IMG/VR virus record: IMGVR_UViG_3300042888_001941
Span: 1 to 64,000 of that record
Length of the DNA stretch: 64,000 bases
From: a virus
Strand: one strand, 5' to 3'
Positions 1 to 64,000 of the stretch are shown here, in pieces (within the stretch, counting starts at the first letter, position 1; every line of letters starts with the position of its first letter). The notes beneath the pieces were generated by a model. The model was not told where the DNA came from. It ran no database searches and saw only the letters and a program-made list of their open reading frames with translations. Made by a program: the position numbers and the translations under genes.

Positions 1-3000
1 TTCTGCGGCTGATGCTTCTAGTGAAGCGTGGCCACCAGCGAGTGTTAGCTGACCGACAGGAACATCAGTTCCGTCCTCAGCACGAACAACACCTGTGTGG
101 AAATATGCGTACTTGCTGCGGCTGCGCGGTGGCTTAGTTCCAAAGCTCATTCCGATGTGGTCAACGTGCCATGCTGCGATGTGGCCGAATACGTGGCCTT
201 CATCATCTACAGTAAGAGGCGTTGCCTTCTGGAGTTTTGGATTGTCAAACCATTCACGCGGCGGCGCGACTGGAATGGCGCCAGCAACTACTCCGCACGC
301 TACAAGCGCGGAAGCTTCTACTGGATCCATTTCGTCGACGTAAACTCCGTCGGGAATCACGATGTCCTCCTGTTTCTCGTCTTCAACGAGGTAGATTTGG
401 CACTCTTGAAATGCCGGTTTTGGCACGAGAGTAACAGCCATAACTCGTGCGTGAGTAATCACGAGCTTGTCTGCGCCAATCTTACCACTGTCTTCTTCTT
501 CTGATAGATCAGCTCTTTCTTCATTTGCTTCGAACTGATCCAAATCCGCGGATACTCCACGGATAAATCCATTGCGCACTAGGCGCTCTGCCTCTTGTCC
601 ATATTCACCCTGGTCAAAGACTCCGGTGGCATTTCCAATACCATTTTCAACTCGTTCCATATGGTCGATACGACCAACAACAACTGAACCGTTATGGCCT
701 TCAGCAGATTTGATCTGCCACATAAGAGGGAGTGGTAACTCACGAATTTCAATCGCGCCCTTCTTAAACTTGCGACCATCACCAGACTCTAGATCTTCTG
801 GGATAACAAGAGGAATGCTGAACTTACCGCCGTCCTCGTATTCAATGTGGCCGCTTGCCTTGAGAACGCGATTACGCGCATCTTTAGCTCGTGCTGAAAG
901 AGACGCAGCCTCGATTACTTGTTCGCTTGAAAGGATCTCGTCCATAGCGAATACTCCTTTCTTCATTCCAGGGTTGTCCTTATCACCAGGCCACATACCT
1001 GTCATTTCCTTGTGGCGTAGTGAGCAGTAACCCTTAGCTCTTGGTCCCATATACTTCTTTAGGTTGCGGTAGCAACGTGTCCAGTCTCCTGGAGTGTTCC
1101 AACGAATCTTTACAAGACCGCCCTTACCAACTGTCCAATAACGGCGTAGGTTCTCAGCGTTGCCGCGATTACGGTCAGGGCCGCCAGCAGCCGTGAGGAA
1201 CATGATACTTCCGCCTGCGCCCCATAGAACTGTAATAAAGTCCTTATCTGGAGTTGCGCTAGCGGCAACTGGAGCAATACCGTCTACCTGCTCAATTACT
1301 GACTTTAACGCACCTGAGTCAAGCGGCACAACAGGTGGAGGAGTCGGAGAATTCATATCAACAAGGAGAGCCTCGTTGCGTATCCACTTGTTATCTTTGC
1401 GTGTGTACGTCATAGGATCTGTGCTGGTTGAGCTTGCAGGCACCAATGAAACAAGTTCAAGAACTGCACCTGGGTCATCTTCTGAAACAACAGCAAAGAA
1501 TACTGGTTGAACGTCTGAGGTCTCAGGCGTCATCTCTTCTGACTTGCCAGCCTTAGCGGCAGAAGCTACCTTAGGAACTGCAGGCTGATAGTAAAGTTTG
1601 TTTGGATAGTAGTACTTACCGTCTGATCCTTTAACCTTCTTGTTAAGGAACGGTGCAAGCAGCGGGTGCTTGTAAGGATCCATAATCATCTTTACACCAG
1701 TAAGATCTTCAAGTTCTTTTAGGAAGTCTGGCTTTTCATATTGCTTAGTCTGCCCTGGTCCAGTGATAATTTCACTTCCAGGTCTAGTGACTGGCTTACC
1801 TGCAGCATACCCATCGCGCTGATCCTTAACAAATCCTGGCCAATCGTTTTGTGCCTTTGCAAGATCACTTGCATTCATGCGAGGAAGTGTTCCTGGCAAT
1901 TGCGCGTATGGACGGTCAATAGGTGTACGAGGCTCTGCAAGAATTCCTGAAGTATCCAAGGGAGTTTGATCTGGAGCTTGACCTTGGCCTGCAGAATACG
2001 TAGGCCTATTTGGGGCAAGCTCAACTGTAGTAATTGGAACTTCTATAGTGTTGCCACTTCCTTCTAGTGTAACGCTAACTGTTTGCTTGGCTTGGTTGAT
2101 TGCAACGATTCTACCTGAGCCTTTCGCTGCGTCTCCGCCTACCACTACTTTTGATCCTACCTTAGGCCTTCTTCCAAATTTTCCGCCTTTTTGACGAGGC
2201 TGATCTTCAACGGCATCACTTCGGTTTTCAGATGTGTAGATTCCATCACCTGGGATTCCACCTGGTGTACTGGCAGAAGGAGTTTCACCTGCCGCAGTTA
2301 AAGTTCTGTCAAGAAATTCTAAGTCTAGCTCATTTGCAGCCGCAAGAATCATTGAAGCTTCGTCGTAGTCAATGTCAAACAAAGACACTGGGCGATACGC
2401 ATCTTGCTGGAATGATGCAGATAAGAATAGAGCAGACTCAGGGTCAATTTCAATATGAGTCTTTTCTGTTACGTCATCCTCTTCATCAAGAGCGAGGTCG
2501 TAACTTGCAAGGTCAGGGCTGACTCCGTCCAGCATATGCCAGTGCCCAGAGTCCCATACGGAGACAAGTAAGTCTTCATCAATTTTGTATAGGCGGTCAA
2601 TGCCTGAGCCGTCCATACGCAAACGGGCAAGAAATTCAACTGCTCCATTTTCAGGGGAGAATGCCGCAAGATCTGCATCGTAATTATTCTCTGCTACAAA
2701 GTCAAAAGGATCTGCAACGTAACCGAGGTCTGCGTAACCGTCAGCCTTTAGCGCTTTCTTGTTTTCGCGCTCGACAATTGCTCGCGCCCAACGCCACGCG
2801 GCGTCGCCACCCCAGAGAGCCCACGCGATACGCCCGCGAGACGGGAAACCGTCTTCGCCTGGCTCATAGCCTTTCGCCTTCTTATCAATTTCATGACGAG
2901 GAAAATATTTCGCAATATGGCGAACTTTCTCGATACCAATTTGTCCGCCCTTCGCGAGTGTGCGTGCACTGTTAACTCCTACGGGAGTACCACCACGCTT

Positions 3001-3294
3001 GTGCTCTTTGCGCCATTCAAGGCCTCTTTTTGCCTCGGCCTGCGCTGCTTTAGGAATTGTGTATAGTCTGCTGCCTGCTGCAACGATGCTTACGTCTAAA
3101 GATGTCAATGTTGCCTGGGCTAGCTCTAATGCTGAAGAAATATCTTTACGGGTAGCTGGCTTCCATTTTGCAGAAGCAGTGAGTGAGGAGAAAGTTCCAG
3201 TCTCAACTACAGTGTTTTCATCTAGGTCAATGATGACTGCATTTACATCATCACTGAATAAAGCGCGTGAGCCACTCTGTCCTACATGTTTCAT
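1..3294 (-). CDS. Capsid maturation (prohead) protease, long form, partial
   Basis: About 1098 residues are visible; the C-terminus lies beyond the left edge. The start ATG overlaps the previous stop (ATGA), suggesting translational coupling. A herpes-virus-type prohead protease core spans roughly residues 800-970: a His-containing segment GHNGSVVVGRIDHMER near 865, a Ser in GVSADLD near 913, and HARVMAVTLVPKPAF near 948. Further on, GHVFGHIAAWHVDHIGM (about 1030-1048) is a segment I know from actinophage maturation proteases. The N-terminal 700 residues are unusual: a Trp/Arg-rich block (GGDAAWRWARAIVERENK), a KOW-like stretch and a proline-rich linker. It probably processes the scaffold and head proteins. 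Function is fairly secure; the role of the N-terminal extension is unknown. Confidence 0.8.
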   Translation of the reverse strand, partial: MKHVGQSGSRALFSDDVNAVIIDLDENTVVETGTFSSLTASAKWKPATRKDISSALELAQATLTSLDVSIVAAGSRLYTIPKAAQAEAKRGLEWRKEHKRGGTPVGVNSARTLAKGGQIGIEKVRHIAKYFPRHEIDKKAKGYEPGEDGFPSRGRIAWALWGGDAAWRWARAIVERENKKALKADGYADLGYVADPFDFVAENNYDADLAAFSPENGAVEFLARLRMDGSGIDRLYKIDEDLLVSVWDSGHWHMLDGVSPDLASYDLALDEEDDVTEKTHIEIDPESALFLSASFQQDAYRPVSLFDIDYDEASMILAAANELDLEFLDRTLTAAGETPSASTPGGIPGDGIYTSENRSDAVEDQPRQKGGKFGRRPKVGSKVVVGGDAAKGSGRIVAINQAKQTVSVTLEGSGNTIEVPITTVELAPNRPTYSAGQGQAPDQTPLDTSGILAEPRTPIDRPYAQLPGTLPRMNASDLAKAQNDWPGFVKDQRDGYAAGKPVTRPGSEIITGPGQTKQYEKPDFLKELEDLTGVKMIMDPYKHPLLAPFLNKKVKGSDGKYYYPNKLYYQPAVPKVASAAKAGKSEEMTPETSDVQPVFFAVVSEDDPGAVLELVSLVPASSTSTDPMTYTRKDNKWIRNEALLVDMNSPTPPPVVPLDSGALKSVIEQVDGIAPVAASATPDKDFITVLWGAGGSIMFLTAAGGPDRNRGNAENLRRYWTVGKGGLVKIRWNTPGDWTRCYRNLKKYMGPRAKGYCSLRHKEMTGMWPGDKDNPGMKKGVFAMDEILSSEQVIEAASLSARAKDARNRVLKASGHIEYEDGGKFSIPLVIPEDLESGDGRKFKKGAIEIRELPLPLMWQIKSAEGHNGSVVVGRIDHMERVENGIGNATGVFDQGEYGQEAERLVRNGFIRGVSADLDQFEANEERADLSEEEDSGKIGADKLVITHARVMAVTLVPKPAFQECQIYLVEDEKQEDIVIPDGVYVDEMDPVEASALVACGVVAGAIPVAPPREWFDNPKLQKATPLTVDDEGHVFGHIAAWHVDHIGMSFGTKPPRSRSKYAYFHTGVVRAEDGTDVPVGQLTLAGGHASLEASAAE

Positions 3295-4283
3295 CCGGTG
3301 TTTTTTCCTGTCTCATCGGTAACTGGTCCGCCTGCAATCCACGCGTCACACGTACGCGAAGCTGCACACTTAAAGTCTAACGCCTCGCAATATCCTAAAT
3401 CGCCCGCGGCAACCACGTCATAGGAATCTTCAACGTTTTCGTCGCCTTGCTGCAGACCTTGGGCAATACAGCCTTGCATCTTAGAGGTCTGAATAAACGC
3501 CGCGCAGTTACCGCATAGGCTCTTCTTTGCATCGCCTATGGTGACGCTCCAGCGGTCTGCCTTGACCTGCCAGAACTCGTCATTAGGCTCCGCAGGGTTA
3601 AGTGGGCCGTACCCTACGTTGTCAATTGCGTTCTGACGGTTCTTGATATTCAATGCAATGTCCTGCGTTGCAGGTGGGCATGATGTATCAGCCGCGGCGG
3701 TCATTGCTGACGGCTCGCCAAAAACAATCTCGCGAACAAAACCTTCTGGCATTTCTTTACCGTCCTGCATGTCGAGGATCCATGCGTTAGGTCCTTCTGG
3801 GTCAATACCGCCTAGAGCTGCCATCACTAACTCAAACATACCGTCAGAAGTAACCTTCATGTTAGGATTTTCTTCTGTGCCTTCAAGTTGGTCATAAAGA
3901 TCTGGGTAGTCATTAAGAACCTGGTCAATATCTGCTTGCACGTTGATAAGTCTTTGGTCGACAGGCTCTTCCTTAAGAGCTTCAAGAGACTTCATTATAG
4001 AAAGCTGCTCTTCTTTAACGGCAATCTTTTCTGATGATTCTTCCCTGGCTGGCCCAAAACGGTAAGACATTGACAAGCCAGTTGTTGCAACAGATAGGTA
4101 GTCGTCTACCTTATAGTTCGAGCTGAAGTTCTTGGCTCTTTCCATAAGCATTTTTTCACGCTTCTTTGGATCAAACACTTTACGGTCATTATCAAAGACG
4201 TACTTAAAGCCTTTGTCTGAGGCTACAATTGAAAAGACGTGCTCTTCTGTGCCAAGGTCATATGCGCGGATTACTTTTATCAT
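3291..4283 (-). CDS. Phage head-region protein with C-terminal Cys cluster (HiPIP-like)
   Basis: 330 residues. The N-terminal 200 residues show no domain I recognise. The C-terminal 110 residues carry a spaced cysteine array (CGNC, GCIAQG, GYCEALDFKC, RTCDAW). This resembles small 'high-potential iron-sulfur-like' proteins annotated near head protease genes in tailed phages, so it may bind a metal or Fe-S cluster. It lies between the giant protein and the protease and overlaps the protease start by 4 nt, so it is translated with the head operon. The biochemical role is not known. Confidence 0.65.
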   Translation of the reverse strand: MIKVIRAYDLGTEEHVFSIVASDKGFKYVFDNDRKVFDPKKREKMLMERAKNFSSNYKVDDYLSVATTGLSMSYRFGPAREESSEKIAVKEEQLSIMKSLEALKEEPVDQRLINVQADIDQVLNDYPDLYDQLEGTEENPNMKVTSDGMFELVMAALGGIDPEGPNAWILDMQDGKEMPEGFVREIVFGEPSAMTAAADTSCPPATQDIALNIKNRQNAIDNVGYGPLNPAEPNDEFWQVKADRWSVTIGDAKKSLCGNCAAFIQTSKMQGCIAQGLQQGDENVEDSYDVVAAGDLGYCEALDFKCAASRTCDAWIAGGPVTDETGKNTG

Positions 4284-4289
4284 TTCGTC

Positions 4290-7200
4290 TTACCTCTTCC
4301 AGTAGTTTCTCTTCATTGATTTTGCAAGCGCGTCATTCTCGGCTGTGCCTGGTGTCGCGATTCGTGCAAGACGTTCTTTCATCGCATCCTTGAATGCATT
4401 GTAGCTTCCCCACTTCTCAATGATGGCGGCAAGCTCTTCACCTTTAGGCTGGAACAAAGGATTATCAAGATTGGTGATAAGCTTGTCTACCTGGTTTAAG
4501 AACATCTCTTTAGTGCGTGCTTCTCCAGCAGTATCTATAAGTCTAGGGATAGCTGATTGGTACACGTCTCCAGCTGATGGCCAGTTTCTTCCCAAGAAGG
4601 AAGCTATGCTGTCATCGTCTGTGTCAATGTTGATAAGGCCATGATCAATTGGGAATATTCTCAACTTGTTAGTGGCGTTATCAAACGCGACCATCCAGTT
4701 TGCATCATGACGGTCTTCAGAGTCTCCGAGCATATCTATAATTGCCATGCTAAGAATATCCTCAGGATTACTTAACATGTCAACAAAAGTTCCATTGTTT
4801 CCAAAGAATCTGTTTCCAGCCTCTGGATTTACTACTCCGTCGTAGAACATCTTTTCTGCGTTAACAGGAGATGCGCTAATAGGTAGTGTAGCCCCAGCTT
4901 CGGACATGATAAACACGTCTAGGTTCTCACGAGATGCGCGAACATCTGGAATACCGTGAAGACCAAGAGCGTTAAGTACAACGTTAGCCTCAACCTCGCT
5001 GGTTAGTCCTCGTACGCCATTCCACTCTCTAGAAAGATTCTCTTCCTTGACAAAGAATACTTGTCCGCTTTGCTTATGAATAACTTTGAACGTTGTGTTC
5101 TGTCCACTTTCATACTTACCTAGTGGAGTTGCTGTAAACCCAGCAGCTTGCAGCGCTTCTGAGTTGTCCAAGAAGTCGTCTACCGAGAAGTCAGTGAGTG
5201 CCTCGCCAATTCCTCCAAACGGATCTGCAAAGTCATAGTCTGCACGGTACTCTGCGTCAAGCCCTGTGCGTAGACGGAACAAATCGTCCATAGGCATCTT
5301 GCTATCTTTATCAAGAAGCTGCTTTGAGACGTATGAGTTAAGAGCTGCCTTAGCCGCAGGAGACAAGAAGCCGAGAGGGCGATTGTTTCTTAGCGCGTCG
5401 CGAATTGCTTCCATATGAGGACCAAGCTCTGGGTTATCAGCCTGGAATGCATTGTCCATAACTTGAGCAAGAGCGTTAGCACTCATATTTGGCTTATTTT
5501 GTCCAGCCTTGATGCGGCGCTCAGCGTTCTTAATTTGATTGTAGTTAACTGCTTGCTTCTGCTCGCGCGCATCTGGAGTTAGATGCTTAACACCGTCCCA
5601 CGGCTTTTGTATGAGAACTTCTTTTCCTAGCCAATTTTCTGCACCTGGGTACCAACCAACAAGCGCTACCTCAAGAGGAGTAGGAAGACTATTAAGATCT
5701 CCTCCACTAGCTGCAAGCTTTTGATTTAGCTTTTCAACAAGAGCTTTTTCTTCTGGTGTTCTCGCCCTACGCTTAAGAAGGCCTATCACGTCTGCAGCGA
5801 TGTACTGGTCTTGCCAGTTAAATCCGTTTAGTGCCCAGACAAACGCGCCTTGCCAGCTTCCTCCTCCTGCAGCAAATACCTTTACCTTTTCAATTCCATT
5901 AGCAATGTACCAGTTTTCCATGTAACGGTTGTAGGCGCTAGCAAATCCTTTTTTCTTGTTTCCTCCAGCAATTCTAAGAATTTCGTTCTTTACTGTAGCT
6001 TCATACGTTTTATTGCCCTGCGCATCAGTCGTAACTTCAATGCTCATGCTGCGAGTGCCGTCTCCGACTTCTCGACCATTTTTTTCAACAAGAAACCCTA
6101 TAGACAAAGAGTATCTTTCTTTTCCAGATTGACGTTCTTGAGCATCACTTCTTACATAAGATCTTACGCTTGTAGCATTTATTGAAAAACCTTCAGACCC
6201 AAAAGAAACGCCTTGGCGGGATCCAAAAATATCCTTAACAATTTCATTTAACGCTTTGTCTGCGTTAATTTTAGCTTGCACATCTCTAGAGTCTGAGGCG
6301 TCAGCGACTGCTTTTAGAGCTGCAGCCAACGACTCAAAAGAAGCTCTTGTTGTGGCAGCCTTAGCAATTTCTGCATCTCTGTCGCCCCACGCAGAGAAAT
6401 CAGACTGCACTACGCCTTCTTGAACAAGAGGCTTGATGTTATCTGGAATTTCACTTGTGTCGTTAATTCCCCACGCTGCTCCTGAGCGGGCAACGTTAGG
6501 AGCTGGTCTAATTGGAGCGTCTAGACGAGATTCAACGTCTGTAGAAGGAGTGGCAGGTGATGGCGCAAGAGAACCGGAAGGCGCGGTAGCAAGAGACCCA
6601 TCAGGGTTAGACACTGCCTTAATCTGATTTGCAGAGCGTACAGCAACCTTGCCATCATCAAACTTAATACGTACATACTCTGGATCATTCTGAATACTTA
6701 CGACTGTTCCACGCTTGCCATCACGATTAGCGGTGACAATTGAACCTGCGCCAACTACAGAACCGTCTGATGCGAGCGTAGTGTTATTGACTGAGTATCC
6801 AGCTTCACGAGCACCTGGGTAGACGAAAGTAGACGCAGGAGCTTCTGTTGCTGGCGCAGCAGGAGCTGGCGCAGCGGGAGCTGGAGTTGCATTAGGGGAA
6901 CGAAGTGCAACCTCTTGACGAATTGCTTGCGCTACTCCTTCAGGCAGTTCTGTCCAGCCGTACGCTCTTCCTCCAGGGCTTAAAAACCAATCAGCGTCGG
7001 ATTCAAGACTTACTGCCCCACCATTAGGGTGAATCGAAATTACTTTTGCATCTTCAAGGTCAGTTTCCGCAGTTTGAACGAGCAGTATGCCATTGTTAGG
7101 GTTGTACGCAATAAACTTAACATCTGGAGACATTCCATTGCTGAATATTCCAACTAGTGCGTTAGCAGCGTCATCCAGCATGAGAACAGTCTGTGGTGAC

Positions 7201-10200
7201 GTTGAAGGGTCTTCTTCATTGATGTCTGCAAGCGCGTCTGAGAACGGAGCAAATTCAACTGAGCTGCCTGGTGCTGCTTCTGTTGCAGGAGCTGGAGGTT
7301 CTTCTGGGTTAAGAAGTCTAATGTCTGGATCTGGCGCATCAACAAGAGATGAATCAAGTCCTGCAGCATCTACTGCGTCGCCATCAAGAACTTCTCCATT
7401 AACGTCTGTGTAAAGACCTTTTTGTGCGTCCCAACGAATGTCCTCACGGGAAAGACGCTTAATAGCTTCTTCTTCTGACATGTCATTTGACTCATCACGA
7501 AGATTAAATAGAATTTCGTTGGTGTTAATATTTAGAAGTTGTAACGCATCACGAAGCGCTTCTGCCGGCACTTCAGCTACTCCAGCATCTCCTCCAAAAT
7601 CTAGAAGAGCTACACCAGAACCATCGGTAATTGCATCAAGCATCTGGTCAATAAGATCTGCTGGATTATAGTCTGCAGCTAGTATTCTAGGATTGTCAGT
7701 ATAACCATTTTCATCAATGTCTGGGACTGACGGGATGTATGGATCTGTGTCCATGTCAAAGTAGTCTGGATTGTCATAGTCAACAGGAACGTTCTCTATG
7801 AGAGATCCAGTAATCTTCTTCTCTGACTCACTTCTTTTATACGCGGGTGACTCGTCGTCAGGGTCTGCTTCCTTAATCTGACGAATCTCGTCAGTCATGT
7901 CCTCAATAAGTTGAACATCCTCAGGAGATGATACGCCTCCTTGAGCGTCAAGAAGTTTACGCACGTTGTTGCGGTTACCGTTAACTGCATCGTACGCATT
8001 GGCGATGACACGGTTAGGGTCTCCACCGGCCTCGTAGACTGCGTTGTAAAGAGCCTCGGCCAGCACAAACTCTTCTCCAGCGTTGAACTCGAGAGCTCCA
8101 CTGCCTGTGCCACTAACTTCTCCTGCGCGACGCGCTGGTGCATTAGTTACATCTTCAAGATCTGCAAGATCTGGGAGATCATCGTCGTCTCCTACGTTTG
8201 CATCAAGGATGTCCTGCATTGCATCATCGTTAGGACGGCCAATCAACGCTTGTGTAAACGCAGCAACAAGATCACTGAGGCTGAACTTTGTTGCAAGGCG
8301 CCGTGGGTCATCTGTAAAGTCTGTTGACTCTTCATCGATGCGACCTTCTGGCTCATATTCTGTGGTGCGAAGTTGGTATGCCCCAGCAGGCTTATCGAAA
8401 TCTCCGAATAGAGCAGGAGATCCTGGTGTGCTAGGGCTTGGTGCTTTTGGGAGTGTGCCTCCACCTGGTGACGGCGGTTCGTCTGGGCCGGAACCAGTAA
8501 TATCTTGAAGAGCTTCTTCCCAGTCTTCTTGCGTGCTGAGTCTTGACATAAGAATACCATCTTCGTTACTGTCAGGCCCATCGCCAATTAGTTTCCTTGC
8601 AAGTTCTTCAGACACTGTCTTTTCTGGGAATGTAAAACGAACAACACGCTCGTCACCAAAAGCTAAGCCCGTCTGTTGCGGACTTAGATCTACGTAGATT
8701 CCTAAATCGTTTGCCTGGTCAACAATGTGCTGCATTATTGTTTTTTCGTCGTCCCAAAGATCATCCATCTCCGCTAAAATAATGTCATATTCTTTTCCAT
8801 CTGGTTTTTCAATAGAGTTAGTTGAACCCCAGATTCCACGTGACGTGTCTACTGGCCCTGAGCCAGAAGGTGGTTCGCCTGGGCCGCCTACCTTGTCTAC
8901 TCCGTCTCCAAGATTTTCATCAAGATCTAAACCGTAGGCTTCATTAAATGCATCTTTAGCATCTGTAGGTATGTCAAATGTTACTCGCTTAGTAAGCCCA
9001 TCTTCGCTAGTACTTACTACCTTGACACCGAGCTTATCAAGACCTTTACCTTCTAGCCACTTAGCAAGCGCTTCTTGCTCAGTCATCTCTGTTGGGTCTT
9101 CATCTTCAAGCCCTGGAATGTCCTCGAACATGTCGCTTGAACCTAATGTTTCAAAGTCAACTGTGTAGCGTTCGCCTGGGCCTGAGCTACCTTTTGCTTC
9201 TTCAATCATTCCATCATCGATAAGATCTTGGAACGTTACACCTTCTTCAAAGTCACCATACGCTTTGACAAAATCAGCTTTAGCATCTTCAGGGATTTCC
9301 AAGACAGACTCTGGTCCGCCATATCCATCTGTAAGTAACTTAACTTTGACACGTCCGTCAAGACTATTAGCTTTTAACCATGCATCAAGAATTTCTGAGT
9401 TTTCATAATCGCCGTCTGGGTCAAGACCGATTTGTTCAAGTGTCTCTTCATCACGGAGGGCGTCGAAATCAACTTTGTAATTCTTGCTTTCGACAGAAGT
9501 AGCATTGCCAATACCACGAAGAGCTTCGTTTACCTTTTCTGCGTATTTGTCATACTGCTCATCAGACTCCCAGTCGATACCGCCGTCGTCTTCAATGCGA
9601 CCAATAATCTTGTCGCCAGGCTCCCATCCATCTGGGTACATAACAACGTTTCCGTAATTGTCAGGTGCAAACGTTACACCCTCCATGTTGTACTCTCCAG
9701 TGCTGTCTTCACGCATTTTCTTATTAAGAGCGTCCAGCGTAGACTTGTCAATTTCAACAAAGTCTTCAGTAACGACACGAGCGTCGTATCTGTCGTCTCT
9801 AGGCTCTTGTGGGAATTCGCGTGGAGGCAAGTTCTTCTCCATGTTGCGACGAAGATCTTGTTCTGCTTTCTTAACTTGTTCAGGTGTAGTTGGCTCTGTT
9901 TGAGGAGCTGCTCCAGGTACTCTGTTTCCGTCTTCGTCAACGTAGTACATTACAGCATCTTTGTCTCTAACAATTGGGTTGTCCTTTGTAAATGTATCAT
10001 TAAGATAATCTACTAATCCTGGAACACCTTGGTTGTCAATTTCATCCCATGACTCAAAACGACGTGAAGGGCCACGGCCGTCGGTGCCTTCTGCTGGAAT
10101 CCATCCGCCTGAGTGTCCAGCAATGTACGTTCCATCGTCGTTGAGACGCGCGATGATTGGATATGTTCCACCATCACGTAATGGCATTTCACGAGTGTAT

Positions 10201-11600
10201 GACTTATCATCGTTAGCATCACGAGTCCAAGCATTAGGGACTACGTTTCCGTTAAGGTCCTTATCGCTTAGTGGGCGAGGTGCAGGACGCTGTGCGTCAA
10301 ACTTCTTGTTCTCTTCAGCACGCTGCTGCTGAGTCCTAGCAATATCTTTAAAGTCAACAACATCTTCTTCAGTAGCTCCAGGAATTCTTGCAAGAGGAAG
10401 CTCGCCGCTTTCTTCTTCAAGGCGAGCAATCTCCTTGTCAAACTCTGGCTGATCCTTTTCAATAAGCGCATTAGCCTCGGCCCAGTTGCGAGCATTTCCA
10501 ACTGTGCCTGCTGGGCGTCCGTCCGCATTGAGACGTGTAACAGATTGTGGTTGACCGTTTGGTCCAGGGATAACTGCGTAGTTATCGTCTGATACATAGT
10601 AAGGACCTTGCTTCTTCCAACCAATTGGTAGTTCTTTGCGAGCGCCAGATAGGTCTGAAACTGAAGGGATGTCCTGGTCAAACTGATCTTTAAATGATGG
10701 CTCCTCTGGAGCTTCCATTCCTGGAATACGTGCTTGGTACACTGCGGCATTGCTACTGCTAACTGGGTACAGTCCAGGTTGAAGTCCAGGTACTCCTGAA
10801 ACTTCAATAAGACCAAATTCAGATGTTAATGATGTACCTGTTGCTGTGCGCTCTACAATACTGTTTGAGCCAGCGCCGACGTAGTTACCACGGGCAACTT
10901 GAATTGAGCCATCAGGCAAACGGAAGCGGAAGTTAATGCCGCGACCCATTTCAACCCACTGGCCAAAACGGTCACGCCACTGTAAAGCAACACGTGCTCT
11001 GCGAGCTGCAGAAGAGTTACCACTGCTAAACGCTGCTGTGATAGCAGTTACGTCATCAATCTTAAAGTACGCAGGGACCGCAGACGCCTGTAATGAGCGA
11101 AGGCGTAGAAACGCGTGCTCACGCTCGATAGACTCAGGCGGAAGCGAGTGGGCCATAGCAACAAGAGGGCGAGCCTCATCTGAGATTGCAGGGTCAGCCG
11201 CAATCCACTCTGCGTACTTCTTGCGAAGGTCCTCACTGGTTAGTGACGCATTAAGAGGAGACAGCGGGTGTCCCTTTGGAAGAAGGTCCGCATGCTTAGT
11301 GCTAACACTTGCAAGAAGAGTCTTTTGATTCAAACTAATAAACTTTGTGACCTCGCGTAGAACTCCGTGATTGCGAGACTCTTCTGGGAGTGATGCAAGC
11401 TCCTTCATCGCGCGAGCCATAACAATCAACGCAGCGCGTGGTGTTACATGACGCTCAGGTAGTGCTGTCTCATTGGCTGCGTGAACAAGCGAAAGGACCT
11501 GGTCGTTAAGAGCCTTTTCGCTCTTAGCCTTTGCCTTTGCTGACTGCGCAACCTTACGATTAGAGTTGCGGTCAATCATTCTGTTGATTGGTGAGTCCAT
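4290..11600 (-). CDS. 2436-residue multidomain head-associated protein with kinase-like C-terminus
   Basis: Start ATG follows an AGGAGAAT ribosome site and sits 2 nt after the upstream stop. The N-terminus is basic and helical. The middle is very acidic and holds internal repeats: YKVDFDALRDEETLEQIGL and YTVDFETLGSSDMFEDIPGL head two similar 75-residue units, with a third degenerate copy. A second repeat family begins TDDPRRLATKFSLSDLV / TDNPRILAADYNPADLI. A KOW-like segment lies near residue 1640. Around 1880-1930, KKGFASAYNRYMENWYIANG looks acetyltransferase-like (weak). The C-terminal 260 residues show protein/lipid-kinase features: VK near 2182, a Glu in SEVEAN, DRHDAN near 2296 and IDHG near 2317. 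Placed between portal and protease, it may be packaged and ejected; that is inference. Confidence 0.7.
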   Translation of the reverse strand: MDSPINRMIDRNSNRKVAQSAKAKAKSEKALNDQVLSLVHAANETALPERHVTPRAALIVMARAMKELASLPEESRNHGVLREVTKFISLNQKTLLASVSTKHADLLPKGHPLSPLNASLTSEDLRKKYAEWIAADPAISDEARPLVAMAHSLPPESIEREHAFLRLRSLQASAVPAYFKIDDVTAITAAFSSGNSSAARRARVALQWRDRFGQWVEMGRGINFRFRLPDGSIQVARGNYVGAGSNSIVERTATGTSLTSEFGLIEVSGVPGLQPGLYPVSSSNAAVYQARIPGMEAPEEPSFKDQFDQDIPSVSDLSGARKELPIGWKKQGPYYVSDDNYAVIPGPNGQPQSVTRLNADGRPAGTVGNARNWAEANALIEKDQPEFDKEIARLEEESGELPLARIPGATEEDVVDFKDIARTQQQRAEENKKFDAQRPAPRPLSDKDLNGNVVPNAWTRDANDDKSYTREMPLRDGGTYPIIARLNDDGTYIAGHSGGWIPAEGTDGRGPSRRFESWDEIDNQGVPGLVDYLNDTFTKDNPIVRDKDAVMYYVDEDGNRVPGAAPQTEPTTPEQVKKAEQDLRRNMEKNLPPREFPQEPRDDRYDARVVTEDFVEIDKSTLDALNKKMREDSTGEYNMEGVTFAPDNYGNVVMYPDGWEPGDKIIGRIEDDGGIDWESDEQYDKYAEKVNEALRGIGNATSVESKNYKVDFDALRDEETLEQIGLDPDGDYENSEILDAWLKANSLDGRVKVKLLTDGYGGPESVLEIPEDAKADFVKAYGDFEEGVTFQDLIDDGMIEEAKGSSGPGERYTVDFETLGSSDMFEDIPGLEDEDPTEMTEQEALAKWLEGKGLDKLGVKVVSTSEDGLTKRVTFDIPTDAKDAFNEAYGLDLDENLGDGVDKVGGPGEPPSGSGPVDTSRGIWGSTNSIEKPDGKEYDIILAEMDDLWDDEKTIMQHIVDQANDLGIYVDLSPQQTGLAFGDERVVRFTFPEKTVSEELARKLIGDGPDSNEDGILMSRLSTQEDWEEALQDITGSGPDEPPSPGGGTLPKAPSPSTPGSPALFGDFDKPAGAYQLRTTEYEPEGRIDEESTDFTDDPRRLATKFSLSDLVAAFTQALIGRPNDDAMQDILDANVGDDDDLPDLADLEDVTNAPARRAGEVSGTGSGALEFNAGEEFVLAEALYNAVYEAGGDPNRVIANAYDAVNGNRNNVRKLLDAQGGVSSPEDVQLIEDMTDEIRQIKEADPDDESPAYKRSESEKKITGSLIENVPVDYDNPDYFDMDTDPYIPSVPDIDENGYTDNPRILAADYNPADLIDQMLDAITDGSGVALLDFGGDAGVAEVPAEALRDALQLLNINTNEILFNLRDESNDMSEEEAIKRLSREDIRWDAQKGLYTDVNGEVLDGDAVDAAGLDSSLVDAPDPDIRLLNPEEPPAPATEAAPGSSVEFAPFSDALADINEEDPSTSPQTVLMLDDAANALVGIFSNGMSPDVKFIAYNPNNGILLVQTAETDLEDAKVISIHPNGGAVSLESDADWFLSPGGRAYGWTELPEGVAQAIRQEVALRSPNATPAPAAPAPAAPATEAPASTFVYPGAREAGYSVNNTTLASDGSVVGAGSIVTANRDGKRGTVVSIQNDPEYVRIKFDDGKVAVRSANQIKAVSNPDGSLATAPSGSLAPSPATPSTDVESRLDAPIRPAPNVARSGAAWGINDTSEIPDNIKPLVQEGVVQSDFSAWGDRDAEIAKAATTRASFESLAAALKAVADASDSRDVQAKINADKALNEIVKDIFGSRQGVSFGSEGFSINATSVRSYVRSDAQERQSGKERYSLSIGFLVEKNGREVGDGTRSMSIEVTTDAQGNKTYEATVKNEILRIAGGNKKKGFASAYNRYMENWYIANGIEKVKVFAAGGGSWQGAFVWALNGFNWQDQYIAADVIGLLKRRARTPEEKALVEKLNQKLAASGGDLNSLPTPLEVALVGWYPGAENWLGKEVLIQKPWDGVKHLTPDAREQKQAVNYNQIKNAERRIKAGQNKPNMSANALAQVMDNAFQADNPELGPHMEAIRDALRNNRPLGFLSPAAKAALNSYVSKQLLDKDSKMPMDDLFRLRTGLDAEYRADYDFADPFGGIGEALTDFSVDDFLDNSEALQAAGFTATPLGKYESGQNTTFKVIHKQSGQVFFVKEENLSREWNGVRGLTSEVEANVVLNALGLHGIPDVRASRENLDVFIMSEAGATLPISASPVNAEKMFYDGVVNPEAGNRFFGNNGTFVDMLSNPEDILSMAIIDMLGDSEDRHDANWMVAFDNATNKLRIFPIDHGLINIDTDDDSIASFLGRNWPSAGDVYQSAIPRLIDTAGEARTKEMFLNQVDKLITNLDNPLFQPKGEELAAIIEKWGSYNAFKDAMKERLARIATPGTAENDALAKSMKRNYWKR

Positions 11601-11602
11601 GG

Positions 11603-13429
11603 TTATTCTCCTGTTGCCTTTCTTTGCTTCTTTGGCAGGAGGTCTGCATCTTTGCTTTCATAGAGTTTTGTTGCTAGTTCGTACGCTCGTGAGAAAGGCA
11701 CATCGCCGTCACGGACGCCACGTAACCAGGCGCCTCGTAGGGCTGGGATCACTTCGTATCCCATACCTGAATATTCAGCCATAGAAAAAATTGCGTGCTC
11801 TGGTGAGCCATACTCGTCCGCAGACTTAAGCGCAACCTGGAGAAGTTCATGCTGTAGAACAGCTGCCTCTCCACGAGATGACTTAGGGTGAGCCTTAGGT
11901 AGCAAATCATTGTCCTGCTTGTAATTTGGATTTGCTGGGCGGCCGCTCTTAAGAAGCTTAAGGAATGCGTTAACACGCGCCATTGCCCACTGGTCACGAG
12001 TCTTACCTGGTCTGTGACTTGATGAGAACGCTCCAGCGCCGCGGCGGTATACTGCCTTCAGCATTGGAAGTGTTGCCTTACGTCCAGCCTTTGAGTTCTT
12101 GTTGTGCTCTTCAACCTTATTGCGAAGAGCTGTTTCTACCTTGTCGGAGAAAACAATTTTCTTTGAGCCTGCGGCAGATCCTGGCTTGTTTCTCTTTGAG
12201 CCGTAGATACGGTCCTTCTTGGGAGCGCGGCGTGATGCTGCAAGCTCTGCGTCAGAGTCGTCTGCTGCATTAACAGGGACACAGTTAGGAACCATGTTTC
12301 CCTTCTTGCCCTTCTTCATACCGACCTGCTTGTAACCGTCCCAGCAAGGACTCTTACCAGCTGCAATTAAAGCGTCGTATTCGTGAGCGCTAAGCTCATC
12401 AAAAGGCTCGTCAAAATTAACTGCACTTGCAGTAATCTGGTCGTCCTCAACCTTAACAACGCCGTCAGGGATCACCGCGAAGCGGCACTTGCCGTCGTCT
12501 TCAATAGGCTGTGCAATAATCTTGCAAACGCCAGGACCTTCATACAAAACGCAGTTGATGCACTTAACACCAATATCCTTGACATCGTTCTCAGCCGGAG
12601 GAGTGTACCCAGCCCAGATACCTGTGCGGTCCTCGTTAAACTTTCCGTACTTCTCTGCAATCTCTAAAAGAGCCTTTGCTAAATCTTGCTCCTCGGCAAC
12701 AATAATTCCTGCTGCCATAAGTGCTTCTTGCTGCTCTGCTTGAAAGTCTTCGTACACATCCATACCAACGTGGCAGTGATGGCATGGGCAATCCTCGTCA
12801 CAGAGACAAACGCCACCATCGCTTGACGGACACATACACTCGCCATATCCACAGAGCGGGCAACCATTTGCATCGTCCATGAGCTGCTCAACAACAGGCA
12901 GGACTTCATCAGTCATGTCTGCGTCTAAAGGTTGAACAGCGTCAGATTTTCCCAATGCGTCAGCGCGCTGTGGAGATAAGAAAGATGTTAACTTCCAGCG
13001 TAGCTTCTTATGCTCGTCATCACGGCCCGCGAGGTAATCTGCAATACCTTGCTCGTCAAGATCCGAAGCGATCTTAAACGCGACGTTGATTGACTCAATA
13101 AGAATGTTGTTTGCCTCTAGCAAATCCTGACACATAAGCATCGCATCAGAGCCAACCTCCATGTCGGACATGTTGGACAAGTTTGCAAAGTCTGAAAGCT
13201 TGTAAGGAGCGAGCGCGCCTATCTTGCGGATGTTCTCTGCAACAGGGTCAAACTGCGCGAAGGCGTCTTCGTAGATGTCACTAAAGAAGTCATGAAACTG
13301 TGAGAAGTCACGGCCCATAACATTCCAGTGGTGTCCGTGTGCCTTGGTGTAGAAAACAACGTTGTTACCCAGAAGACGAGCAAGAGCTTCTACAAGCTCT
13401 GGCTTTTCTACACGCATGTTGTGATTCAT
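11603..13429 (-). CDS. Dps/ferritin-like domain fused to phage structural (DUF5824-like) protein
   Basis: 608 residues. Residues about 10-150 match the Dps four-helix pattern: HHWNVMGRDFSQFHDFF, with the His residues 12 apart, then FDPVAE supplying the Asp and Glu at the usual distances. One ferroxidase acidic position (four residues after the second His) is Ser instead of Asp/Glu. Next comes a Cys-rich zinc-like stretch (CPLCGYGECMC, CLCDEDCPCHHCH), then GVKCINCVLYEGPGVC. The C-terminus contains RRGAGAFSSSHRPGKTRDQW, typical of the actinophage DUF5824-like family. It lies 2 nt after the portal gene. It could be a head component that binds iron or DNA; the fusion is unusual and the role is not established. 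Confidence 0.75.
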   Translation of the reverse strand: MNHNMRVEKPELVEALARLLGNNVVFYTKAHGHHWNVMGRDFSQFHDFFSDIYEDAFAQFDPVAENIRKIGALAPYKLSDFANLSNMSDMEVGSDAMLMCQDLLEANNILIESINVAFKIASDLDEQGIADYLAGRDDEHKKLRWKLTSFLSPQRADALGKSDAVQPLDADMTDEVLPVVEQLMDDANGCPLCGYGECMCPSSDGGVCLCDEDCPCHHCHVGMDVYEDFQAEQQEALMAAGIIVAEEQDLAKALLEIAEKYGKFNEDRTGIWAGYTPPAENDVKDIGVKCINCVLYEGPGVCKIIAQPIEDDGKCRFAVIPDGVVKVEDDQITASAVNFDEPFDELSAHEYDALIAAGKSPCWDGYKQVGMKKGKKGNMVPNCVPVNAADDSDAELAASRRAPKKDRIYGSKRNKPGSAAGSKKIVFSDKVETALRNKVEEHNKNSKAGRKATLPMLKAVYRRGAGAFSSSHRPGKTRDQWAMARVNAFLKLLKSGRPANPNYKQDNDLLPKAHPKSSRGEAAVLQHELLQVALKSADEYGSPEHAIFSMAEYSGMGYEVIPALRGAWLRGVRDGDVPFSRAYELATKLYESKDADLLPKKQRKATGE

Positions 13430-13431
13430 CC

Positions 13432-15180
13432 TTATGCTCCTTCTACTGCCTTGTCAATAAGTCCAGAAATTTCATCTTCTGCGGGTGCAGGTGTAGGCTC
13501 TGCAGCTGGTGTAGGCGCTGGGGCTGGTGCACCTTGCTGCTCAAGAATCTGCTGTACCTCGGGAGGAACTGGCGCTACAGAGTCTGCCTGCTGCGCATCA
13601 CGAACAGACTGCATTACGTCTGGAGCAATCGCCGCAATCATCGCCTGAGTAAGCTCTGGAGAGATAGCGCCCTTTTCAATCATCATGCGGATTGCAATTT
13701 CCTTAGCGTCTGGAGCGTCCTGATTTGAGAATCCGTGAGCGCGACGCCATGTCTCATAAGAAATGGCCATCTTCTCAAAGCCTGAGTCAGCATCAGCTGC
13801 GCGGTCATTGCGAGTAGCAACCTGTGAAGGGTCGTACCAAACAACAATCTTCTTTACATCTTCTTCGCTAAAGCCAGAAGAGATAAGCGCTGGGCGTAGG
13901 TAAACAACTGTGAGTGCGTCAGCAATCAAAAGCATCAACGGTTCAATGTGAGCCTTGTATAAAGACTCGTCAATCTGCAGAGCGTTAGAGTACTTAACGT
14001 TTGCTAGCCCTGTAACAATATCCTTAGGAACGTCAAGTCCCTGGAGAATACGCTCGAGGACTCGATCTGCACGTTGTGCAAGCGCTGGGTCAAATGAGCG
14101 TTCAAACTTGAACTGCTTAATTTTGTCGCCAAGCTCTGCAGGTCCGCGAATAATAAGTGGAACAACCGCGCTGGCTGAGTCCTCATCACGAATCGGAGTC
14201 GTCATCGCGTCAATGAGCTGATCCTCAAACTCGTCCTCTGCCTCTTCAACAGTAAGACCTGGATTGAGATCATTCTCATCATCGTATGGATAGTCTGGGT
14301 CTGGAGATGCAGCAACGCTTAAACCGTCTGGTAAGTAGAGAGCTCCTGCGTTAAGTCGTGAGCGAGTTGTCGCGCGGAACGTGCGGTTGAGCAAAAGCAG
14401 CTCTGCGCAAAGATCTAGGAGACCGCGTAAGCTTGAGTCTGCCTCTTCAGAGTAACGTGGGTGTGAACGCCAGATGCGTCCAACAAATGAGCTCTTTGGG
14501 AGTTGAACAACACTCTGTCCAGTGCGTCCGCCGGTTGATAAATCACGGCGTGGAACAATTACATAGTTGTTTCTTGCGTCAAGTTGTAGCTCGTCTGTAG
14601 ATCTAATATCCCATGACTCTGGAACGCCAGTGCCTGGGCGAGCTGGAGACTGAACAAGATAGCACTCGCCAGAAACTACAAGGTTAAGAGCTGCATCCTT
14701 TAGAAGACCAGCTTGTCCACCGTTCGTGGAGTCTAAGCGCGCAAGTGCACGCTCGGCTGCTGCCGCTAAGCGTTCGTCAACAACTTTGCTGCTGTTAACA
14801 CTTACTGGAGACTCAGCAGGGTTGTCAACTGCTGCCGCGTATAAACGAATACGTGAAACAACAGATCCAACCAAGTTAAATGCATACTTGATTTCTCCGA
14901 TAGCGTCGTAGTACTCCCACGCTTCGCCTTGCCAGTCAGCGGACCCTCCGGCACGGCGCTGCTTGAAGTATTCAACCTCGCCCTTGTCATTGAGTTTCAT
15001 CTGAACTGCAGCCGCGGTCATTGCTCGCGGAGTTGAGTATGCTACCGCCTGTGCGGAGTTAATCATTGGATCAATATTAAATGACGTAGGAGCCTGTGGT
15101 GGGGTGACGCGCTGCGCTGCTCTTCGCTGCGCACGGTTACCGCTAGGACGTGAATTGTTATCACGCTTAAATACAGCCAC
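13432..15180 (-). CDS. Portal protein
   Basis: 582 residues, the size expected for an actinophage portal. It forms the dodecameric ring at the head vertex through which DNA is packaged. Supporting features are the central stem/wing pattern (SFVGRIWRSHPRYSEEADS, LLLNRTFRATTRSRLNAG), the segment ILQGLDVPKDIVTGLANVKY, and a proline/alanine-rich C-terminal tail (APAPAPTPAAEPTPAPAEDE). The position directly upstream of the maturation genes agrees. I identify it by overall resemblance to actinophage portals rather than by a single catalytic motif. Confidence 0.85.
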   Translation of the reverse strand: MAVFKRDNNSRPSGNRAQRRAAQRVTPPQAPTSFNIDPMINSAQAVAYSTPRAMTAAAVQMKLNDKGEVEYFKQRRAGGSADWQGEAWEYYDAIGEIKYAFNLVGSVVSRIRLYAAAVDNPAESPVSVNSSKVVDERLAAAAERALARLDSTNGGQAGLLKDAALNLVVSGECYLVQSPARPGTGVPESWDIRSTDELQLDARNNYVIVPRRDLSTGGRTGQSVVQLPKSSFVGRIWRSHPRYSEEADSSLRGLLDLCAELLLLNRTFRATTRSRLNAGALYLPDGLSVAASPDPDYPYDDENDLNPGLTVEEAEDEFEDQLIDAMTTPIRDEDSASAVVPLIIRGPAELGDKIKQFKFERSFDPALAQRADRVLERILQGLDVPKDIVTGLANVKYSNALQIDESLYKAHIEPLMLLIADALTVVYLRPALISSGFSEEDVKKIVVWYDPSQVATRNDRAADADSGFEKMAISYETWRRAHGFSNQDAPDAKEIAIRMMIEKGAISPELTQAMIAAIAPDVMQSVRDAQQADSVAPVPPEVQQILEQQGAPAPAPTPAAEPTPAPAEDEISGLIDKAVEGA

Positions 15181-15218
15181 GCTATACTCCTCGTCTTTGG
15201 TTAACGGAGCGCTTAGAG

Positions 15219-15557
15219 TTAATCATCTAAACGCGCGGTTAGAAGGCTGGATACTGCCGATAGGGCAAATATACACCCGATTAGCAAAGTCATAGTTGGA
15301 AAAGCAGCATAAAAAAGTACGACTGGAAGCGCAACCCACATGGACACGCACCACTCGCAAGTAAAGAGGAATCCTAGGTAGCTTGTCTCTGGTGGAAACT
15401 TTTCCCAGAACGCATTACGGAGCGGGGCAAGAACTTCATCCTTAATGATAAGTCGGGTGATTCTAAACACCGCGAGTGCTAAGATGATGAAGTTGATAGC
15501 GGACATCACCTGGAAGTGTTCAAATGGATTGAAGGTGGTCATTTCGGTTAGTGTCAT
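15219..15557 (-). CDS. Small membrane protein (DUF1360-like)
   Basis: 112 residues if started at the ATG that overlaps the upstream stop (ATGA at 15554-15557). A longer reading from 15629 is possible but lacks a ribosome site and overlaps the upstream gene. Two or three hydrophobic helices flank a conserved cytoplasmic stretch: FRITRLIIKDEVLAPLRNAF and then FTCEWCVSMWVA. This pattern matches the DUF1360 membrane family found in bacteria and phages. Function unknown. Confidence 0.65.
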   Translation of the reverse strand: MTLTEMTTFNPFEHFQVMSAINFIILALAVFRITRLIIKDEVLAPLRNAFWEKFPPETSYLGFLFTCEWCVSMWVALPVVLFYAAFPTMTLLIGCIFALSAVSSLLTARLDD

Positions 15558-15946
15558 GTTGTTGGGTCCTTTACTGAGTCCATCGTTTGGTACGGGCTCC
15601 AGGAGCGAAGGCGTGAGCCGCAATTGCACCCTTTAACGTACTTAAACGCGATGATCTTGCCGGAGCGGGTAAGCGCCTGCGAGTCATCTGATTTATTCCC
15701 AGACCAGTTTAGGTCTTGGAGTCTTTCAGAGAAGATTAGCCGCGGTCCCGTGTGGTGGTCTGCCGCGACTAATAGAACTGAGGATTCGTCGTCCTCTAGG
15801 ACAACAAGGCGTACTTTCTCGAGATAACGAGCGCCAGTATGGATCTTAGAACAAGAGGAAGAGACAAGAACACTTTTGAAGTCATCGGTGATGTCGGGAG
15901 GGACAACCGTGATGTTAGCGGGAAACAGGTCGTGACGTACTCTCAT
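15554..15946 (-). CDS. Conserved phage protein, unknown function
   Basis: 130 residues, overlapping the next and previous genes by 4 nt, so part of the 16.4-15.2 kb operon. It is mixed alpha/beta, with a central LVVLEDDESSVLLVAADHH strand pair. The C-terminus carries GCNCGSRLRSW, a short Cys/Arg motif seen in other actinophage proteins of unknown role. No catalytic motif was recognised. Confidence 0.6.
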   Translation of the reverse strand: MRVRHDLFPANITVVPPDITDDFKSVLVSSSCSKIHTGARYLEKVRLVVLEDDESSVLLVAADHHTGPRLIFSERLQDLNWSGNKSDDSQALTRSGKIIAFKYVKGCNCGSRLRSWSPYQTMDSVKDPTT

Positions 15947-16431
15947 TGAATTGCCTTATCTACACGACGTTTCATCGCGCGATAGGTAACCCCTGACGCA
16001 CGGGCAAGCTCGGACACTGTAACACCCTTAAGAAAGAGCTCTCCTGCTATTACGGTTAATTCATTATTCGCGGTGAAAGAAGCAGACGTGACGGTTGTTC
16101 GTGAGCGGTAACGCCGAGCAAGAGGCGACAGCCGCGCAATGCGCAACTGCTCATCATGTGGAATACCTGGGCTCTTTGGACGTTGTCTTACAGAGCGAGG
16201 CTTCTTCACAGGAGGCGTAGGGGTCGCGGTGATAAACTCGTGGCGAGTGACTTCTTTAATAACCCAGGAGCGAATCGTGCTTCGTCTGCGCGGCGGGTTA
16301 AACGCATCAGCAATAGACTGCAATGTCCAGCCAGCCTCGTGTAGATCTTGGACGCGGCTCCACAATTGATCCTTCACAAGCGTGGCAAGGAACTCTTGCT
16401 CACTCTTTGGAAGATCGGGTGTATGCGCCAT
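15943..16431 (-). CDS. Double helix-turn-helix DNA-binding protein
   Basis: 162 residues. HTH 1 is QDLHEAGWTLQSIADAF, followed by a basic linker. HTH 2 near the C-terminus is GVTVSELARASGVTYRAMKRR, preceded by LSPLARRYRSRT. The second unit is related to those in the proteins at 26231-26833 and 46464-46931, so these form a paralogous phage family. The gene is predicted to be leaderless: TATAGT lies exactly 6 nt before the ATG. It heads the short operon leading to the portal and may regulate the head operon or act in packaging; neither is shown. Confidence 0.7.
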   Translation of the reverse strand: MAHTPDLPKSEQEFLATLVKDQLWSRVQDLHEAGWTLQSIADAFNPPRRRSTIRSWVIKEVTRHEFITATPTPPVKKPRSVRQRPKSPGIPHDEQLRIARLSPLARRYRSRTTVTSASFTANNELTVIAGELFLKGVTVSELARASGVTYRAMKRRVDKAIQ

Positions 16432-16628
16432 AGTGAAACTATATCATCTTCGAAGACGTTTATGTACAAATTGCGGTGATAAGATGATGTACAATTCGAA
16501 GAATCGGTACCTTAAGGTTAAGTGCCTTGGACGTGAGAATGGGTAGCTGTATACGAGAGGCGCTTTCCAATGTGTCTCGAGCGTTTTTTCTACATAATAT
16601 ATTTTTTCTACTTTGCAGGAAAATAAAA
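16432..16628. other. Intergenic region with possible plus-strand RNA
   Basis: No credible gene in 197 bases. The left end carries the leaderless promoter of the HTH gene. On the plus strand there is GCGGTGATAAGATGATG, a 10-bp palindrome ACCTTAAGGT, and then a CGAGA...TCTCG hairpin (about 16553-16583) followed by GCGTTTTTTC, which resembles a terminator. A short plus-strand RNA is possible but no clear promoter was found. Confidence 0.35.
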
Positions 16629-16656
16629 GAAGACCACCTGCTATGAGGTGGCCTTC
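16629..16656. terminator. Bidirectional intrinsic terminator
   Basis: GAAGACCACCT / AGGTGGCCTTC stem with loop gctatg, followed on the plus strand by TTTCTTT and flanked on the other side by an A-rich run. It closes the minus-strand lysis cluster just after the peptidoglycan-binding gene. Confidence 0.8.
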
Positions 16657-16669
16657 TTTCTTTAAGAAT

Positions 16670-17110
16670 TTATACGATTGGATTTACGTTTGGATCTCCA
16701 GCAAAGATAGCTAGGAATGTATCAGTGTCTACTGACTTGTCAGTGACGCCCATTCCTCTGTCCTGTTGGAACGCGTTAACTGACATCATGGTGAGTTCAC
16801 CTAGCCAGCCATCACGATCTCCAACAACATCCTTATAGCCAAGCTCTTCAAGGCGACGTTGTAGATGATGAATGGTTAGAGACTTGCGCTCGAACTTATT
16901 CTCATATACACACTTGCTAAGAAGGACTTCATCCACGTCGCCAGTAACTGCAGCGTTAGCTACAGGCATTGGCGCAGGTGGCTCTACAGGAGCTGGTACT
17001 GGTTCAGGTTGAGGCTCAGGCTCTGCAACAGGCGTAGGTTCTTCTACTACTACCGCAGGTACTTCCTCTACCGTAACCGCAGGGGTTTCGATGTTTTCAA
17101 TATCTTCCAT
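16670..17110 (-). CDS. Peptidoglycan-binding domain protein
   Basis: 146 residues. The first 60 residues are a Pro/Val/Glu-rich linker. Residues about 75-140 form a peptidoglycan-binding type 1 fold: HHLQRRLEELGYKDV, then GWLGELTMMSVNAFQQDRG. No catalytic domain and no clear signal peptide. It lies just downstream of the transglycosylase-like gene and before a terminator, so it may act as a separate cell-wall targeting partner of that enzyme. Confidence 0.7.
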   Translation of the reverse strand: MEDIENIETPAVTVEEVPAVVVEEPTPVAEPEPQPEPVPAPVEPPAPMPVANAAVTGDVDEVLLSKCVYENKFERKSLTIHHLQRRLEELGYKDVVGDRDGWLGELTMMSVNAFQQDRGMGVTDKSVDTDTFLAIFAGDPNVNPIV

Positions 17111-17125
17111 AGGCTTATCTTAATC

Positions 17126-17707
17126 CTAATCTTTTGTTGTTGACTTAGGGAATTTCTTTTCCCATTTGGTAATGAGATGCTCACCCGGAGTTCCATCGTA
17201 AGCATTAGGCCCTAAGCCCCATGATGACCAGTCCGTACCGCCTCGTGTCATGTAGTGCACAATCTGAACGTTAGTAACTGGGTCGAACAGATCCGTATGC
17301 TTTAGTACACCGAACTTCTCATTAAATAGAGCAAGACGGTCTTTGCCTAAGCTACCGATCATGTTAATTTGGAAAATACCGTATGAGTTATCACCGGTGC
17401 TTACCGTATCGTTGTGAGCTACTGGACGGCCGTTAGATTCCTTCATGGCGACAGCCCAGGCAGTCCGCAAGGACTTGCCCTTGAAGCCTACCGTAGACAT
17501 GAGCTCGATGAGCTCGTCATTGGTAAGCGTCTTTGCGCCTCTGAACTTGTCCAGAGGATCTACTACCTTTACCGCTTTAGCTTTAGCTACCGCGGGTTTT
17601 GTTTGGGTTGCATTAGCAGCTGTAGTAGCTACCGCAGCAACTCCGATTGTTAGAGCCGTAATATAGGCTACGGTCGACATTGCTATGGCACGTGTTGTGA
17701 TTTGCAA
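17126..17707 (-). CDS. Exported lysozyme-like/lytic transglycosylase (endolysin candidate)
   Basis: 193 residues from a TTG start preceded by AAGGAGG at about 10 nt. Residues 1-34 form a signal peptide or membrane anchor (VAYITALTIGVAAVATTA). The catalytic domain is SLT/lysozyme-like: AWAVAMKESNGRP with the probable catalytic Glu, then SYGIFQIN, and a C-terminal YDGTPGEHLITKWEKKF. It should cleave peptidoglycan glycan strands. With the binding-domain gene downstream and a membrane protein upstream it forms a lysis cluster. It could instead be a virion wall-penetration enzyme. Confidence 0.7.
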   Translation of the reverse strand: MQITTRAIAMSTVAYITALTIGVAAVATTAANATQTKPAVAKAKAVKVVDPLDKFRGAKTLTNDELIELMSTVGFKGKSLRTAWAVAMKESNGRPVAHNDTVSTGDNSYGIFQINMIGSLGKDRLALFNEKFGVLKHTDLFDPVTNVQIVHYMTRGGTDWSSWGLGPNAYDGTPGEHLITKWEKKFPKSTTKD

Positions 17708-17846
17708 CGCTAGTTCGCCTCCTTAGGTCGGGGATGGGACAACCCAATGCTGACTGCTCATTGAGCTTCTTGCTACCGCTATGCTCCTCAGACTTTAGTC
17801 TGTCCTCTACCGCTTGCATAGGGCCGGAGATAAGAAGGGATAACAT
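17613..17846 (-). CDS. Small ORF overlapping the transglycosylase gene
   Basis: 77 residues. Its ATG follows a strong GGAGGAC ribosome site at the right distance, and a promoter-like TATGGTATAGTT lies upstream near 17895. It runs 95 nt into the next gene in another frame, and its last 30 residues look like frame-shadow sequence. It may be a real leader peptide coupled to the lysin, or only a ribosome site that loads the lysin message. Confidence 0.35.
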   Translation of the reverse strand: MLSLLISGPMQAVEDRLKSEEHSGSKKLNEQSALGCPIPDLRRRTSVANHNTCHSNVDRSLYYGSNNRSCCGSYYSC

Positions 17847-17912
17847 TGTTAGTCCTCCGTCTCTCCGTAGTAGGTTTGTACCTGGTGATAACTATACCAT
17901 AGTTAAAATGAA

Positions 17913-17934
17913 ACAGGCACCCGTAGGTGCCTGT
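17913..17934 (-). terminator. Intrinsic terminator
   Basis: ACAGGCACC / GGTGCCTGT stem with a CGTA-type loop. On the minus strand it is followed by TTTCATTTT. It ends the unit containing the small membrane protein and separates it from the lysin promoter. Confidence 0.75.
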
Positions 17935-17950
17935 CCCACTGTAATTTGTG

Positions 17951-18121
17951 TTACTCCTTCATAGAGAGGAGCGCCGTTGACACTGAGGCTAAGCCTAGGG
18001 CCATGATTAGTTCCCCGTTCTCTGGGGCAGTGAGCGCCGTAATAACGGCAAGTATCGCTAGGCCTAAGGAAGATAGAGCTAGCCAGGCGACCTCACGTAG
18101 GTAATTTAGGATATTACCCAT
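17951..18121 (-). CDS. Small membrane protein, holin candidate
   Basis: 56 residues, reading MGNILNYLREVAWLALSSLG at its start. Two hydrophobic segments (WLALSSLGLAILAVITAL and LIMALGLASVSTALL) are separated by the short polar turn APENGE. It begins 2 nt after the stop of the upstream HTH gene and ends just before a terminator. Size, topology and position beside the lysin suggest a holin, but small phage membrane proteins are diverse. Confidence 0.6.
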   Translation of the reverse strand: MGNILNYLREVAWLALSSLGLAILAVITALTAPENGELIMALGLASVSTALLSMKE

Positions 18122-18123
18122 TG

Positions 18124-18303
18124 TTACTTAGCCTTACGGGTTTTACCCTTAAGTCTATCGGAGGTATTGCGGATAGGTGTCCCTGAGTCCGCGATGAGCT
18201 TACGAGCCTTACCGTAGGTAATTCCTAGCTCCTGTGCTACCTCGACTACTGATTTACCTGCTGTATAAAGTGATGCTGCTTGTACTGGTGTCGCTGTTGA
18301 CAT
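18124..18303 (-). CDS. Small HTH DNA-binding protein
   Basis: 59 residues. A compact helix-turn-helix, SVVEVAQELGITYGKARKLI, is followed by a basic tail rich in Lys/Arg. Typical of small actinophage regulators. Preceded by AGAGAGGAAT as ribosome site. Its target is not visible. Confidence 0.65.
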   Translation of the reverse strand: MSTATPVQAASLYTAGKSVVEVAQELGITYGKARKLIADSGTPIRNTSDRLKGKTRKAK

Positions 18304-18398
18304 CGGTATTCCTCTCTTCGTTGTTTGATTTGTGCTGGTAGTTCTAAGCTAGTGAGCGCACAATCGACTCACCCGCTTCTGTAAGCAGATGGTACTGC

Positions 18399-18857
18399 TT
18401 AAGATTTAGTGGCCTTTTCAAGCTTTGGTGGAGTTTTGCCATGTACGCCGCAAAGCGACTTTCCACCCCAGGCTCCACGAGGTTTGATGTTGTCATCGCA
18501 CTCGGTGCCGTAGTTGTGAAGATAGCATTGAACTCTTGGCTGCATGTTTGGTAGAGAATTGGTAAGAGCCACAAGTGCTCGCTTGAACACGGTGGTCTTT
18601 ACCTGAAGTGCACCGTCTGCGTTATGGCATGAAATGCATAGGTACTCATTACGTCTGTGGGCTGGATCTCTTACTGCCTTATCAGCTCCACATTTGTCGC
18701 AAGCCTGAGTCCATTTAACACCGCGGACAAGTGTGCGGTAGTCAGTAGCGCATACGAGTGTGTCGTTATGTGCGTAAAGTAAGACGTCTACTTCACCGCA
18801 GATAGGGCAGACCCCACGAACGTACTGTTGCTCACGCTGATTTGTTCCTTGCGTCAT
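18399..18857 (-). CDS. Zinc-ribbon protein, unknown function
   Basis: 152 residues with four Cys pairs in order: CPICGE, CDKCGA, CISCHN and a C-terminal CYLHNYGTEC/LCGVHG. Probably several zinc ribbons. A CCGGAGGAT ribosome site lies before the ATG and a TTATAGT -10-like element lies about 30 nt upstream. No enzyme motif. Confidence 0.6.
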   Translation of the reverse strand: MTQGTNQREQQYVRGVCPICGEVDVLLYAHNDTLVCATDYRTLVRGVKWTQACDKCGADKAVRDPAHRRNEYLCISCHNADGALQVKTTVFKRALVALTNSLPNMQPRVQCYLHNYGTECDDNIKPRGAWGGKSLCGVHGKTPPKLEKATKS

Positions 18858-18908
18858 TTATCCTCCGGTTCGGGTAGACTATAATCCTTCTACCTTTACT
18901 TGTAAAAT

Positions 18909-19184
18909 TTAGTTCTTGGGTCCCACGACACCAAGAAGAGTTGTTGGCTTCTTCCGCGCACGGAGCTTTGCGAACTCTTCCTTTGCGATGTGTTCAGTGT
19001 GACGTGACACAATCCAGAGTGGGAGAACGCCCGCAACTACAAGAAATGTAGCGGCAAGGAAAGCAGAGATGCTTGGGAAGATGAAGAATGTGTGAGCTGC
19101 GTACGGAACCCAGGCAAGAGCTAGGAGACGTAGGGCAACCGTATAGCGACGGTATCTAAATCCTCTAAAGTTGTTAATTTTCAT
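18909..19184 (-). CDS. Small basic membrane protein
   Basis: 91 residues from the ATG that follows the AAAGGACC leader; a longer reading from 19250 would run through the promoter. Two hydrophobic helices (YTVALRLLALAWVPYAAHTF and AFLAATFLVVAGVLPLWIV) sit between basic ends. Unknown function. Confidence 0.6.
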   Translation of the reverse strand: MKINNFRGFRYRRYTVALRLLALAWVPYAAHTFFIFPSISAFLAATFLVVAGVLPLWIVSRHTEHIAKEEFAKLRARKKPTTLLGVVGPKN

Positions 19185-19211
19185 TTTCGGTCCTTTCGTC
19201 GTTGTTAGGAT

Positions 19212-19224
19212 AATTATAGCAGGA
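19212..19224 (-). promoter_or_regulatory. Extended -10 promoter (TCCTGCTATAATT)
   Basis: Variant copy with TGC before TATAAT; TTCCTGA occurs 10 nt upstream. The leader runs into AACGACGAAAGGA before the membrane-protein start at 19184. Confidence 0.8.
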
Positions 19225-19243
19225 TAATCAGGAAAAGTAAACC

Positions 19244-19813
19244 TTAGCACCCGAATGCCTTGCGGCAGTCAGGTCCTAGGAAGAAGGCTCGGCTGGTTGG
19301 ATCTGTGAGCTCGGCGCCACACTTTCCGCAGCAGGCGTAGTGCTCACCGAAGAGGCGAGCGTACTTATATGGATGTGAGGCAATGATGTCCGTAACGATG
19401 ATAACATCACCGGCAGGCATCTTGTCTCGGTTGAATCCACCTACTGAGCCAGTGAGGCGGCGCATGAAGAGCGTGTTCTCGTACTCACGAATCTCAACGA
19501 AGAGTAGGTCACCCGTAAGAGGTGTGTCCTGGAGTGGAGCGATGTCTAGCTCGTCCACAGGGATTGCGTACTTAGACTTAGGTACGCGTGAAAGGCAGCG
19601 CTGAAGAGCTGATGTTGGCTCGGCTAGCTTAGGCAAGCCAAGCAGCATAGAGATTACCGCGGAGGCTGAACGCTTAGTAATGGTGCTAAGCGCAGTGAAG
19701 CGGTCATCGACAAATTGCTGGATGATTGGGTCACCCGCAGGGAGCTCGCGTGAATCGAGGAGCTCGTTGATAAAGGTAATTTGCTTATCGCTTGCTGGGA
19801 ACGTAGTAGTCAT
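19244..19813 (-). CDS. DUF6011-like zinc protein
   Basis: 189 residues from the ATG that overlaps the upstream stop (ATGA); the first residues are MTTTFPASDKQITFINELL. This N-terminal segment occurs in many actinophage proteins. The C-terminus, CGKCGAELTDPTSRAFFLGP followed by DC, is the DUF6011-type zinc motif. The middle has a short beta-rich region (LLFVEIREYENTLFMRRL). Often found near DNA-metabolism genes; exact role unknown. Confidence 0.65.
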   Translation of the reverse strand: MTTTFPASDKQITFINELLDSRELPAGDPIIQQFVDDRFTALSTITKRSASAVISMLLGLPKLAEPTSALQRCLSRVPKSKYAIPVDELDIAPLQDTPLTGDLLFVEIREYENTLFMRRLTGSVGGFNRDKMPAGDVIIVTDIIASHPYKYARLFGEHYACCGKCGAELTDPTSRAFFLGPDCRKAFGC

Positions 19814-19983
19814 GGACGAACTCCCCACCACTTAAGCCCACCGGTGTGAGCAACTGAACCTTCGTAGGTAACTGCCCATGAGGCAGCCTCGCCGTAGCTG
19901 GCGCATGTCTGAAATACTGGAGCCATTCCGTGGAATGTATACATGTAGACTGTTTGGTTTCCAGCCTCGTATCCTTTTGTCAT
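19810..19983 (-). CDS. Small hypothetical protein
   Basis: 57 residues, including MAPVFQTCASYGEAASWAVT and a C-terminal GGLKWWGVRP. It is the first gene after the promoter at 20011-20023 and is coupled to the DUF6011-like gene by a 4-nt overlap. Function unknown. Confidence 0.55.
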   Translation of the reverse strand: MTKGYEAGNQTVYMYTFHGMAPVFQTCASYGEAASWAVTYEGSVAHTGGLKWWGVRP

Positions 19984-20010
19984 TTGGGTTCCAATCCGTT
20001 TGTTATGGTT

Positions 20011-20023
20011 AATTATAACAGGT
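20011..20023 (-). promoter_or_regulatory. Extended -10 promoter (ACCTGTTATAATT)
   Basis: Lies in the 56 bases between the large-terminase stop and the small gene starting at 19983. The leader here (AACAAACGGATTGG) lacks the GAAAGGA ribosome site. Confidence 0.75.
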
Positions 20024-20039
20024 AAATTGGGAAAATGGC

Positions 20040-21434
20040 CTATCTGACCTTAAATGTTCCTCCGCCTCGGAAGCTAGGCATACGTCTAGCCGCAGGGCTC
20101 TTAGCCTTAATGGTTCCGCCAACGAAACCGGCAGGTGGCTTGATGAGGAGAGCTGTGAGGGCGTGGACCAGGGCGTCTACTCGGTCTGGGGATTTGCCTT
20201 CGCCTGGAATCCAAGCGCACATCTGGGACTCGAGGTCGCCTAGATAGCCAACGTGGTGGACACGGTTCTGCTCGTAGGCAAGCGTGATTGGCTCGGCGCG
20301 AAGTGCCTTGCCGTATTTGGAGTGAACCTCAAGGACCTTTACAGTTGGGTCAATTGTGTTAATGGCGTTTCTTACCAAGGCACCACCTTGGTTTACTTCG
20401 GCTACCACAGGGCAACCCCACTTGCGAGCCATTTGCACTACCTTGTTAGCCCAGACCTCCGGTGAACCGTGAATGGAGGCGTCCTCAAGTACCCAGCTCT
20501 GACGCTTGTAAAGATCTCGGTCACCGGTAGAAGCTACGACGACTATGCCGCATTCATCTCGAGGGTTCTCGGCTACAGATGGGTCAACGCCAATGCACCG
20601 CAAAGGTGTGCCCATTGGCAACTGCATCTCTCGGCCACGGTCGATGAGCTCCTGTGTCCAGAGAGCTCCTTCAACATCTGAAAGCATCTCACCGTAGAGC
20701 TCTTGCGCAGCCAAGCGAGTTCCTTCGTACACTCCAACGATTGCATCGATGTAAGCTTGAGAAAGGTTTCCGCTGTTGTCCAGTGTAGAACCTTTTGTAA
20801 TAACTACCTTGCCAGTCTTCTCAGCTTCGGCGATGAGCTGGTAGAGAAGCGGCACACGCTTAGGAGTTGTCGTAATCATAATTTTTGGATTCGCGCCAAG
20901 ACGAGTGCCAACGCGTAAGTTGTCAAAGGCTGTCATGCCAGCTGCATCAGGCGTTTGCCTCCATGCAGCAACTTCATCTCCCCAGGCGTGCGTGAACTGA
21001 GGTCCACGAAGGGAGTCTGGCTCGTCAGCTGTGAAGCATGTTGCCGTATTGCCGTTAGGCCAAGTTAGTCTTCGTTTGGACGGTTCGTATAAAGGGCGTT
21101 CGCTTGGCGGAGTTACGTTAATAATTCCAGACTCGCCTTCAACGATAACGTCACGTACGTCAGCGGCAGTACGAGCTACCAACGCGAAACGGCGCTGGCC
21201 AGTTGTTGTGTACTTAGCTTCTTCACGCACCCACTCGGCTGCCGTACGAGTTTTGCCAGCTCCGCGACCAGCGATGTAAGCCCAGATGTTCCAATCGCCT
21301 GGTGGAGCTTGCTGCTCTGGGCGTCCCCACACAGACCAGTCCCAGAGGAGATTGTCTGGATCAAAACCCGCAAGGATTTCATTGCGCTGCTCCTCAGGGA
21401 GATGCGCAAGCTGTTCCATCAAACTTTTAGCCAT
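20040..21434 (-). CDS. Terminase large subunit
   Basis: 464 residues. It cuts and pumps phage DNA into the head. The ATPase domain has Walker A GRGAGKTRT near residue 53 and Walker B-like FTHAWGDEVA near 148, followed by the coupling motif MITTTPKR. The nuclease domain carries acidic motifs in CIGVDPSVAENPRDECG, VAEVNQGG and SPDRVDALVHAL. The ATG overlaps a predicted leaderless promoter built on the palindrome TGTACTATAGTACA. It lies about 15 kb from the small-terminase-like gene. Confidence 0.93.
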   Translation of the reverse strand: MAKSLMEQLAHLPEEQRNEILAGFDPDNLLWDWSVWGRPEQQAPPGDWNIWAYIAGRGAGKTRTAAEWVREEAKYTTTGQRRFALVARTAADVRDVIVEGESGIINVTPPSERPLYEPSKRRLTWPNGNTATCFTADEPDSLRGPQFTHAWGDEVAAWRQTPDAAGMTAFDNLRVGTRLGANPKIMITTTPKRVPLLYQLIAEAEKTGKVVITKGSTLDNSGNLSQAYIDAIVGVYEGTRLAAQELYGEMLSDVEGALWTQELIDRGREMQLPMGTPLRCIGVDPSVAENPRDECGIVVVASTGDRDLYKRQSWVLEDASIHGSPEVWANKVVQMARKWGCPVVAEVNQGGALVRNAINTIDPTVKVLEVHSKYGKALRAEPITLAYEQNRVHHVGYLGDLESQMCAWIPGEGKSPDRVDALVHALTALLIKPPAGFVGGTIKAKSPAARRMPSFRGGGTFKVR

Positions 21435-21435
21435 G

Positions 21436-21449
21436 TGTACTATAGTACA
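21436..21449. promoter_or_regulatory. Palindrome over the terminase promoter
   Basis: TGTACTATAGTACA is a perfect 14-bp palindrome. On the minus strand it supplies TACTAT 7 nt before the terminase ATG. A repressor or activator site overlapping the -10 is plausible. A related TGTACAAGTGTACTAT lies before the gene at 37440. Confidence 0.6.
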
Positions 21450-21456
21450 TTAAAAA

Positions 21457-21492
21457 GAAAAAGACTAGGCGGGTGAATGCCTAGTCTTTTTC
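21457..21492 (-). terminator. Intrinsic terminator of the 21.5-kb RNA
   Basis: GAAAAAGACTAGGC / GCCTAGTCTTTTTC stem, 8-nt loop, with T-rich tails in both directions. On the minus strand it is followed by TTTTTCTTTTT. Confidence 0.85.
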
Positions 21493-21572
21493 CCCAGAAA
21501 GGAGTCTCGAGCAAATGGATTGGAGTACATTCGCGAGACCCTCAGTTAGGAAATGCAATAACCTAACCGAGT
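21457..21572 (-). ncRNA. Predicted small structured RNA with own promoter and terminator
   Basis: About 116 nt. The predicted start, 7 nt after TATAAT at 21584-21579, falls at the first stem: CTCGGTTAGG / CCTAACTGAG (21571-21562 with 21550-21541). A second stem GTCTCG / CGAGAC encloses a 24-nt loop (21539-21504), and a T-tailed terminator follows. No ORF with a ribosome site fits inside. It lies between the deacetylase and terminase genes. I recognise no known RNA family. Confidence 0.65.
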
Positions 21573-21577
21573 AAGAT

Positions 21578-21590
21578 AATTATATCACGC
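21578..21590 (-). promoter_or_regulatory. Extended -10 promoter (GCGTGATATAATT)
   Basis: Overlaps the stop region of the deacetylase gene and faces the structured RNA at 21457-21572. The conserved ACC of other copies is GCG here. Confidence 0.7.
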
Positions 21591-22514
21591 AAATATGGAA
21601 ACTTCGTCATGAATCTTCGAGACCGTAGTTGCCCATACCGCAGGTGTGTGGTCAAATGGTTGATACCCACCGGCACCGCCAATGAGAACACGACCTTCCG
21701 AATATGCAGAGGCAATACGCCCAACAGTTGCAGCCGCATCTTCATATCCTGGATAATCGAACTGGAGAGTTGATAATGGATCTGTCTTATGAGCATCAGC
21801 TCCAGCAGCAACTAAAACAACATCTGGCTTTATCTTGTCAGCAAGTTGCTCGATTTCTCCCATAGCTCTACGAAACTCATCATCACCGCTTGCCGGATCC
21901 AATGCCCAGTTATAGACACCTAGCTCAGGGAAGTGCCCCTTTAGTCCAGTGCCTGGGAAGATTACCGAATCGTGAATGCTACAAGTTACCGCATCTCTGT
22001 TACCCGTAAGTAAGTTCTCAACGCCATCACCATGATGAGCATCCCAGTCGATGTACATGACCTTCATGCCGTTTTTGTTGAATTCACGTGCAGCCCAAGC
22101 CATATCGTTGAATACACAGAAACCAGACGAGTGATTGTACTGCGCATGATGCTTAGCTCCCTGAGGATTAAAGCCAACCTTTAGCTCGCCAGCTAGCATC
22201 TTCTCAGTAAGACGAACAGTGCCCGCAAACATATGAAGAGCTACTTGCCCCATGTGCTTATTGTCTGGACTCCATTGCCCGCTATGCCCACGGTCAAGTA
22301 CATCAGCTACGTAGTACGCATCATGAATAGACTCAACACGCTCTCTGTCTCCCGCAACAATATCTGGAGAAACAAGAACGATGTCCTTGTCTTCTTTTAG
22401 AAGTTCGGTGGCGTACTTAGCTCTTACTGGATTAGTTGGGTGCGAATCTCCTTCGCTGCCAAGCTTCCAGTCTAAATAGATGTCGCCGTATGCGACGTGT
22501 AGCTTATTTTTCAT
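21585..22514 (-). CDS. Histone-deacetylase/AcuC-fold deacetylase
   Basis: 309 residues from the ATG reading MKNKLHVAYGDIY, which overlaps the phosphatase stop by 11 nt. Zinc-dependent amidohydrolase of the arginase/deacetylase superfamily, acting on acetylated lysine or another acetylamide. Family motifs in order: QGAKHHAQYNHSSGFCVFND (catalytic His pair), YIDWDAHHGDGV (zinc Asp and His), IFPGTG, AAGADAHKTDPL (second zinc Asp) and the C-terminal GGAGGY. All key residues appear present, so it is probably active. It ends the operon 23237-21585 with a phosphatase and a small zinc protein. The substrate, host or viral, is unknown. Confidence 0.85.
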   Translation of the reverse strand: MKNKLHVAYGDIYLDWKLGSEGDSHPTNPVRAKYATELLKEDKDIVLVSPDIVAGDRERVESIHDAYYVADVLDRGHSGQWSPDNKHMGQVALHMFAGTVRLTEKMLAGELKVGFNPQGAKHHAQYNHSSGFCVFNDMAWAAREFNKNGMKVMYIDWDAHHGDGVENLLTGNRDAVTCSIHDSVIFPGTGLKGHFPELGVYNWALDPASGDDEFRRAMGEIEQLADKIKPDVVLVAAGADAHKTDPLSTLQFDYPGYEDAAATVGRIASAYSEGRVLIGGAGGYQPFDHTPAVWATTVSKIHDEVSIFA

Positions 22515-23016
22515 TTGTAGTTGCGTCCTTAGCATGTAGGTAGTCAACGAAGTCGTCGTTGAGCAGTACGGCATTAGATCTCTTGTCCCGCATCAGCTGA
22601 ATCGCATCAGCAGAAGAGTATCCTTCAAGCATGAGGGCAAGACCCATCGTTAAGCTAGAACGGTTAATCCCAGCTTGACAACGAATCAATACTCGCTTGC
22701 CAGATTTCCAAGCGGCATGTGCAAATGCAGCTGCCTCATGGAGAGAAGCGTAATCCGCATTGCCTTCAAGACCTGAGTCGTAGAAGCCATAACGAAGTTC
22801 TTGCACAAACCAGTCAACTGGATTTGCCCAAGCGTAAAGAGTTACTACCGTATCAAAATCATCTTTAGTGATAGCACGAGATCCATGAATGTTTGCTGCA
22901 TCCTCAATCGTGTCATCGTCGTCTGTTCCACCAAGAAATAATCCTGGGAGTATCTCACTCCATAGGGGGAAGTCCCAGTCGATGTTGTGAACTGGTGCGT
23001 ATGAAGCATTAGCCAT
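22504..23016 (-). CDS. Dual-specificity/tyrosine phosphatase-like protein
   Basis: 170 residues, started at MANASYAPV because GGAGGG lies 5 nt before it. The catalytic loop RCQAGINRSS fits the Cys-x5-Arg signature. An upstream Asp in WANPVDWF or NADYAS could be the general acid. Expected to dephosphorylate Ser/Thr/Tyr or a small phosphorylated metabolite. It sits between the small zinc protein and the deacetylase, overlapping the latter. Confidence 0.75.
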   Translation of the reverse strand: MANASYAPVHNIDWDFPLWSEILPGLFLGGTDDDDTIEDAANIHGSRAITKDDFDTVVTLYAWANPVDWFVQELRYGFYDSGLEGNADYASLHEAAAFAHAAWKSGKRVLIRCQAGINRSSLTMGLALMLEGYSSADAIQLMRDKRSNAVLLNDDFVDYLHAKDATTNEK

Positions 23017-23018
23017 TA

Positions 23019-23237
23019 TTACCCTCCGGTCATCTCTAACCAGCACTTAGGATGCGTGCCAGAAATCATTTGTTCACGAATTGCAATGTCTAGCTCAGGG
23101 AATGCCTCTTGAATCAGCATACCGAAGTTCCATTGAAGGAAGCCCACGGCTGGAACTTCGACAACGCCTTGCTCGCCGCACATGCCGCAAACTGGAGTTT
23201 CGACCAGGTAGGTTTCATTTGTAAGGTCTGTTGACAT
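23019..23237 (-). CDS. Small conserved phage protein with Cys pair
   Basis: 72 residues. PVCGMCGEQGVVEVPAVGF is followed by an amphipathic helix and HPKCW, giving three or four potential metal ligands. I have seen this pattern in other actinophage small proteins without assigned function. First gene of the phosphatase-deacetylase operon. Confidence 0.6.
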   Translation of the reverse strand: MSTDLTNETYLVETPVCGMCGEQGVVEVPAVGFLQWNFGMLIQEAFPELDIAIREQMISGTHPKCWLEMTGG

Positions 23238-23267
23238 TTTCTCGTCCTTTCGTCGTTTGTTATATCT

Positions 23268-23279
23268 ATTATATCAGGT
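23268..23279 (-). promoter_or_regulatory. Extended -10 promoter (ACCTGATATAAT)
   Basis: Followed by AGATATAACAAACGACGAAAGGACG before the ATG at 23237. Drives the small protein, phosphatase and deacetylase. An inverted ACCTG lies just upstream of it. Confidence 0.85.
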
Positions 23280-23299
23280 AATGTTACCTGCGAGTACCA

Positions 23300-23866
23300 C
23301 TACTCTTCTTGTATGTACGTATGAATCTCTCCACCGGAGTAGATGTCATGCTTGCAAGCTATCTCGATAGCTCGCCGCAAAACCTTTTCGGCAGCCTCAG
23401 GAGTCTTAACCTTTTGGAAGTGAAGAGCTTCGAGAGCTCCAAGAGCTAAGTCTCCACCACTGCCGGAGTAGTAAACGTTCCTAGCTTCTCTATCCCAGCT
23501 GTAATCATTAAAAATTGGATACAGAACTCCACGAACCGAAACAATTAAGTTCGAATCGTGCCAAGCTGCATCACCGTCTTCTTTTCCTTCAAAGCCAGCA
23601 TCAACGAAAGCTTTACGAAGTGACGGTATAAACTTCTTTGTCATAAAAACGTCTAGGTCTTCACTACGAGTAGGAGTTGGAGGTTTCCAACCGAACTGAG
23701 CAATGTTGCCACCACGTGATGCGCCAGACACTGCAATGAGAACTCCATTGTTGTCTACGATTTTGTGAGTCGCAAGGTCCATGAAACGACCGTCCTCATC
23801 AGATGCTCGTGAATCACAGCCGATGACTGACCAGCCATCCCCTTGAATTGCCGCAAGCGTAGTCAT
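23300..23866 (-). CDS. Proteasome-beta/HslV-like Ntn hydrolase
   Basis: 188 residues, the size of a proteasome-type beta subunit. It begins MTTLAAIQGDGWSVIGCDSR: removing Met would expose Thr1, and Asp17 falls exactly where this family needs it. A Lys at 34 in THKI matches the catalytic Lys33. Further family features are VSGASRGG and SGSGGDLALGAL. There is no propeptide, as in HslV. It could form a peptidase ring, or an Ntn hydrolase with another substrate. No partner unfoldase is adjacent; the MoxR-type ATPase at 31.9-32.9 kb is the nearest AAA+ gene. Ribosome site AGGGAG. Confidence 0.8.
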   Translation of the reverse strand: MTTLAAIQGDGWSVIGCDSRASDEDGRFMDLATHKIVDNNGVLIAVSGASRGGNIAQFGWKPPTPTRSEDLDVFMTKKFIPSLRKAFVDAGFEGKEDGDAAWHDSNLIVSVRGVLYPIFNDYSWDREARNVYYSGSGGDLALGALEALHFQKVKTPEAAEKVLRRAIEIACKHDIYSGGEIHTYIQEE

Positions 23867-23884
23867 GATTCTCCCTAGATGTTT

Positions 23885-23922
23885 CCCAAGCGCCTAGGAA
23901 AACTGTATCCTAAGCGCCTGGG
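23885..23922. promoter_or_regulatory. Paired operator-like repeats at the Ntn-hydrolase promoter
   Basis: AAGCGCCTAGG and AAGCGCCTGGG lie 24 nt apart as direct repeats. Because each half is nearly self-complementary, they also form a 15-bp imperfect inverted repeat. A -10-like TAGGAT lies between them on the minus strand. No T tract follows, so this is more likely a regulatory site than a terminator. Confidence 0.5.
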
Positions 23923-23931
23923 TTACGTCTA

Positions 23932-24264
23932 TTAGACGAGATCTATAATTGCAATTGGCACTGTTACGTTGGCAGATTCAACCGCACCTGTGGTTGGATT
24001 TACCCTTGAGAATCTACCCATAGGTGTCTCAAGTCGAACGGTAACCTTTGTACGGTTCTTCCCTGAGATTGTGGCATACTGCCCAACCATGTAACGAGTT
24101 CCTGTGGACTCATTGAAGCGTACACGCGCACCAATGTTGTAATCATTGATGGTTAGTGCCGCACGTGCCTTTGGGGTACGTAAAGCAATGGCGTCCTTAA
24201 TCTTGCCAAGGTCTGAGTCCATTGAACCAGAGTTGATGGCGTCAAGAATATCCTGAGTGTTCAT
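23932..24264 (-). CDS. Hypothetical protein, beta-rich
   Basis: 110 residues from MNTQDILDAINSGS, where AAAGGA precedes the ATG. The first 35 residues are helical. The rest is beta-rich (GARVRFNESTGTRYMVGQYA, TKVTVRLETPMGRF), resembling a small SH3-like barrel. Common in actinophage small-gene blocks; function unknown. Confidence 0.6.
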   Translation of the reverse strand: MNTQDILDAINSGSMDSDLGKIKDAIALRTPKARAALTINDYNIGARVRFNESTGTRYMVGQYATISGKNRTKVTVRLETPMGRFSRVNPTTGAVESANVTVPIAIIDLV

Positions 24265-24288
24265 CCTACTTCCTTTCGTCGTTAGGAT

Positions 24289-24301
24289 AATTATATCAGG
24301 T
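24289..24301 (-). promoter_or_regulatory. Extended -10 promoter (ACCTGATATAATT)
   Basis: Followed by ATCCTAACGACGAAAGGAAG before the ATG at 24264. It overlaps the stop of the upstream gene. Confidence 0.85.
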
Positions 24302-24547
24302 TTATCCGTCAACCTCTGCCTTGAAATACTGGATTCCATCAGCTTTTTGTACTTCATCCTCTACCCAAGGTAGACGAGTACGGCTGATATCCAGGAGGCT
24401 GTTGGTGAAAGCTACCGCAGTCTTCTTGGCAGCGCCAAGAGAAGTATGCGCTGCATAGCGAGCCTCACCGGTGGCGAGGTCCTTTACGGTTACAAGCCAG
24501 GCTGCCTGTGGGGCTTTGTTCTTTAACAATGTAGCTACTACGCTCAT
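24302..24547 (-). CDS. Hypothetical protein
   Basis: 81 residues. One strand-helix unit (AAWLVTVKDLATGEARYAAH then LGAAKKTAVAFTNSLL) resembles double-stranded-RNA-like or small mixed folds, but no family is recognised. Ribosome site AGGAAGG. Last gene of the unit starting at 25139. Confidence 0.5.
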   Translation of the reverse strand: MSVVATLLKNKAPQAAWLVTVKDLATGEARYAAHTSLGAAKKTAVAFTNSLLDISRTRLPWVEDEVQKADGIQYFKAEVDG

Positions 24548-24559
24548 TGGTTTTCCTTC

Positions 24560-24784
24560 CTAGTTGTTGTCATTGGGGTCGAACCATCCTTCACGTGAGT
24601 TGCTTTCACCGCAGGCTGAGCAGATCCATTCTGCTACCCAGGTGACAACACCGTGAGAATACTCTTGAGTTGTGATGACAGACTGCTCACGCAGGCAGTC
24701 ATCGTTGCCGCATTCGAGATCCATGTCTCCTTCTGCAGCTGAGGAGAAGCTGATGGCGTCTCCTTCGTAGTACGAGCTGCTCAT
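24560..24784 (-). CDS. Small zinc-ribbon protein
   Basis: 74 residues from MSSSYYEGD, coupled to the upstream stop (TAATG). Two Cys pairs (LECGNDDC and WICSACGES) suggest one zinc ribbon. Unknown role. Confidence 0.55.
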   Translation of the reverse strand: MSSSYYEGDAISFSSAAEGDMDLECGNDDCLREQSVITTQEYSHGVVTWVAEWICSACGESNSREGWFDPNDNN

Positions 24785-24972
24785 TAGTCTACAGCCAGCG
24801 AGCTGCAAAGCGGCAGTGCGTGATGACGCCACTGGTCGATGACTCTGTCAATTGACTCTACGTATCCAACGTTCTCTTTTAGAACGAGTAGCACGGCAAA
24901 GTCAGATAGAGCTCTATTTTGAGCTATGACACAGTCCTCAAGCGAGCGAGAGCAGTGTTCACAGAGACTCAT
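24784..24972 (-). CDS. Small Cys-rich protein
   Basis: 62 residues, beginning MSLCEHCSRSLEDCVIAQ with a Cys-x2-Cys-x6-Cys group. The rest is helical. It overlaps the upstream stop by 4 nt (ATGA). Unknown role. Confidence 0.5.
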   Translation of the reverse strand: MSLCEHCSRSLEDCVIAQNRALSDFAVLLVLKENVGYVESIDRVIDQWRHHALPLCSSLAVD

Positions 24973-25139
24973 GAAGCCTCCGCATGAAGTGGTTTTGCTG
25001 TACGGAACTTAACAAGAACATCAGAGACTCTGTGAGCTTCCTCGAACATTCCGAGAGACTCGTACATTGCCTTCTGCTTTCCGAGAGCAGCAAGGATAAC
25101 GATGAGGTCAGCGTTATCTATCTTTATGTCGTACTGCAT
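24969..25139 (-). CDS. Small helical protein
   Basis: 56 residues, beginning MQYDIKIDNADLIVILAALG, followed by a long helix. First gene behind the promoter at 25163, with an AAAGGACTACC ribosome site. Unknown function. Confidence 0.55.
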   Translation of the reverse strand: MQYDIKIDNADLIVILAALGKQKAMYESLGMFEEAHRVSDVLVKFRTAKPLHAEAS

Positions 25140-25162
25140 GGTAGTCCTTTCGTCATTAAGTA

Positions 25163-25175
25163 AATTATATCAGGT
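25163..25175 (-). promoter_or_regulatory. Extended -10 promoter (ACCTGATATAATT)
   Basis: Followed by TACTTAATGACGAAAGGACTA. It touches the stop codon of the DUF7455-like gene and drives the four-gene unit 25139-24302. Confidence 0.85.
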
Positions 25176-25399
25176 TATGGCAGCTTTTCGTCCAGCTCCA
25201 CGAATTTTGTTGCCCATTTGGTTAGGGCTGCTTCACTTCTGTTCTTGTGATGACCGCACAGGAAGATCTCGCCATTGACGCCAATAATCTTCCACACTGC
25301 ACGAGCAACACGGCATGAGTCACATTCAACCCAGCCAGAGAAAGTTTCTTTCGCTTCTTCCTCAACGAGCTGGACTTCTTCTTCCACAATCGACTCCAT
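25175..25399 (-). CDS. DUF7455-like zinc protein
   Basis: 74 residues. After an acidic N-terminus, WVECDSCRVARAVWKIIG and then FLCGHHKNRSEAAL give the CxxC ... CGHH pattern of actinobacterial DUF7455-type proteins. A related motif occurs at 47772-47990. Probable zinc binding; role unknown. Confidence 0.65.
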   Translation of the reverse strand: MESIVEEEVQLVEEEAKETFSGWVECDSCRVARAVWKIIGVNGEIFLCGHHKNRSEAALTKWATKFVELDEKLP

Positions 25400-25435
25400 G
25401 ACTCTCCTTTGTTAGAACGAAACTATCATACTTAC

Positions 25436-25478
25436 AGAGAGAAGACCAGAGCGGGAATCCGCCCTGGCCTCTCTGCAA
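25436..25478 (-). terminator. Hairpin after the WGR-like gene
   Basis: Imperfect stem pairing CCGCCCTGGCCTCTCT with AGAGAGAAGACCAGAGCGG immediately after the WGR-like stop. The T tract is poor, so termination strength is uncertain. Confidence 0.45.
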
Positions 25479-25745
25479 TTATGCTGAGTAAGCGATTGTG
25501 TAACCTTTGTCGAGCTTTGATTGGATCTTGTCCATCGCTGCCCAGCGAGCACCTTGCTCACTTGAGAAACGCAATGTCTTGCTCTGACGGTTTGGCTTTT
25601 CTGCCATTCCCCAGACTGCGGTAAACGAGTTACCATTAACTGAAAGTTCGTAAACTTTCTTCTTTCCTAGAGCTCCGCGTGTTCCGTCGGATGCTTTTAC
25701 TAGGCACCATTTTGTCTGCACTTTGTATCCTTCCGTCGTTTTCAC
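25479..25745 (-). CDS. WGR-like domain protein
   Basis: 88 residues. KVYELSVNGNSFTAVWGMAE, then SKTLRFSSEQGARWAAMDKI and DKGYTI follow the WGR domain plan (strands, WG, helix, KGY). WGR domains are nucleic-acid-binding modules in PARPs and bacterial proteins. Here it stands alone. Ribosome site GGAAGGA. Confidence 0.6.
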   Translation of the reverse strand: MKTTEGYKVQTKWCLVKASDGTRGALGKKKVYELSVNGNSFTAVWGMAEKPNRQSKTLRFSSEQGARWAAMDKIQSKLDKGYTIAYSA

Positions 25746-25763
25746 CCTTTGTGGTGATGGGTT

Positions 25764-25776
25764 AATTATATCAGGT
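25764..25776 (-). promoter_or_regulatory. Extended -10 promoter (ACCTGATATAATT)
   Basis: TTCCTGATTT precedes it, giving two CCTGA steps. The leader continues to ACGACGGAAGGA before the WGR-like gene. Confidence 0.85.
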
Positions 25777-25810
25777 AAATCAGGAAGATAGTGCCTTACT
25801 CGCTAGTAAC

Positions 25811-26074
25811 TTATTGGTCAGACCAGAGTTCCTCGCGGAGGGCTTCCTCGTATAGATCACCGCGGTAGGAATTGGAACCGAAGGAGATGTCCTCCTCCAT
25901 GAGCTTATTCAGGGACAGGACTGCGGTATGACCCTCAGCCTCGAACATAATGACCAGCTTCATATCAGATTCGTTTGCGTCATCAACTACCGCAACCTTG
26001 AAGGGTAGCCCAGCTACTCCGTTGCGATGGTAGTCCGCATCAACTATCTGAAGTTTGTTTGGATCTAAGCTCAT
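25811..26074 (-). CDS. Conserved actinophage hypothetical protein
   Basis: 87 residues. GLPFKVAVVDDANESDMKLV is followed by an acidic C-terminal helix (LYEEALREELW). I have seen similar small proteins in mycobacteriophage-type genomes without function. It overlaps the upstream stop by 4 nt. Confidence 0.55.
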   Translation of the reverse strand: MSLDPNKLQIVDADYHRNGVAGLPFKVAVVDDANESDMKLVIMFEAEGHTAVLSLNKLMEEDISFGSNSYRGDLYEEALREELWSDQ

Positions 26075-26238
26075 TTCTTTTCTTTCCTCTCAGGTCGTCG
26101 TTCTGAAATCTCATGCGTTGCCACATCCTTTCCGTGTTTGTGAAGCCATGCCTTAGCGACGTCTTCATTCACGAACTGGCCTAGCCACTTCCCATCAGCA
26201 TCGTACACATTCACGAGTTCGTATAAAGGATTACTCAT
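26071..26238 (-). CDS. Small hypothetical protein
   Basis: 55 residues, including LYELVNVYDADGKWLGQFVN and AKAWLHKHG with a basic tail. The start overlaps the sigma-like gene's stop by 8 nt, and the stop overlaps the next start. Unknown function. Confidence 0.5.
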   Translation of the reverse strand: MSNPLYELVNVYDADGKWLGQFVNEDVAKAWLHKHGKDVATHEISERRPERKEKK

Positions 26239-26833
26239 TGGTTAGTCGATTCGCTTGCTTAATCACCGTGTAGGACTTACTTTGTCCAGGTGATTCTTTG
26301 TATCCGTATCGAACGAAACGAAACTGGATTGCTCCATGGGTGACTCCAAGAAGCTTTCCAAGCCGATAAACGCTTACTCCTTCTTCGGTGTGAGCTTTCC
26401 AGAGGAGTGCAGTGTACTCTTCAGCTTCAGCTCGTCCTTGCGAGTGGTCCCATCGAAGTTTCCGTGCGATTGGCTGTAGTTCTTTTAGTCGCGCAAGCGT
26501 CTCAGGGTTTGGATCTGTCTGCTCCGCTCCGGAGTACACCATGACTTCTTCAGTCGGTAACTCTGGGACAGGGTAACTGCCTGGAGCTTGCTGCACAAGG
26601 TACACCAACTCTGGGTTGGCTTGAGTCTCAAGTTGACGCACACGCTCACGAGTAAGTCCTAGTGAGTCTGCAACAGCCTGAAGCGTCCAGCCTTTGATAC
26701 GAAGAGCGTATATGTACGCCGCACGTAATTCTTTTTCCTTTACAGGAATGAGACCTAAGGCAGTCGTAACTACATCAGGTAGTTTGAGATGTTGGCGTTG
26801 AGTCACCAAAGCTTTCTTGTAGATTCTTTTCAT
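26231..26833 (-). CDS. Sigma-region-4-like double HTH regulator
   Basis: 200 residues. An N-terminal HTH, IKGWTLQAVADSLGLTRERV followed by RQLE, has the look of sigma-70 region 4. The C-terminal half contains LQPIARKLRWDHSQGRAE and a second HTH, VSVYRLGKLLGVTHGAIQFR, which is related to those at 15943-16431 and 46464-46931. There is no region 2, so it is not a complete sigma factor. It could reprogramme transcription from the phage promoters; untested. Confidence 0.6.
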   Translation of the reverse strand: MKRIYKKALVTQRQHLKLPDVVTTALGLIPVKEKELRAAYIYALRIKGWTLQAVADSLGLTRERVRQLETQANPELVYLVQQAPGSYPVPELPTEEVMVYSGAEQTDPNPETLARLKELQPIARKLRWDHSQGRAEAEEYTALLWKAHTEEGVSVYRLGKLLGVTHGAIQFRFVRYGYKESPGQSKSYTVIKQANRLTNE

Positions 26834-26985
26834 TAGTTATGATTCAAGAAATCTTCAACAGCCTGGTTGATAGCGTCCTTCACAGATTCGGAAAGCTTTG
26901 CTAGCTCTTCGAAAGAGAATGTTCGCTCTGACATTTCCTCGAGGTCATCTACTGAGAGACTTGCCTCGTAAACCATTTTACTCAT
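26833..26985 (-). CDS. Small acidic helical protein
   Basis: 50 residues, including YEASLSVDDLEEMSERTFSF and SVKDAINQAVEDFL. Coupled to the sigma-like gene by TAATG. It could be a small partner or inhibitor of that regulator, by position only. Confidence 0.5.
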   Translation of the reverse strand: MSKMVYEASLSVDDLEEMSERTFSFEELAKLSESVKDAINQAVEDFLNHN

Positions 26986-27011
26986 GATAGTCCTTTCGTC
27001 GTTGGTTTGTT

Positions 27012-27024
27012 AATTATATCATGT
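27012..27024 (-). promoter_or_regulatory. Extended -10 promoter (ACATGATATAATT)
   Basis: Followed by AACAAACCAACGACGAAAGGA. It overlaps the upstream gene's stop codon and drives 26985-25811, including the sigma-like regulator. Confidence 0.8.
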
Positions 27025-27326
27025 TATGCTAAAGAATGTACACGCATCTGATACTCTACAGTAGCAAGTGCGACAGTTGAGTTCCCACCGACGTTCCAGT
27101 GCATTAACTCATCTAACTCTGGAGTTCCGAGTTCGTATCGCTTCCAATCGTAGATAGTTGCAACAGTTCCGTCTTCGAATTTAAGACACCATTCAGTAGT
27201 TACCTTGTCGCCTTCACCGTAATACTCAGGTTCACCGAAGACTTCTATGAGTCTACGCAGTGTAGTCTCTGTGTATCCTTGAAGTGAGGTCCCATCAGAG
27301 ACGCTTAGATCTTTTATAAACTTCAT
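27024..27326 (-). CDS. Conserved phage protein, unknown function
   Basis: 100 residues. SDGTSLQGYTETTLRRLIEV, then DKVTTEWCLKFEDGTVATIY and WKRY, and WNVGGNSTVAL. This is a recurrent small protein of actinophages and other phages. The compact beta pattern suggests a single fold; function unassigned. Confidence 0.65.
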   Translation of the reverse strand: MKFIKDLSVSDGTSLQGYTETTLRRLIEVFGEPEYYGEGDKVTTEWCLKFEDGTVATIYDWKRYELGTPELDELMHWNVGGNSTVALATVEYQMRVHSLA

Positions 27327-27327
27327 T

Positions 27328-27507
27328 TTAGTTCTCCTCTGCTAACTTAAGTACTGCGGTAAGAGTTTCGATTGCTGACTCATAATACTCGTCTGACTCG
27401 TAGTACTCGTTGTCAGCCAACGGAGCATCATTGTTCGCATCCTCTTGCGCGATGATTAAGTTCGCGCGAAAGGCTTGGATCTTTTCTACCAATTCTTCTT
27501 TTGACAC
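27328..27507 (-). CDS. Small acidic protein (GTG start)
   Basis: 59 residues from GTG, chosen because GGAAGGA lies 6 nt upstream behind the promoter at 27537. Sequence includes EELVEKIQAFRANLIIAQED and a Tyr/Glu-rich stretch. Followed after 1 nt by the next ATG. Confidence 0.5.
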   Translation of the reverse strand: MSKEELVEKIQAFRANLIIAQEDANNDAPLADNEYYESDEYYESAIETLTAVLKLAEEN

Positions 27508-27536
27508 TTTGTATCCTTCCGTCGTTTGTCGTGGTT

Positions 27537-27549
27537 AATTATATCAGGT
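27537..27549 (-). promoter_or_regulatory. Extended -10 promoter (ACCTGATATAATT)
   Basis: Leader AACCACGACAAACGACGGAAGGA leads to the GTG start at 27507. Confidence 0.85.
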
Positions 27550-27579
27550 AAGTATGACAAGTAAGGGCGCAGTCACAAG

Positions 27580-27825
27580 TTATGCGCGATAGCCGGATTG
27601 AGTTTTTTCGAGTTTTTCGACAGGCGCGCAGTTTGTGCAGAGCATATGAGTTGGCCAGACAGAGCTTGGATATACGGCGAGCATATATTTTGTGACGTTG
27701 TTGCAGTCGCGGCAAGCGTGAGAAAAGATTTCAGAAGTTTCGATTTCGCGATTAACGCAGTAGTAGCGAGTTTCGAAAGTTGGGCTGTCGTAGAAATATG
27801 AGCCGTGACGAAGGTTTGCGGACAT
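27580..27825 (-). CDS. Small zinc-binding protein
   Basis: 81 residues. Two Cys pairs (HACRDCNNV and LCTNCAPVE) about 30 residues apart suggest a zinc ribbon. The leader (CGACTGGAGACATC) differs from the common cassette. Unknown role. Confidence 0.55.
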   Translation of the reverse strand: MSANLRHGSYFYDSPTFETRYYCVNREIETSEIFSHACRDCNNVTKYMLAVYPSSVWPTHMLCTNCAPVEKLEKTQSGYRA

Positions 27826-27866
27826 GATGTCTCCAGTCGTTATATTAACGTATTCGTTAATAAATG

Positions 27867-27879
27867 AATTATATCATGT
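27867..27879 (-). promoter_or_regulatory. Extended -10 promoter (ACATGATATAATT)
   Basis: A second TATAAT-like TTATAAAC lies just upstream. The 40-nt leader is AT-rich and contains TTAACGAATACGTTAA, an inverted repeat. Confidence 0.75.
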
Positions 27880-27893
27880 TTATAATAAAAATA

Positions 27894-28160
27894 TTACGAA
27901 AGACTCAGCTGCTGTTCTAGCTTCTGCATCTTTTCAACGACCTCAATACTCCAGTTCACGTCTGTCCCGCACTTGGGGCAGTACTCTGGCCAGAAGTCAT
28001 CTGGAGTAGACGTGTCGATGATGACGGTGGATTCGCCGCAAGTAATTTCTGCACTGTCCTTGAGGAACATCCACTGGAATCGTTGAAGGTTCGTTAAAGA
28101 ACTCCACTCAACTGCAGGGCCTTCGCACTCAAGGGTCATGAGCACTGGCAGCTTACTCAT
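27894..28160 (-). CDS. Small zinc-ribbon protein
   Basis: 88 residues. The N-terminal half is beta-rich. CPKCGTDVNW near residue 61, with an earlier Cys in EITCGES, may bind zinc. A C-terminal helix follows. Coupled to the upstream gene by ATGA. Confidence 0.5.
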   Translation of the reverse strand: MSKLPVLMTLECEGPAVEWSSLTNLQRFQWMFLKDSAEITCGESTVIIDTSTPDDFWPEYCPKCGTDVNWSIEVVEKMQKLEQQLSLS

Positions 28161-28336
28161 GAGATTTCCACATCAGGAAACCATCGGATAATTGTTTGGA
28201 GGAGGTGGTCGTAATCACCGCTTGTCATTTCCTCAGTGAAGCCCGCAATCTCGTCGTGACGACCTAGCTTCTTTAGCTCTCGCTGTCCTGCCGCAATGAT
28301 AGCAAACGCGTTGCCGTCTGAAATCTGTACTGCCAT
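28157..28336 (-). CDS. Small hypothetical protein
   Basis: 59 residues, including AFAIIAAGQRELKKLGRHDE and YDHLLQTIIRWFPDVEIS. Ribosome site GACGGAGGAT. It can be expressed from the near promoter TCTATAATTAC or from the far one behind the 28.4-kb RNA. Confidence 0.55.
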   Translation of the reverse strand: MAVQISDGNAFAIIAAGQRELKKLGRHDEIAGFTEEMTSGDYDHLLQTIIRWFPDVEIS

Positions 28337-28354
28337 GTTATCCTCCGTCGTTTG

Positions 28355-28364
28355 TAATTATAGA
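28355..28364 (-). promoter_or_regulatory. Second -10 element between RNA and gene (TCTATAATTA)
   Basis: TATAAT directly behind the closing stem of the 28.4-kb RNA, then CAAACGACGGAGGATAAC and the ATG at 28336. It lets the gene be transcribed without the RNA. Confidence 0.6.
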
Positions 28365-28438
28365 CGCGGCAGGAGCTGGGATTGTTTCGTGCCTTCTGCA
28401 GAAGGTGGTTGTTTGACCACCAGTGCTTCCCTGCCGCG
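28365..28438 (-). ncRNA. Predicted structured RNA closed by a 9-bp stem
   Basis: 74 nt. The predicted transcription start (about 28440) is 2 nt before the closing stem CGCGGCAGG / CCTGCCGCG (28438-28430 with 28373-28365). Inside are two hairpins: GGTGGT / ACCACC and CTTC-TGCA-GAAG. A 15-nt single strand completes a multi-branch junction. There is no ORF, and a separate promoter for the next gene follows at once. It is not a tRNA: no T-arm or anticodon arm. Confidence 0.6.
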
Positions 28439-28445
28439 TTGGTTT

Positions 28446-28458
28446 AATTATATCAGGT
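28446..28458 (-). promoter_or_regulatory. Extended -10 promoter (ACCTGATATAATT)
   Basis: Directly upstream of the 28.4-kb structured RNA, and touching the stop of the 28458-28646 gene. Confidence 0.85.
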
Positions 28459-28646
28459 TACTCTGTCTCGATGTACACAGTAGAGCCGTGTTTCGTGATG
28501 ATGTCCTCGAACTTGTCGCCTTCGATAGAATCAAGCTCAATGCCTTCCGGCAAGTCTGATTCCTTGAGTACGAATACGTAGTCCGCATCCGAGCCAACCC
28601 ACCAGTCACCGTTAGGTGACGCGTACCACACTCTTTCCGTAGCCAT
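28458..28646 (-). CDS. Small acidic hypothetical protein
   Basis: 62 residues from MATERVWYASPNGDWW, where GGTGGG precedes the ATG. Sequence continues VGSDADYVFVLKESDLP. Its start overlaps no gene in frame but sits 3 nt inside the end of the upstream gene. Unknown role. Confidence 0.55.
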   Translation of the reverse strand: MATERVWYASPNGDWWVGSDADYVFVLKESDLPEGIELDSIEGDKFEDIITKHGSTVYIETE

Positions 28647-28648
28647 GG

Positions 28649-28801
28649 TTAACCCACCTGGAACGCATCGCAATAGCGACATTGGTACCAGTCGCCAAGC
28701 TTTGAGTCTTCTACGTACTCGTGGATGTAGTCGTGCTGGTCATCGGTAGCGCAAAAGATATCGTCACCGCGCCGTATAAAGCTGCGTGCCTTTGTTTGCA
28801 T
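28649..28801 (-). CDS. Small protein with CxxC
   Basis: 50 residues, including RRGDDIFCATDDQHDYIHEY and WYQCRYCDAFQVG at the C-terminus. A possible small zinc-binding peptide. Its leader contains the structured element at 28825-28936 and then AACGACGAAAGGACG. Confidence 0.55.
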   Translation of the reverse strand: MQTKARSFIRRGDDIFCATDDQHDYIHEYVEDSKLGDWYQCRYCDAFQVG

Positions 28802-28824
28802 GGTCGTCCTTTCGTCGTTTAGGT

Positions 28825-28936
28825 GTTCAAGGGCCGCGGTGATACTTCGGCCAATCTTGCCAGAGGTCTCTTGCGAGACGTGGACTCGGGCGTCGCATGT
28901 TCCGCCTAGTTTAACTAGTGGCTAGCACCCTTGAAC
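28825..28936 (-). ncRNA. Predicted structured RNA or leader closed by a 9-bp stem
   Basis: 112 nt. The predicted transcription start (about 28936) coincides with the closing stem GTTCAAGGG / CCCTTGAAC (28936-28928 with 28833-28825). Internal hairpins are CTAGT / ACTAG, GTCTC / GAGAC and GGCCG / CGGCC. It resembles the 28.4-kb element in plan (promoter, perfect 9-bp closing stem, branched interior) but not in sequence. The downstream gene has no second TATAAT, so it may be a 5' leader or a processed RNA. Confidence 0.6.
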
Positions 28937-28941
28937 GAGTT

Positions 28942-28954
28942 AATTATATCAGGT
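28942..28954 (-). promoter_or_regulatory. Extended -10 promoter (ACCTGATATAATT)
   Basis: Drives the 28.9-kb structured element and genes 28801-28458; overlaps the subtilase stop region. Confidence 0.85.
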
Positions 28955-29864
28955 TGTACTGCTTTTGGACCACATCTGTGACCGAACGGTAAGCCTTGTC
29001 CAGCTTGGACTGGATGGTTGCCCATAGGGAGTCGTATGTTCCACCTTCTGAGAGGGACTGAGTCCACTTAGACGCCACCGCAACCGTTGCTGCTGATGTT
29101 CCAAGCACAAGGGTGTTTGACCCGTTGAGGAGAGTTGTGTTGTAACGCCCTAGAGCATAGAGATCTAAGTCCGCGCCACCGTTAGAGTTTGGCATGATTG
29201 GATAGACCCAACCGGTGACTGCACGAATCGTATAGCGTGTATCCGTTGCTCCTACCGTGATTGCTTCTGGTATACATGCCGGATAGTCAACCTTGGTTTG
29301 ATTGGAACGGTTGCCCGCCGCTGTGAACACACCAATGTTGCTTGCCTTAAGCTCTACAATACGAGACTGCAGTGGAGTTTCAATAGGGCATGCCGCTTCT
29401 TTGTACGCACGTCCCATAGAGATAGAGACCGCACCGACGTTTAGTCGAGCTGAGTTAGCCGCAACCCAATCAAGAGCGAGCTGCACGGCTTTAGTTGTGT
29501 ACGTATTGGCGAAGCCTTTGTCCGACTTGCCGATGATACGAATAAGCACGAACTGAGTTGAAGGGTTAACTGCACTAGCAATCGACGCCATCTGCGTGCC
29601 GTGATTAAACGTCCTGTCCTTAGCTCCGTCCGTTGCCGCTAGCGATGCTGCACCTGGGCCAGTCATTGATGCTTGCCCGTTAGGACACTTACCGAACTCG
29701 ATAAAACATGCCTCATCAATTACCTTGCCCGCAAGGAATGGAAGCTGTGTGTTAAACCCAGAGTCAATGATGACAAGAGTCTTTGGTTGTGTTGCCTGCG
29801 CTGATGGAGTCAGCCCTGCCGCAAGAGCAAGAATGATTCCGGTGATTGCTAGTTTGGTTTTCAT
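28944..29864 (-). CDS. Exported subtilisin-like serine protease
   Basis: 306 residues from MKTKLAITGIILALAAG, a clear signal peptide ending near SAQA; AAAGGACG precedes the ATG. The subtilase triad is present: Asp in VIIDSGF, His in NHGTQMAS and Ser in LGTSAATVAVA. An oxyanion Asn may lie in TAAGNRSN. There is no long propeptide, which is uncommon for this family. A secreted peptidase encoded by a phage could act on the host surface, on neighbouring cells or on virion proteins. It lies between the vWA gene and the small-gene block. Confidence 0.85.
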   Translation of the reverse strand: MKTKLAITGIILALAAGLTPSAQATQPKTLVIIDSGFNTQLPFLAGKVIDEACFIEFGKCPNGQASMTGPGAASLAATDGAKDRTFNHGTQMASIASAVNPSTQFVLIRIIGKSDKGFANTYTTKAVQLALDWVAANSARLNVGAVSISMGRAYKEAACPIETPLQSRIVELKASNIGVFTAAGNRSNQTKVDYPACIPEAITVGATDTRYTIRAVTGWVYPIMPNSNGGADLDLYALGRYNTTLLNGSNTLVLGTSAATVAVASKWTQSLSEGGTYDSLWATIQSKLDKAYRSVTDVVQKQYNLI

Positions 29865-29900
29865 GTTCGTCCTTTGTTTGTCGTTTGTCATTAAGTTAGC

Positions 29901-29942
29901 TCCGGTGCAGGTATACTTTGACGGAAGGGTTCCCGCACCGGA
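29901..29942 (-). other. Hairpin between vWA and protease genes
   Basis: TCCGGTGC / GCACCGGA 8-bp stem enclosing a 26-nt loop that itself contains GGAA-ggg-TTCC. There is no T tract after it on the minus strand. It may be a processing or attenuation site ahead of the protease message. Confidence 0.45.
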
Positions 29943-29949
29943 ATATTGT

Positions 29950-31773
29950 TTACGCCGCGTTCCTGCGACCAATCTTTGATAGAGCGTCTGCGGCTGCCTG
30001 ACCAATAGTCACTGCCGCATCTGCTGGGTCCTGAACCTTTGCAAGAACTACTGCTGATGTTCCTGAAGTGATTCTGTCTGCATAGCTACTACGCTCGTAC
30101 TTGTCGAACGGTAGCCACAGAACTGCAACACCTGCCTTGTCACATTCACGCACCCACTTTTTCGCATGGTCACGCTCTGCATCTGTGTAGCAACCATCGC
30201 TAACAACTACGAGTAGTCGTGCGCCTGAACCTGCAAGAAGATTCAACCCACCATCAAGTGCCTTGAACGCCTTGTCGAACTTTTCAGTTCCATCAGGTGC
30301 AGTGTAGACATTTACCTTATCAAGGTGCTGACCTGGCTTGAGTGTAGGGAATACATCTTCGCCATAGTAGACCATAGCAGTCTGTGCTTGAACACGTCGA
30401 CCTGCTTCTGACATTGCCCACGCAGTAACTGCCATAGGGTTCATCGCACTTGCCATAGAACCTGAGATGTCTACCATCACACCAATCTTGAGTGTTGGGT
30501 CATCTGTGTGCTTGCGCACTGTACGCTTCCATGGCTCTGCATGCATCATTGAACCTTGAGCGCGATACGCAGCTTCCTGAACTATCGCACGAGTGCGAAG
30601 ACGTCCTGGAGGAAGAATAGATGAGATCTCGTGTTCATCGCGCTCACGATACTTCGCACGCTCGAGGAGATTCGCAATCTTGACTGCTGCTGCGCGCTCT
30701 GAAGGTAGTGGGTCACGTGTCTCGGTGAGACGTGAACGACTTCCTGCAGTAACGCCCATGTCTGCGGTAGTCTTACCGAAGACATCATTGGCAACCTTCT
30801 TGTGGTCCTTCTGCTGACTTGCAGCCTTTGAGCGATTATCGACAACCTGCTGCCAATCTTCTTTCTGCTCTTGGTCCTGCACTTCATCGCCAACTGCGAT
30901 TGCAACGTTACCTGCTGCTTCATCAAGGGCTTCCTTAATGTCACCAATGATTCCATCAACGATGACAAGGATCTCTGAACCAGGTCCTCCTGGAGTTGGC
31001 TTCTCTGGTTCACCACGCTCGGTGGCGAGATCTGCAAGAAGCTTTTCCCACTCGCGAGCAAGTGCATAGAGGTTACGTGGGTCTGTGTGATTATCGTGTG
31101 CTTGGAAGCGAATCCAGATATCACGAAGACTTGCGTAGACTTCATTGCCGAGGAAGTCGATGACAATAGCTTTGATCTCTGCAACATCTGCAAAGTCAAC
31201 TGAACCTGCATCTGCGCGAGCACAAGTGAGAGCTGCGAGTCCTGCGACTGCACGAACACCATGAGCTAGGTGCTCATCTGCATGAGCATTGATGTCGTGT
31301 AGAACAATTTCCAATGCGCAAGCGCGAAGGAAGACTCGATTAGCTGGGAAGTTCACAACACCATGATGTTCGATGCGTGATTCCTCGAGAGACATAAGGG
31401 CTCTGTACTCGTTCATTGAGAGTTCTTCAAGAGCCTTCTCAAGATTGTAGCGTGAGTATCGAGCATGGAGTGCCTCATGGAAGATCGCACCTGCAGCCTT
31501 TGGCCAGTCGAAAAGTGTGTCACGTTCACGAAGGTCACCAATGATCTCTGGTGAAGCACCTGCGCCAAATGCGATGTCAACATTGACCTCTACCTCAGCC
31601 AATGGTGGATTGAAGCAGGCTGGGCTTGGTCCTCCAGCTCCGGGTCCTACGTATGCAACGATGTCTGAGCGTCCTGCCCATGTATTGACAAGGTTGCCAA
31701 TCTGTGCGCCAACGGGGAGCCACTCTTCTGGAGTACGCTCCGCACGTGTCGCGGAATGCTTAATGTGTCCCAT
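29950..31773 (-). CDS. vWA-domain protein with HExxH motif, MoxR partner
   Basis: 607 residues from MGHIKHSATRAER, behind a GGAAGGAT site. The N-terminal half contains FHEALHARYSRY, a zinc-metallopeptidase-like HExxH. A charged linker (about 290-400) follows. The C-terminal vWA domain has the MIDAS motif VMVDISGSM and later VVVSDGCYTDAE. The pairing with the upstream AAA+ ATPase matches MoxR/CobS-vWA/CobT systems, in which the ATPase remodels or inserts cofactors into a target through the vWA protein. The target here is unknown. Confidence 0.8.
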   Translation of the reverse strand: MGHIKHSATRAERTPEEWLPVGAQIGNLVNTWAGRSDIVAYVGPGAGGPSPACFNPPLAEVEVNVDIAFGAGASPEIIGDLRERDTLFDWPKAAGAIFHEALHARYSRYNLEKALEELSMNEYRALMSLEESRIEHHGVVNFPANRVFLRACALEIVLHDINAHADEHLAHGVRAVAGLAALTCARADAGSVDFADVAEIKAIVIDFLGNEVYASLRDIWIRFQAHDNHTDPRNLYALAREWEKLLADLATERGEPEKPTPGGPGSEILVIVDGIIGDIKEALDEAAGNVAIAVGDEVQDQEQKEDWQQVVDNRSKAASQQKDHKKVANDVFGKTTADMGVTAGSRSRLTETRDPLPSERAAAVKIANLLERAKYRERDEHEISSILPPGRLRTRAIVQEAAYRAQGSMMHAEPWKRTVRKHTDDPTLKIGVMVDISGSMASAMNPMAVTAWAMSEAGRRVQAQTAMVYYGEDVFPTLKPGQHLDKVNVYTAPDGTEKFDKAFKALDGGLNLLAGSGARLLVVVSDGCYTDAERDHAKKWVRECDKAGVAVLWLPFDKYERSSYADRITSGTSAVVLAKVQDPADAAVTIGQAAADALSKIGRRNAA

Positions 31774-31803
31774 GTCTATCCTTCCGTCATTGATTGATGA
31801 GTT

Positions 31804-31816
31804 AATTATATCAGGT
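31804..31816 (-). promoter_or_regulatory. Extended -10 promoter (ACCTGATATAATT)
   Basis: Gives the vWA gene a promoter of its own, with leader AACTCATCAATCAATGACGG, separate from the ATPase upstream. Confidence 0.85.
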
Positions 31817-31869
31817 GGAGAGGGGTCCCAGGCACCCACACCTAGAACCCCTCCGGCCCACAGCCAAGA

Positions 31870-32862
31870 TTAGATCTTGGCTGGTTGGCAACCTTCACCG
31901 TAGACTCGAGTGAACACATCCGCAACGACGGGGCGGTCCAGTTCAGGAGCTGCTGCGATGATGTTCGCAATTGCGAACTTGGTGCCAAATGTCTTGGAGA
32001 TGTCACGGAATGCGAGTAGTTCACGCATCTGTGGGCACCAGCCAGTTTCACCTGATTGTTGACGACGTGACAAGTTCTGTGCAACTGTCACAATCTGCTG
32101 AGGTGCGCCAAGCTTCTTGGCAAGCACCCAGTCTGTAGTCATCTCTGCTTGCACAATGAAGCGAGATAGAAGAGCTTCAGAGAGTCGAACTCCAGGAGCG
32201 TTTGGATTGGTTGCTGCGATTACGTAGAACCCTTCCTTAGCTTTTACAGTTCCGCGCTCTGGGTTTGCAGTGACAGTGTACTCACCACGACCATCCATGA
32301 GACCATACACACCTGCCATGACCTTAGGGTCAACAAGTCCTACCTCATCAACGAAGAATGGTTTTCCTTCTTCAGCTGCTTTTAATAGTGGACCATCGAC
32401 CCAGTCGAAGCCACCTGTAGGTGTTTGTACGTAACCACCAATGAAGTCTGATAGTTCTGTGTCGCCTGTACCAAGAACTGTACGCACGTCATTGCCGAAC
32501 GCAGCTTCTACGAGTGCAGTCTTACCGCAACCTGGAGCTCCGTACAGAAGAATGTACTGCTGGTTCTTGCGCGCTTCGCGAAGGACCATGACATCGTCAT
32601 GCTCTCCCCACTTGCGTGCATGGTACTTGTCACCATTAGGGCGCTTGTATGTAGAGTCTTCCCCTACGAATGCATCTGCTGATATCACTGGAATAACCTT
32701 TGTCTTGGGTGTTGGACGATTTCCAACTTTACCCTGTGGTTGAACTAGTGAGTCGAGAGATGCAGCGAGTTCATCGTTCATCTGCTGTGCTACAACAGTG
32801 TAAACACTGTCGCTTAGGTTTGGGTAGATCTTGTTTAGAGATTCCATTACTGCTGTTGTCAT
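31870..32862 (-). CDS. MoxR/CobS-type AAA+ ATPase
   Basis: 330 residues. Walker A LYGAPGCGKTALVEAAF near 105, Walker B PFFVDEVGLVDP near 170, sensor-type AATNPNAPG and the arginine-containing LSEALLSRFIVQ. The N-terminal 90 residues are a separate helical region. This is the MoxR-family chaperone ATPase that works with the vWA protein encoded next downstream. Similar CobS-like genes occur in other large phages. The leader AACGACAAAGGACAAACA lacks its own TATAAT, so it is probably cotranscribed with 33351-32893. Confidence 0.85.
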   Translation of the reverse strand: MTTAVMESLNKIYPNLSDSVYTVVAQQMNDELAASLDSLVQPQGKVGNRPTPKTKVIPVISADAFVGEDSTYKRPNGDKYHARKWGEHDDVMVLREARKNQQYILLYGAPGCGKTALVEAAFGNDVRTVLGTGDTELSDFIGGYVQTPTGGFDWVDGPLLKAAEEGKPFFVDEVGLVDPKVMAGVYGLMDGRGEYTVTANPERGTVKAKEGFYVIAATNPNAPGVRLSEALLSRFIVQAEMTTDWVLAKKLGAPQQIVTVAQNLSRRQQSGETGWCPQMRELLAFRDISKTFGTKFAIANIIAAAPELDRPVVADVFTRVYGEGCQPAKI

Positions 32863-32892
32863 TTGTTTGTCCTTTGTCGTTGGGTGGGTGGG

Positions 32893-33351
32893 TTAGGACA
32901 CGAAGAGTGATTCGCCGAACCCAAGGGAACGACGTACTCGTGTGATGCGTCCTAGTACTTTGTAAGGAGTCTTTCCGGCACGAATGCCATCAAGGTCATC
33001 AACTGATACTTCTACATAGATTGGCTGCTTATACATTAGGTATCCATAAGCTGCAAGTTGGTTGAACGTTGAAGCAACGAACTCAAAGCGAGTCCTTGCT
33101 GTGTCAATAGCTTCCTCGGTAGTGCGCTTCTGAAACACACCGAACTCATTTACGCTGATGGTAGGGAGTCCTGCATGCTTCCAACCTTTGCGAGGCTGGG
33201 CTGAAGAGATCTGGCGGCGGAACATCATTGAAGGTACGTTCTTGCCACTGGATGAGATTCCATCCGGAGTGATGAGGACCTGGTACGTTTGAGTCTCCTT
33301 GCGGAGCTCCATGTACATGGCCTTTCCTACAACCTTGTCTTTATCTGACAT
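32893..33351 (-). CDS. Hypothetical protein in the ATPase operon
   Basis: 152 residues, mixed alpha/beta: YQVLITPDGISSSGKNVPSM, TRTRFEFVAS and YVEVSVDDLDGIRAGKTPYK. No family recognised. First gene of the unit leading to the AAA+ ATPase, so possibly its substrate or adaptor. Confidence 0.55.
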   Translation of the reverse strand: MSDKDKVVGKAMYMELRKETQTYQVLITPDGISSSGKNVPSMMFRRQISSAQPRKGWKHAGLPTISVNEFGVFQKRTTEEAIDTARTRFEFVASTFNQLAAYGYLMYKQPIYVEVSVDDLDGIRAGKTPYKVLGRITRVRRSLGFGESLFVS

Positions 33352-33386
33352 GGGTTATCCTTTCGTCGTTTGGGTGAATATAGAAC

Positions 33387-33399
33387 AATTATATCAGGT
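33387..33399 (-). promoter_or_regulatory. Extended -10 promoter (ACCTGATATAATT)
   Basis: Leader GTTCTATATTCACCCAAACG then ACGAAAGGA, ahead of the ATG at 33351. Confidence 0.85.
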
Positions 33400-33402
33400 T
33401 AA

Positions 33403-33624
33403 TTAGATGCTTCCGAACAGTTCCTGTGCTTCACGGGAGATCTGCTGGAGAGCGTTTTCATCAGATGGGTACTTTACAAGATTCCCTGATGCTGTAGCGG
33501 TAAGGTGCGTGTTGATCTTGAGAAGTCCTTGAGCGTCGAACTCAAGAGTAGCTCCTGCAAGGTTGTTGTCAACGTAGCGCTTGAGTGCTTCAAGCGTCTT
33601 TAAGTCTTCTATATTAAGTTGCAT
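33403..33624 (-). CDS. Small hypothetical protein
   Basis: 73 residues from MQLNIEDLKTLEALKRYVDN, chosen over a longer reading because AAAGGA precedes it behind the promoter at 33649. Ends in a helix EAQELFGSI. Unknown function. Confidence 0.55.
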   Translation of the reverse strand: MQLNIEDLKTLEALKRYVDNNLAGATLEFDAQGLLKINTHLTATASGNLVKYPSDENALQQISREAQELFGSI

Positions 33625-33648
33625 GGGTGTTCCTTTCGTCGTTGGTTC

Positions 33649-33661
33649 AATTATATCAGGT
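33649..33661 (-). promoter_or_regulatory. Extended -10 promoter (ACCTGATATAATT)
   Basis: Leader GAACCAACGACGAAAGGAAC; single-gene unit. Confidence 0.85.
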
Positions 33662-33662
33662 T

Positions 33663-33953
33663 CTAGCAGTGGCAAGCGCCACTGCTAGAAGGGGTCACGA
33701 AGCAGACTCCGCAGACCTGAGCCTTTGGGGCTGGGGTAGAGTTGCGAGGTGTAGTGAGCCCAGAGGTTGTGAGCTTATTAGATACTGCGTAGTAACTGCG
33801 ACCTAGCTGCTTCGCAATATCCTTAATGGATACCTTGGCAGCGCGGAGAGTTTCGATGGTGCGGATTTCCGCCAGCGTCCATTCCTCATTGAGGTTAACG
33901 GCTGTGGCGAGTGAGAAGCTTTGGGCTTCGCGGTTCCAGAGTTGGTTTTGCAT
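33663..33953 (-). CDS. HTH/Myb-like DNA-binding protein with Cys-rich tail
   Basis: 96 residues from MQNQLWNREAQSF. The DNA-binding unit reads EEWTLAEIRTIETLRAAKVS then IKDIAKQLGRSYYAVSNKL. The C-terminus has VCGVC and ACHC, a possible zinc knuckle. It faces the divergent gene at 34145 across a region of inverted repeats, so it may regulate that switch. Confidence 0.6.
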   Translation of the reverse strand: MQNQLWNREAQSFSLATAVNLNEEWTLAEIRTIETLRAAKVSIKDIAKQLGRSYYAVSNKLTTSGLTTPRNSTPAPKAQVCGVCFVTPSSSGACHC

Positions 33954-33983
33954 ATTCTTTCCTTCCGTCGTTGTGTATGGATC

Positions 33984-33996
33984 AATTATATCAGGG
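33984..33996 (-). promoter_or_regulatory. Extended -10 promoter (CCCTGATATAATT)
   Basis: Minus-strand member of a divergent pair with 34076-34087. TTCCTGATCTT precedes it. The outer halves TCAGGAATAT and ATATTCCTGA form a perfect 10-bp inverted repeat between the two promoters. Confidence 0.85.
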
Positions 33997-34075
33997 AAGA
34001 TCAGGAATATGGGGTAAATAGGGTAAATAGACAAAAAAAGTTTTTAGGAGGGTTTTGGCGTATATTCCTGAAACC

Positions 34076-34087
34076 ACCTGATATAAT
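34076..34087 (+). promoter_or_regulatory. Extended -10 promoter, plus strand (ACCTGATATAAT)
   Basis: The only plus-strand copy noticed. Preceded by TTCCTGAAACC. The leader continues to AACGACGTAAAGACAAAGGG before the ATG at 34145. Confidence 0.85.
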
Positions 34088-34144
34088 AGATACCATCAGA
34101 CCAACCGGCCTGGTAACGACGTAAAGACAAAGGGAAGGGACCAT

Positions 34145-34477
34145 ATGTCCAGCACCGCAGTTCGCACCGAGGTTACAGAGATTACTGTAACCAGCACCGT
34201 AGCTCACTTGGACGAGACAGTAGATGCTCTCATCAAGGAGTTCGCAAAAGCTAAGAAGGATATGAAAGTCCTCGAGGCTAAAAAGAAAGCTGCCGAAGAT
34301 AAGATTCGTCAGCTTATGGGTGACGCCAAGATTGGATTTATCAACGGCGTACAGCGTGTGGAAATTAAAGACCGCACCACAACCAAGATCGACCGTGAGC
34401 TATTGCAGGAAGCATATCCTGACGCTTACACCGCAACACTTAAGTCTACAGATTACACAATCGTAGACGCTAAGTAA
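34145..34477 (+). CDS. Coiled-coil protein with YqaJ-tail-like C-terminus
   Basis: 110 residues. Residues 20-60 form a Lys-rich coiled coil (AKKDMKVLEAKKKAAEDKI). The rest, RQLMGDAKIGFINGVQRVEI then TTTKIDRELLQEAYPDAY, resembles the small C-terminal region that follows YqaJ-type exonuclease domains, here alone. It is the sole plus-strand gene in the left 40 kb with a complete unit of promoter, ribosome site and terminator. A role in recombination is a guess. Confidence 0.6.
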   Translation: MSSTAVRTEVTEITVTSTVAHLDETVDALIKEFAKAKKDMKVLEAKKKAAEDKIRQLMGDAKIGFINGVQRVEIKDRTTTKIDRELLQEAYPDAYTATLKSTDYTIVDAK

Positions 34478-34491
34478 CCTTAAATAAAAAG

Positions 34492-34521
34492 CTCCCTGGC
34501 TAAACGCCAGGGAGTTTTTTT
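34492..34521 (+). terminator. Intrinsic terminator
   Basis: CTCCCTGGC / GCCAGGGAG with loop taaac and TTTTTTT. Ends the plus-strand gene. Confidence 0.92.
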
Positions 34522-34531
34522 ATGTTTGTGT

Positions 34532-34750
34532 TTAGTAGTCGACTACAGGAGAAGCGCAGTCGCTGCAGACGAACCAGTAGTTCTCATCTTCATCTACAAC
34601 AATCACACAGGAGAAGAACTTGCCAATCGCAAAGCCAACTATGTCACCGCAACTTCGACAGGCGTCACCATCATGAGAAAACTCCGCGGGCGCATCGTTG
34701 TTCTGCGCCTCGACGGAGTCCTCTACTACATATAGTTCAAAGCTTGCCAT
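34532..34750 (-). CDS. Small zinc-ribbon protein (probable)
   Basis: 72 residues with ACRSCGDIVGF and FVCSDCASPV, a plausible two-knuckle zinc ribbon. No good ribosome site or leaderless -10 precedes the ATG, so expression would depend on readthrough from the gene at 35429. Moderate support. Confidence 0.45.
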   Translation of the reverse strand: MASFELYVVEDSVEAQNNDAPAEFSHDGDACRSCGDIVGFAIGKFFSCVIVVDEDENYWFVCSDCASPVVDY

Positions 34751-34772
34751 AGCGGCAAACTTAAACTACTTT

Positions 34773-35429
34773 CTAAAGAGCTGACTTAAGGAATTCCTTG
34801 AGACGAGCAAGTTCTGTTTGAACCTTCTCTAGCTCTGCGGACATTTCCTTGGTACGTTCAGCTACGATCTTCTCGATGAGCATGTCGATTACGGGGTTCG
34901 ACATAGTTCCCGCAGGGATATTCACTGGGGTGATGTCCTCAAGAATAACTTGTTCGTCCTTAGCTCGAGCTGCTTTCTTCTTGGACCAAGGGACTCCCCA
35001 GCTATCGCTTAGGAAGATGCCTGGTACAGCTTCTGCTTCGGTTCTTGCCTGAACTGGATTCTGAGTGGAATAGAGCGCTGCTCGCATATTCCTAATCTTC
35101 TGTCCACTTGCTCTGAGAGAACGTTCATCTGACGTCTCATCACGAGTGAACAGCTTATTCTTTTCAACAAGTTCATTCAGTGCAATGCGTACGTGACTGT
35201 CATGATAGCGACGACCTAGCCCTTGAGCTGTCATCTCTGTAATCTCAGTAACGCTTAGTGGTTGTGTTTGGTTTTGCATTAGTTCTAACATCTGCGATGC
35301 GAACTTTGTGAGAGCAGCTGCCTGGGGTTCTTGCATAACTGTCTCTTCCTTTGGTGCCAGCGATTGATAAAAAGGATCTGTAGGTTTCACTCTGGTAGTG
35401 AACCTAGCTACCTGTTGGATCTTCGGCAT
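34773..35429 (-). CDS. Winged-helix-like protein with C-terminal coiled coil
   Basis: 218 residues. Residues 40-100 look like a winged helix (TKFASQMLELMQNQ, LSVTEITEMTAQGLGRRYHD, VRIALNELVEKNKLF). The C-terminal 50 residues form a coiled coil (IVAERTKEMSAELEKVQTEL). Probably a DNA-binding oligomer. Leader AATGACGAAAGGAAAC. Confidence 0.6.
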   Translation of the reverse strand: MPKIQQVARFTTRVKPTDPFYQSLAPKEETVMQEPQAAALTKFASQMLELMQNQTQPLSVTEITEMTAQGLGRRYHDSHVRIALNELVEKNKLFTRDETSDERSLRASGQKIRNMRAALYSTQNPVQARTEAEAVPGIFLSDSWGVPWSKKKAARAKDEQVILEDITPVNIPAGTMSNPVIDMLIEKIVAERTKEMSAELEKVQTELARLKEFLKSAL

Positions 35430-35453
35430 AGTTTCCTTTCGTCATTGAAGTTG

Positions 35454-35466
35454 AATTATAACAGGT
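35454..35466 (-). promoter_or_regulatory. Extended -10 promoter (ACCTGTTATAATT)
   Basis: Leader CAACTTCAATGACGAAAGGA to the ATG at 35429. Confidence 0.85.
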
Positions 35467-35467
35467 C

Positions 35468-35575
35468 GACTATGAAAAGCTCGGCAAGCTAGGGGCATCC
35501 CAGTTCTTAGTGGAGATCTCACCAAGAAGCTGAGATCAGATCAAGTCGATCGGAAGACTTCTTAGTACTAAGAAG
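35468..35575. repeat. Cluster of inverted repeats after the lysin gene
   Basis: CTTCTTAGTACTAAGAAG (35558-35575) is a perfect 18-bp palindrome covering the lysin stop codon. Next to it TTCTTAGTGG / CTCACCAAGAA forms an imperfect hairpin, and AGCTTGCCGAGCTTTTC on the minus strand may be the terminator. Together they probably end the lysin transcript. Confidence 0.6.
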
Positions 35576-36347
35576 TTAAAGAAGCATCAAGCTGGAAAAT
35601 CCCGGTGCGTTCTCCGAGAACTCTCAATGTTCGTTCTTCCGGAACGCCAGTCGCGTCTGACCCGACGTACCCGAGAGTACGTTGCCAGTGTGCGTACGCC
35701 CGTTGCGTCTCAGCATCGAACATGTCTGGCGTTACGGTGTCAAGTCCGACCGTCTGTGAAAGCGCAAGCTGGACAAGCCCGATGGCTTTATTCCGGCGAC
35801 CAGGCCGACATGCCTGTGCTGAAATCGCATGCCCGCTGCCCGTTGCAGCTTTTATAAGTCTCCCAGGCCGCAATTTGAAAGACGCAGGCCGTGCAAACCC
35901 AAGTACCTCATGCCGTGACCTTACTCGCGAGTACACACCCGCCAGGGCTTGGTCTGCCTTAGGCAGGCCTGAACCCGTGTCCGCCTCGATTGTCTGGACG
36001 AGCCCGTCGGCTTGCCACCTATCCGTCTTCACTACCAGGCCGCAATGCGGCATGCCGTAACTTGTGCCCGTTGCCTGAAATGAAAAGAAAGCTATATCGC
36101 CAGGCCGCGGTTTGTTAAATAGTCGATTTTGTCTAACGAACTCCGCTAACGCGGTCGGCGTGTAAGCGCAGCTAGGAATCTCCAGGCCCGCCTGATGAAA
36201 TACATAGTCGATGAACATGCCCGCCCAAGGTTGGCCGTTGTATCCGGCCGCCTCGCCAAAAGGGTTATGGTTGTTGCTGCGTGTTGTTGTGCCAAGCCAC
36301 CGCTCTGCCTCGGCGATGACAAGCCGTGCCTGTGTGTCGTTTGTCAT
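35568..36347 (-). CDS. CHAP-like lysin with peptidoglycan-binding tail, catalytic Cys absent
   Basis: 259 residues. The N-terminal CHAP-type domain is clear: SNNHNPFGEAAGYNGQPWAG, then MFIDYVFHQAG, PRPGDIAFF and the His in MPHCGLVV. At the usual WCA position the sequence is W-A-G, so the expected nucleophilic Cys is missing. The C-terminal 70 residues (NKAIGLVQLALSQTVGL to AHWQRTLGYVG) form a peptidoglycan-binding repeat. Base composition is more GC-rich than the neighbours, with repeated CAGGCCG. It may bind rather than cut the wall, or use another residue. Confidence 0.7.
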   Translation of the reverse strand: MTNDTQARLVIAEAERWLGTTTRSNNHNPFGEAAGYNGQPWAGMFIDYVFHQAGLEIPSCAYTPTALAEFVRQNRLFNKPRPGDIAFFSFQATGTSYGMPHCGLVVKTDRWQADGLVQTIEADTGSGLPKADQALAGVYSRVRSRHEVLGFARPASFKLRPGRLIKAATGSGHAISAQACRPGRRNKAIGLVQLALSQTVGLDTVTPDMFDAETQRAYAHWQRTLGYVGSDATGVPEERTLRVLGERTGIFQLDASLTS

Positions 36348-36356
36348 TCACATCAC

Positions 36357-36548
36357 CTAATCTTGTTTGCTAAGCTCCTCAACAAGGAGTTGCTGAATCA
36401 TATCACCTAAGTTCTCTGCTTCGTTCGCCCGTGCCGTTAGCCGGATGTGCTCCTCACGAGTTGCCGCCTGCTCAACATCGTTTAGGAGCGAGGCCGCATG
36501 CTCCCTCATTTGGTAGGCGATTTCTTCAAGTGCTGTTATGTTACTCAT
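36357..36548 (-). CDS. Small helical protein
   Basis: 63 residues from MSNITALEEIAYQMREHAAS; ATGAGTAA overlaps the upstream stop by 8 nt. Entirely helical and charged. Linked to the small-terminase-like gene by position; function unknown. Confidence 0.55.
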   Translation of the reverse strand: MSNITALEEIAYQMREHAASLLNDVEQAATREEHIRLTARANEAENLGDMIQQLLVEELSKQD

Positions 36549-37440
36549 CGGTAGGGCTCTCCTCGACAACCGTCGCATCTTCTACTGCCTGGGCGTCATT
36601 AACTCCGTCATTCGAAAGCTCAACCGCGATGTTATAGGCTCCGCTTGATAGGCGGGCAAGCCGCTCTGCAATAATTGAAGAGGCAGGCCGTGCGTCTGTA
36701 ACATTAACGTTCGCGTCAAACTCTACACCGCCTCGTATGCCAGCGCGGTCTAGAATCTCCGTAGATGCTTTTAATCTTACTGGCTCTGACGCCGCATTGG
36801 TCATCAAGTCTTCTAAGATGTCTACCGCATATGGAGCTGCTTGTGTTATCCGCTTGCGAGCTCTCTCGATATCCTCGCCTGGCTTCTTAGAAAGATGGCG
36901 AAGGTGAACACGGCACAAGCCGTCATCCTTCGGCCGTCCGGAAGACCAGAGCATACAGCGAATGCCGTCGTCCTTGATGGTAGAACATCTGTGTGGGAGT
37001 GCGGTCGGCTTACGCTTGGAGCTGGCGATTGGCTCGTCCTGCTCCTTGCCCCACATCTTAGTAGCTCCGATTACCCAAGGTGGAACTAGCTTATCCGTCA
37101 TCGCCTCAACAAGAAGATCATACCCGGTGAGGTAATCTGAGTTCACATTGTCTGGGTCAACAAGGATTGGCTTCTTCTCCGCTAGGGATAAGAGTCTACG
37201 CTCCGTTGCCATGTCTTGAGATCTCGCCATGATGAGACCCGTAGGAACTCCATTGGTAGAGTAAACTGTGTCCCAGCCCATGTGCGCCTTACGAAGCAGT
37301 GAGCGGTTCTCATAGGTATCCTCACAGACACCGCGCTCCATCTCGATGATACCGCACAGTGAAAGATCTGGCCTCAGGTTGACAGGTTCGTCAATCTGAA
37401 TCTCTGGCTTCTCATCTTCGGGAGGAGTAATCTCTAGCAT
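36541..37440 (-). CDS. Terminase small subunit-like DNA-binding protein
   Basis: 299 residues from MLEITPPEDEKPEI. This start is supported by a predicted leaderless promoter: TACTAT exactly 6 nt before the ATG. The middle has a Cys/His knuckle (RCSTIKDDGIRCMLW, LCRVHLRHL). The C-terminal part, AAPYAVDILEDLMTNAASEP then VRLKASTEILDRAGIRGG, is a signature I know from actinophage small-terminase-like proteins. It would recognise DNA for packaging. Unusually far (about 15 kb) from the large subunit. Confidence 0.7.
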   Translation of the reverse strand: MLEITPPEDEKPEIQIDEPVNLRPDLSLCGIIEMERGVCEDTYENRSLLRKAHMGWDTVYSTNGVPTGLIMARSQDMATERRLLSLAEKKPILVDPDNVNSDYLTGYDLLVEAMTDKLVPPWVIGATKMWGKEQDEPIASSKRKPTALPHRCSTIKDDGIRCMLWSSGRPKDDGLCRVHLRHLSKKPGEDIERARKRITQAAPYAVDILEDLMTNAASEPVRLKASTEILDRAGIRGGVEFDANVNVTDARPASSIIAERLARLSSGAYNIAVELSNDGVNDAQAVEDATVVEESPTDE

Positions 37441-37472
37441 GTTGTAATAGTACACTTGTACATAAAAAGAGA

Positions 37473-37515
37473 CAGACCCCGTCACATCGGGGAGAGGTCT
37501 AGTGACGGGGCCTGC
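37473..37515 (-). terminator. Strong intrinsic terminator
   Basis: CCCCGTCAC / GTGACGGGG 9-bp stem extended by CAG/CTG, followed on the minus strand by TCTCTTTTTA. Ends the holin-like transcript ahead of the small-terminase promoter. Confidence 0.85.
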
Positions 37516-37531
37516 CTGAACTGCACAAGGA

Positions 37532-37586
37532 AACGAAAACGAGACCACAGGCTCGCAATCGCGTCGCTTGAAGTCTCGCTGTCGTT
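37532..37586 (-). other. Structured 3' element after the holin-like gene
   Basis: AACG and CGAGAC pair with GTCTCG and CGTT around an inner GCGA / TCGC-type hairpin, in the 80 nt between the holin-like stop and its terminator. No ORF. It may be a structured 3' UTR or the body of a small RNA processed from this transcript. Confidence 0.45.
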
Positions 37587-37598
37587 AAAGCTTGGGTG

Positions 37599-37859
37599 TT
37601 ACTTCTTCTTTGGTTCAGCCTTCTTCTTGACTGTTTTCTTCTCTACTTCAGCTGCCGCTGCTGTCAGAACCTTCTGGGCGACGACGCCGAAGGCTGGATC
37701 TTTCTTGTTGACAAAGCGGATAACTACAGGGATTACCGCGGCAATGCCTGCATTGAGAAGTACCGCAGGATCTGATTCACCTGCGAGGTAAAGAGCTGTT
37801 GCTGCTGCAATGAATGAGCGGACATATGAAGCCGCCATTGCCTTGAGTTGTTTGTTCAT
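37599..37859 (-). CDS. Holin-like membrane protein
   Basis: 86 residues from MNKQLKAMAASYVRSFIAAA. Hydrophobic segments are SFIAAATALYLAG and AGIAAVIPVVIRFV, then a strongly basic tail (KKTVKKKAEPKKK). Similar short proteins with SYxRSxxAA...DP are annotated as holins or membrane proteins in actinophages. It lies near the CHAP-like lysin. Confidence 0.6.
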   Translation of the reverse strand: MNKQLKAMAASYVRSFIAAATALYLAGESDPAVLLNAGIAAVIPVVIRFVNKKDPAFGVVAQKVLTAAAAEVEKKTVKKKAEPKKK

Positions 37860-37870
37860 GAACTTTCCTC

Positions 37871-37895
37871 CCGTTAACAAGTCTTGCTAACGGGG
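37871..37895 (-). promoter_or_regulatory. Hairpin next to the holin-like ribosome site
   Basis: CCCGTTA / TAACGGG stem in the leader ends directly at GGGAGGAAAG, the ribosome site for the ATG at 37859. Its position suggests control of translation. Confidence 0.5.
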
Positions 37896-37989
37896 AAATC
37901 TTAATACAAGTCTCGAAGGTTTATTGGGTGAGAGAGGAGAAAACGCCCCTAGATTGCCCTCTTCAGAAACAGATTATCGAACTGCTTCT

Positions 37990-38202
37990 TTAAGGGTCCG
38001 TCTTGGTCTTCCTAGCAACCACAACATCTTTAGCTTCCCAGGTCGAATTACATGAGCAACCACAGATCCAAAGCTTGTCAAACCAGGCTACTTCATGTGG
38101 ACACTTGTCATGGAAGGTGTCATTACAGAATCCGCAAGACCTCTCGGACTTGACTACTGTTCTGACTCCGTACCACTCCAGGTGGTTGGTTTCTTTACTC
38201 AA
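37990..38202 (-). CDS. Small zinc-binding protein
   Basis: 70 residues with CGFCNDTFHDKC and ICGCSC, giving six Cys for one or two metal sites. The start overlaps the glycosyltransferase stop by 8 nt. Unknown role. Confidence 0.55.
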   Translation of the reverse strand: MSKETNHLEWYGVRTVVKSERSCGFCNDTFHDKCPHEVAWFDKLWICGCSCNSTWEAKDVVVARKTKTDP

Positions 38203-38854
38203 TAACGTAGACCGTCTGCTTGTGGTGGCGGAGCTTGACTGTGGGATCTATCCAAATCTGGAATCCTGACCGTTGGGCGTTTCCGCACCATGAGTAATCT
38301 TCCCCAACGTTTACTCTCATCTCTGAGTCTTCCCTCCACTTGATCTTCCCGATAAGGAACCATGGTCTTGGGATACTTTCAAAGACTCCAGTCTTCACCG
38401 CAACGAATCCAAATCCGACACCGCCTACCTGAACAGGAGAATCATGGAGGAGGAACTCAACCTTGTTCATGCGAGTTGGGACACCTCTGTCATCTGGGAG
38501 CTGGGCAGCAACCGAACCGATTGGGTCAAGAGCATACAGCCCAGAGATGATGTGGCGGTCTGACTCGTAGAGCTTCATGAAGTCTTCAACCGTCCACTCG
38601 ATGTCTGAGTCAATCCAGAAAAGCTTCTTGTAAGTGAACTCACCGCGACCTGGAGCTGTCGCATCGAAGTCGTGCATGGTCGTGTCAAGAGCGGTTAGTT
38701 CTCGTGCGGTAGCTACAAATGAGGAATATCGGGAGATGAAGTGATATGAAATTCCACGAGCATTGAGCTCCTTGGTGGTCTCAACCAGACTCTTCACATA
38801 CTCCGGGACAAAGGAAGATCCTGGCGTCATGATGACAACGTCGTAGTGTTTCAT
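38195..38854 (-). CDS. GT-A-fold glycosyltransferase
   Basis: 219 residues. The nucleotide/metal motif is FWIDSDIEW (DxD type). KHYDVVIMTPGSSF begins the Rossmann-like fold and SWCGNAQRSGFQIW then KLRHHKQ closes it. Expected to move a sugar from a nucleotide donor onto DNA, protein or a surface glycan. Coupled by TAATG to the small gene upstream. Acceptor unknown. Confidence 0.7.
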   Translation of the reverse strand: MKHYDVVIMTPGSSFVPEYVKSLVETTKELNARGISYHFISRYSSFVATARELTALDTTMHDFDATAPGRGEFTYKKLFWIDSDIEWTVEDFMKLYESDRHIISGLYALDPIGSVAAQLPDDRGVPTRMNKVEFLLHDSPVQVGGVGFGFVAVKTGVFESIPRPWFLIGKIKWREDSEMRVNVGEDYSWCGNAQRSGFQIWIDPTVKLRHHKQTVYVIE

Positions 38855-38991
38855 TAGAACTCCACATCAAACCAGAAGAAGATCAGATCCATAGAGAGCT
38901 GATACCTGCTTACGTTAATCGCAAGGTTAAAGCTTGGGAACTTGTGGAGTCCAACACGAACCCACTTACCCTTTACAACATATTCCCTCAT
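38854..38991 (-). CDS. Small hypothetical protein
   Basis: 45 residues: a basic start (REYVVKGKWVRVGLHKFPSF) and an aromatic end (MDLIFFWFDVEF). Overlaps both neighbours by 1-4 nt, so it belongs to the operon. Confidence 0.5.
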   Translation of the reverse strand: MREYVVKGKWVRVGLHKFPSFNLAINVSRYQLSMDLIFFWFDVEF

Positions 38992-39455
38992 CACATTGAC
39001 ACTCGGCAATCGTGACAGATAAGCGCATCGAAGCCAGTTGCTTCATCAGCCAATCTTCCTGACTGAGTTACAGCCGCAGGTACAACATTGGAAGCTCCGC
39101 TACCACACTTATCACACTTAAGCTCAACTAGCCAGGTAACTTCTTTACCTGAGCTTACGGTAGATGCAATTCCACGAGTTAAAGCGTGCATGGCTCCAGC
39201 ACCTTCCGTACGTCTCATGAACGCACGAATGTCTTCAGACTCAATCACAGGCTTCACAGCTTTGCATGGGCACAACAACGCACTTGGCTTACATGTCAAG
39301 TGTCCTGCGTACTCTGAGTGACGAGCTACCGCGTGACCGCAAAGACACACCCGTCTATCTCGTCTACCCTTCTTGGTCTCACCAAGAATCTTCCGGTCTA
39401 CCTCAAGAACTTCCTCAATGGAAAGTCCCATACCTTCAAGTGGATTTATCCCCAT
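38991..39455 (-). CDS. Multi-zinc conserved phage protein
   Basis: 154 residues. RVCLCGHAVARHSEY with LLCPCKAVKP, and later LKCDKCGSG with LICHDC, suggest two zinc sites. Between them is FMRRTEGAGAMHALTRG. A recurring actinophage protein without known function. It overlaps the upstream small membrane gene by 10 nt. Confidence 0.6.
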   Translation of the reverse strand: MGINPLEGMGLSIEEVLEVDRKILGETKKGRRDRRVCLCGHAVARHSEYAGHLTCKPSALLCPCKAVKPVIESEDIRAFMRRTEGAGAMHALTRGIASTVSSGKEVTWLVELKCDKCGSGASNVVPAAVTQSGRLADEATGFDALICHDCRVSM

Positions 39456-39619
39456 AGCATCATCACCGATACCCAGATGAAGACTTGGCTACACCAAAGA
39501 AAGTTAATCAAGTACCTGAACTTCTTATCTACCCAATACTGACTTTTAGTGACCCAGGTCAAGAAGACTACTCCAAATGTAGCAATGAAACAAGCAAAAA
39601 GTGTTGCACCATCAATCAT
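39446..39619 (-). CDS. Small membrane protein
   Basis: 57 residues with two hydrophobic helices (TLFACFIATFGVVFLTWVT and LWCSQVFIWVSVMMLW). First gene of the leftward operon from the divergence region; ribosome site GGAGAG. Unknown role. Confidence 0.55.
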   Translation of the reverse strand: MIDGATLFACFIATFGVVFLTWVTKSQYWVDKKFRYLINFLWCSQVFIWVSVMMLWG

Positions 39620-40005
39620 GCGTCTCTCCTTTGTAAGTTGTTAAGCAGACCCTATCACAAGTTGTCTAAAAAAGTAACAAGAATTCTCAACTAAAATCAA
39701 CTTAATTTTTGGATACTACGATTCTCAACCATCTTTTCTAAAGCCCCTAGGAGAAACTCTATACACGTATAAGAAATATAGTTAAGAATTGTAGTATCGT
39801 GTACATACTATAAATACTAAAAATGGGTTTACTAGGTCAGTTTTATATCTCGCAACTATTTTTCTCACCTAGTAAGCCTCTCGTACAGTACTAGGTCCTT
39901 TTCTCTCTTCTCTTTCTTTTTCTTTCCTAGTAAGTCCTTTTTCACTTTCTCTCTTTTTCTCTTCGTCTTCTCATTTATTCAATAATCGCGGCGGAAAATT
40001 TGTAT
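39620..40005. other. AT-rich divergence region with ACCTAGTAA repeats (candidate origin/control)
   Basis: About 390 bases without a gene between leftward and rightward transcription. Four copies of a core related to ACCTAGTAA: TTACTAGGTC (39829), CACCTAGTAAGCC (39866), GTACTAGGTCC (39888) and CCTAGTAAGTCC (39925), in alternating orientation. Also a -10-like TACTATAAAT near 39807 and a 90-nt pyrimidine-rich stretch (39898-39985). The layout fits an origin of replication or a transcription switch; neither is proven. Confidence 0.5.
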
Positions 40006-40011
40006 TAGAAT
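40006..40011 (+). promoter_or_regulatory. Leaderless -10 (TAGAAT) for gene 40018
   Basis: TAGAAT ends exactly 6 nt before the ATG, so the message would start at the start codon. Confidence 0.7.
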
Positions 40012-40017
40012 CATCCT

Positions 40018-40251
40018 ATGTACCCAGACCAAGACGCTCATGAATACGCTCTTGCTCGTCTGTCCGCCTGTCAATTTACCGTCGCTGCCCTCCTGCAAGA
40101 TCTCAGAGATCCTTGCGATTCAGAGCGCAGAGCGGATCTTCTCATTGCAAGTGAATACCTATTAAACGACATCCTGCAGCTCAACAATGCCCTAAGGGAA
40201 ATGACCTGGGCGTCACTAGATAAGAAAGCTCACCCGTCCTCTACAGAATAA
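40018..40251 (+). CDS. Small helical hypothetical protein
   Basis: 77 residues, helical throughout: ALARLSACQFTVAALLQDLR and ASEYLLNDILQLNNALREM. First rightward gene after the divergence region. Unknown function. Confidence 0.55.
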   Translation: MYPDQDAHEYALARLSACQFTVAALLQDLRDPCDSERRADLLIASEYLLNDILQLNNALREMTWASLDKKAHPSSTE

Positions 40252-40281
40252 AAACGTAAAACCTACCACCGGAAGGTAACC

Positions 40282-43200
40282 GTGCCCCGCAGTAAAAAGC
40301 GCCGTGGGGGAGAGCACGCAAGTAAAAGTAAGATAAGTAAGCGACTCCTGATTGCAGGAGGCATGGCAGGAGCGTCTATGCTCCTGTCACCTCGTTCTGC
40401 CCAGGCAGAGGAAGTTGTTACTCCGCCTTCTTCCGAACAGACTTCGCAGCAGTCACAACCGCCACAAGGCCAATCACAGCAAAGTTCGCAAGGAACCCAA
40501 CAGCAAACGACATCCAGTCCATCTTCGTCTCCTTCATCTTTAAGTACAACAGATATTACCACGCTCGAGACAAAAGTTGAACAAATCAACGAGGTTCTCG
40601 CTACCGTCACATCTCCCACATCTACTACTGAGGCGGTAGCTCAAAATGCCAACACCCAAGTTGAAGAAGCTGCGCAGGCGGTACAAGATGTATCAACGAC
40701 AGCAGCTGCCGTTACTACTGCTACCACTAATCTATCTAGCGCGACTGCGGCAGCATCTTCTACGACTGCCACGCTTACTCAGGCGCAGTCCGCAGACTCC
40801 ACCGCCCAGGCAGCGGTAACCGCTCAGACTCCTGTTGTTGAAGCCGCGCAAGAAGAAGCGACAGATGCGCAGGCAGCCGCTGATGAAGCGTCTACCTCAT
40901 CTACGATTACTGAAACCTTTACCAATAACCAGCGCACAACTGATATGGCTATCACGGTTAATGGTGTTCCGGTTTCCACGACTCCGACCAGCGGCGTACA
41001 GATTAACTCATACAATAACTCAGGACCTGTCACCGGCGGAACACTGTCCGACCAATGGAGCCCTGGGATTCTTATCAATCCCGTTCAAGATGCAACTTCA
41101 ATGTCCTTTGACTCGTTTGCAAAAAATGGTGACTCTCCTATCACGGTTACCTACACCGATGGAACTACGTCTACCGTTACGTACGCGAACAACGTCAGCC
41201 AGGATAACCCAGGATTCACATCTACGGTAACTATTACCGCCCCTGAAGGAAAAGCAATTGCCTCTATTAAAATCGAGGCAACTAATGATTACCATATTAT
41301 TGACAACATTTCAGCGTCTGTTCAGACAACTGACCCTGCCTTAGCACAAGCAGCAGCTACTGCACAGGCAACACTTACCTCTGCTCAAGCTATTCTTACC
41401 ACGCTACAGGCAGATGCGAATGCAACCGCCCAGCAACTCGCTGACGCTCAAGCGGCGTACACTCTAGCCCAGCAAGGTCTTTCGACCGCTACGTATAACT
41501 TGCAGTCCACTACTATTGCATCACAGGTGGCAGTTGCTGCAGCCCCTGTTGAAACCCGTGAAGCGGTTATTGCTGTTGCTAACGCGCAGGTTGCAGTTTC
41601 CCAAGACGCAGTTACCCAGCTCGCAACTGCAGTCACAAATCTTGCAACAACAAACTCAAACATTGTTGGAACCAATGCGACAGACGCAGCAGTCTCCGAT
41701 GCACAGGACGCTGTTGAAGCAGCGCAGGACGCTATTGATGAAGCAGAAGCAAAGAAGCTCGTGGCGGACACATTACTTACCGCTGCTGGAAATAGCACGG
41801 TTGCCTCTGCCCAGGATAACGTTGAAGACAAGACAGCAGATCTTCTTACCGCCGAGGACGCGGTTGACGCTCAAGAAGTTGTTGTTGAAGATGCACAGGC
41901 TGATAAAGACGCAGCGCAGGCAGTCGTTGATGCAAGCACCACTCCAGGATTACAGGTAACCGTCTACAACGTGCAAGGGCAGAACGCAGCTCCTGTAGTT
42001 ACAGCGAGTACTCCCGTTCTTGCAACGTTTGTTGACACGAACGGAATCGATGAACAGTGGGGTGGAGGACTTGTTGCCAACCCTTCTCGTGTAGATGACG
42101 TTGTTGTTAAGTACGAAGGTGTGTGGACTCCAACCTTCACCGGAACACAGTACATTCATCACGCAGCAGATGACGGAACCCGTCTGTACCTTGATGGTGA
42201 ACTTATATCAGATGCTTGGTACGACAAGGGAGGCGGAGGACCGACTGTTGATATTGAAACTCAGGCAGGAGTATCTCGCCAGTTTGAGTTTTGGTACTAT
42301 GAAAACGGTGGAGGAGCGCACGTAGCTCTTCTCCGTTACACTGATTACGGCTGGCAAGTAATCCCTGGCTCAGAGTTCTCAATATCTAATGCGTCTCAAG
42401 CTGAGAAAGATGCACTAGCGTCTGCAGTTACAACTCTCAACACAGAGACAAACACGTTGTCATCTCTTGAAGCAACTGAGGCTCAAGCTCAGCAAGATCT
42501 TACTTCTGCCCAGGCAACTCTCGTTTTAGCTCAGTCAGCAGAGACTGCGATTACCGAGTATGTTGCGCTCGCGCAAACAGCAATTGATACTACCGTTACC
42601 GCCATCGCCGAGGTGTCCGCTGCGCATTCTGTAATTCAAGCACAGGTTGCTTATGAAGCTCAACCAATTAACGCTCCTTCAAACGTCGTTGTAACTGTTC
42701 TCCCTGAAGGTGACGTTCAAATTACTTGGTCAGCTCCTGAGACTGGACTTGAGCCAGAGCGCTACGCTATTTCCTGGAGTACAGGTGATGCTGGCTGGGG
42801 TGTAGCAACCGGCAACGCGGGTGACGAAAACGCATTGAACACAAGTATTACATTGTCAAAGGATCTTTTCGTATCTACCGGCGGACTTAATAAGGTCTAC
42901 AACTTTACTGTTCGCTCTGATAACGACACAATTGCAAAGTACTCTGAGGCTACAGCAGTTACAGCAGTTACAGTTATTGACTCAGTTGCAGAGGCAGCAA
43001 GAATTCAAGCAGAGCAAAATGCATTAGCTGCGGCAGCAGCAAACGCACTTGCAGAGGCAGCAGCAGCGTCGGCGCAAGCAGCAGCCGCTGCAGCAGAAGC
43101 CGCAGCGCAAGCTGCACAGGCAGAGGCGGCCGCTGCAGAGGCAGCAGCTCAAGCAGCAGAGGCCGAAGCCGCAGCAGCTGAAGCGGAAGCCGCTGCACAA

Positions 43201-44175
43201 GAAGAAGCAAACGCTCAGGCAGAGGCTGAGGCAGCAGCCGCTGAGGCAGAGGCTCAAGCGCAAGCTGAAGCACAGGCGCAAGCAGAAGCAGAGGCTCAGG
43301 CAGCAGAAGAAGCTGCAGCACAGGCAGAGGCCGAAGCTCAAGCACAAGCGGAGGCAGACGCACAAGCGGAGGCTGAAGCTGAAGCAGCAGAGCAAGAAGC
43401 TGAAGAGCAAGCAGCTAAGGACGCAGAGGCAGAGGCTGCTGCAGAAGAAGCCGAAGCCGAAGCCGAAGCCAAGGACCCAGACGCACAAACAGATAACGCT
43501 CTTGAAGACGGAGAGATTTCTGAGAAAGAAGCCGAGAAAGTTGGAGATGCTCTCGCGGCTGACGGAAAAGTTACCGCTAGCGAAATTGAAAACGTTGTTG
43601 AAGCTATCGCAGGAAAAGATGGAGAGTTGTCTAAGGCAGAAATTGCTGCGGTTGCAAACGTTCTTGTTGCTGCGTTTACTCAAGACGGAGGAGCTGTTCC
43701 TGCATCAGCAATTGCGGCAGCTGGAATTGAGTACAAGGATCTCCCACCCGAGACTCCGGTTGAAACTCGCACAGACTCAAGTGGAACTCCAATTGTTATC
43801 ACAGCAGAGACCGCGGCAGACATTGCGCTTGTAACAGATCCTGGAGCTCTTGCAGAGGCATTGTTCTCAGACCCAGGAGCGGCACTCGCTGCGTTTGGAA
43901 GTATTGGCGCGGATATGTCTGAGGAAGAAAGAAAGCAATCACAAGAAGCTGTTGTTGCAACTGTTGTTGCTGCAGGCGCTGCAATTCAAGCAGCTGCAGG
44001 AGCAGTGGCCGCTGCAACATCAACATCCGCTCCTTCTAGCTCTGCGCCTCGTGGCGGAGATGCGGGAGCACCATTAGGAAAAGAAGGCGGAACAGTTAAG
44101 CGCTCTGCCCGTCGCGCTCCTAAGAAGGTAGTTAAGAAAGCTAATAGAATACGACCAACAAGGAGACCTAAATAA
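40282..44175 (+). CDS. Exported PA14/FN3 coiled-coil surface protein
   Basis: 1297 residues from GTG with GGAAGG upstream. Signal peptide: basic start, LLIAGGMAGASMLL, cleavage near AQA-EE. Then an Ala/Thr/Gln-rich coiled coil, a beta domain (about 220-350), more coiled coil and a PA14 domain at about 555-700 (IDEQWGGGLVANPSR, DDGTRLYLDGELI), a glycan-binding module. An FN3 domain follows at about 790-895. A 150-residue Ala/Glu/Gln coiled coil and EF-hand-like acidic loops (DGEISEKEAE, DGKVTASEIE) precede a basic tail. A host-exported adhesin or a fibre precursor are both possible. Confidence 0.75.
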   Translation: MPRSKKRRGGEHASKSKISKRLLIAGGMAGASMLLSPRSAQAEEVVTPPSSEQTSQQSQPPQGQSQQSSQGTQQQTTSSPSSSPSSLSTTDITTLETKVEQINEVLATVTSPTSTTEAVAQNANTQVEEAAQAVQDVSTTAAAVTTATTNLSSATAAASSTTATLTQAQSADSTAQAAVTAQTPVVEAAQEEATDAQAAADEASTSSTITETFTNNQRTTDMAITVNGVPVSTTPTSGVQINSYNNSGPVTGGTLSDQWSPGILINPVQDATSMSFDSFAKNGDSPITVTYTDGTTSTVTYANNVSQDNPGFTSTVTITAPEGKAIASIKIEATNDYHIIDNISASVQTTDPALAQAAATAQATLTSAQAILTTLQADANATAQQLADAQAAYTLAQQGLSTATYNLQSTTIASQVAVAAAPVETREAVIAVANAQVAVSQDAVTQLATAVTNLATTNSNIVGTNATDAAVSDAQDAVEAAQDAIDEAEAKKLVADTLLTAAGNSTVASAQDNVEDKTADLLTAEDAVDAQEVVVEDAQADKDAAQAVVDASTTPGLQVTVYNVQGQNAAPVVTASTPVLATFVDTNGIDEQWGGGLVANPSRVDDVVVKYEGVWTPTFTGTQYIHHAADDGTRLYLDGELISDAWYDKGGGGPTVDIETQAGVSRQFEFWYYENGGGAHVALLRYTDYGWQVIPGSEFSISNASQAEKDALASAVTTLNTETNTLSSLEATEAQAQQDLTSAQATLVLAQSAETAITEYVALAQTAIDTTVTAIAEVSAAHSVIQAQVAYEAQPINAPSNVVVTVLPEGDVQITWSAPETGLEPERYAISWSTGDAGWGVATGNAGDENALNTSITLSKDLFVSTGGLNKVYNFTVRSDNDTIAKYSEATAVTAVTVIDSVAEAARIQAEQNALAAAAANALAEAAAASAQAAAAAAEAAAQAAQAEAAAAEAAAQAAEAEAAAAEAEAAAQEEANAQAEAEAAAAEAEAQAQAEAQAQAEAEAQAAEEAAAQAEAEAQAQAEADAQAEAEAEAAEQEAEEQAAKDAEAEAAAEEAEAEAEAKDPDAQTDNALEDGEISEKEAEKVGDALAADGKVTASEIENVVEAIAGKDGELSKAEIAAVANVLVAAFTQDGGAVPASAIAAAGIEYKDLPPETPVETRTDSSGTPIVITAETAADIALVTDPGALAEALFSDPGAALAAFGSIGADMSEEERKQSQEAVVATVVAAGAAIQAAAGAVAAATSTSAPSSSAPRGGDAGAPLGKEGGTVKRSARRAPKKVVKKANRIRPTRRPK

Positions 44176-44360
44176 TGAAAGACTTCATAAGAGATCTTGC
44201 AGACCAGCAATGGACTCTACTTGGCATGTTCGTAGCATGGCTTGTTCTCGATGGATCTGCACGCACCATCGTAGGTTACGCAATTGTGTTTACTACTATC
44301 ATGTGGTCACTTACCTACCGTCTCCGTAATCCTAAGGAAGACGAAGAAGACGCCGAGTAG
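44175..44360 (+). CDS. Small membrane protein
   Basis: 61 residues. Two hydrophobic helices (WTLLGMFVAWLVLDGS and TIVGYAIVFTTIMWSL) and an acidic tail (PKEDEEDAE). It follows the exported surface protein directly, ATG one codon before its stop ends. Possibly a membrane partner of it. Confidence 0.6.
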   Translation: MKDFIRDLADQQWTLLGMFVAWLVLDGSARTIVGYAIVFTTIMWSLTYRLRNPKEDEEDAE

Positions 44361-44381
44361 TACTTAGGATAGAATCTTCCT

Positions 44382-44969
44382 ATGCCAATCCTAGGAACCA
44401 TAGCCTCGCAGGTTCCTGCTAACTTACCTACTACATCTTTCTTTTCTATAGCTACATCTACTGTTAGCTCAGGCGGAACAAGCGCTATTAGTTTTAGTTC
44501 TATCCCTAGCACGTATAAGCATCTTCAGGTGAGAGCTTTTGCTAGAGGAACTGCTACTGGAAATGCGGACTATAGAGAATCTTTAAGAATGAGAGTGAAT
44601 GGTGACACTGGAAGCAATTACACTCTCCATCGTCTCTGGGGCGACGGCGTAGTTGTTTCGGGCGTGAACGTTACAGGCAGAACAGAGTTTGAAACTGCTG
44701 GAATGATTCAAGACGGAGATGGTCTAGCAAATGCGTTTGGTTACGCCGTTGTCGAGATACTAGACTATGCTAACACTAATAAATATAAAACATTCAGATC
44801 TCTTACCGGGTTTGACAATAATACGACTGGAACAAGTCAAAAGCAAGGCGGCGTACTTTTAACCTCCTGTGTGTGGATGAACACCAACGCTATCTCTTCA
44901 ATAACGATGTACTGCTCAGCAAATGTTGCTCAATACAGCCACTTTGCACTTTATGGAGTTAAAGGATAA
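44382..44969 (+). CDS. Fibre-like protein, paralog 1 with MPILG N-terminus
   Basis: 195 residues. It starts MPILGTIASQV, like the two glycine-rich proteins at 48.9-52.3 kb. The body, FSIATSTVSSGGTSAISFSS then IPSTYKHL, and the ending SHFALYGVKG match the next two genes. Predicted leaderless: TAGAAT 6 nt before ATG. Probably a virion surface or receptor-binding protein. Confidence 0.65.
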   Translation: MPILGTIASQVPANLPTTSFFSIATSTVSSGGTSAISFSSIPSTYKHLQVRAFARGTATGNADYRESLRMRVNGDTGSNYTLHRLWGDGVVVSGVNVTGRTEFETAGMIQDGDGLANAFGYAVVEILDYANTNKYKTFRSLTGFDNNTTGTSQKQGGVLLTSCVWMNTNAISSITMYCSANVAQYSHFALYGVKG

Positions 44970-44971
44970 TT

Positions 44972-45520
44972 ATGGCTGCAGGACCTACGTATTCTCCCAT
45001 TGCGACATCTACTGTTTCAAGTGGAACTCCGTATTCTTACACTTTTTCTAACATACCACAGACTTACACTGATTTAGTTCTTACTGCTAGGTTTGCCGGG
45101 CAGTATCCTTCAAACGATAGAAGTCAACTAACTTTTCAAGTAGGAAATGGATCTGTAGACACAGGTGCAAACTACTCTCTTACTCTTATGACTGGTAATG
45201 GTTCATCTGCAACTACTGGAAGAGACACTAATGTTTCTCAACTTTCATTCGCAACATTTCCATTAGGTCCGTCTTCTAGCTTGCAGCAGAACAGTTTAAT
45301 TACTTATTTTCCAAACTATGCAAACACAACAACTTTTAAGAATTTACTCTCTAGAGGCACTCAAATGAACTCTAGTAACAACACTCCAATGACGACTGCT
45401 TACGTTGGTCTATGGCGTTCAACTGCTGCAATCAACACTATAAAGATTAAAGACTACTCTGAACTGTATTATTTTTATCCAGGCACAACATTCACTTTAT
45501 ATGGAATTGCTGCTGCGTAG
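44972..45520 (+). CDS. Fibre-like protein, paralog 2
   Basis: 182 residues, sharing IATSTVSSGTPYSYTFSNIP, QTYTDLVLTARF and the C-terminal FTLYGIAA with its neighbours. It lacks the MPILG leader. Beta-rich, Ser/Thr/Asn-rich. Begins 2 nt after paralog 1. Confidence 0.65.
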   Translation: MAAGPTYSPIATSTVSSGTPYSYTFSNIPQTYTDLVLTARFAGQYPSNDRSQLTFQVGNGSVDTGANYSLTLMTGNGSSATTGRDTNVSQLSFATFPLGPSSSLQQNSLITYFPNYANTTTFKNLLSRGTQMNSSNNTPMTTAYVGLWRSTAAINTIKIKDYSELYYFYPGTTFTLYGIAAA

Positions 45521-45529
45521 GGAGAGATC

Positions 45530-46066
45530 ATGCCAAATACATTTACCCTTATCGCCTCCAGTGAAGTTGGTCCAAGCGGAGCTTCTAGTATTGACTTTAC
45601 TAATATTCCACAAACGTATACCGATCTTCTTATAGAGGTATCAGGTCGTACTACTAACTGGGGATACAGTTACAATAACCTGTATTTATCCATTAACGCG
45701 ACTCCTTCCGGCAGCAGTTACTCAAATCGTATTCTTTACTCAGTAGGCAGCACAACTGGTTCGTTTAGTCAGAGTGGCACCTCTCAATTTTTAATTGGAG
45801 CAACGCCTAGCACGGCAGGAACAGCTAACACTTTTTCTAACGTGATGTGCTATTTAGAAAATTACACTAGTTCTTCTACTAATAAAACAGCGTCATCTGA
45901 CGGAGCGTCTCCCCGTAACTCTTCTACTAACGGAGACACATTCTTAAACTTGTCTGCTGGTTTATGGGGATCTAACACTGCCGTTACTTCACTTTATTTA
46001 ACAAGTGACCAGTCAACATTTGTTCAATATTCAACAGCCTACCTCTACGGTATCAAGAACTCCTAA
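45530..46066 (+). CDS. Fibre-like protein, paralog 3
   Basis: 178 residues, with FTLIASSEVGPSGASSIDFT then NIPQTYTDLLIEV and ending TAYLYGIKNS. Third member of the tandem array; ribosome site GGGAGAG. Array growth by duplication is likely, which suits a host-range function. Confidence 0.65.
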   Translation: MPNTFTLIASSEVGPSGASSIDFTNIPQTYTDLLIEVSGRTTNWGYSYNNLYLSINATPSGSSYSNRILYSVGSTTGSFSQSGTSQFLIGATPSTAGTANTFSNVMCYLENYTSSSTNKTASSDGASPRNSSTNGDTFLNLSAGLWGSNTAVTSLYLTSDQSTFVQYSTAYLYGIKNS

Positions 46067-46158
46067 CCTTCCTGTAAGGAAGATCCGCCTAACCAATTGT
46101 TATAATTCGCTTCCACGTGTAATAATAGAACTTGCTATTACACGTAAGGGAGAGAACG

Positions 46159-46467
46159 ATGAAAAGACTTGTTGTCTATATTGTTAATGTAGATGAAGAT
46201 ATAGCAGAGAAAGCGTTGTTAAGCGCTATTGATTCTCTAGCTCCACTTAACCTTGTCAAGGTATCTCCCAAGAGTGTAGAGGTAGAACCTCATGATGATT
46301 ACCGTGGCATTGTTGCCAAGTTCGAGTATGACTTCATTGCGGCTGAAGCAAATGAAAATAGAAACGCGTCCAAAGGTCTCCAGGATCTTATCCAGTCCCT
46401 AATTAAGGCGCAGCTATGGAAAATCCCTAGCGTACGAGTTATTATTGAATCTGGAGTACAGAATTGA
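46159..46467 (+). CDS. Hypothetical protein
   Basis: 102 residues from MKRLVVYIVNVDEDIAEKAL, with AAGGGAGAG upstream. Alpha/beta pattern ending in VRVIIESGVQ. Its stop overlaps the TTG start of the HTH gene (TTGA). Unknown function. Confidence 0.55.
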   Translation: MKRLVVYIVNVDEDIAEKALLSAIDSLAPLNLVKVSPKSVEVEPHDDYRGIVAKFEYDFIAAEANENRNASKGLQDLIQSLIKAQLWKIPSVRVIIESGVQN

Positions 46468-46931
46468 AAAAAGATGAATTGACAGAGAAGTACGCTCAAA
46501 AAATAGAGCCAATCCTTCCACTTGCTAAACGAGCGTATGGTCTTCGCGGACAAGCAACTCCTGAGCATAAGGCAAGCGAGAAGTATACAGCACTATTGAA
46601 AGAGTATTACTCCAAGGGTGGATCTCTTGTTGCGCTTGCAGAGAAGTTAGGTGTTGCCTATTCAGGTATGCGCCGTCGTATCTTTGCATCTTCAACACCT
46701 CCCGCCCCGCGTAAACCACGTTCGCAGTCTACCGAGGAGTCCACTGAAAAGACGCTCACAAGGGTTCTAAAGGCCAAAGAGACTTCAACCGAGCGTTACC
46801 ACGAGGAACTATACAAAGCCTACCACAGCGGCGTCTCCCTTGCGGTGATAGCAAAGGGTTTATCCCTTAGCTCATCTGCTCCTCTTTACTACGCGGTGCA
46901 GCGTCATACTGCTCGTTTAAGCGAAGAGTAA
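46464..46931 (+). CDS. Tandem HTH regulator (paralog of 15943 and 26231 proteins)
   Basis: 155 residues from TTG. The first unit, LPLAKRAYGLRGQATPEHKA then GSLVALAEKLGVAYSGMRRR, repeats in a diverged second unit (GVSLAVIAKGLSLSSSAPLY). The linker is basic and Pro-rich. Likely DNA-binding regulator of the rightward genes. Confidence 0.65.
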   Translation: MKKDELTEKYAQKIEPILPLAKRAYGLRGQATPEHKASEKYTALLKEYYSKGGSLVALAEKLGVAYSGMRRRIFASSTPPAPRKPRSQSTEESTEKTLTRVLKAKETSTERYHEELYKAYHSGVSLAVIAKGLSLSSSAPLYYAVQRHTARLSEE

Positions 46932-46932
46932 C

Positions 46933-47049
46933 GTGAGAAAACTTTTAGCCGCGCCTTTTTGGTTTATTCACGATAAGGCTGACTGGTTTAATCGAGTAGG
47001 GTGTTATATTGCTTTGGGTAAAAACTGGCGAACACGCTGGGATAACTAG
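46933..47049 (+). CDS. Short aromatic peptide gene (possible)
   Basis: 38 residues from GTG: VRKLLAAPFWFIHDKADWFN and GKNWRTRWDN. It begins 1 nt after the HTH stop and ends 1 nt before the next ATG, as expected of a true operon member, with GAAGAG as a weak ribosome site. Confidence 0.45.
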   Translation: MRKLLAAPFWFIHDKADWFNRVGCYIALGKNWRTRWDN

Positions 47050-47050
47050 C

Positions 47051-47263
47051 ATGAGAAGCAAATGGTCACCTAAGACAAAGCGTCCTCACGTATGCAGGAA
47101 ACCTAGTTACCTAAGTGTTCTCCTTCATGGCGGTCTCGCTCTAGGTCTTGATCTTCGAACTTCTCGTATCTGGACCTGCGGTGACTGTAACAAGTCCTAT
47201 CGCCCATACTGGGCGCAACTTTCTGGAAATGACTATGTATGGAAGGAAGTACCCACCTCGTGA
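47051..47263 (+). CDS. Small Cys-pair protein
   Basis: 70 residues from MRSKWSPKTKRPHVCRKPSY. WTCGDCNKSYRPYW suggests a metal or nucleic-acid contact. Its stop overlaps the next ATG (TGATG). Confidence 0.5.
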   Translation: MRSKWSPKTKRPHVCRKPSYLSVLLHGGLALGLDLRTSRIWTCGDCNKSYRPYWAQLSGNDYVWKEVPTS

Positions 47264-47487
47264 TGTGGTCCTGGATTCTTGCGGCAATAGGTGTAACTGG
47301 AATATACTTCGTTGGTCGCAAGACTATCTGGGGTTGGCTTATTCTTCTCGTAAACGAGTGCGTGTGGATTGCATACGCGCTTGCTACCAAGCAGTACGGG
47401 TTTATCTTTATGGCAACCGCTTACGCGGCCGTCTACGTTAAGTCCTACATGCTCTGGCACAAGGAAAACAATGAACAAAACGCGTAA
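47263..47487 (+). CDS. Small polytopic membrane protein
   Basis: 74 residues from MWSWILAAIGVTGIYFVGRK. Three hydrophobic helices including LILLVNECVWIAYALAT and FMATAYAAVYVKSYMLW. Resembles short phage membrane proteins with a PnuC-like look; transport is not established. Confidence 0.55.
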   Translation: MWSWILAAIGVTGIYFVGRKTIWGWLILLVNECVWIAYALATKQYGFIFMATAYAAVYVKSYMLWHKENNEQNA

Positions 47488-47635
47488 GCTCTTTAGCGTA
47501 GAAACAGGTGCAGGAACCTCGGATAGCTGGGGCTTCTCCTTTCTCTTCTGCGCTTATGACAAATCCCTTGCGGTGACGATTTTGCACTGGTACGCCTACA
47601 TCTCTATCTGGCCAGAGAAGGTAGATGAGAAGTAG
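47471..47635 (+). CDS. Small hypothetical protein
   Basis: 54 residues from MNKTRKLFSVETGAGTSDSW, with AAGGAAAACA upstream. Aromatic C-terminal half (ILHWYAYISIWPEK). Overlaps the membrane gene by 17 nt. Unknown role. Confidence 0.5.
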   Translation: MNKTRKLFSVETGAGTSDSWGFSFLFCAYDKSLAVTILHWYAYISIWPEKVDEK

Positions 47636-47656
47636 ATAATATAGAATAACTAAGTT

Positions 47657-47730
47657 CCCGCGATGATGAGACACGTGTCCGCGGGTGCGCGCGATTCCTA
47701 CCACCACACCGGAAATCGCCGCGCGCGACC
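47657..47730 (+). ncRNA. Possible structured RNA or leader
   Basis: Behind a -10-like TATAGAAT (47640-47647) come two GC-rich hairpins: CCCGCG / CGCGGG enclosing the palindrome GACACGTGTC, and GCGCGCGATT / AATCGCCGCGCGC. No ORF in this stretch; the next gene begins at 47772. Could be a small RNA or the leader of that gene. Confidence 0.45.
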
Positions 47731-47771
47731 TGAGTAAGTCGTTAAACTGCTCACTAGTTTATAGTCCGCTC

Positions 47772-47990
47772 ATGGCAATGATGTTTGGTGATATTACCCC
47801 AACAACTAAGGATGATGTTTGCGCCATATGCAGCTTCCGCGCTGCGGTTAAGGTTCATTTTAAGCAAGGAAATCTTGTCACGTTTTGTGACCTACACGCG
47901 TTTGTTAACAGCGAGATAATATGGAAAAACGCCCAGGCAGTCTATGACCGCGTGGACGTTTTACCTCCTAGAGAAGAACTAGATAACTAG
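47772..47990 (+). CDS. DUF7455-like zinc protein
   Basis: 72 residues. DVCAICSFRAAVKVHFKQGN and then TFCDLHAF echo the CxxC ... CGHH protein at 25175-25399. Converges on the minus-strand tail gene with a 12-nt overlap. Unknown role. Confidence 0.5.
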   Translation: MAMMFGDITPTTKDDVCAICSFRAAVKVHFKQGNLVTFCDLHAFVNSEIIWKNAQAVYDRVDVLPPREELDN

Positions 47991-48215
47991 TGTTGCTGCT
48001 TCTTCCTCAGTTAAAGGTGTTCCTGCAACAAGCTTAGCCTTTGCAGATTCCTTAAGTGCTGCGAGCTCAGCAGCAGCCTCAGCACGTGCTTCTGCTTCTG
48101 CAAGTGCAGCAGCAGCGTCCTGGTCGCGCTGAGCAATCTCAGCTGATGTAAGAGGAATGATTTGCTGTTCGCCTGTTGAGCAATCAACAACAATCTTTGT
48201 TGGTGTGTCTGACAT
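47979..48215 (-). CDS. Small coiled-coil tail-region protein
   Basis: 78 residues: TKIVVDCSTGEQQIIPLTSA then an Ala/Glu coiled coil. The N-terminal sentence VDCSTGEQ is frequent in small proteins next to phage fibre genes. Last gene of the leftward fibre unit. Confidence 0.6.
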   Translation of the reverse strand: MSDTPTKIVVDCSTGEQQIIPLTSAEIAQRDQDAAAALAEAEARAEAAAELAALKESAKAKLVAGTPLTEEEAATLVI

Positions 48216-48556
48216 TATTCAGTTACCTCGATCCATGATGTTGTGTCTTCATCCCAGGTGTACATCTTGTCATCTTCTGGGCGAGCAACTGGAGCGTCCC
48301 AGTTGCATGTGTCTTCATTCAATACCCAAGACGCATATGGCTTAGGTGGAATGAAAGCATCACGCACGGAGTCGAATGTGTATCCAATTCCTGCGTAGTT
48401 CTTACGGATATTAGCATTGTAAGATGTTTGTACCCAGGTGCCACCAAGACCGAGGTCGTCGGCTAGGTATTCCTGCCCGCGGTTTTCTTGTGCGTCTGGG
48501 ACGACAAGAACACGGGTTACGATGCTGTCTGCATCAATCTCTGCAAAGTGTGCCAT
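48215..48556 (-). CDS. Conserved fibre-associated protein
   Basis: 113 residues: MAHFAEIDADSIVTRVLVVP, GGTWVQTSYNANIRKNYAGI, DAFIPPKPYASWVLNED. A family I know from many aquatic phages beside tail-fibre genes; structural or assembly role presumed. Ribosome site AAGGAGAT. Confidence 0.75.
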   Translation of the reverse strand: MAHFAEIDADSIVTRVLVVPDAQENRGQEYLADDLGLGGTWVQTSYNANIRKNYAGIGYTFDSVRDAFIPPKPYASWVLNEDTCNWDAPVARPEDDKMYTWDEDTTSWIEVTE

Positions 48557-48631
48557 CGTTATAGATCTCCTTGGTTTACGACGTTAGGCTAATAATATCA
48601 CTTATCATTTGCGGTGATACCAGTGATTTTC

Positions 48632-48835
48632 TTACTTTGGATCTAGGTTACCTTCCCCATAGACCACATCGGCGTTAAGAAGCTTCACATCACGCTTGGT
48701 GACGATTCCGCCCTTTTCGTCTAACTGCTTACGCGCGGTGTCCGCGTCGTCCGCAATAATATGGATAAGCATAGTGACCTCATAGCTGAAGCACTGCGTT
48801 ACCTTTTTGTCCTTGATAGGTGTTACCTTTGCCAT
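48632..48835 (-). CDS. Small hypothetical protein
   Basis: 67 residues: FSYEVTMLIHIIADDADTAR then QLDEKGGIVTKRDVKLL. Ferredoxin-like alpha/beta pattern. Ribosome site AAGGGAGAG. Unknown role. Confidence 0.55.
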   Translation of the reverse strand: MAKVTPIKDKKVTQCFSYEVTMLIHIIADDADTARKQLDEKGGIVTKRDVKLLNADVVYGEGNLDPK

Positions 48836-48859
48836 GTCTCTCCCTTGTTAATAGGCATA

Positions 48860-50569
48860 TTAAATCGCGTATCTAATGATTACGATACCAGATCCGCCGG
48901 TGCCTCCTGCAGCTCCATTGTAACCAGCACCACTTCCTCCGCCACCAGTGTTTGGAGTTCCGCTGCTAGAACCGCCGCTTGCTCCACCGCCTAAACCACC
49001 AGTGCTGTTGAAGCTTGGATTCCAACCTCCGTACCCAGCGCCACCACCTGCATAGTAGCGAGTACCGCTAGAGTTTTGTCCAGTTCCAGTCGCTACTCCC
49101 CAAGAAGAGAAGTCAGACGAGCCTATACCACCAGCTCCAGGATAAGAACTTGGTCCGCTGCTCCCTGCTTGGCCAGCTCCACCTGCACCGCCACCGCCAC
49201 CGCCACCACCGTTATTTCCACCGACTCCACCATTGTTTCCTTGTGACGGACTTGTGCTTGGTGTATTACCAGAACCGCCTGTTCCATTTAGACCTGCACC
49301 ACCACCAGAACCACCGCTGCCTCCTGATTCCGTTGCGCTGCTACCACCTTGGCTGTTTCCGCCTCTGCCGCCTCCCGTAGAAGTAATCGTTGAAAATGTT
49401 GAGTCGGTGCCACTTGTAGTAGAAGGTCCACCTGCTCCAACTGTAACTGTATAAGAAGTATTAGATGTTAAAGATAGAGATGAACCTCCTCTAAGTCCAC
49501 CTGCACCACCACCGCCACCGCCACCAGGGGTGTTGCCTGAGTAAGATCGGCCACCTCCGCCACCGCCAGCTACGACGAGAACGTCAGCAGTTATATTTTG
49601 CATAGGTATAAACGTTGCTGTATTAAGAAACACGTGATACCAATAACTTGAGTCTTTGTAAACTCCGCCACCGTTTGCTTTAGCAAGTCCAGTGTATAGT
49701 GCAGCAGTAGATGTAAATGTGTGAATAGTGTAACCACCTGAAGATGTTACATCTCCACCAGTTGCTTTCTGCGTTCCTGAGTAGCGAGCAATTACAATGC
49801 CAGATCCGCCAGCACCGCCAAAGTAGTTTGAACTGCCTTCTTGCCAGTCTCCACCGCCGCCACCACCGCCGGTGTTAGCTGTCCCTGCTGTAGCATTTGT
49901 TAAGTTAGAACCAGCACCAGCTCCACCTCCGCCAGCACCACCCGCTCCACCAGGAGCACTATTTGCTTTTCTTCCTGCTCCGCCACCACCACCTGCATAG
50001 GTTACCGATGAGCCAGAATAAGAGTTTGCTGCGCCATTAGCTCCAGCTCCACCAGCTCTTGTTGTAGCAGCTGTACCAACGCCACCTGCGCCTCCACCAC
50101 CACCACCCATATGATAAGGGCTTCCGCCGTCAACGCCTTTGCCTCCTGCATAACCTTCTACTGGAGTGTAACCTCCCGCGTTTCCTGCGCCACCAGGTCG
50201 GTCCCCACTTTGTGAGCCGCCTCCACCACCGCCAGAACCACCTGCTGCTCCATTTTGGTCAATACCACCACCGCCACCACCACCAGTAGCACTAAAAGTT
50301 GTAATTCCTGAACCAGAAATAGAACTAGTTGAACCACTAACTCCAACAGATTGAAGAGTAGGTCCAGCTGCACCACCTCCGCCAACTGTTACAGTGTACG
50401 AAGTAGACAAGTTAAGATTAACAGCAGTATTTGTTCTAAAACCACCACCACCGCCACCACCTGCAAGACCGCTACCGCCACCTCCACCACCAGCTACAAT
50501 AAGAAAGTCAGTAGACAGCATCATTCTTTGCATAGCTCCATGCGAAGCTGCTGTTCCTAGTATTGGCAT
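48860..50569 (-). CDS. Glycine-rich fibre protein 1
   Basis: 569 residues. N-terminus MPILGTAASHGAMQRM, then two glycine-rich domains, each opening with a (F/V)L(I/V)VAGGGGGG segment and later a VEGYAGG- or SQGNNGG-like turn. They are joined by a beta linker (GGYTIHTFTSTAALY, YWYHVFLNTATFIP). Such glycine-rich repeats can pack as polyglycine-II bundles in phage adhesin tips. Probably receptor-binding. Paralog of the next gene. Confidence 0.75.
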   Translation of the reverse strand: MPILGTAASHGAMQRMMLSTDFLIVAGGGGGGSGLAGGGGGGGFRTNTAVNLNLSTSYTVTVGGGGAAGPTLQSVGVSGSTSSISGSGITTFSATGGGGGGGIDQNGAAGGSGGGGGGSQSGDRPGGAGNAGGYTPVEGYAGGKGVDGGSPYHMGGGGGGAGGVGTAATTRAGGAGANGAANSYSGSSVTYAGGGGGAGRKANSAPGGAGGAGGGGAGAGSNLTNATAGTANTGGGGGGGDWQEGSSNYFGGAGGSGIVIARYSGTQKATGGDVTSSGGYTIHTFTSTAALYTGLAKANGGGVYKDSSYWYHVFLNTATFIPMQNITADVLVVAGGGGGGRSYSGNTPGGGGGGGAGGLRGGSSLSLTSNTSYTVTVGAGGPSTTSGTDSTFSTITSTGGGRGGNSQGGSSATESGGSGGSGGGAGLNGTGGSGNTPSTSPSQGNNGGVGGNNGGGGGGGGAGGAGQAGSSGPSSYPGAGGIGSSDFSSWGVATGTGQNSSGTRYYAGGGAGYGGWNPSFNSTGGLGGGASGGSSSGTPNTGGGGSGAGYNGAAGGTGGSGIVIIRYAI

Positions 50570-50588
50570 CTGTGTCTCCTATTAACTA

Positions 50589-52316
50589 TTAAATTGCATA
50601 CCGAATAATTACAATACCTGATCCACCAGTGCCACCATTTGTTACGCTGCCTGTAGAGCCACCTCCGCCACCACCGCCTGTGTTTGCAGTTCCTGCAGTG
50701 CCTGGGTTGCTTGGTCCACCGCCACCACCTTCACCTCCGCCACCAATTCCACCTACTGCGCCAGGGCGACCGAACTGATCTCCAGCTCCTCCACCACCAG
50801 CAGCAAAGTAGTAGTTACCGCTAGATAAAACACCTTTACCTGTTGCAGCTCCACCAGAGAGTGCAGTGTACGAACCAATACCACCTTGTCCTCCAGTTCC
50901 AGGATAACCAGATGCTCGCACTACGCCAGCTGCTCCAGCACCGCCACCTCCACCACCACAAGTGCCTTCATTAGAAATTGCACCGTTGTTACCTTCAGAA
51001 GGTGAGTATCCACCTGAGTTACCAGTACCAGCTGTTCCAGTGCTGCGAATACCGCCACCAGATCCACCATTACCACCAGGTGAAGCATCTTTACCGTATC
51101 CACCACCAGACGCAGAAAATGAATTAAATGTAGACGCAGTTCCATTGTTCTGGTATGTGCCACCGCTACCAACAGTTACTGTGTAACTAGTCGCGCTCAA
51201 TGACTGCGATGTTGCAGTTCTAAATCCACCCGCTCCTCCGCCTCCACCACCGTTTACACCGCCGCCACCACCACCAGCGATTACTAAGTAATCAGCAGTA
51301 AGTGGCACTGAAGGAACAAAGTTTGCAGTATCAGTAAACACATGATACATATGGCCAGACGCATAAGTAATAGTTCCACCAGTTGCTTTAGCTACAGGCT
51401 CTCCAGCATAAAAAACATCAGATGAAGTAAATGTATGATAAGTGTAGCCACCAGATGAAACTACTGCTCCACCGTACGCTTTCTGTGAACCAGAGTAACG
51501 CGCAATAACAATTCCTGAACCACCTTGGCCACCAGTTCTATCATTAGTGTTCGAGCCAGAGCCACCGCCTCCACCTCCACCAGTATTTACAGTTGCAGCA
51601 GACCCATTAGAGTTAGATCCACCATTACCTCCACCGCCAGCTCCTCCAGAACCAGCTCCTCCAGTTGTCCAACCTCCTCCGCCTCCACCGCCAGCATAAT
51701 ACCCACCTGCGCCAGTTCCAGTTGCACTTGCCCAAGTTGAAGCAGAGTTAGAACCTACACCACCATTTCCACCAAAACCATTTGTTGCGTTACTTCCAGC
51801 GCCACCTGCACCACCACCGCCACCGGCAGTGTTACTTGAATCTCCAGCAGAGTTATCCTGGTATCCACCACCGATACCGCCAGCATAACCTTCTACAGGT
51901 GAGTAAGAACCAGAGTTACCAGTGCCTGCTCCAGTAGTGTACTGTGCTCCGCCACCTGAGCCACCTGAACCACCATTGTTTGCTAAGTCTCCACCACGTC
52001 CACCACCACTTGCAGAATTAGAAATTGAACCACCGATAAAAGATGACGCAGTGCCAGGTGTAGTTCCACCGTTAGGTATTTGTCCAAAGTAACCATAGCC
52101 ACCAGTCCCACCGCCACCAACTGATACTGTGTAACTTCCAGTAGATAAGCTTTGACTTGAAAGTAGACGATATCCGCCCGCTCCGCCACCGCCGCCTTTT
52201 GATCGCGAGTTGTATCCACCGCCACCGCCGCCACCACCTGCAACTACTAGCAGATCAATAGATAAGCCCATTCGGCTCAATGCGCCATGTGATGCTGAGC
52301 TTCCAAGAATTGGCAT
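50589..52316 (-). CDS. Glycine-rich fibre protein 2
   Basis: 575 residues, same plan as its neighbour: MPILGSSASHGALSRM, DLLVVAGGGGGG, a linker (GGYTYHTFTSSDVFY, HMYHVFTDTANFVP) and a second glycine-rich domain. Both end with SGIVIIRYAI. Tandem duplication with diverged loops suggests selection on host recognition. Confidence 0.75.
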   Translation of the reverse strand: MPILGSSASHGALSRMGLSIDLLVVAGGGGGGGGYNSRSKGGGGGAGGYRLLSSQSLSTGSYTVSVGGGGTGGYGYFGQIPNGGTTPGTASSFIGGSISNSASGGGRGGDLANNGGSGGSGGGAQYTTGAGTGNSGSYSPVEGYAGGIGGGYQDNSAGDSSNTAGGGGGAGGAGSNATNGFGGNGGVGSNSASTWASATGTGAGGYYAGGGGGGGWTTGGAGSGGAGGGGNGGSNSNGSAATVNTGGGGGGGSGSNTNDRTGGQGGSGIVIARYSGSQKAYGGAVVSSGGYTYHTFTSSDVFYAGEPVAKATGGTITYASGHMYHVFTDTANFVPSVPLTADYLVIAGGGGGGVNGGGGGGAGGFRTATSQSLSATSYTVTVGSGGTYQNNGTASTFNSFSASGGGYGKDASPGGNGGSGGGIRSTGTAGTGNSGGYSPSEGNNGAISNEGTCGGGGGGAGAAGVVRASGYPGTGGQGGIGSYTALSGGAATGKGVLSSGNYYFAAGGGGAGDQFGRPGAVGGIGGGGEGGGGGPSNPGTAGTANTGGGGGGGSTGSVTNGGTGGSGIVIIRYAI

Positions 52317-52391
52317 TAGGGTATATCCTCACTAAACTATTGTGGCAATTCTATACTAGAAGGGATAAATTGTCTTAGGGAAAAGAAAAGA

Positions 52392-52409
52392 GGGCAGGTT
52401 TCCCTGCCC
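52392..52409 (-). terminator. Intrinsic terminator of the S-layer-like gene
   Basis: GGGCAGG-GAAA-CCTGCCC followed on the minus strand by TCTTTTCTTTTC, 17 nt after the stop codon. Confidence 0.9.
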
Positions 52410-52425
52410 CCTTCCTTAGTGCTAG

Positions 52426-54138
52426 TTAAGCACGGACCTTCTTCTGGATCTTTAGAACCAATCCAGTTAGCGCGGTGATCTGCTTCTTAAGAGAAGCAAT
52501 CATTGCGGTGACATCTGCTGACAACTTAGCAACTGCGTCAGACGCGGCTGTCGCAGCAGCTGTTGCATCATCCGCAGCTTTAGCAGCGGCAAGCGCTGCC
52601 TCGGTTGCTGCATTAGCAGCAATTGCAGCTTCTTCAGAAGCTTTGGTAGCAGCCTTAGCCGCGGTGTTAGAAACAACCGCAGATGCTGTAACGGCAACCT
52701 GTCCAGCTGCTGGAAGTGATGTTCCACCAGTTGCGGTGATTGTTACAGTGTTCTCAGTCAAAGGCATGAATACCTTGTATGACTTTACAGTCTCTGTATC
52801 AGTTGTAACTGATGTGGCTGTAAGAACGTCTGAGCCTGCACCAAATGCATAGGTAGATCCAATTCCACCAGCTGCAAATAGGCTTGCGTGTGTCTTGCCA
52901 GATACTGGAAGACCAGCAGCGTCAAGAACCTGAACCTTGATTGTTGCCGCTTCTCCTGGAAGATACTCAGCCTTGTCGAATGTAAGCTTGACAGTTGCTG
53001 CTGCACCTTCTACGCGAGTAGCTACTGGTGCTGAAACGATTGTTCCTGCTGCGTTCTTAACAACGATTGCAGCTCCACCAGTCTTTACGCCTGTAAGTGT
53101 AAATGTTGCAACGCCATCAACGATTGTTGCTGCTGTGCCTGAATCAGACACTGCTGTAACATCTGATGAATATGCATAAAGTGTTCCAGCTCCAACGGTT
53201 ACGCCAGAAGCGTCCTTAGCAACAGCCTTTACAGTTGTTGCATTAGCGCCAACTGCAATAACAGGCTTAACTGCGGTTGCTGTGATTGAAGCAGCATCTC
53301 CGTAGAATGTTACCTGCTCAGTTGCAATAACTGCACCTGTAAGTGTTGTAAGGGTGATTGTTCCAACTCCAGCAGTTCCATCAGCAAATACGCCAATGTG
53401 GTTGCCTGTAGGAATAACCAACGCGCGGCCAAGGGCAGAGATTGTTGTAGCGTTTGCGCCATAGCCAATCAAGCCTGTTCCTGTAACTGTTGCAAGCATC
53501 GCCTCTGTTGCTGCGCCGCCAGCTGCGTTCTTAGGTGTAACAACGATAACCGCTGCTGCATCTGTTGAGGTAGCCTTTGGAGCGTAGACAGCGTCATCAG
53601 CTGTTGCTGTTGTAACTTCACCACGGTTAAGAATTGAAGTTGTTGTTGAGGCTGCAGGCGTTACGTCCGCTGCCTTCACTGTCACTGTCCAAGCAACTGA
53701 TGGACCAGTTGATGGGCGAGTTGTAATGATTCTTGCCTCGTATGTACCAGCAACTGAAGGCGCTACCAATGATACTGTAAACTTTGCAGTTACGTATCCA
53801 GGGGTGTTAACTGTTGAGTTAACGTCCGCTGAAGCATTGCCAGCGGCAATAGCTACTGTAGCGGTGGTTGTTTCAAGGACTGCAAGTGTTGCAGTCTTGC
53901 CTGCGCCTGTTGGCTGGGTAAACATTGCAGAAAGAACAGTTGCTGTATCAGCCGCTGTCTCTGAGATAAATGACAAGGTAACTACTGCTGTGGCGGTTTC
54001 ACCGGCTGTAATTGAGTCGGTTGCCGAATCAATTGTTAGCGCGGGTCCAATCACAACAGCACTTGTCGGAAGTGCTGACATTACGCCGAAGGACATTGCT
54101 GCAGCAAGCCCCAGGGCAATTTTCTTAAATGAATTCAT
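52426..54138 (-). CDS. Exported S-layer-like protein
   Basis: 570 residues. Signal peptide MNSFKKIALGLAAAMSFGVM ending near TSA-VV. Repeated Ig-like beta domains rich in Ala/Thr/Val fill residues 35-480. An Ala-rich coiled coil (AAKAATKASEEAAIAANAAT) follows, then the ending KKQITALTGLVLKIQKKVRA. The whole plan matches surface-layer-type proteins I associate with acI freshwater actinobacteria, so it was probably taken from a host. It has its own structured leader, AAGGAG site and terminator, so it is an autonomous unit. It could coat the infected cell, mask receptors or be a virion decoration. Confidence 0.7.
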   Translation of the reverse strand: MNSFKKIALGLAAAMSFGVMSALPTSAVVIGPALTIDSATDSITAGETATAVVTLSFISETAADTATVLSAMFTQPTGAGKTATLAVLETTTATVAIAAGNASADVNSTVNTPGYVTAKFTVSLVAPSVAGTYEARIITTRPSTGPSVAWTVTVKAADVTPAASTTTSILNRGEVTTATADDAVYAPKATSTDAAAVIVVTPKNAAGGAATEAMLATVTGTGLIGYGANATTISALGRALVIPTGNHIGVFADGTAGVGTITLTTLTGAVIATEQVTFYGDAASITATAVKPVIAVGANATTVKAVAKDASGVTVGAGTLYAYSSDVTAVSDSGTAATIVDGVATFTLTGVKTGGAAIVVKNAAGTIVSAPVATRVEGAAATVKLTFDKAEYLPGEAATIKVQVLDAAGLPVSGKTHASLFAAGGIGSTYAFGAGSDVLTATSVTTDTETVKSYKVFMPLTENTVTITATGGTSLPAAGQVAVTASAVVSNTAAKAATKASEEAAIAANAATEAALAAAKAADDATAAATAASDAVAKLSADVTAMIASLKKQITALTGLVLKIQKKVRA

Positions 54139-54167
54139 TATTCTCCTTATTTAATCTGCCCAAGGAT

Positions 54168-54247
54168 AGGGACAGACGTAATTGCAGTGCCTTTAGGCAC
54201 ATACCTAACTACCGTTCAGTATCTAGGTGTTTTTGTTCGCAATCCCT
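54168..54247 (-). promoter_or_regulatory. Structured 5' leader of the S-layer-like gene (riboswitch-like)
   Basis: A three-way junction can form. Outer pairs are AGGGA / TCCCT and GATTGC / GCAAT; arms are ACCTA...TAGGT with an inner TACT/GGTA, and GTGCC-TAAA-GGCAC. A -10-like TAGAAT lies upstream near 54275, giving a leader of about 130 nt. I do not recognise a known riboswitch class. Confidence 0.45.
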
Positions 54248-54328
54248 CGCTAATGAAGAGACTACGTATATTCTATCGCAGATGGCACATTGCCACTGAG
54301 CTAGACGTTGTTTGTCAGTGAGCAAATA

Positions 54329-54625
54329 CTATTGAGCTTTCTTGTCAACAGAGTTAAACGCAGAGTTAATTTCCTCTACTGTAAGTTTTCCGTCATCCAT
54401 GAAGCCACGAGCGAGACGCTCTATAACAGTTGCAACACCAAGTGTTCCAGCAAGAATTACTGCCTTGTATGTGCTAATTCCAACAACGGCGCCAGCACCA
54501 ATAACACTAAGGCCTGATGCAGCGAATACTGCGATGATACGAAGTAGGATGTTTTTAATCGCGGTGACAGGGCCAGCGCTTGTTGATACGTCTACGTCGA
54601 GCGCAGATTCTTTCTTTCGAGCCAT
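54329..54625 (-). CDS. Holin-like membrane protein
   Basis: 98 residues. Hydrophobic segments IIAVFAASGLSVIGAGAVVG and AVILAGTLGVATVIERLA are followed by MDDGKLTVEEINSAFNSVDK. This ending is typical of small actinophage membrane proteins annotated as holins. Ribosome site AGGAGAG. Confidence 0.65.
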   Translation of the reverse strand: MARKKESALDVDVSTSAGPVTAIKNILLRIIAVFAASGLSVIGAGAVVGISTYKAVILAGTLGVATVIERLARGFMDDGKLTVEEINSAFNSVDKKAQ

Positions 54626-54702
54626 TGATCTCTCCTAGGGAGTTAGAGGTACACTTCTCTCATGTGCCTCTCCCCAGAAGCAAACCAATCTTATCGCTTT
54701 TA

Positions 54703-54981
54703 TTACGAGGCGATTTCTAGTCCTCGCTTGCGGCGAATAACTCGTCTTTCACGTTCGCTTGTCCCACCCCAGATTCCAAACTCATGATGCTCTATCGCCC
54801 AGTCTAAGCACTCGTCTATAAGGTCGCAGCGACGACATACTGCGCGAACCATCTTAAACTCTTTACCTTGCCCGCCACCTTTTTCTGGGAAAAACAAATC
54901 TGGATCTACGCTAGCGCAGTTAGGAGTTCCTTTATCGTAAAAGGTTGGATATGCTTTTGAGATCTGAATGTCGATAACCAT
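54703..54981 (-). CDS. WhiB-type Fe-S regulator 1
   Basis: 92 residues from MVIDIQISK; TATGGT lies exactly 6 nt upstream, supporting a leaderless start here over a GTG at 55035. Four cluster ligands: NCASVDP, then VCRRCDLIDEC. The turn GIWGGTSERERR and basic tail RRKRG complete the WhiB pattern. Binds a 4Fe-4S cluster and the host sigma factor to tune transcription. Second of a tandem pair. Confidence 0.85.
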   Translation of the reverse strand: MVIDIQISKAYPTFYDKGTPNCASVDPDLFFPEKGGGQGKEFKMVRAVCRRCDLIDECLDWAIEHHEFGIWGGTSERERRVIRRKRGLEIAS

Positions 54982-55036
54982 GGGCGGACCATATACAAAA
55001 CCGTTAGACTTGTAAACTGTAAGTCTTACGTGCACA

Positions 55037-55336
55037 TTAACGGGTGCCAGTAAATCCTTGCTTACGCAATAGGACTAATCTTTCGTCTGCGCCCATTCCT
55101 CCCCAAACTCCGTAGAATTCAGGTACACGTAAAGAATGCTCAAGGCACTGCTGCATTACAGGGCAAGCTTTACATATCTCTATTGCAGCTTTTTCTTTTT
55201 TCTTCTTTTGAACACTTCTTAAGTTGTGCTCTAGGAAGAATATCTCTGGATCTGCTTCTCTGCATGAGCCAAGACTCTGCCATTCCCATTCTTCATAAAT
55301 AGGACGCAGGTTATCTAACTGCGGATTGTGCTTCAT
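55037..55336 (-). CDS. WhiB-type Fe-S regulator 2
   Basis: 99 residues. SCREADPEIFF with ICKACPVMQQC supplies the four Cys; GVWGGMGADERL is the WhiB turn. A Lys run (VQKKKKEKA) is inserted before the Cys triad. Overlaps the FmdB-like gene's stop by 1 nt. Confidence 0.85.
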   Translation of the reverse strand: MKHNPQLDNLRPIYEEWEWQSLGSCREADPEIFFLEHNLRSVQKKKKEKAAIEICKACPVMQQCLEHSLRVPEFYGVWGGMGADERLVLLRKQGFTGTR

Positions 55337-55518
55337 TACCCTCCGGTAGAGAAGAATCCTCTTCCCTTAAATATAGTTGCAGGGGCACTATACACTCGCT
55401 TAAGGCTAGAAGTACACAACTCTTCACCACAATTTAATACATCTGGCTCAGGCTCTGTCATTCCTCGTTCTAGAGTTGTTGAATGTCCTTTTTCACATAT
55501 GTAATCGTAGAATGCCAT
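55336..55518 (-). CDS. FmdB-like small zinc-ribbon protein
   Basis: 60 residues: FYDYICEKGHSTTLERGM, NCGEELC, and FKGRGFFSTGG at the end. This is the FmdB/CxxC zinc-ribbon plan, with the first CxxC reduced to one Cys. Probably a small regulator or assembly factor. Confidence 0.65.
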   Translation of the reverse strand: MAFYDYICEKGHSTTLERGMTEPEPDVLNCGEELCTSSLKRVYSAPATIFKGRGFFSTGG

Positions 55519-55519
55519 A

Positions 55520-55567
55520 TTACTTTCCCTTTGGCTTTGATTTCTTACATCCGCATGTTGCGCACAT
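55520..55567 (-). CDS. 15-residue Cys-rich peptide
   Basis: MCATCGCKKSKPKGK, with AAGGAGC 8 nt before the ATG and the stop overlapping the next gene region. Despite its size the ribosome site and operon position support it. Tiny CxxCxC peptides occur in other actinobacterial and phage genomes; role unknown. Confidence 0.6.
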   Translation of the reverse strand: MCATCGCKKSKPKGK

Positions 55568-55586
55568 ATTATTTGCTCCTTATCCT

Positions 55587-57647
55587 TTAGTTTTTTAGAT
55601 TTTCTGTAATTAACTTAATTTCACATGCGTCTGTTGTGCAGTACGCATCTCCGATAGCATCTGCCGCCATTCCTGCGTAGACTCCTGAGAAGTCAATAGG
55701 GAATAACTTCATGATTGCATCTTCATACTCTTCCTCAGTAATCTGAGTATAAGGCATTTGAGGATATGTAAAGTTCCCTGAAGGCAAGAAGGACACAGTC
55801 TTTAGTTGACCGTCGTACATATGGAGAACTGTTCCTACGTGCTCAGCTTCCTTCTCAGGGTCAAAGGACACGGTCACAGAGACTGAGTTATCAGACCAGT
55901 AGCGCTGTGCGGTTGCGGCAAGAGACATCTTCTCAAAGATAGTGACGTCTTTCTCTGCGCGCTCTGCAAGTGACTTAATTGGAAAGAACACAACGCTTGT
56001 TGTATCTGGAGACTCAGATGCTGGCTCAATACGGTAGTTAGCCATCTTGAAAAGAGGAAGCATTGGATCTGAATTAGCAAAGCGAATAGCGCGGTTAAAG
56101 AACTTACCACCTACTGTCCAGTGAACTCCTGGTGACTCGCCAGCAAGAATTGACACTGTGCCTGATGGCTTAACAGTTGTCATCTTAATAGACTCACGAA
56201 TACCAAGCCACTCTGAATACGTATTGTCATACGCCTTAATGTGCTTGTAGCCTTCGTCCATCCAATCACGAAGAGCTGGAAGCCCTACGCGGTCTGCGAA
56301 GTTTGCAACGCCTGACATCGAGGTTCCAATGCGGCGGTTACGCTGCATAATCGCGTTTGTTTCCTCCCAGTGTGTAGGGAGAAGGGTTACGGTCTTAGCG
56401 TAAAGGTAAGCAAACTTTAAGGTGCGCTTATAGTCTTCAAGGTTGTCATGACGATTTAGATATGTCTCAACAAGTGTGCAGCACTCATATGATTCAAGCG
56501 ATTGCTCTGCGCAAGGGTTGTATCCTGCAATACGCCAGTCCTTGTTGTTGATTGGGTCAGCTAGGCGTCCGTACTTCTTTGATACGTCCATCCAAATAAC
56601 TCCAGGCTCACCATTAAGCGCAATGCCTGGAACAATCTTGTCAAGGTCTTGTCCTACAGTTGTTTCAACTGAGTTATTCGACATCCAGCCCCAGCCTGGA
56701 GCTTTAGGGTCATAGCTGTTTCGCTCTGGAAACTTTTCTGCGTTCTTAAGGTTTAAGAATGTGTCATCGTCTAGTCTACCGATAAGAAGCTCTGCACTGC
56801 GGCGTACATTGCCACTAACGACACAGACGCCAATGAGATTACCAATATCAGCGATATCAGTTCGCGTAATTTTTTCACCAGCACGTCCTTTGAATAGTTT
56901 GTGAATGTAGTTGTGTAAACGCTCTAATGGTTCATGTCCTGCGGCGGTTCCACCAAATGTTTTGATTGGGACGCCTGCTGGGCGGACTTCGCTGTAATCA
57001 AAGACTGGAGTCGTCTGATCTGCTCGTAGGTAAGCATTGATGATGAGTGTGAGTGATTCGACCCATCCTTCTCGTGTGTCTGGGACAACGTATGTCTCCT
57101 CTCCTTGTGGTGCGTATATTGTAAAGTCTTTATCAGCACCCTTATCGTCAAATCCAACACCAACGCCAAGCATTGACGCTTCCATAAGAAACGCAAAAGG
57201 ACGCGCAGGATTCTGCTTAGTCATTTCCATAGTTGACACAAACGCGCAGTTTTGAAGTGCTGCAGAGTTGCGTTGCTGATTTACAAGCGGAGTTCCCATA
57301 ACCCAAAGCCCACGGCCTGGCGGTGTCCACTTTAGCTGGAACAGACGGTCAAATGCTTCCTTAGCAGAAGCCTGAGCCTTAGCATCATTCCAAGGAAGAC
57401 GCTGTGACTTGCAGTGATCTTTCTGAATTGAGTACATGCCATTGATGACACGCTCACAGACGTCAGCCCAAGTTTCTTTGGTGCCGTCTTCTTTTAATCG
57501 AGAGTATGTACGTAAGAAAGTAATTTCTCCGACCGAGTTGCCTGCCGCATCTGTATAACCAAATGGAGCTTTCTTTGATTTATATCCTGCAACAAAGTCA
57601 TCGCTTAGGCGAAAAGAGAAAAGACTACTCACGTATGTACCCCACAT
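55587..57647 (-). CDS. nrdJ: Adenosylcobalamin-dependent (class II) ribonucleotide reductase
   Basis: 686 residues, the monomeric class II size. Makes deoxynucleotides from ribonucleotides using B12. Motifs: LQNCAFVST (redox Cys), NPCAEQSLESYECC (thiyl Cys, catalytic Glu and the redox partner), KPSGTVSILAGESPGVHW (phosphate/substrate loop) and a C-terminal CTTDAC Cys pair that would be reduced by thioredoxin. Phage thioredoxin is encoded at 60.4 kb. A class II enzyme needs no oxygen and no second subunit but depends on host cobalamin. Confidence 0.92.
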   Translation of the reverse strand: MWGTYVSSLFSFRLSDDFVAGYKSKKAPFGYTDAAGNSVGEITFLRTYSRLKEDGTKETWADVCERVINGMYSIQKDHCKSQRLPWNDAKAQASAKEAFDRLFQLKWTPPGRGLWVMGTPLVNQQRNSAALQNCAFVSTMEMTKQNPARPFAFLMEASMLGVGVGFDDKGADKDFTIYAPQGEETYVVPDTREGWVESLTLIINAYLRADQTTPVFDYSEVRPAGVPIKTFGGTAAGHEPLERLHNYIHKLFKGRAGEKITRTDIADIGNLIGVCVVSGNVRRSAELLIGRLDDDTFLNLKNAEKFPERNSYDPKAPGWGWMSNNSVETTVGQDLDKIVPGIALNGEPGVIWMDVSKKYGRLADPINNKDWRIAGYNPCAEQSLESYECCTLVETYLNRHDNLEDYKRTLKFAYLYAKTVTLLPTHWEETNAIMQRNRRIGTSMSGVANFADRVGLPALRDWMDEGYKHIKAYDNTYSEWLGIRESIKMTTVKPSGTVSILAGESPGVHWTVGGKFFNRAIRFANSDPMLPLFKMANYRIEPASESPDTTSVVFFPIKSLAERAEKDVTIFEKMSLAATAQRYWSDNSVSVTVSFDPEKEAEHVGTVLHMYDGQLKTVSFLPSGNFTYPQMPYTQITEEEYEDAIMKLFPIDFSGVYAGMAADAIGDAYCTTDACEIKLITENLKN

Positions 57648-57712
57648 TTAGTTTAGTTTAGAAAGAATTTAGTAAATACATTATACTCAGTTTTAGAGAA
57701 AACTAGTATAGG

Positions 57713-57946
57713 CTACTCCGAAAGGAATAGTGACTCAAATAACTCTTTGCATGTTGGGCACACTGGGTACTTACTTGGGTCACGAGAAGGCACCCATATT
57801 TTGCCGCATAGAGCAACTACTGGGGTTCCCATTACGTATGACTCAGTTGCCTGGTCCTTTTCTACGTAGTGGGAAAACCTGTCTTTATCTTCATTAGAAA
57901 GCTTAGTATCTGCTTTAGTTTCAAGTACGGTGTCCGTGAAGCCCAT
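57713..57946 (-). CDS. DUF3039-like protein
   Basis: 77 residues: DRFSHYVEKDQATESYVMGT, VVALCGKIWVPSRDP, YPVCPTCKELFE. Matches the actinobacteria-specific DUF3039 plan (His, then C ... CxxC), a probable zinc protein. Good support for an actinobacterial host. Confidence 0.8.
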   Translation of the reverse strand: MGFTDTVLETKADTKLSNEDKDRFSHYVEKDQATESYVMGTPVVALCGKIWVPSRDPSKYPVCPTCKELFESLFLSE

Positions 57947-57991
57947 AATGCCTATATTAACTAATAAATCACCATGTGATACAGTTTTACC

Positions 57992-58672
57992 ATGAACAAA
58001 TCGGTTATTCTTCTACCATCCCGCGGTAGATCTCATCGCATTGATGAGTGCCTAGACTCACTTCTTGAGCACTCTACTGCGTCAGATATTGTCGTCTGCT
58101 TAGACGAAGACGACCATGAGAGTTATACAAAGCGCGACGGTGTTATTTACGACATCGGGCCTAAGCCAACACGCATTGGTCTTAATGAAAAGCTAAACAG
58201 AATGTTGCCTAAGATCATTGATAAATATGACTTTGTCCTTTGGGCAGCAGATGACACAGTTGCTGTGACGCACGGCTGGGATGCTCTTTTAGTTGAGGCA
58301 ATAAAAGACGTTCCACTTGGAATCGCGTATCCAAATGATCTTCTTCAAGGAGACAGACTCCCAAGTAACGGAACGTGTTTCGATATTAGGATTCCTAAGG
58401 TCTTGGGGTACCTAGCTCCACCGACGCTTTTTCACCTCTATATGGATAACTTTTGGAAGCTATTAGGTGAAGAGTTAGGTACTCTAAGATACTGCGAAGA
58501 TGTTATTCTTGAGCATAATCACTACACCAATAAAAAAGCTCCTGTAGATAAAACGTACGCATCAATCAACAGTAGAGAAATGTATGTTGCTGACCACCAA
58601 TCGTATGAAATCTATAAGAATCATGGACTTGCGGCTGATGTAAAGAAATTGAACGAATCACTTAATGACTAG
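57992..58672 (+). CDS. Glycosyltransferase-like protein (GT-A fold)
   Basis: 226 residues. VILLPSRGRSHRIDECLDSL starts a GT-A Rossmann fold. VVCLDEDDHESY and FVLWAADDTVAVTHGWD supply acidic metal motifs. Late HNH in LEHNHYTNKKAP may coordinate metal. Leaderless start (TACAGT plus 6 nt). First gene of the glycan set. Confidence 0.65.
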   Translation: MNKSVILLPSRGRSHRIDECLDSLLEHSTASDIVVCLDEDDHESYTKRDGVIYDIGPKPTRIGLNEKLNRMLPKIIDKYDFVLWAADDTVAVTHGWDALLVEAIKDVPLGIAYPNDLLQGDRLPSNGTCFDIRIPKVLGYLAPPTLFHLYMDNFWKLLGEELGTLRYCEDVILEHNHYTNKKAPVDKTYASINSREMYVADHQSYEIYKNHGLAADVKKLNESLND

Positions 58673-59339
58673 AACCATAGGAATGCTTCCAGCGTCTGGC
58701 AGTGCTAGTCGCTTACTCGGCATTCCTAAATTCTTTCTTCCTATTGAAAACGGCAAGTCACTTCTCCACCGCCACGTTGAGATGATGGGTGAAGTTTGTG
58801 ACGAGGTGCGAATAGCTACGCGTGAGCGCTGGCGCCCTCTTCTTGAGGATCTTAAGCTTAATGCTGAGATCTGCTATATGGAGCCGTCAACAATGGCAGA
58901 CGCGCTTCTTAAAATGGAGCCACTATGGAACGATATTGTTGTTGGAATGCCAGATGTTTATGTTGGCGGGTCTAACCGTAACTTTTACGCAGAGATGCTT
59001 AAGCAAGAAGGTGATGTTGTTTTAGCGACATGGAACTACATTGAAGAGAAAATGAAAGGCAAGCTAGGTCAAGTTCTTACAGACGACTACTCGCGTGTGT
59101 TAAACGTTCTTGACAAGCACCCAACCTGCGAGTACCCAGAGATCTGGGGCGCAATAGTTTTCCGTAATGAAATGATTCACAAGATTGACAGGTCTGGCGG
59201 ATCAGTTCTCAAGAATGTAAATGACTGGATTGACAAGGGCGTAAAGGTCTCTGCGGTGAAGATTCCAGGCGAGTACGTGGACGCAGGAACAGTGCAAGGT
59301 CTTGTTGAGATGTATCGTTACGTAGGTAAATCACTGTGA
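58665..59339 (+). CDS. Sugar-phosphate nucleotidyltransferase
   Basis: 224 residues. LPASGSASRLLGIPKFFLP is the nucleotide-binding signature of RmlA/GlmU-type enzymes; PDVYVGG carries the metal Asp. Expected to make an NDP-sugar. Overlaps the upstream gene by 8 nt and the next by 4 nt. Confidence 0.75.
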   Translation: MTRTIGMLPASGSASRLLGIPKFFLPIENGKSLLHRHVEMMGEVCDEVRIATRERWRPLLEDLKLNAEICYMEPSTMADALLKMEPLWNDIVVGMPDVYVGGSNRNFYAEMLKQEGDVVLATWNYIEEKMKGKLGQVLTDDYSRVLNVLDKHPTCEYPEIWGAIVFRNEMIHKIDRSGGSVLKNVNDWIDKGVKVSAVKIPGEYVDAGTVQGLVEMYRYVGKSL

Positions 59340-60007
59340 AAATGGAGATAGATGAATTCTTTCAAAAGGATCAAGTCACCTATTCACAGCTAAGGCAAGA
59401 TCTTTTTGCTCTGTACCATAAGCAAGACTCACCAGGATACTTTGTAGAGTTTGGTTCTCTTGATGGGATAGACACGAGCAATACGTACATCCTTGAGAAG
59501 TATCATGGCTGGACAGGAATTCTTGCAGAGCCACTTCCTCGCTTCTACGATGAGCTCCATCGCAATCGCGCATGCATCATTGATACCCGTTGCGTGTTCT
59601 CTCACTCCGGTGACGTTGTTCAGTTCGGTGAGGTCGAGGACTTCCCTGCGGTGTCTACTTTGATTTCTCATAAGGACCAAAGCAGTATGTGGAAAGAGAA
59701 GCGTCAGACGAATAAGATCCACGATGTCGTGACAGTTTCCCTTGATGACCTATTAGACGAGCACAATGCACCTGCGGTGATAGATTACCTATCTATCGAC
59801 ACTGAAGGATCTGAATACACGATTCTTAGCGCTCACAGTTTCAAGCGTCCGTTTAACACAATAAGTGTTGAATACGCAAACCAAGATGAGCGTCATAAGC
59901 TTTACAATTTACTTACGTACCACAAGTATATTCGGGCTCACGCAAAACTTTCCCAGTGGGAAGACTGGTACGTGTACGCACCTTGGTACGTAGAGAAGTA
60001 CCACTAG
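59336..60007 (+). CDS. FkbM-type methyltransferase
   Basis: 223 residues from GTG (GTGA overlap), or 221 from the ATG two codons later. SAM site GYFVEFGSLDGIDTSNTYIL, then LAEPLPRFYDEL and IDYLSIDTEGSEYTIL. FkbM enzymes methylate sugars or small molecules, which suits the neighbouring glycan genes. Confidence 0.8.
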   Translation: MKMEIDEFFQKDQVTYSQLRQDLFALYHKQDSPGYFVEFGSLDGIDTSNTYILEKYHGWTGILAEPLPRFYDELHRNRACIIDTRCVFSHSGDVVQFGEVEDFPAVSTLISHKDQSSMWKEKRQTNKIHDVVTVSLDDLLDEHNAPAVIDYLSIDTEGSEYTILSAHSFKRPFNTISVEYANQDERHKLYNLLTYHKYIRAHAKLSQWEDWYVYAPWYVEKYH

Positions 60008-60008
60008 A

Positions 60009-60080
60009 GCGAACGACGGGGTTCGAACCCGCGACCTGAACCTTGGCAAGGTTCCGCGCTACCAGCTGCGCTACGTTCGC
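60009..60080 (-). tRNA. tRNA-Gly (anticodon GCC)
   Basis: 72 nt, minus strand. Acceptor GCGAACG / CGTTCGC; D-arm GCGC-AGCTGGTA-GCGC; anticodon arm GAACC-TTGCCAA-GGTTC; T-arm GCGGG-TTCGAAC-CCCGT. CCA is not encoded. It lies antisense between two plus-strand genes. TATAGT upstream on the minus strand overlaps the leaderless promoter of 60106. Confidence 0.95.
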
Positions 60081-60093
60081 ATTACGTTAGGTA

Positions 60094-60099
60094 TACTAT
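60094..60099 (+). promoter_or_regulatory. Leaderless -10 (TACTAT) shared with the tRNA promoter
   Basis: GGTATACTATATATCC: TACTAT ends 6 nt before the ATG at 60106, while the opposite strand reads TATAGT toward the tRNA. A compact divergent promoter. Confidence 0.65.
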
Positions 60100-60105
60100 A
60101 TATCC

Positions 60106-60366
60106 ATGGCAGTTCCTGACGCGACACTAAAGGTCGCACGCGCAATATATGAATACGCAGGAGTAGATGATCTGCCAGATTGGAAAGACCTTCCCCCTAC
60201 GATACAGATCTCTTATGTAGAAGAAGCAGAAGCAGCTCTACGAGCAACCTGCGACCACATTAAGTATCTTGCCAGCAATATCGACGCTGATGACTCAGAT
60301 GAGATTCTTGTTAAAGGAACTCTCGTATCTGTGTCGAATTTATTAGATCCAAGAGTAAAGGACTAG
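60106..60366 (+). CDS. Small helical hypothetical protein
   Basis: 86 residues: ARAIYEYAGVDDLPDWKDLP, YVEEAEAALRATCDHIKYL. Helical; no family recognised. Directly before thioredoxin (1 nt gap). Confidence 0.55.
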   Translation: MAVPDATLKVARAIYEYAGVDDLPDWKDLPPTIQISYVEEAEAALRATCDHIKYLASNIDADDSDEILVKGTLVSVSNLLDPRVKD

Positions 60367-60367
60367 C

Positions 60368-60703
60368 ATGAACATCATTGACTCTTCTTCCAAAACCTTT
60401 GCAGATGACGTTCTGCTATCTCCTGTTCCAGTCCTTGTTGATTTCTGGGCTGAGTGGTGTGGTCCTTGCAGAATGATGCTTCCTATCTTACAGGAACTTG
60501 CGGCGGAAAACTTTCATTCTCTTAAAATTGTAAAGATCAACAGTGACGACAACTCAGGTCTTGCTGCTGAGTTAAGTATTCGCTCAATTCCTACAATGAT
60601 TCTTTTTGTTAATGGTAAAGAAGTTCATCGCGTAACGGGCGCAAAGCCAAAGCCAGCGCTTATGAAAGAAATCGACGAAGCACTAGGAGCTAACAATGAG
60701 TGA
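60368..60703 (+). CDS. trxA: Thioredoxin
   Basis: 111 residues, normal size. Active site FWAEWCGPCRMMLPIL, cis-Pro in SIPTMILF, and the closing FVNGKEVHRVTGAKP. Likely electron donor for the phage ribonucleotide reductase at 55.6-57.6 kb. Confidence 0.92.
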   Translation: MNIIDSSSKTFADDVLLSPVPVLVDFWAEWCGPCRMMLPILQELAAENFHSLKIVKINSDDNSGLAAELSIRSIPTMILFVNGKEVHRVTGAKPKPALMKEIDEALGANNE

Positions 60704-60785
60704 TATGGGTGTAATGATTTTGTCCTTCGCAAGCGCAGCCTGTGGCATGACGCTTATGTACATCTGGTTAAAGCACGGGAAGTAG
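60696..60785 (+). CDS. Tiny membrane peptide
   Basis: 29 residues: MSDMGVMILSFASAACGMTL then MYIWLKHGK. One membrane helix with a basic end. Overlaps the thioredoxin stop by 8 nt. GGAGC upstream. Confidence 0.5.
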   Translation: MSDMGVMILSFASAACGMTLMYIWLKHGK

Positions 60786-60790
60786 CATTT

Positions 60791-61444
60791 ATGCGTGTTC
60801 TAGTTTTAGCAGCTGGAACCGGAGATCGCTGGGGCAACTATCGAGGAACTGCTAAACACTTTCTTAACGTTGAAGGTGAAGTTCTCATCGAGCGTACCAT
60901 CAGGCAGTTTTCTAAGTACACAGATGACATATTAGTCGTAGGTTCAGGTCTGGAGTACTCGTTCTCTAATACGTCGTTGTTCATACCTGCGGTGACAGAT
61001 ACCGACGTGCTACTCGGTGATATGCTTAAGTTTTATTCATCAATGCACCTGTGGTCGGACGTTAGAACCGTTCTTGTATTCGGTGACGTTTATTTTACCG
61101 ACGACGCGGTTAGCCAGATCATGTCGTCCGACCTAAACTTTACATTTCTTCTTCGCTCTAACTCGCAGGGACAGGCGGGAGGACGACGCGAGGTGTTCGC
61201 GCTTTCATTTAATGGATCAATGAACCAGGTTATATCCGATAATATACTTAAGCACATAAAGGGTCGCTCGGCCCCACGGGCAGGAGGATGGTTTTTATAC
61301 AAGTCCTTGGTTAGACCAAACTATATCTATAACAACAATCACATAGACATAGACGACTGGACGACGGACTTTGACTATCCTGAAGATGTTATCTTGTGGG
61401 AGACTAAAAGAAAAGAAAATGCCGAGCTAGAAGGCAATAAGTAA
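60791..61444 (+). CDS. Nucleotidyltransferase, sugar type
   Basis: 217 residues. MRVLVLAAGTGDRWGNY with GTAKHFLNV gives the GxGxR...K signature; VFGDVYFTDDAV carries the metal Asp. Second such enzyme in 2.5 kb, so the two probably activate different substrates. Confidence 0.75.
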   Translation: MRVLVLAAGTGDRWGNYRGTAKHFLNVEGEVLIERTIRQFSKYTDDILVVGSGLEYSFSNTSLFIPAVTDTDVLLGDMLKFYSSMHLWSDVRTVLVFGDVYFTDDAVSQIMSSDLNFTFLLRSNSQGQAGGRREVFALSFNGSMNQVISDNILKHIKGRSAPRAGGWFLYKSLVRPNYIYNNNHIDIDDWTTDFDYPEDVILWETKRKENAELEGNK

Positions 61445-61445
61445 C

Positions 61446-61793
61446 TTACGCTCTTCCAAAGTCATCTTCGTAACGAATGATGTCGTCTTCACCTAGGTAC
61501 TCGCCTGTCTGTATTTCAATAAAGACAAGATCCTCTAAGCCTTCTGCCTCTACGCGGTGAACTTCTCCAACTCCGATTGACACGTAGTCTCCTGGACCAA
61601 GGTGCAGTTCTTGCTCGCCTAGCTCAACCTTGGCGTACCCCTGCGTCACATACCAATGCTCTGCACGGTGTTTGTGTGATTGTTTGCTGAGACGGCTTCC
61701 AACTTCAACGTGTATACGTTTAACTTGCGCGCGTTGCTCAGTGTGAAGGATTACATAAAAGCCCCAAGGGCGAACAAAGATCTCTTGCGTCAT
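61446..61793 (-). CDS. Cupin, mannose-6-phosphate isomerase C-terminal type
   Basis: 115 residues. RPWGFYVILHTE, SKQSHKHRAEHWYVTQG, HLGPGDYVSIGVGEVHRVEA and EIQTGEYLGEDDIIR match the type II PMI cupin, with His and Glu metal ligands present. Leaderless: TACAGT plus 6 nt. Convergent with the nucleotidyltransferase; probably part of mannose-type sugar supply. Confidence 0.85.
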   Translation of the reverse strand: MTQEIFVRPWGFYVILHTEQRAQVKRIHVEVGSRLSKQSHKHRAEHWYVTQGYAKVELGEQELHLGPGDYVSIGVGEVHRVEAEGLEDLVFIEIQTGEYLGEDDIIRYEDDFGRA

Positions 61794-61823
61794 ACATGAA
61801 CTGTATCATAAATAGTGAGCCGA

Positions 61824-62040
61824 GCTAGCAGCGGGCGACGGGACTTATTGCTACCCTAAAGGTAGCTCCATCATTCGACTACCCGTCCAATGTCTGAGCA
61901 TACCCGCTGCTAGCACTCAACTCTGTAGTTGGGACGGATGACAGTTGTACGTCTTGTCCAGGACGATTCGAACAGGCGGGGTGGGCTAAGGTTCACTTTC
62001 GTGGTGACAAGTTACTGATGGCGTCCCAGGCTGTGGCGAT
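61824..62040 (-). ncRNA. Predicted large structured RNA with phage promoter
   Basis: About 217 nt. Domain 1: TGGGACG / CGTCCCA (62028-62022 with 61936-61930) encloses CTTGTC / GACAAG. A CAAC / GTTG hairpin follows. Domain 2: a perfect 12-bp stem GCTAGCAGCGGG / CCCGCTGCTAGC (61914-61903 with 61835-61824) encloses GACGGG / CCCGTC and GCTACC / GGTAGC. There is no ORF with a ribosome site. The cupin downstream has its own leaderless promoter, so this looks like a separate RNA unit. Family unknown. Confidence 0.65.
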
Positions 62041-62045
62041 AATTA

Positions 62046-62058
62046 AATTATAACAGGT
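62046..62058 (-). promoter_or_regulatory. Extended -10 promoter (ACCTGTTATAATT)
   Basis: Only copy outside 19-36 kb. It touches the stop of the 62333 gene and faces the 61.8-62.0 kb RNA. Confidence 0.8.
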
Positions 62059-62333
62059 TAAGGCTGCTTAAGCGTATTTACCCAACCTACAAGAGACTCA
62101 AGGGATAGGTCCATCATGCCGTCTTCCCCTAGAAGGTCCTCAAGGCGGCCAATGATGTCGGACAGTTCTTCCTCTGTGACACCCGTAAGACGCATAATGT
62201 GTTCTTCCATAAGACCCATTAGCTCACGCATAAAGTCTATCGGCACCAGGGCAAGACCCTCTTCTTTCAGGTACTGCATTAGAACATCATCATCCCTATC
62301 AAAGTCAGGATCTATATCATCTTCGAATGCCAT
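62058..62333 (-). CDS. Acidic hypothetical protein
   Basis: 91 residues, very acidic at the start (FEDDIDPDFDRDDDVLMQYL), then helical (MRELMGLMEEHIMRLTG). Leaderless: TAGTAT plus 6 nt. Possibly a DNA mimic or small regulator; no direct evidence. Confidence 0.55.
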   Translation of the reverse strand: MAFEDDIDPDFDRDDDVLMQYLKEEGLALVPIDFMRELMGLMEEHIMRLTGVTEEELSDIIGRLEDLLGEDGMMDLSLESLVGWVNTLKQP

Positions 62334-62436
62334 TGATAGATACTATCTTACAATAATCGCGGTGACAGTTTTACGTTTTAGCCCTTACGTGATATTGTTT
62401 ATTATATTAAATGACACACGACCAAAGGAAGATTAA

Positions 62437-63564
62437 ATGAAAAAGCTTATATCTACTCTCGGACTTATCTCTGCATTAGCATTAGTCGCATCACCTGCGC
62501 AGGCGCGCTGGGCAATTGACTATGACCCAGTCGGTTCTATCTTTAGAATGGTAGAAGATGATCTGCTCCAAACCAGAGCAGACGGTTACTTTGTTATCTC
62601 TGCAGAGGAGATTACGACTGCTAGAGAAGCCGCGCCTACAGCGCCAAGCAAGTATGCTGTTATCATTGGCGGTGTTGTTGACAAGATAGTTACGTGGGAC
62701 GGTTACAGTCCACACGCAAAGATTAAGGATAACAGCGTAGTAGTTAAGATCCCAGCTGAGGGCGGCGTTAAGTACGTTGACCCTAAGGGATTCATTCGTC
62801 TTAAGGCAATCACCCAAGGATCAATTATCTCTGTTGTTGATGCTCCAGGATCTACCATTACTCCTACACTTGTTGATATTGAGTATGTTCCTGTCGTTGA
62901 ATTACCTGAGGAGCCAGTAGGACCTGCGGTGACAGAAGCAAACTCTGCAGTTGTTGTAAGCCAATCCGTCGCGGTGAACAACTCGATTTCTCTTAACATC
63001 CAGGTTCCTGATGTTGCCAATCTTCCTTCAACGTCATCTGTATCTGTCTATGTTGTAACTGACGGTAGATCTACCACTGCTATTGGTCTAGCACCGTCAC
63101 AAACTGCGGTGACAGTAACAGACGTGCCTCAAGGACAAAACGTTACGGTTAAGACAGTGATTCACGACTCTGTGACGAACACTGAGACGGTTGTTTCCAA
63201 TCCGGTGATTGCTACAACGCCTGTTGCGGTTCCTGTCTCTACACCCGCTCGAGACGCCTCACATGACCTTGCTACAGTTGCTGCTCCAGTAACTCAGGCA
63301 GTAACCACTGATTCATCGGGCGCTCGTAGTGCATCTATCTCAATACCTGCGGTGACAAACTTCGATGGTAACAAGACCTGGGCAACCCTTATGGTTGTTG
63401 ATAAGAAGACAGGGTCTACCACGGCAATTGGAACTGATGGCTCAGCCCAGACTCTAGACGTTAATTCACTAGGGTCTAACAGTGACTATGAGGTTAAGCT
63501 TGTTCTCCGCGATTTAGCAACAGGACAAGAGACAACTATCTACGGTCAAACAATTACTAAGTAG
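62437..63564 (+). CDS. Exported protein with FN3-like repeats
   Basis: 375 residues. Signal peptide KKLISTLGLISALALVASPA ending QA-RW. Residues 25-150 form a unique domain (WAIDYDPVGSIFRMVEDD). Two similar beta domains follow (SISLNIQVPDVANLPSTSSV and SASISIPAVTNFDGNKTWAT), each ending near TTAIG. AAGGAAG precedes the ATG. Three CTGCGGTGACA copies lie in this gene. Likely cell-surface or secreted; function unknown. Confidence 0.6.
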   Translation: MKKLISTLGLISALALVASPAQARWAIDYDPVGSIFRMVEDDLLQTRADGYFVISAEEITTAREAAPTAPSKYAVIIGGVVDKIVTWDGYSPHAKIKDNSVVVKIPAEGGVKYVDPKGFIRLKAITQGSIISVVDAPGSTITPTLVDIEYVPVVELPEEPVGPAVTEANSAVVVSQSVAVNNSISLNIQVPDVANLPSTSSVSVYVVTDGRSTTAIGLAPSQTAVTVTDVPQGQNVTVKTVIHDSVTNTETVVSNPVIATTPVAVPVSTPARDASHDLATVAAPVTQAVTTDSSGARSASISIPAVTNFDGNKTWATLMVVDKKTGSTTAIGTDGSAQTLDVNSLGSNSDYEVKLVLRDLATGQETTIYGQTITK

Positions 63565-63587
63565 CAATTCTGTGCTAGTATTACTTA

Positions 63588-64000
63588 ATGCCTAATCTAA
63601 AGCGTTCCTGTAGCTCTTGCACTAAGTGCTGCGAAGGCTGGCTTACTGGAGAAGCTTTAGGCTACTCGTTTTTTCCAGGCAATCCTTGTCACTTTGTCTC
63701 CGTAGGTAAAGGGTGCACCGTTTATTCTAAAAGACCAAAGGAGCCTTGTAAGTCTTATAAGTGTAGTTGGCTCGTAAACGAAGATCTGCCTGAATGGATG
63801 AAACCTGATGAAGTAAATGCCATTGTAGATTTTAGAGAGACAGATGGCATTCTCTACATGCAAGTCATTGAAGCTGGATCTGTTTTAGAGTCTCGTGTCT
63901 TAAGTTGGCTAATTCAATACGCTTTAAGAAGTAAGTATAACTTCTTATGGAGTATCAATGGCGAAAAAAACTGGATTGGAAATGTAGAATTTAATGAGCT
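63588..64000 (+). CDS. YkgJ-like CxxCxxCC protein, partial
   Basis: 137 residues visible, cut by the right edge. CSSCTKCCEGWLTGEALGY, then CHFVSVGKGCTVYSKRPKEP and CKSYKC give the zinc/iron-chelate YkgJ pattern. Leaderless: TAGTAT plus 6 nt. Such proteins may bind metal clusters; in glycan islands they often accompany sugar genes. Confidence 0.65.
   Translation, partial: MPNLKRSCSSCTKCCEGWLTGEALGYSFFPGNPCHFVSVGKGCTVYSKRPKEPCKSYKCSWLVNEDLPEWMKPDEVNAIVDFRETDGILYMQVIEAGSVLESRVLSWLIQYALRSKYNFLWSINGEKNWIGNVEFNE

What the first reader, a model, noticed from the sequence alone, without database searches (positions are those of the whole stretch)
4290..11600. Giant head-block protein with a kinase-like C-terminal domain
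The C-terminus carries a Lys (FVKEE), a helix Glu, DRHDAN and IDHG in the order and spacing of protein/phosphoinositide-like kinases. Upstream lie a possible acetyltransferase-like segment and two families of acidic repeats. Its position between portal and maturation protease suggests it is packaged and injected, possibly as an early effector, and the protease may process it.
Basis: partly seen in the sequence, partly recalled or inferred. Interest (0 to 1): 0.78.

Follow-up and report, generated by a model that had tools for sequence, protein, structure and literature searches.

The report
Phage head protein with C-terminal kinase
A freshwater phage, probably of actinobacteria, encodes in its head-gene block a 2436-residue protein that ends in an apparently intact kinase domain preceded by an acetyltransferase-like domain; it is probably carried in the particle and delivered into the bacterium, and its acidic middle section is swapped between phages in blocks.

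Summary
The ORF at 4290-11600 (-) is real (2436 aa), and the kinase reading holds. Residues 2131-2436 form a confident kinase-fold model (pLDDT 87, pTM 0.87; Foldseek: HipA, CtkA, CotH). All 25 homologues tested match PI3_PI4_kinase weakly, and K2185, E2202, D2296-R-H-xx-N2301 and D2319 are invariant in 31 of 31 distinct relatives. "IDHG" itself is not conserved; only its Asp is. The upstream segment (about 1800-2006) models as a divergent GNAT-like fold; this is weaker. Both acidic repeat families are real. Every relative with a complete kinase also has GNAT-like sequence.

Virion location is inferred, with independent support: the gene lies between portal and protease; Microbacterium phage Pumpernickel carries a related kinase as a clean C-terminal extension on the same trunk, while relatives lack it; Micromonospora phage pMLP1 fuses this kinase type to a minor capsid protein.

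New: the acidic middle is modular. Blocks, some bounded by Gly/Pro linkers with repeated DNA, are duplicated and exchanged between otherwise divergent phages.

Precedents: polyvalent proteins with kinases and GNATs (Iyer 2017); "Gratiaviridae" HipA-like kinases between portal and capsid genes (Benler 2021). Verdict: new variant of a known kind. Packaging, injection, substrate and processing are not shown.

The parts
4290..11600 (-). giant head-block protein, 2436 aa
   Evidence: homologues in 60 IMG/VR loci
10581..11048 (-). N-terminal trunk region aa 185-340 (…WRDRFGQWVEMG…), shared with Microbacterium phages and DSL-LC01
9231..9500 (-). acidic repeat family 1, copy 1 (aa about 701-790)
8901..9188 (-). 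acidic repeat family 1, copy 2 (aa about 805-900); aa 810-903 is 86% identical to L054 although the trunks are 51% identical
8841..8888 (-). linker GGPGEPPSGSGP (aa about 905-920)
8472..8831 (-). exchangeable acidic module (aa 924-1043), 82.5% identical to the duplicated module of L049
8451..8495 (-). linker GSGPDEPPSPGGG (aa about 1036-1050)
7851..8402 (-). acidic repeat family 2, copy 1 (aa about 1067-1250)
   Evidence: conserved in relatives
7401..7781 (-). acidic repeat family 2, copy 2 (aa about 1274-1400)
5271..6500 (-). GNAT-like region (aa 1701-2110; core about 1805-2006)
   Evidence: conserved alignment; model pLDDT 88; Foldseek GNATs
4293..5210 (-). C-terminal kinase domain (aa 2131-2436)
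4692..4721 (-). catalytic loop EDRHDANWMV (D2296, N2301)
   Evidence: invariant D, R, H and N in 31/31
11603..13429 (-). neighbour: Dps/ferritin domain fused to DUF5824
13432..15180 (-). neighbour: portal protein
   Evidence: PHROG 776, E 4.6e-108
1..3294 (-). neighbour: N-terminal part of the maturation-protease protein (continues at the far end of the record)
   Evidence: homologue in DSL-LC01 matches Peptidase_S78

Best explanation
It is a virion-carried effector protein of the polyvalent-protein kind. A constant N-terminal trunk probably ties it to the head (inferred). A variable acidic middle is built from modules that recombine between phages (shown by sequence; role unknown). The C-terminal payload is constant: a GNAT-like domain (likely) followed by a kinase of the HipA/CtkA/PI4K-like type with an intact ATP-binding and phosphotransfer centre (shown at sequence and fold level). 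The most likely mechanism is that the protein is made late, packaged with the DNA, enters the next host at ejection, and modifies host proteins by phosphorylation and perhaps acetylation before early phage genes take over, in the manner of T4 Alt. Packaging is strongly inferred; injection, activity and target are inferred only.
For: Kinase fold and residues. Purifying selection. GNAT-like region always beside it; fold. Conserved place between portal and protease/capsid genes. Related kinase as a C-terminal add-on to the Pumpernickel trunk. Same kinase type fused to Phage_min_cap2 in pMLP1. Profile homology of these kinases to the window's. Precedent for injected polyvalent proteins with kinases and GNATs: PMC5512222.
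Against: No proteomics. No substrate. The window's own domain scores below the Pfam cut-off (18.4 against 27.1 bits). GNAT matches have E of 2e-3 or worse. A late-gene position is also compatible with action in the producing cell. A folded 260-kDa protein would have to unfold to pass the tail.
Confidence: 0.55

Rival explanations
1. The kinase acts in the producing cell, late in infection, for example by excluding superinfecting phages or modifying the envelope, as proposed for the HipA-like kinase of Gratiaviridae. Its fusion to a head protein is incidental or serves to control it.
For: Encoded among late structural genes; that interpretation was given for a kinase in the same gene position (PMC8008677).
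Against: Independent fusions to structural proteins (pMLP1 minor capsid protein, Pumpernickel trunk) are hard to explain if the particle is not the site or vehicle.
Confidence: 0.2
2. The domain modifies phage structural proteins during head assembly (a morphogenetic kinase), not the host.
For: Sits in the head block beside portal and protease; always retained in this family.
Against: Cece, Big4, Zooman and A3Wally keep the same trunk and gene order without a kinase, so assembly does not need it there.
Confidence: 0.12
3. The kinase-fold domain uses a non-protein substrate (lipid, nucleotide or small molecule) or transfers something other than phosphate.
For: Closest matches span lipid kinases, protein kinases and CotH/Fam20-like families.
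Against: Canonical K/E/D/N/D set kept; the nearest solved relatives HipA and CtkA are Ser/Thr protein kinases (established knowledge).
Confidence: 0.1

Closest known systems
Phage polyvalent proteins (Iyer et al. 2017, PMC5512222)
   Same: Giant multidomain protein encoded among virion genes, combining a kinase and a GNAT-like domain; thought to be packaged and injected.
   Different: Their kinase clade lacks the C-terminal kinase subdomain and is found mainly in Verrucomicrobia-Chlamydia and Bacteroidetes elements; here the C-terminal helical part is present, the phages are related to actinophages, and the middle is a modular acidic array.
HipA-like kinase of Gratiaviridae phages (Benler et al. 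2021, PMC8008677)
   Same: HipA-type kinase encoded between portal and major capsid genes; DPS also encoded in those genomes.
   Different: Described as a protein with a kinase domain, not as the end of a giant trunk protein; hosts are Bacteroidetes; interpreted as late-acting.
Micromonospora phage pMLP1 minor capsid-kinase fusion
   Same: Homologous kinase at the C-terminus of a head protein next to the portal-like gene.
   Different: Short Phage_min_cap2 carrier (648 aa in all), no acidic array, no GNAT-like region seen.
Microbacterium phage Pumpernickel gp82
   Same: Homologous N-terminal trunk, same gene position, related C-terminal kinase.
   Different: Kinase only distantly similar (about 26%); close relatives lack it; no match to the GNAT-like profile.
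MuF polymorphic toxins (PMC5576092)
   Same: Constant phage head-derived N-terminus with a C-terminal effector.
   Different: Here the C-terminus is constant within the family and the middle is the variable part; no immunity gene was looked for or recognised.

Membership tests
Protein-kinase-like superfamily (fold) | Two-lobed kinase fold with Lys, helix Glu, catalytic-loop Asp and Asn, metal-binding Asp | tested here: met
   AF2 model, Foldseek kinases, K/E/D/N/D invariant 31/31
Pfam PI3_PI4_kinase (PF00454) | Score above the curated cut-off (27.1 bits) | tested here: not met
   Window domain 18.4 bits; all 25 relatives match at E <= 0.1, best 5.2e-6. Works like it; not filed as a member.
HipA toxin family | HipA Pfam match and HipB antitoxin partner | tested here: not met
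   No HipA Pfam hit for the window; one relative hits HipA_2 at 0.0096. Fold similarity only. No antitoxin search was made.
Polyvalent proteins | Several domains of unlike activity in one polypeptide encoded beside virion genes | tested here: met
   Kinase plus GNAT-like region, between portal and protease; the GNAT part is provisional
Polyvalent-protein kinase clade of Iyer et al. | Loss of the whole C-terminal kinase subdomain | tested here: not met
   Model has a long helical C-terminal part, residues 214-305 of the domain
GNAT acetyltransferases | GNAT fold with acetyl-CoA pyrophosphate loop [Q/R]xxGx[G/A] | tested here: inconclusive
   GNATs are the best structural matches, E 2e-3 and weaker; KKKGFA in a GNAT-like place with G and F invariant; no Pfam hit
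Virion-packaged injected effectors (e.g. T4 Alt) | Protein present in the virion and transferred to the host | not testable with these tools
   Only gene position and fusions

The most novel reading that the evidence does not exclude
The acidic middle of this virion effector is a recombining cassette array: repeated linker DNA (33-42 bp, encoding GPDEPPTPPSG) lets phages gain, lose and swap modules of roughly 90-140 residues in frame between a constant head-associated trunk and a constant GNAT-kinase payload, so that a particle-borne effector is diversified by homologous recombination.
Probability: 0.35. Interest if true: 0.65.

Novelty: new variant of a known kind. Interest (0 to 1): 0.52.

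Why it matters
Few phage kinases have been characterised. Here an apparently intact one is tied to a head protein, with independent head-protein fusions in cultured phages (pMLP1, Pumpernickel), so particle delivery of a kinase becomes directly testable. It also bears on the open question of whether kinases encoded between portal and capsid genes, such as those of Gratiaviridae, act late or are packaged for the next infection.

Tried and rejected
Megablast of the first 25 kb against phages: no match. tblastn of the kinase alone against phages: weak hits only; the Brevibacterium hits cover just the C-terminal 58 residues (E 0.3, 28%) and were treated as chance. Superoxide dismutase matches in the PDB profile search (E 0.006-0.03) lie mostly in a helical stretch and were treated as chance, since the fold search does not list them. 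DSL-LC01's giant does not match the kinase profile. The genome-contig scan found only distant kinases, in Chthoniobacter flavus and an Armatimonadetes MAG. One of 15 linker-pattern hits (L120) has its match in an unrelated protein. IDHG as a conserved motif: rejected, only the Asp is conserved. Linkers as the universal module boundary: not claimed, since many relatives have none. No second copy of the kinase in the record. Several references failed because of wrong frames.

Full report
Observation. The ORF at 4290-11600 (-) encodes 2436 aa. The window is the start of a 136,434-base virus record. The neighbouring protease gene runs off the left end and its remainder is at the record's far end, so the record is probably circular. 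Head-block order on the - strand is portal (PHROG 776, 4.6e-108), Dps/ferritin-DUF5824 fusion, giant, 330-aa gene, S78-type protease protein, then further genes that look like capsid and tail genes (the last group was read by eye, not searched).

Kinase. A scan with aa 185-340 gave 60 IMG/VR loci; every giant with a complete 3' end in that set has both the C-terminal domain and the preceding ~410-aa region. The kinase alignment A2 (25 sequences, 28-74% identity to the window) has invariant K55, E72, D166-R-H-xx-N171 and D189, which correspond to K2185, E2202, D2296, N2301 and D2319. A wider set gives 31 of 31 for each. Pfam: all 25 members match PI3_PI4_kinase at E <= 0.1 (best 5.2e-6), although the window's own domain is below the cut-off. 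A PDB profile search puts CtkA first (0.002) and PI4K type 2 at about 0.03. The AF2 model has pLDDT 87.4 and pTM 0.87, and Foldseek gives HipA, CtkA, CotH and many protein kinases, with phage "PI3/4-kinase" proteins first in the viral library. TM-scores are below 0.5, so the claim is a divergent kinase-type fold, not a close relative of any one family. dN is 0.17 and dS 1.11 between window and L005.

Acetyltransferase-like region. Aa 1701-2110 gives a confident model (pLDDT 88) whose best structural matches are GNATs (KKT23, Naa50, GmvT, NatD, Gcn5), probability near 1 but E 2e-3 and weaker. No Pfam family is hit. A divergent GNAT-like domain is the best reading, not proven.

Middle region. 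Aa 501-1500 is strongly acidic and holds two diverged repeat families. Linkers of the type GPDEPPTPPSG recur between modules in some relatives. L049 and L052 are 99.9% identical in DNA but differ by one 414-bp module that is present twice, identically, in L049; linker DNA of 33-42 bp is repeated around it. Window aa 924-1043 is 82.5% identical (81% DNA) to that module although the N-terminal regions are 50% and the kinases 31% identical; aa 810-903 is 86% identical to L054 although the N-termini are 51% and the kinases 34% identical. Many other pairs share DNA blocks of 75-91% identity at shifted positions. So modules are exchanged. That linkers are the recombination points is an inference from few cases, and short-read assembly can collapse repeats.

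Is it in the particle? The gene's position is conserved in DSL-LC01 and Microbacterium phages. Pumpernickel gp82 ends in a related kinase, while Cece, Big4, Zooman and A3Wally share the trunk and stop before it. In Micromonospora phage pMLP1 the same kinase type is fused to a minor capsid protein (Phage_min_cap2 1.7e-75, PI3_PI4_kinase 7.8e-7) directly after a portal-like gene; the portal call there is by eye. Profile comparison links these kinases to the window's (hhalign 98.1%, E 1e-13). This makes packaging likely; it does not show injection or activity.

Comparison. Polyvalent proteins with kinases and GNATs were described in 2017 (PMC5512222), but that kinase clade lacks the C-terminal subdomain, which is present here. 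HipA-like kinases between portal and capsid genes, in a phage family that also carries DPS, were described in 2021 and interpreted as late-acting (PMC8008677). The present family is therefore a new variant: a trunk-modules-GNAT-kinase architecture in phages related to DSL-LC01, whose predicted host is Actinomycetia (PMC10611076). The host of the window's own phage was not determined.

Verdict (my estimates). Kinase-type fold: about 0.93. Active phosphotransferase: about 0.8. In the virion: about 0.7. Injected effector: about 0.5. GNAT-like activity: about 0.45.

Noticed in passing
11603-13429 (-): Dps/ferritin domain fused to DUF5824 in the head block; in DSL-LC01 the DUF5824 part is a separate gene and the Dps domain is absent from it, and a middle segment (aa 230-326) is 58% identical to the C-terminus of a DSL-LC01 protease-annotated gene, so head-block genes exchange domains.
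   Followed up: partly
3291-4283 (-): Cys-rich C-terminal half is 65% identical to a DSL-LC01 protein annotated as high potential iron-sulfur protein; no Pfam match.
   Followed up: partly
giant aa about 207-213; L001:9291-10688; far end of the record 134943-136433: A short motif of the type RDxxGxF/W recurs in several head-block proteins (giant, DSL-LC01 DUF3626 protein, protease C-terminus); it could be a capsid-targeting or processing signal. Seen by eye; only the giant-DUF3626 protein match was scored (E 1e-7).
   Followed up: no
L001:11923-21792: The DSL-LC01 giant (3289 aa, same gene position) lacks this kinase profile but by eye has an ADP-ribosyltransferase-like and another kinase-like stretch in its middle; no Pfam match.
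   Followed up: no
L102:9038-10549 and 10907-13096: A viral contig encodes a separate kinase of this type two genes after a protease-like gene, followed by a further kinase-like protein.
   Followed up: partly
L103:6144-9236: Chthoniobacter flavus encodes a 1031-aa protein with the same kinase catalytic loop, possibly a mobile-element or polyvalent relative.
   Followed up: no
60007-60080 (-): tRNA-Gly (gcc) is the only tRNA found in the window.
   Followed up: no
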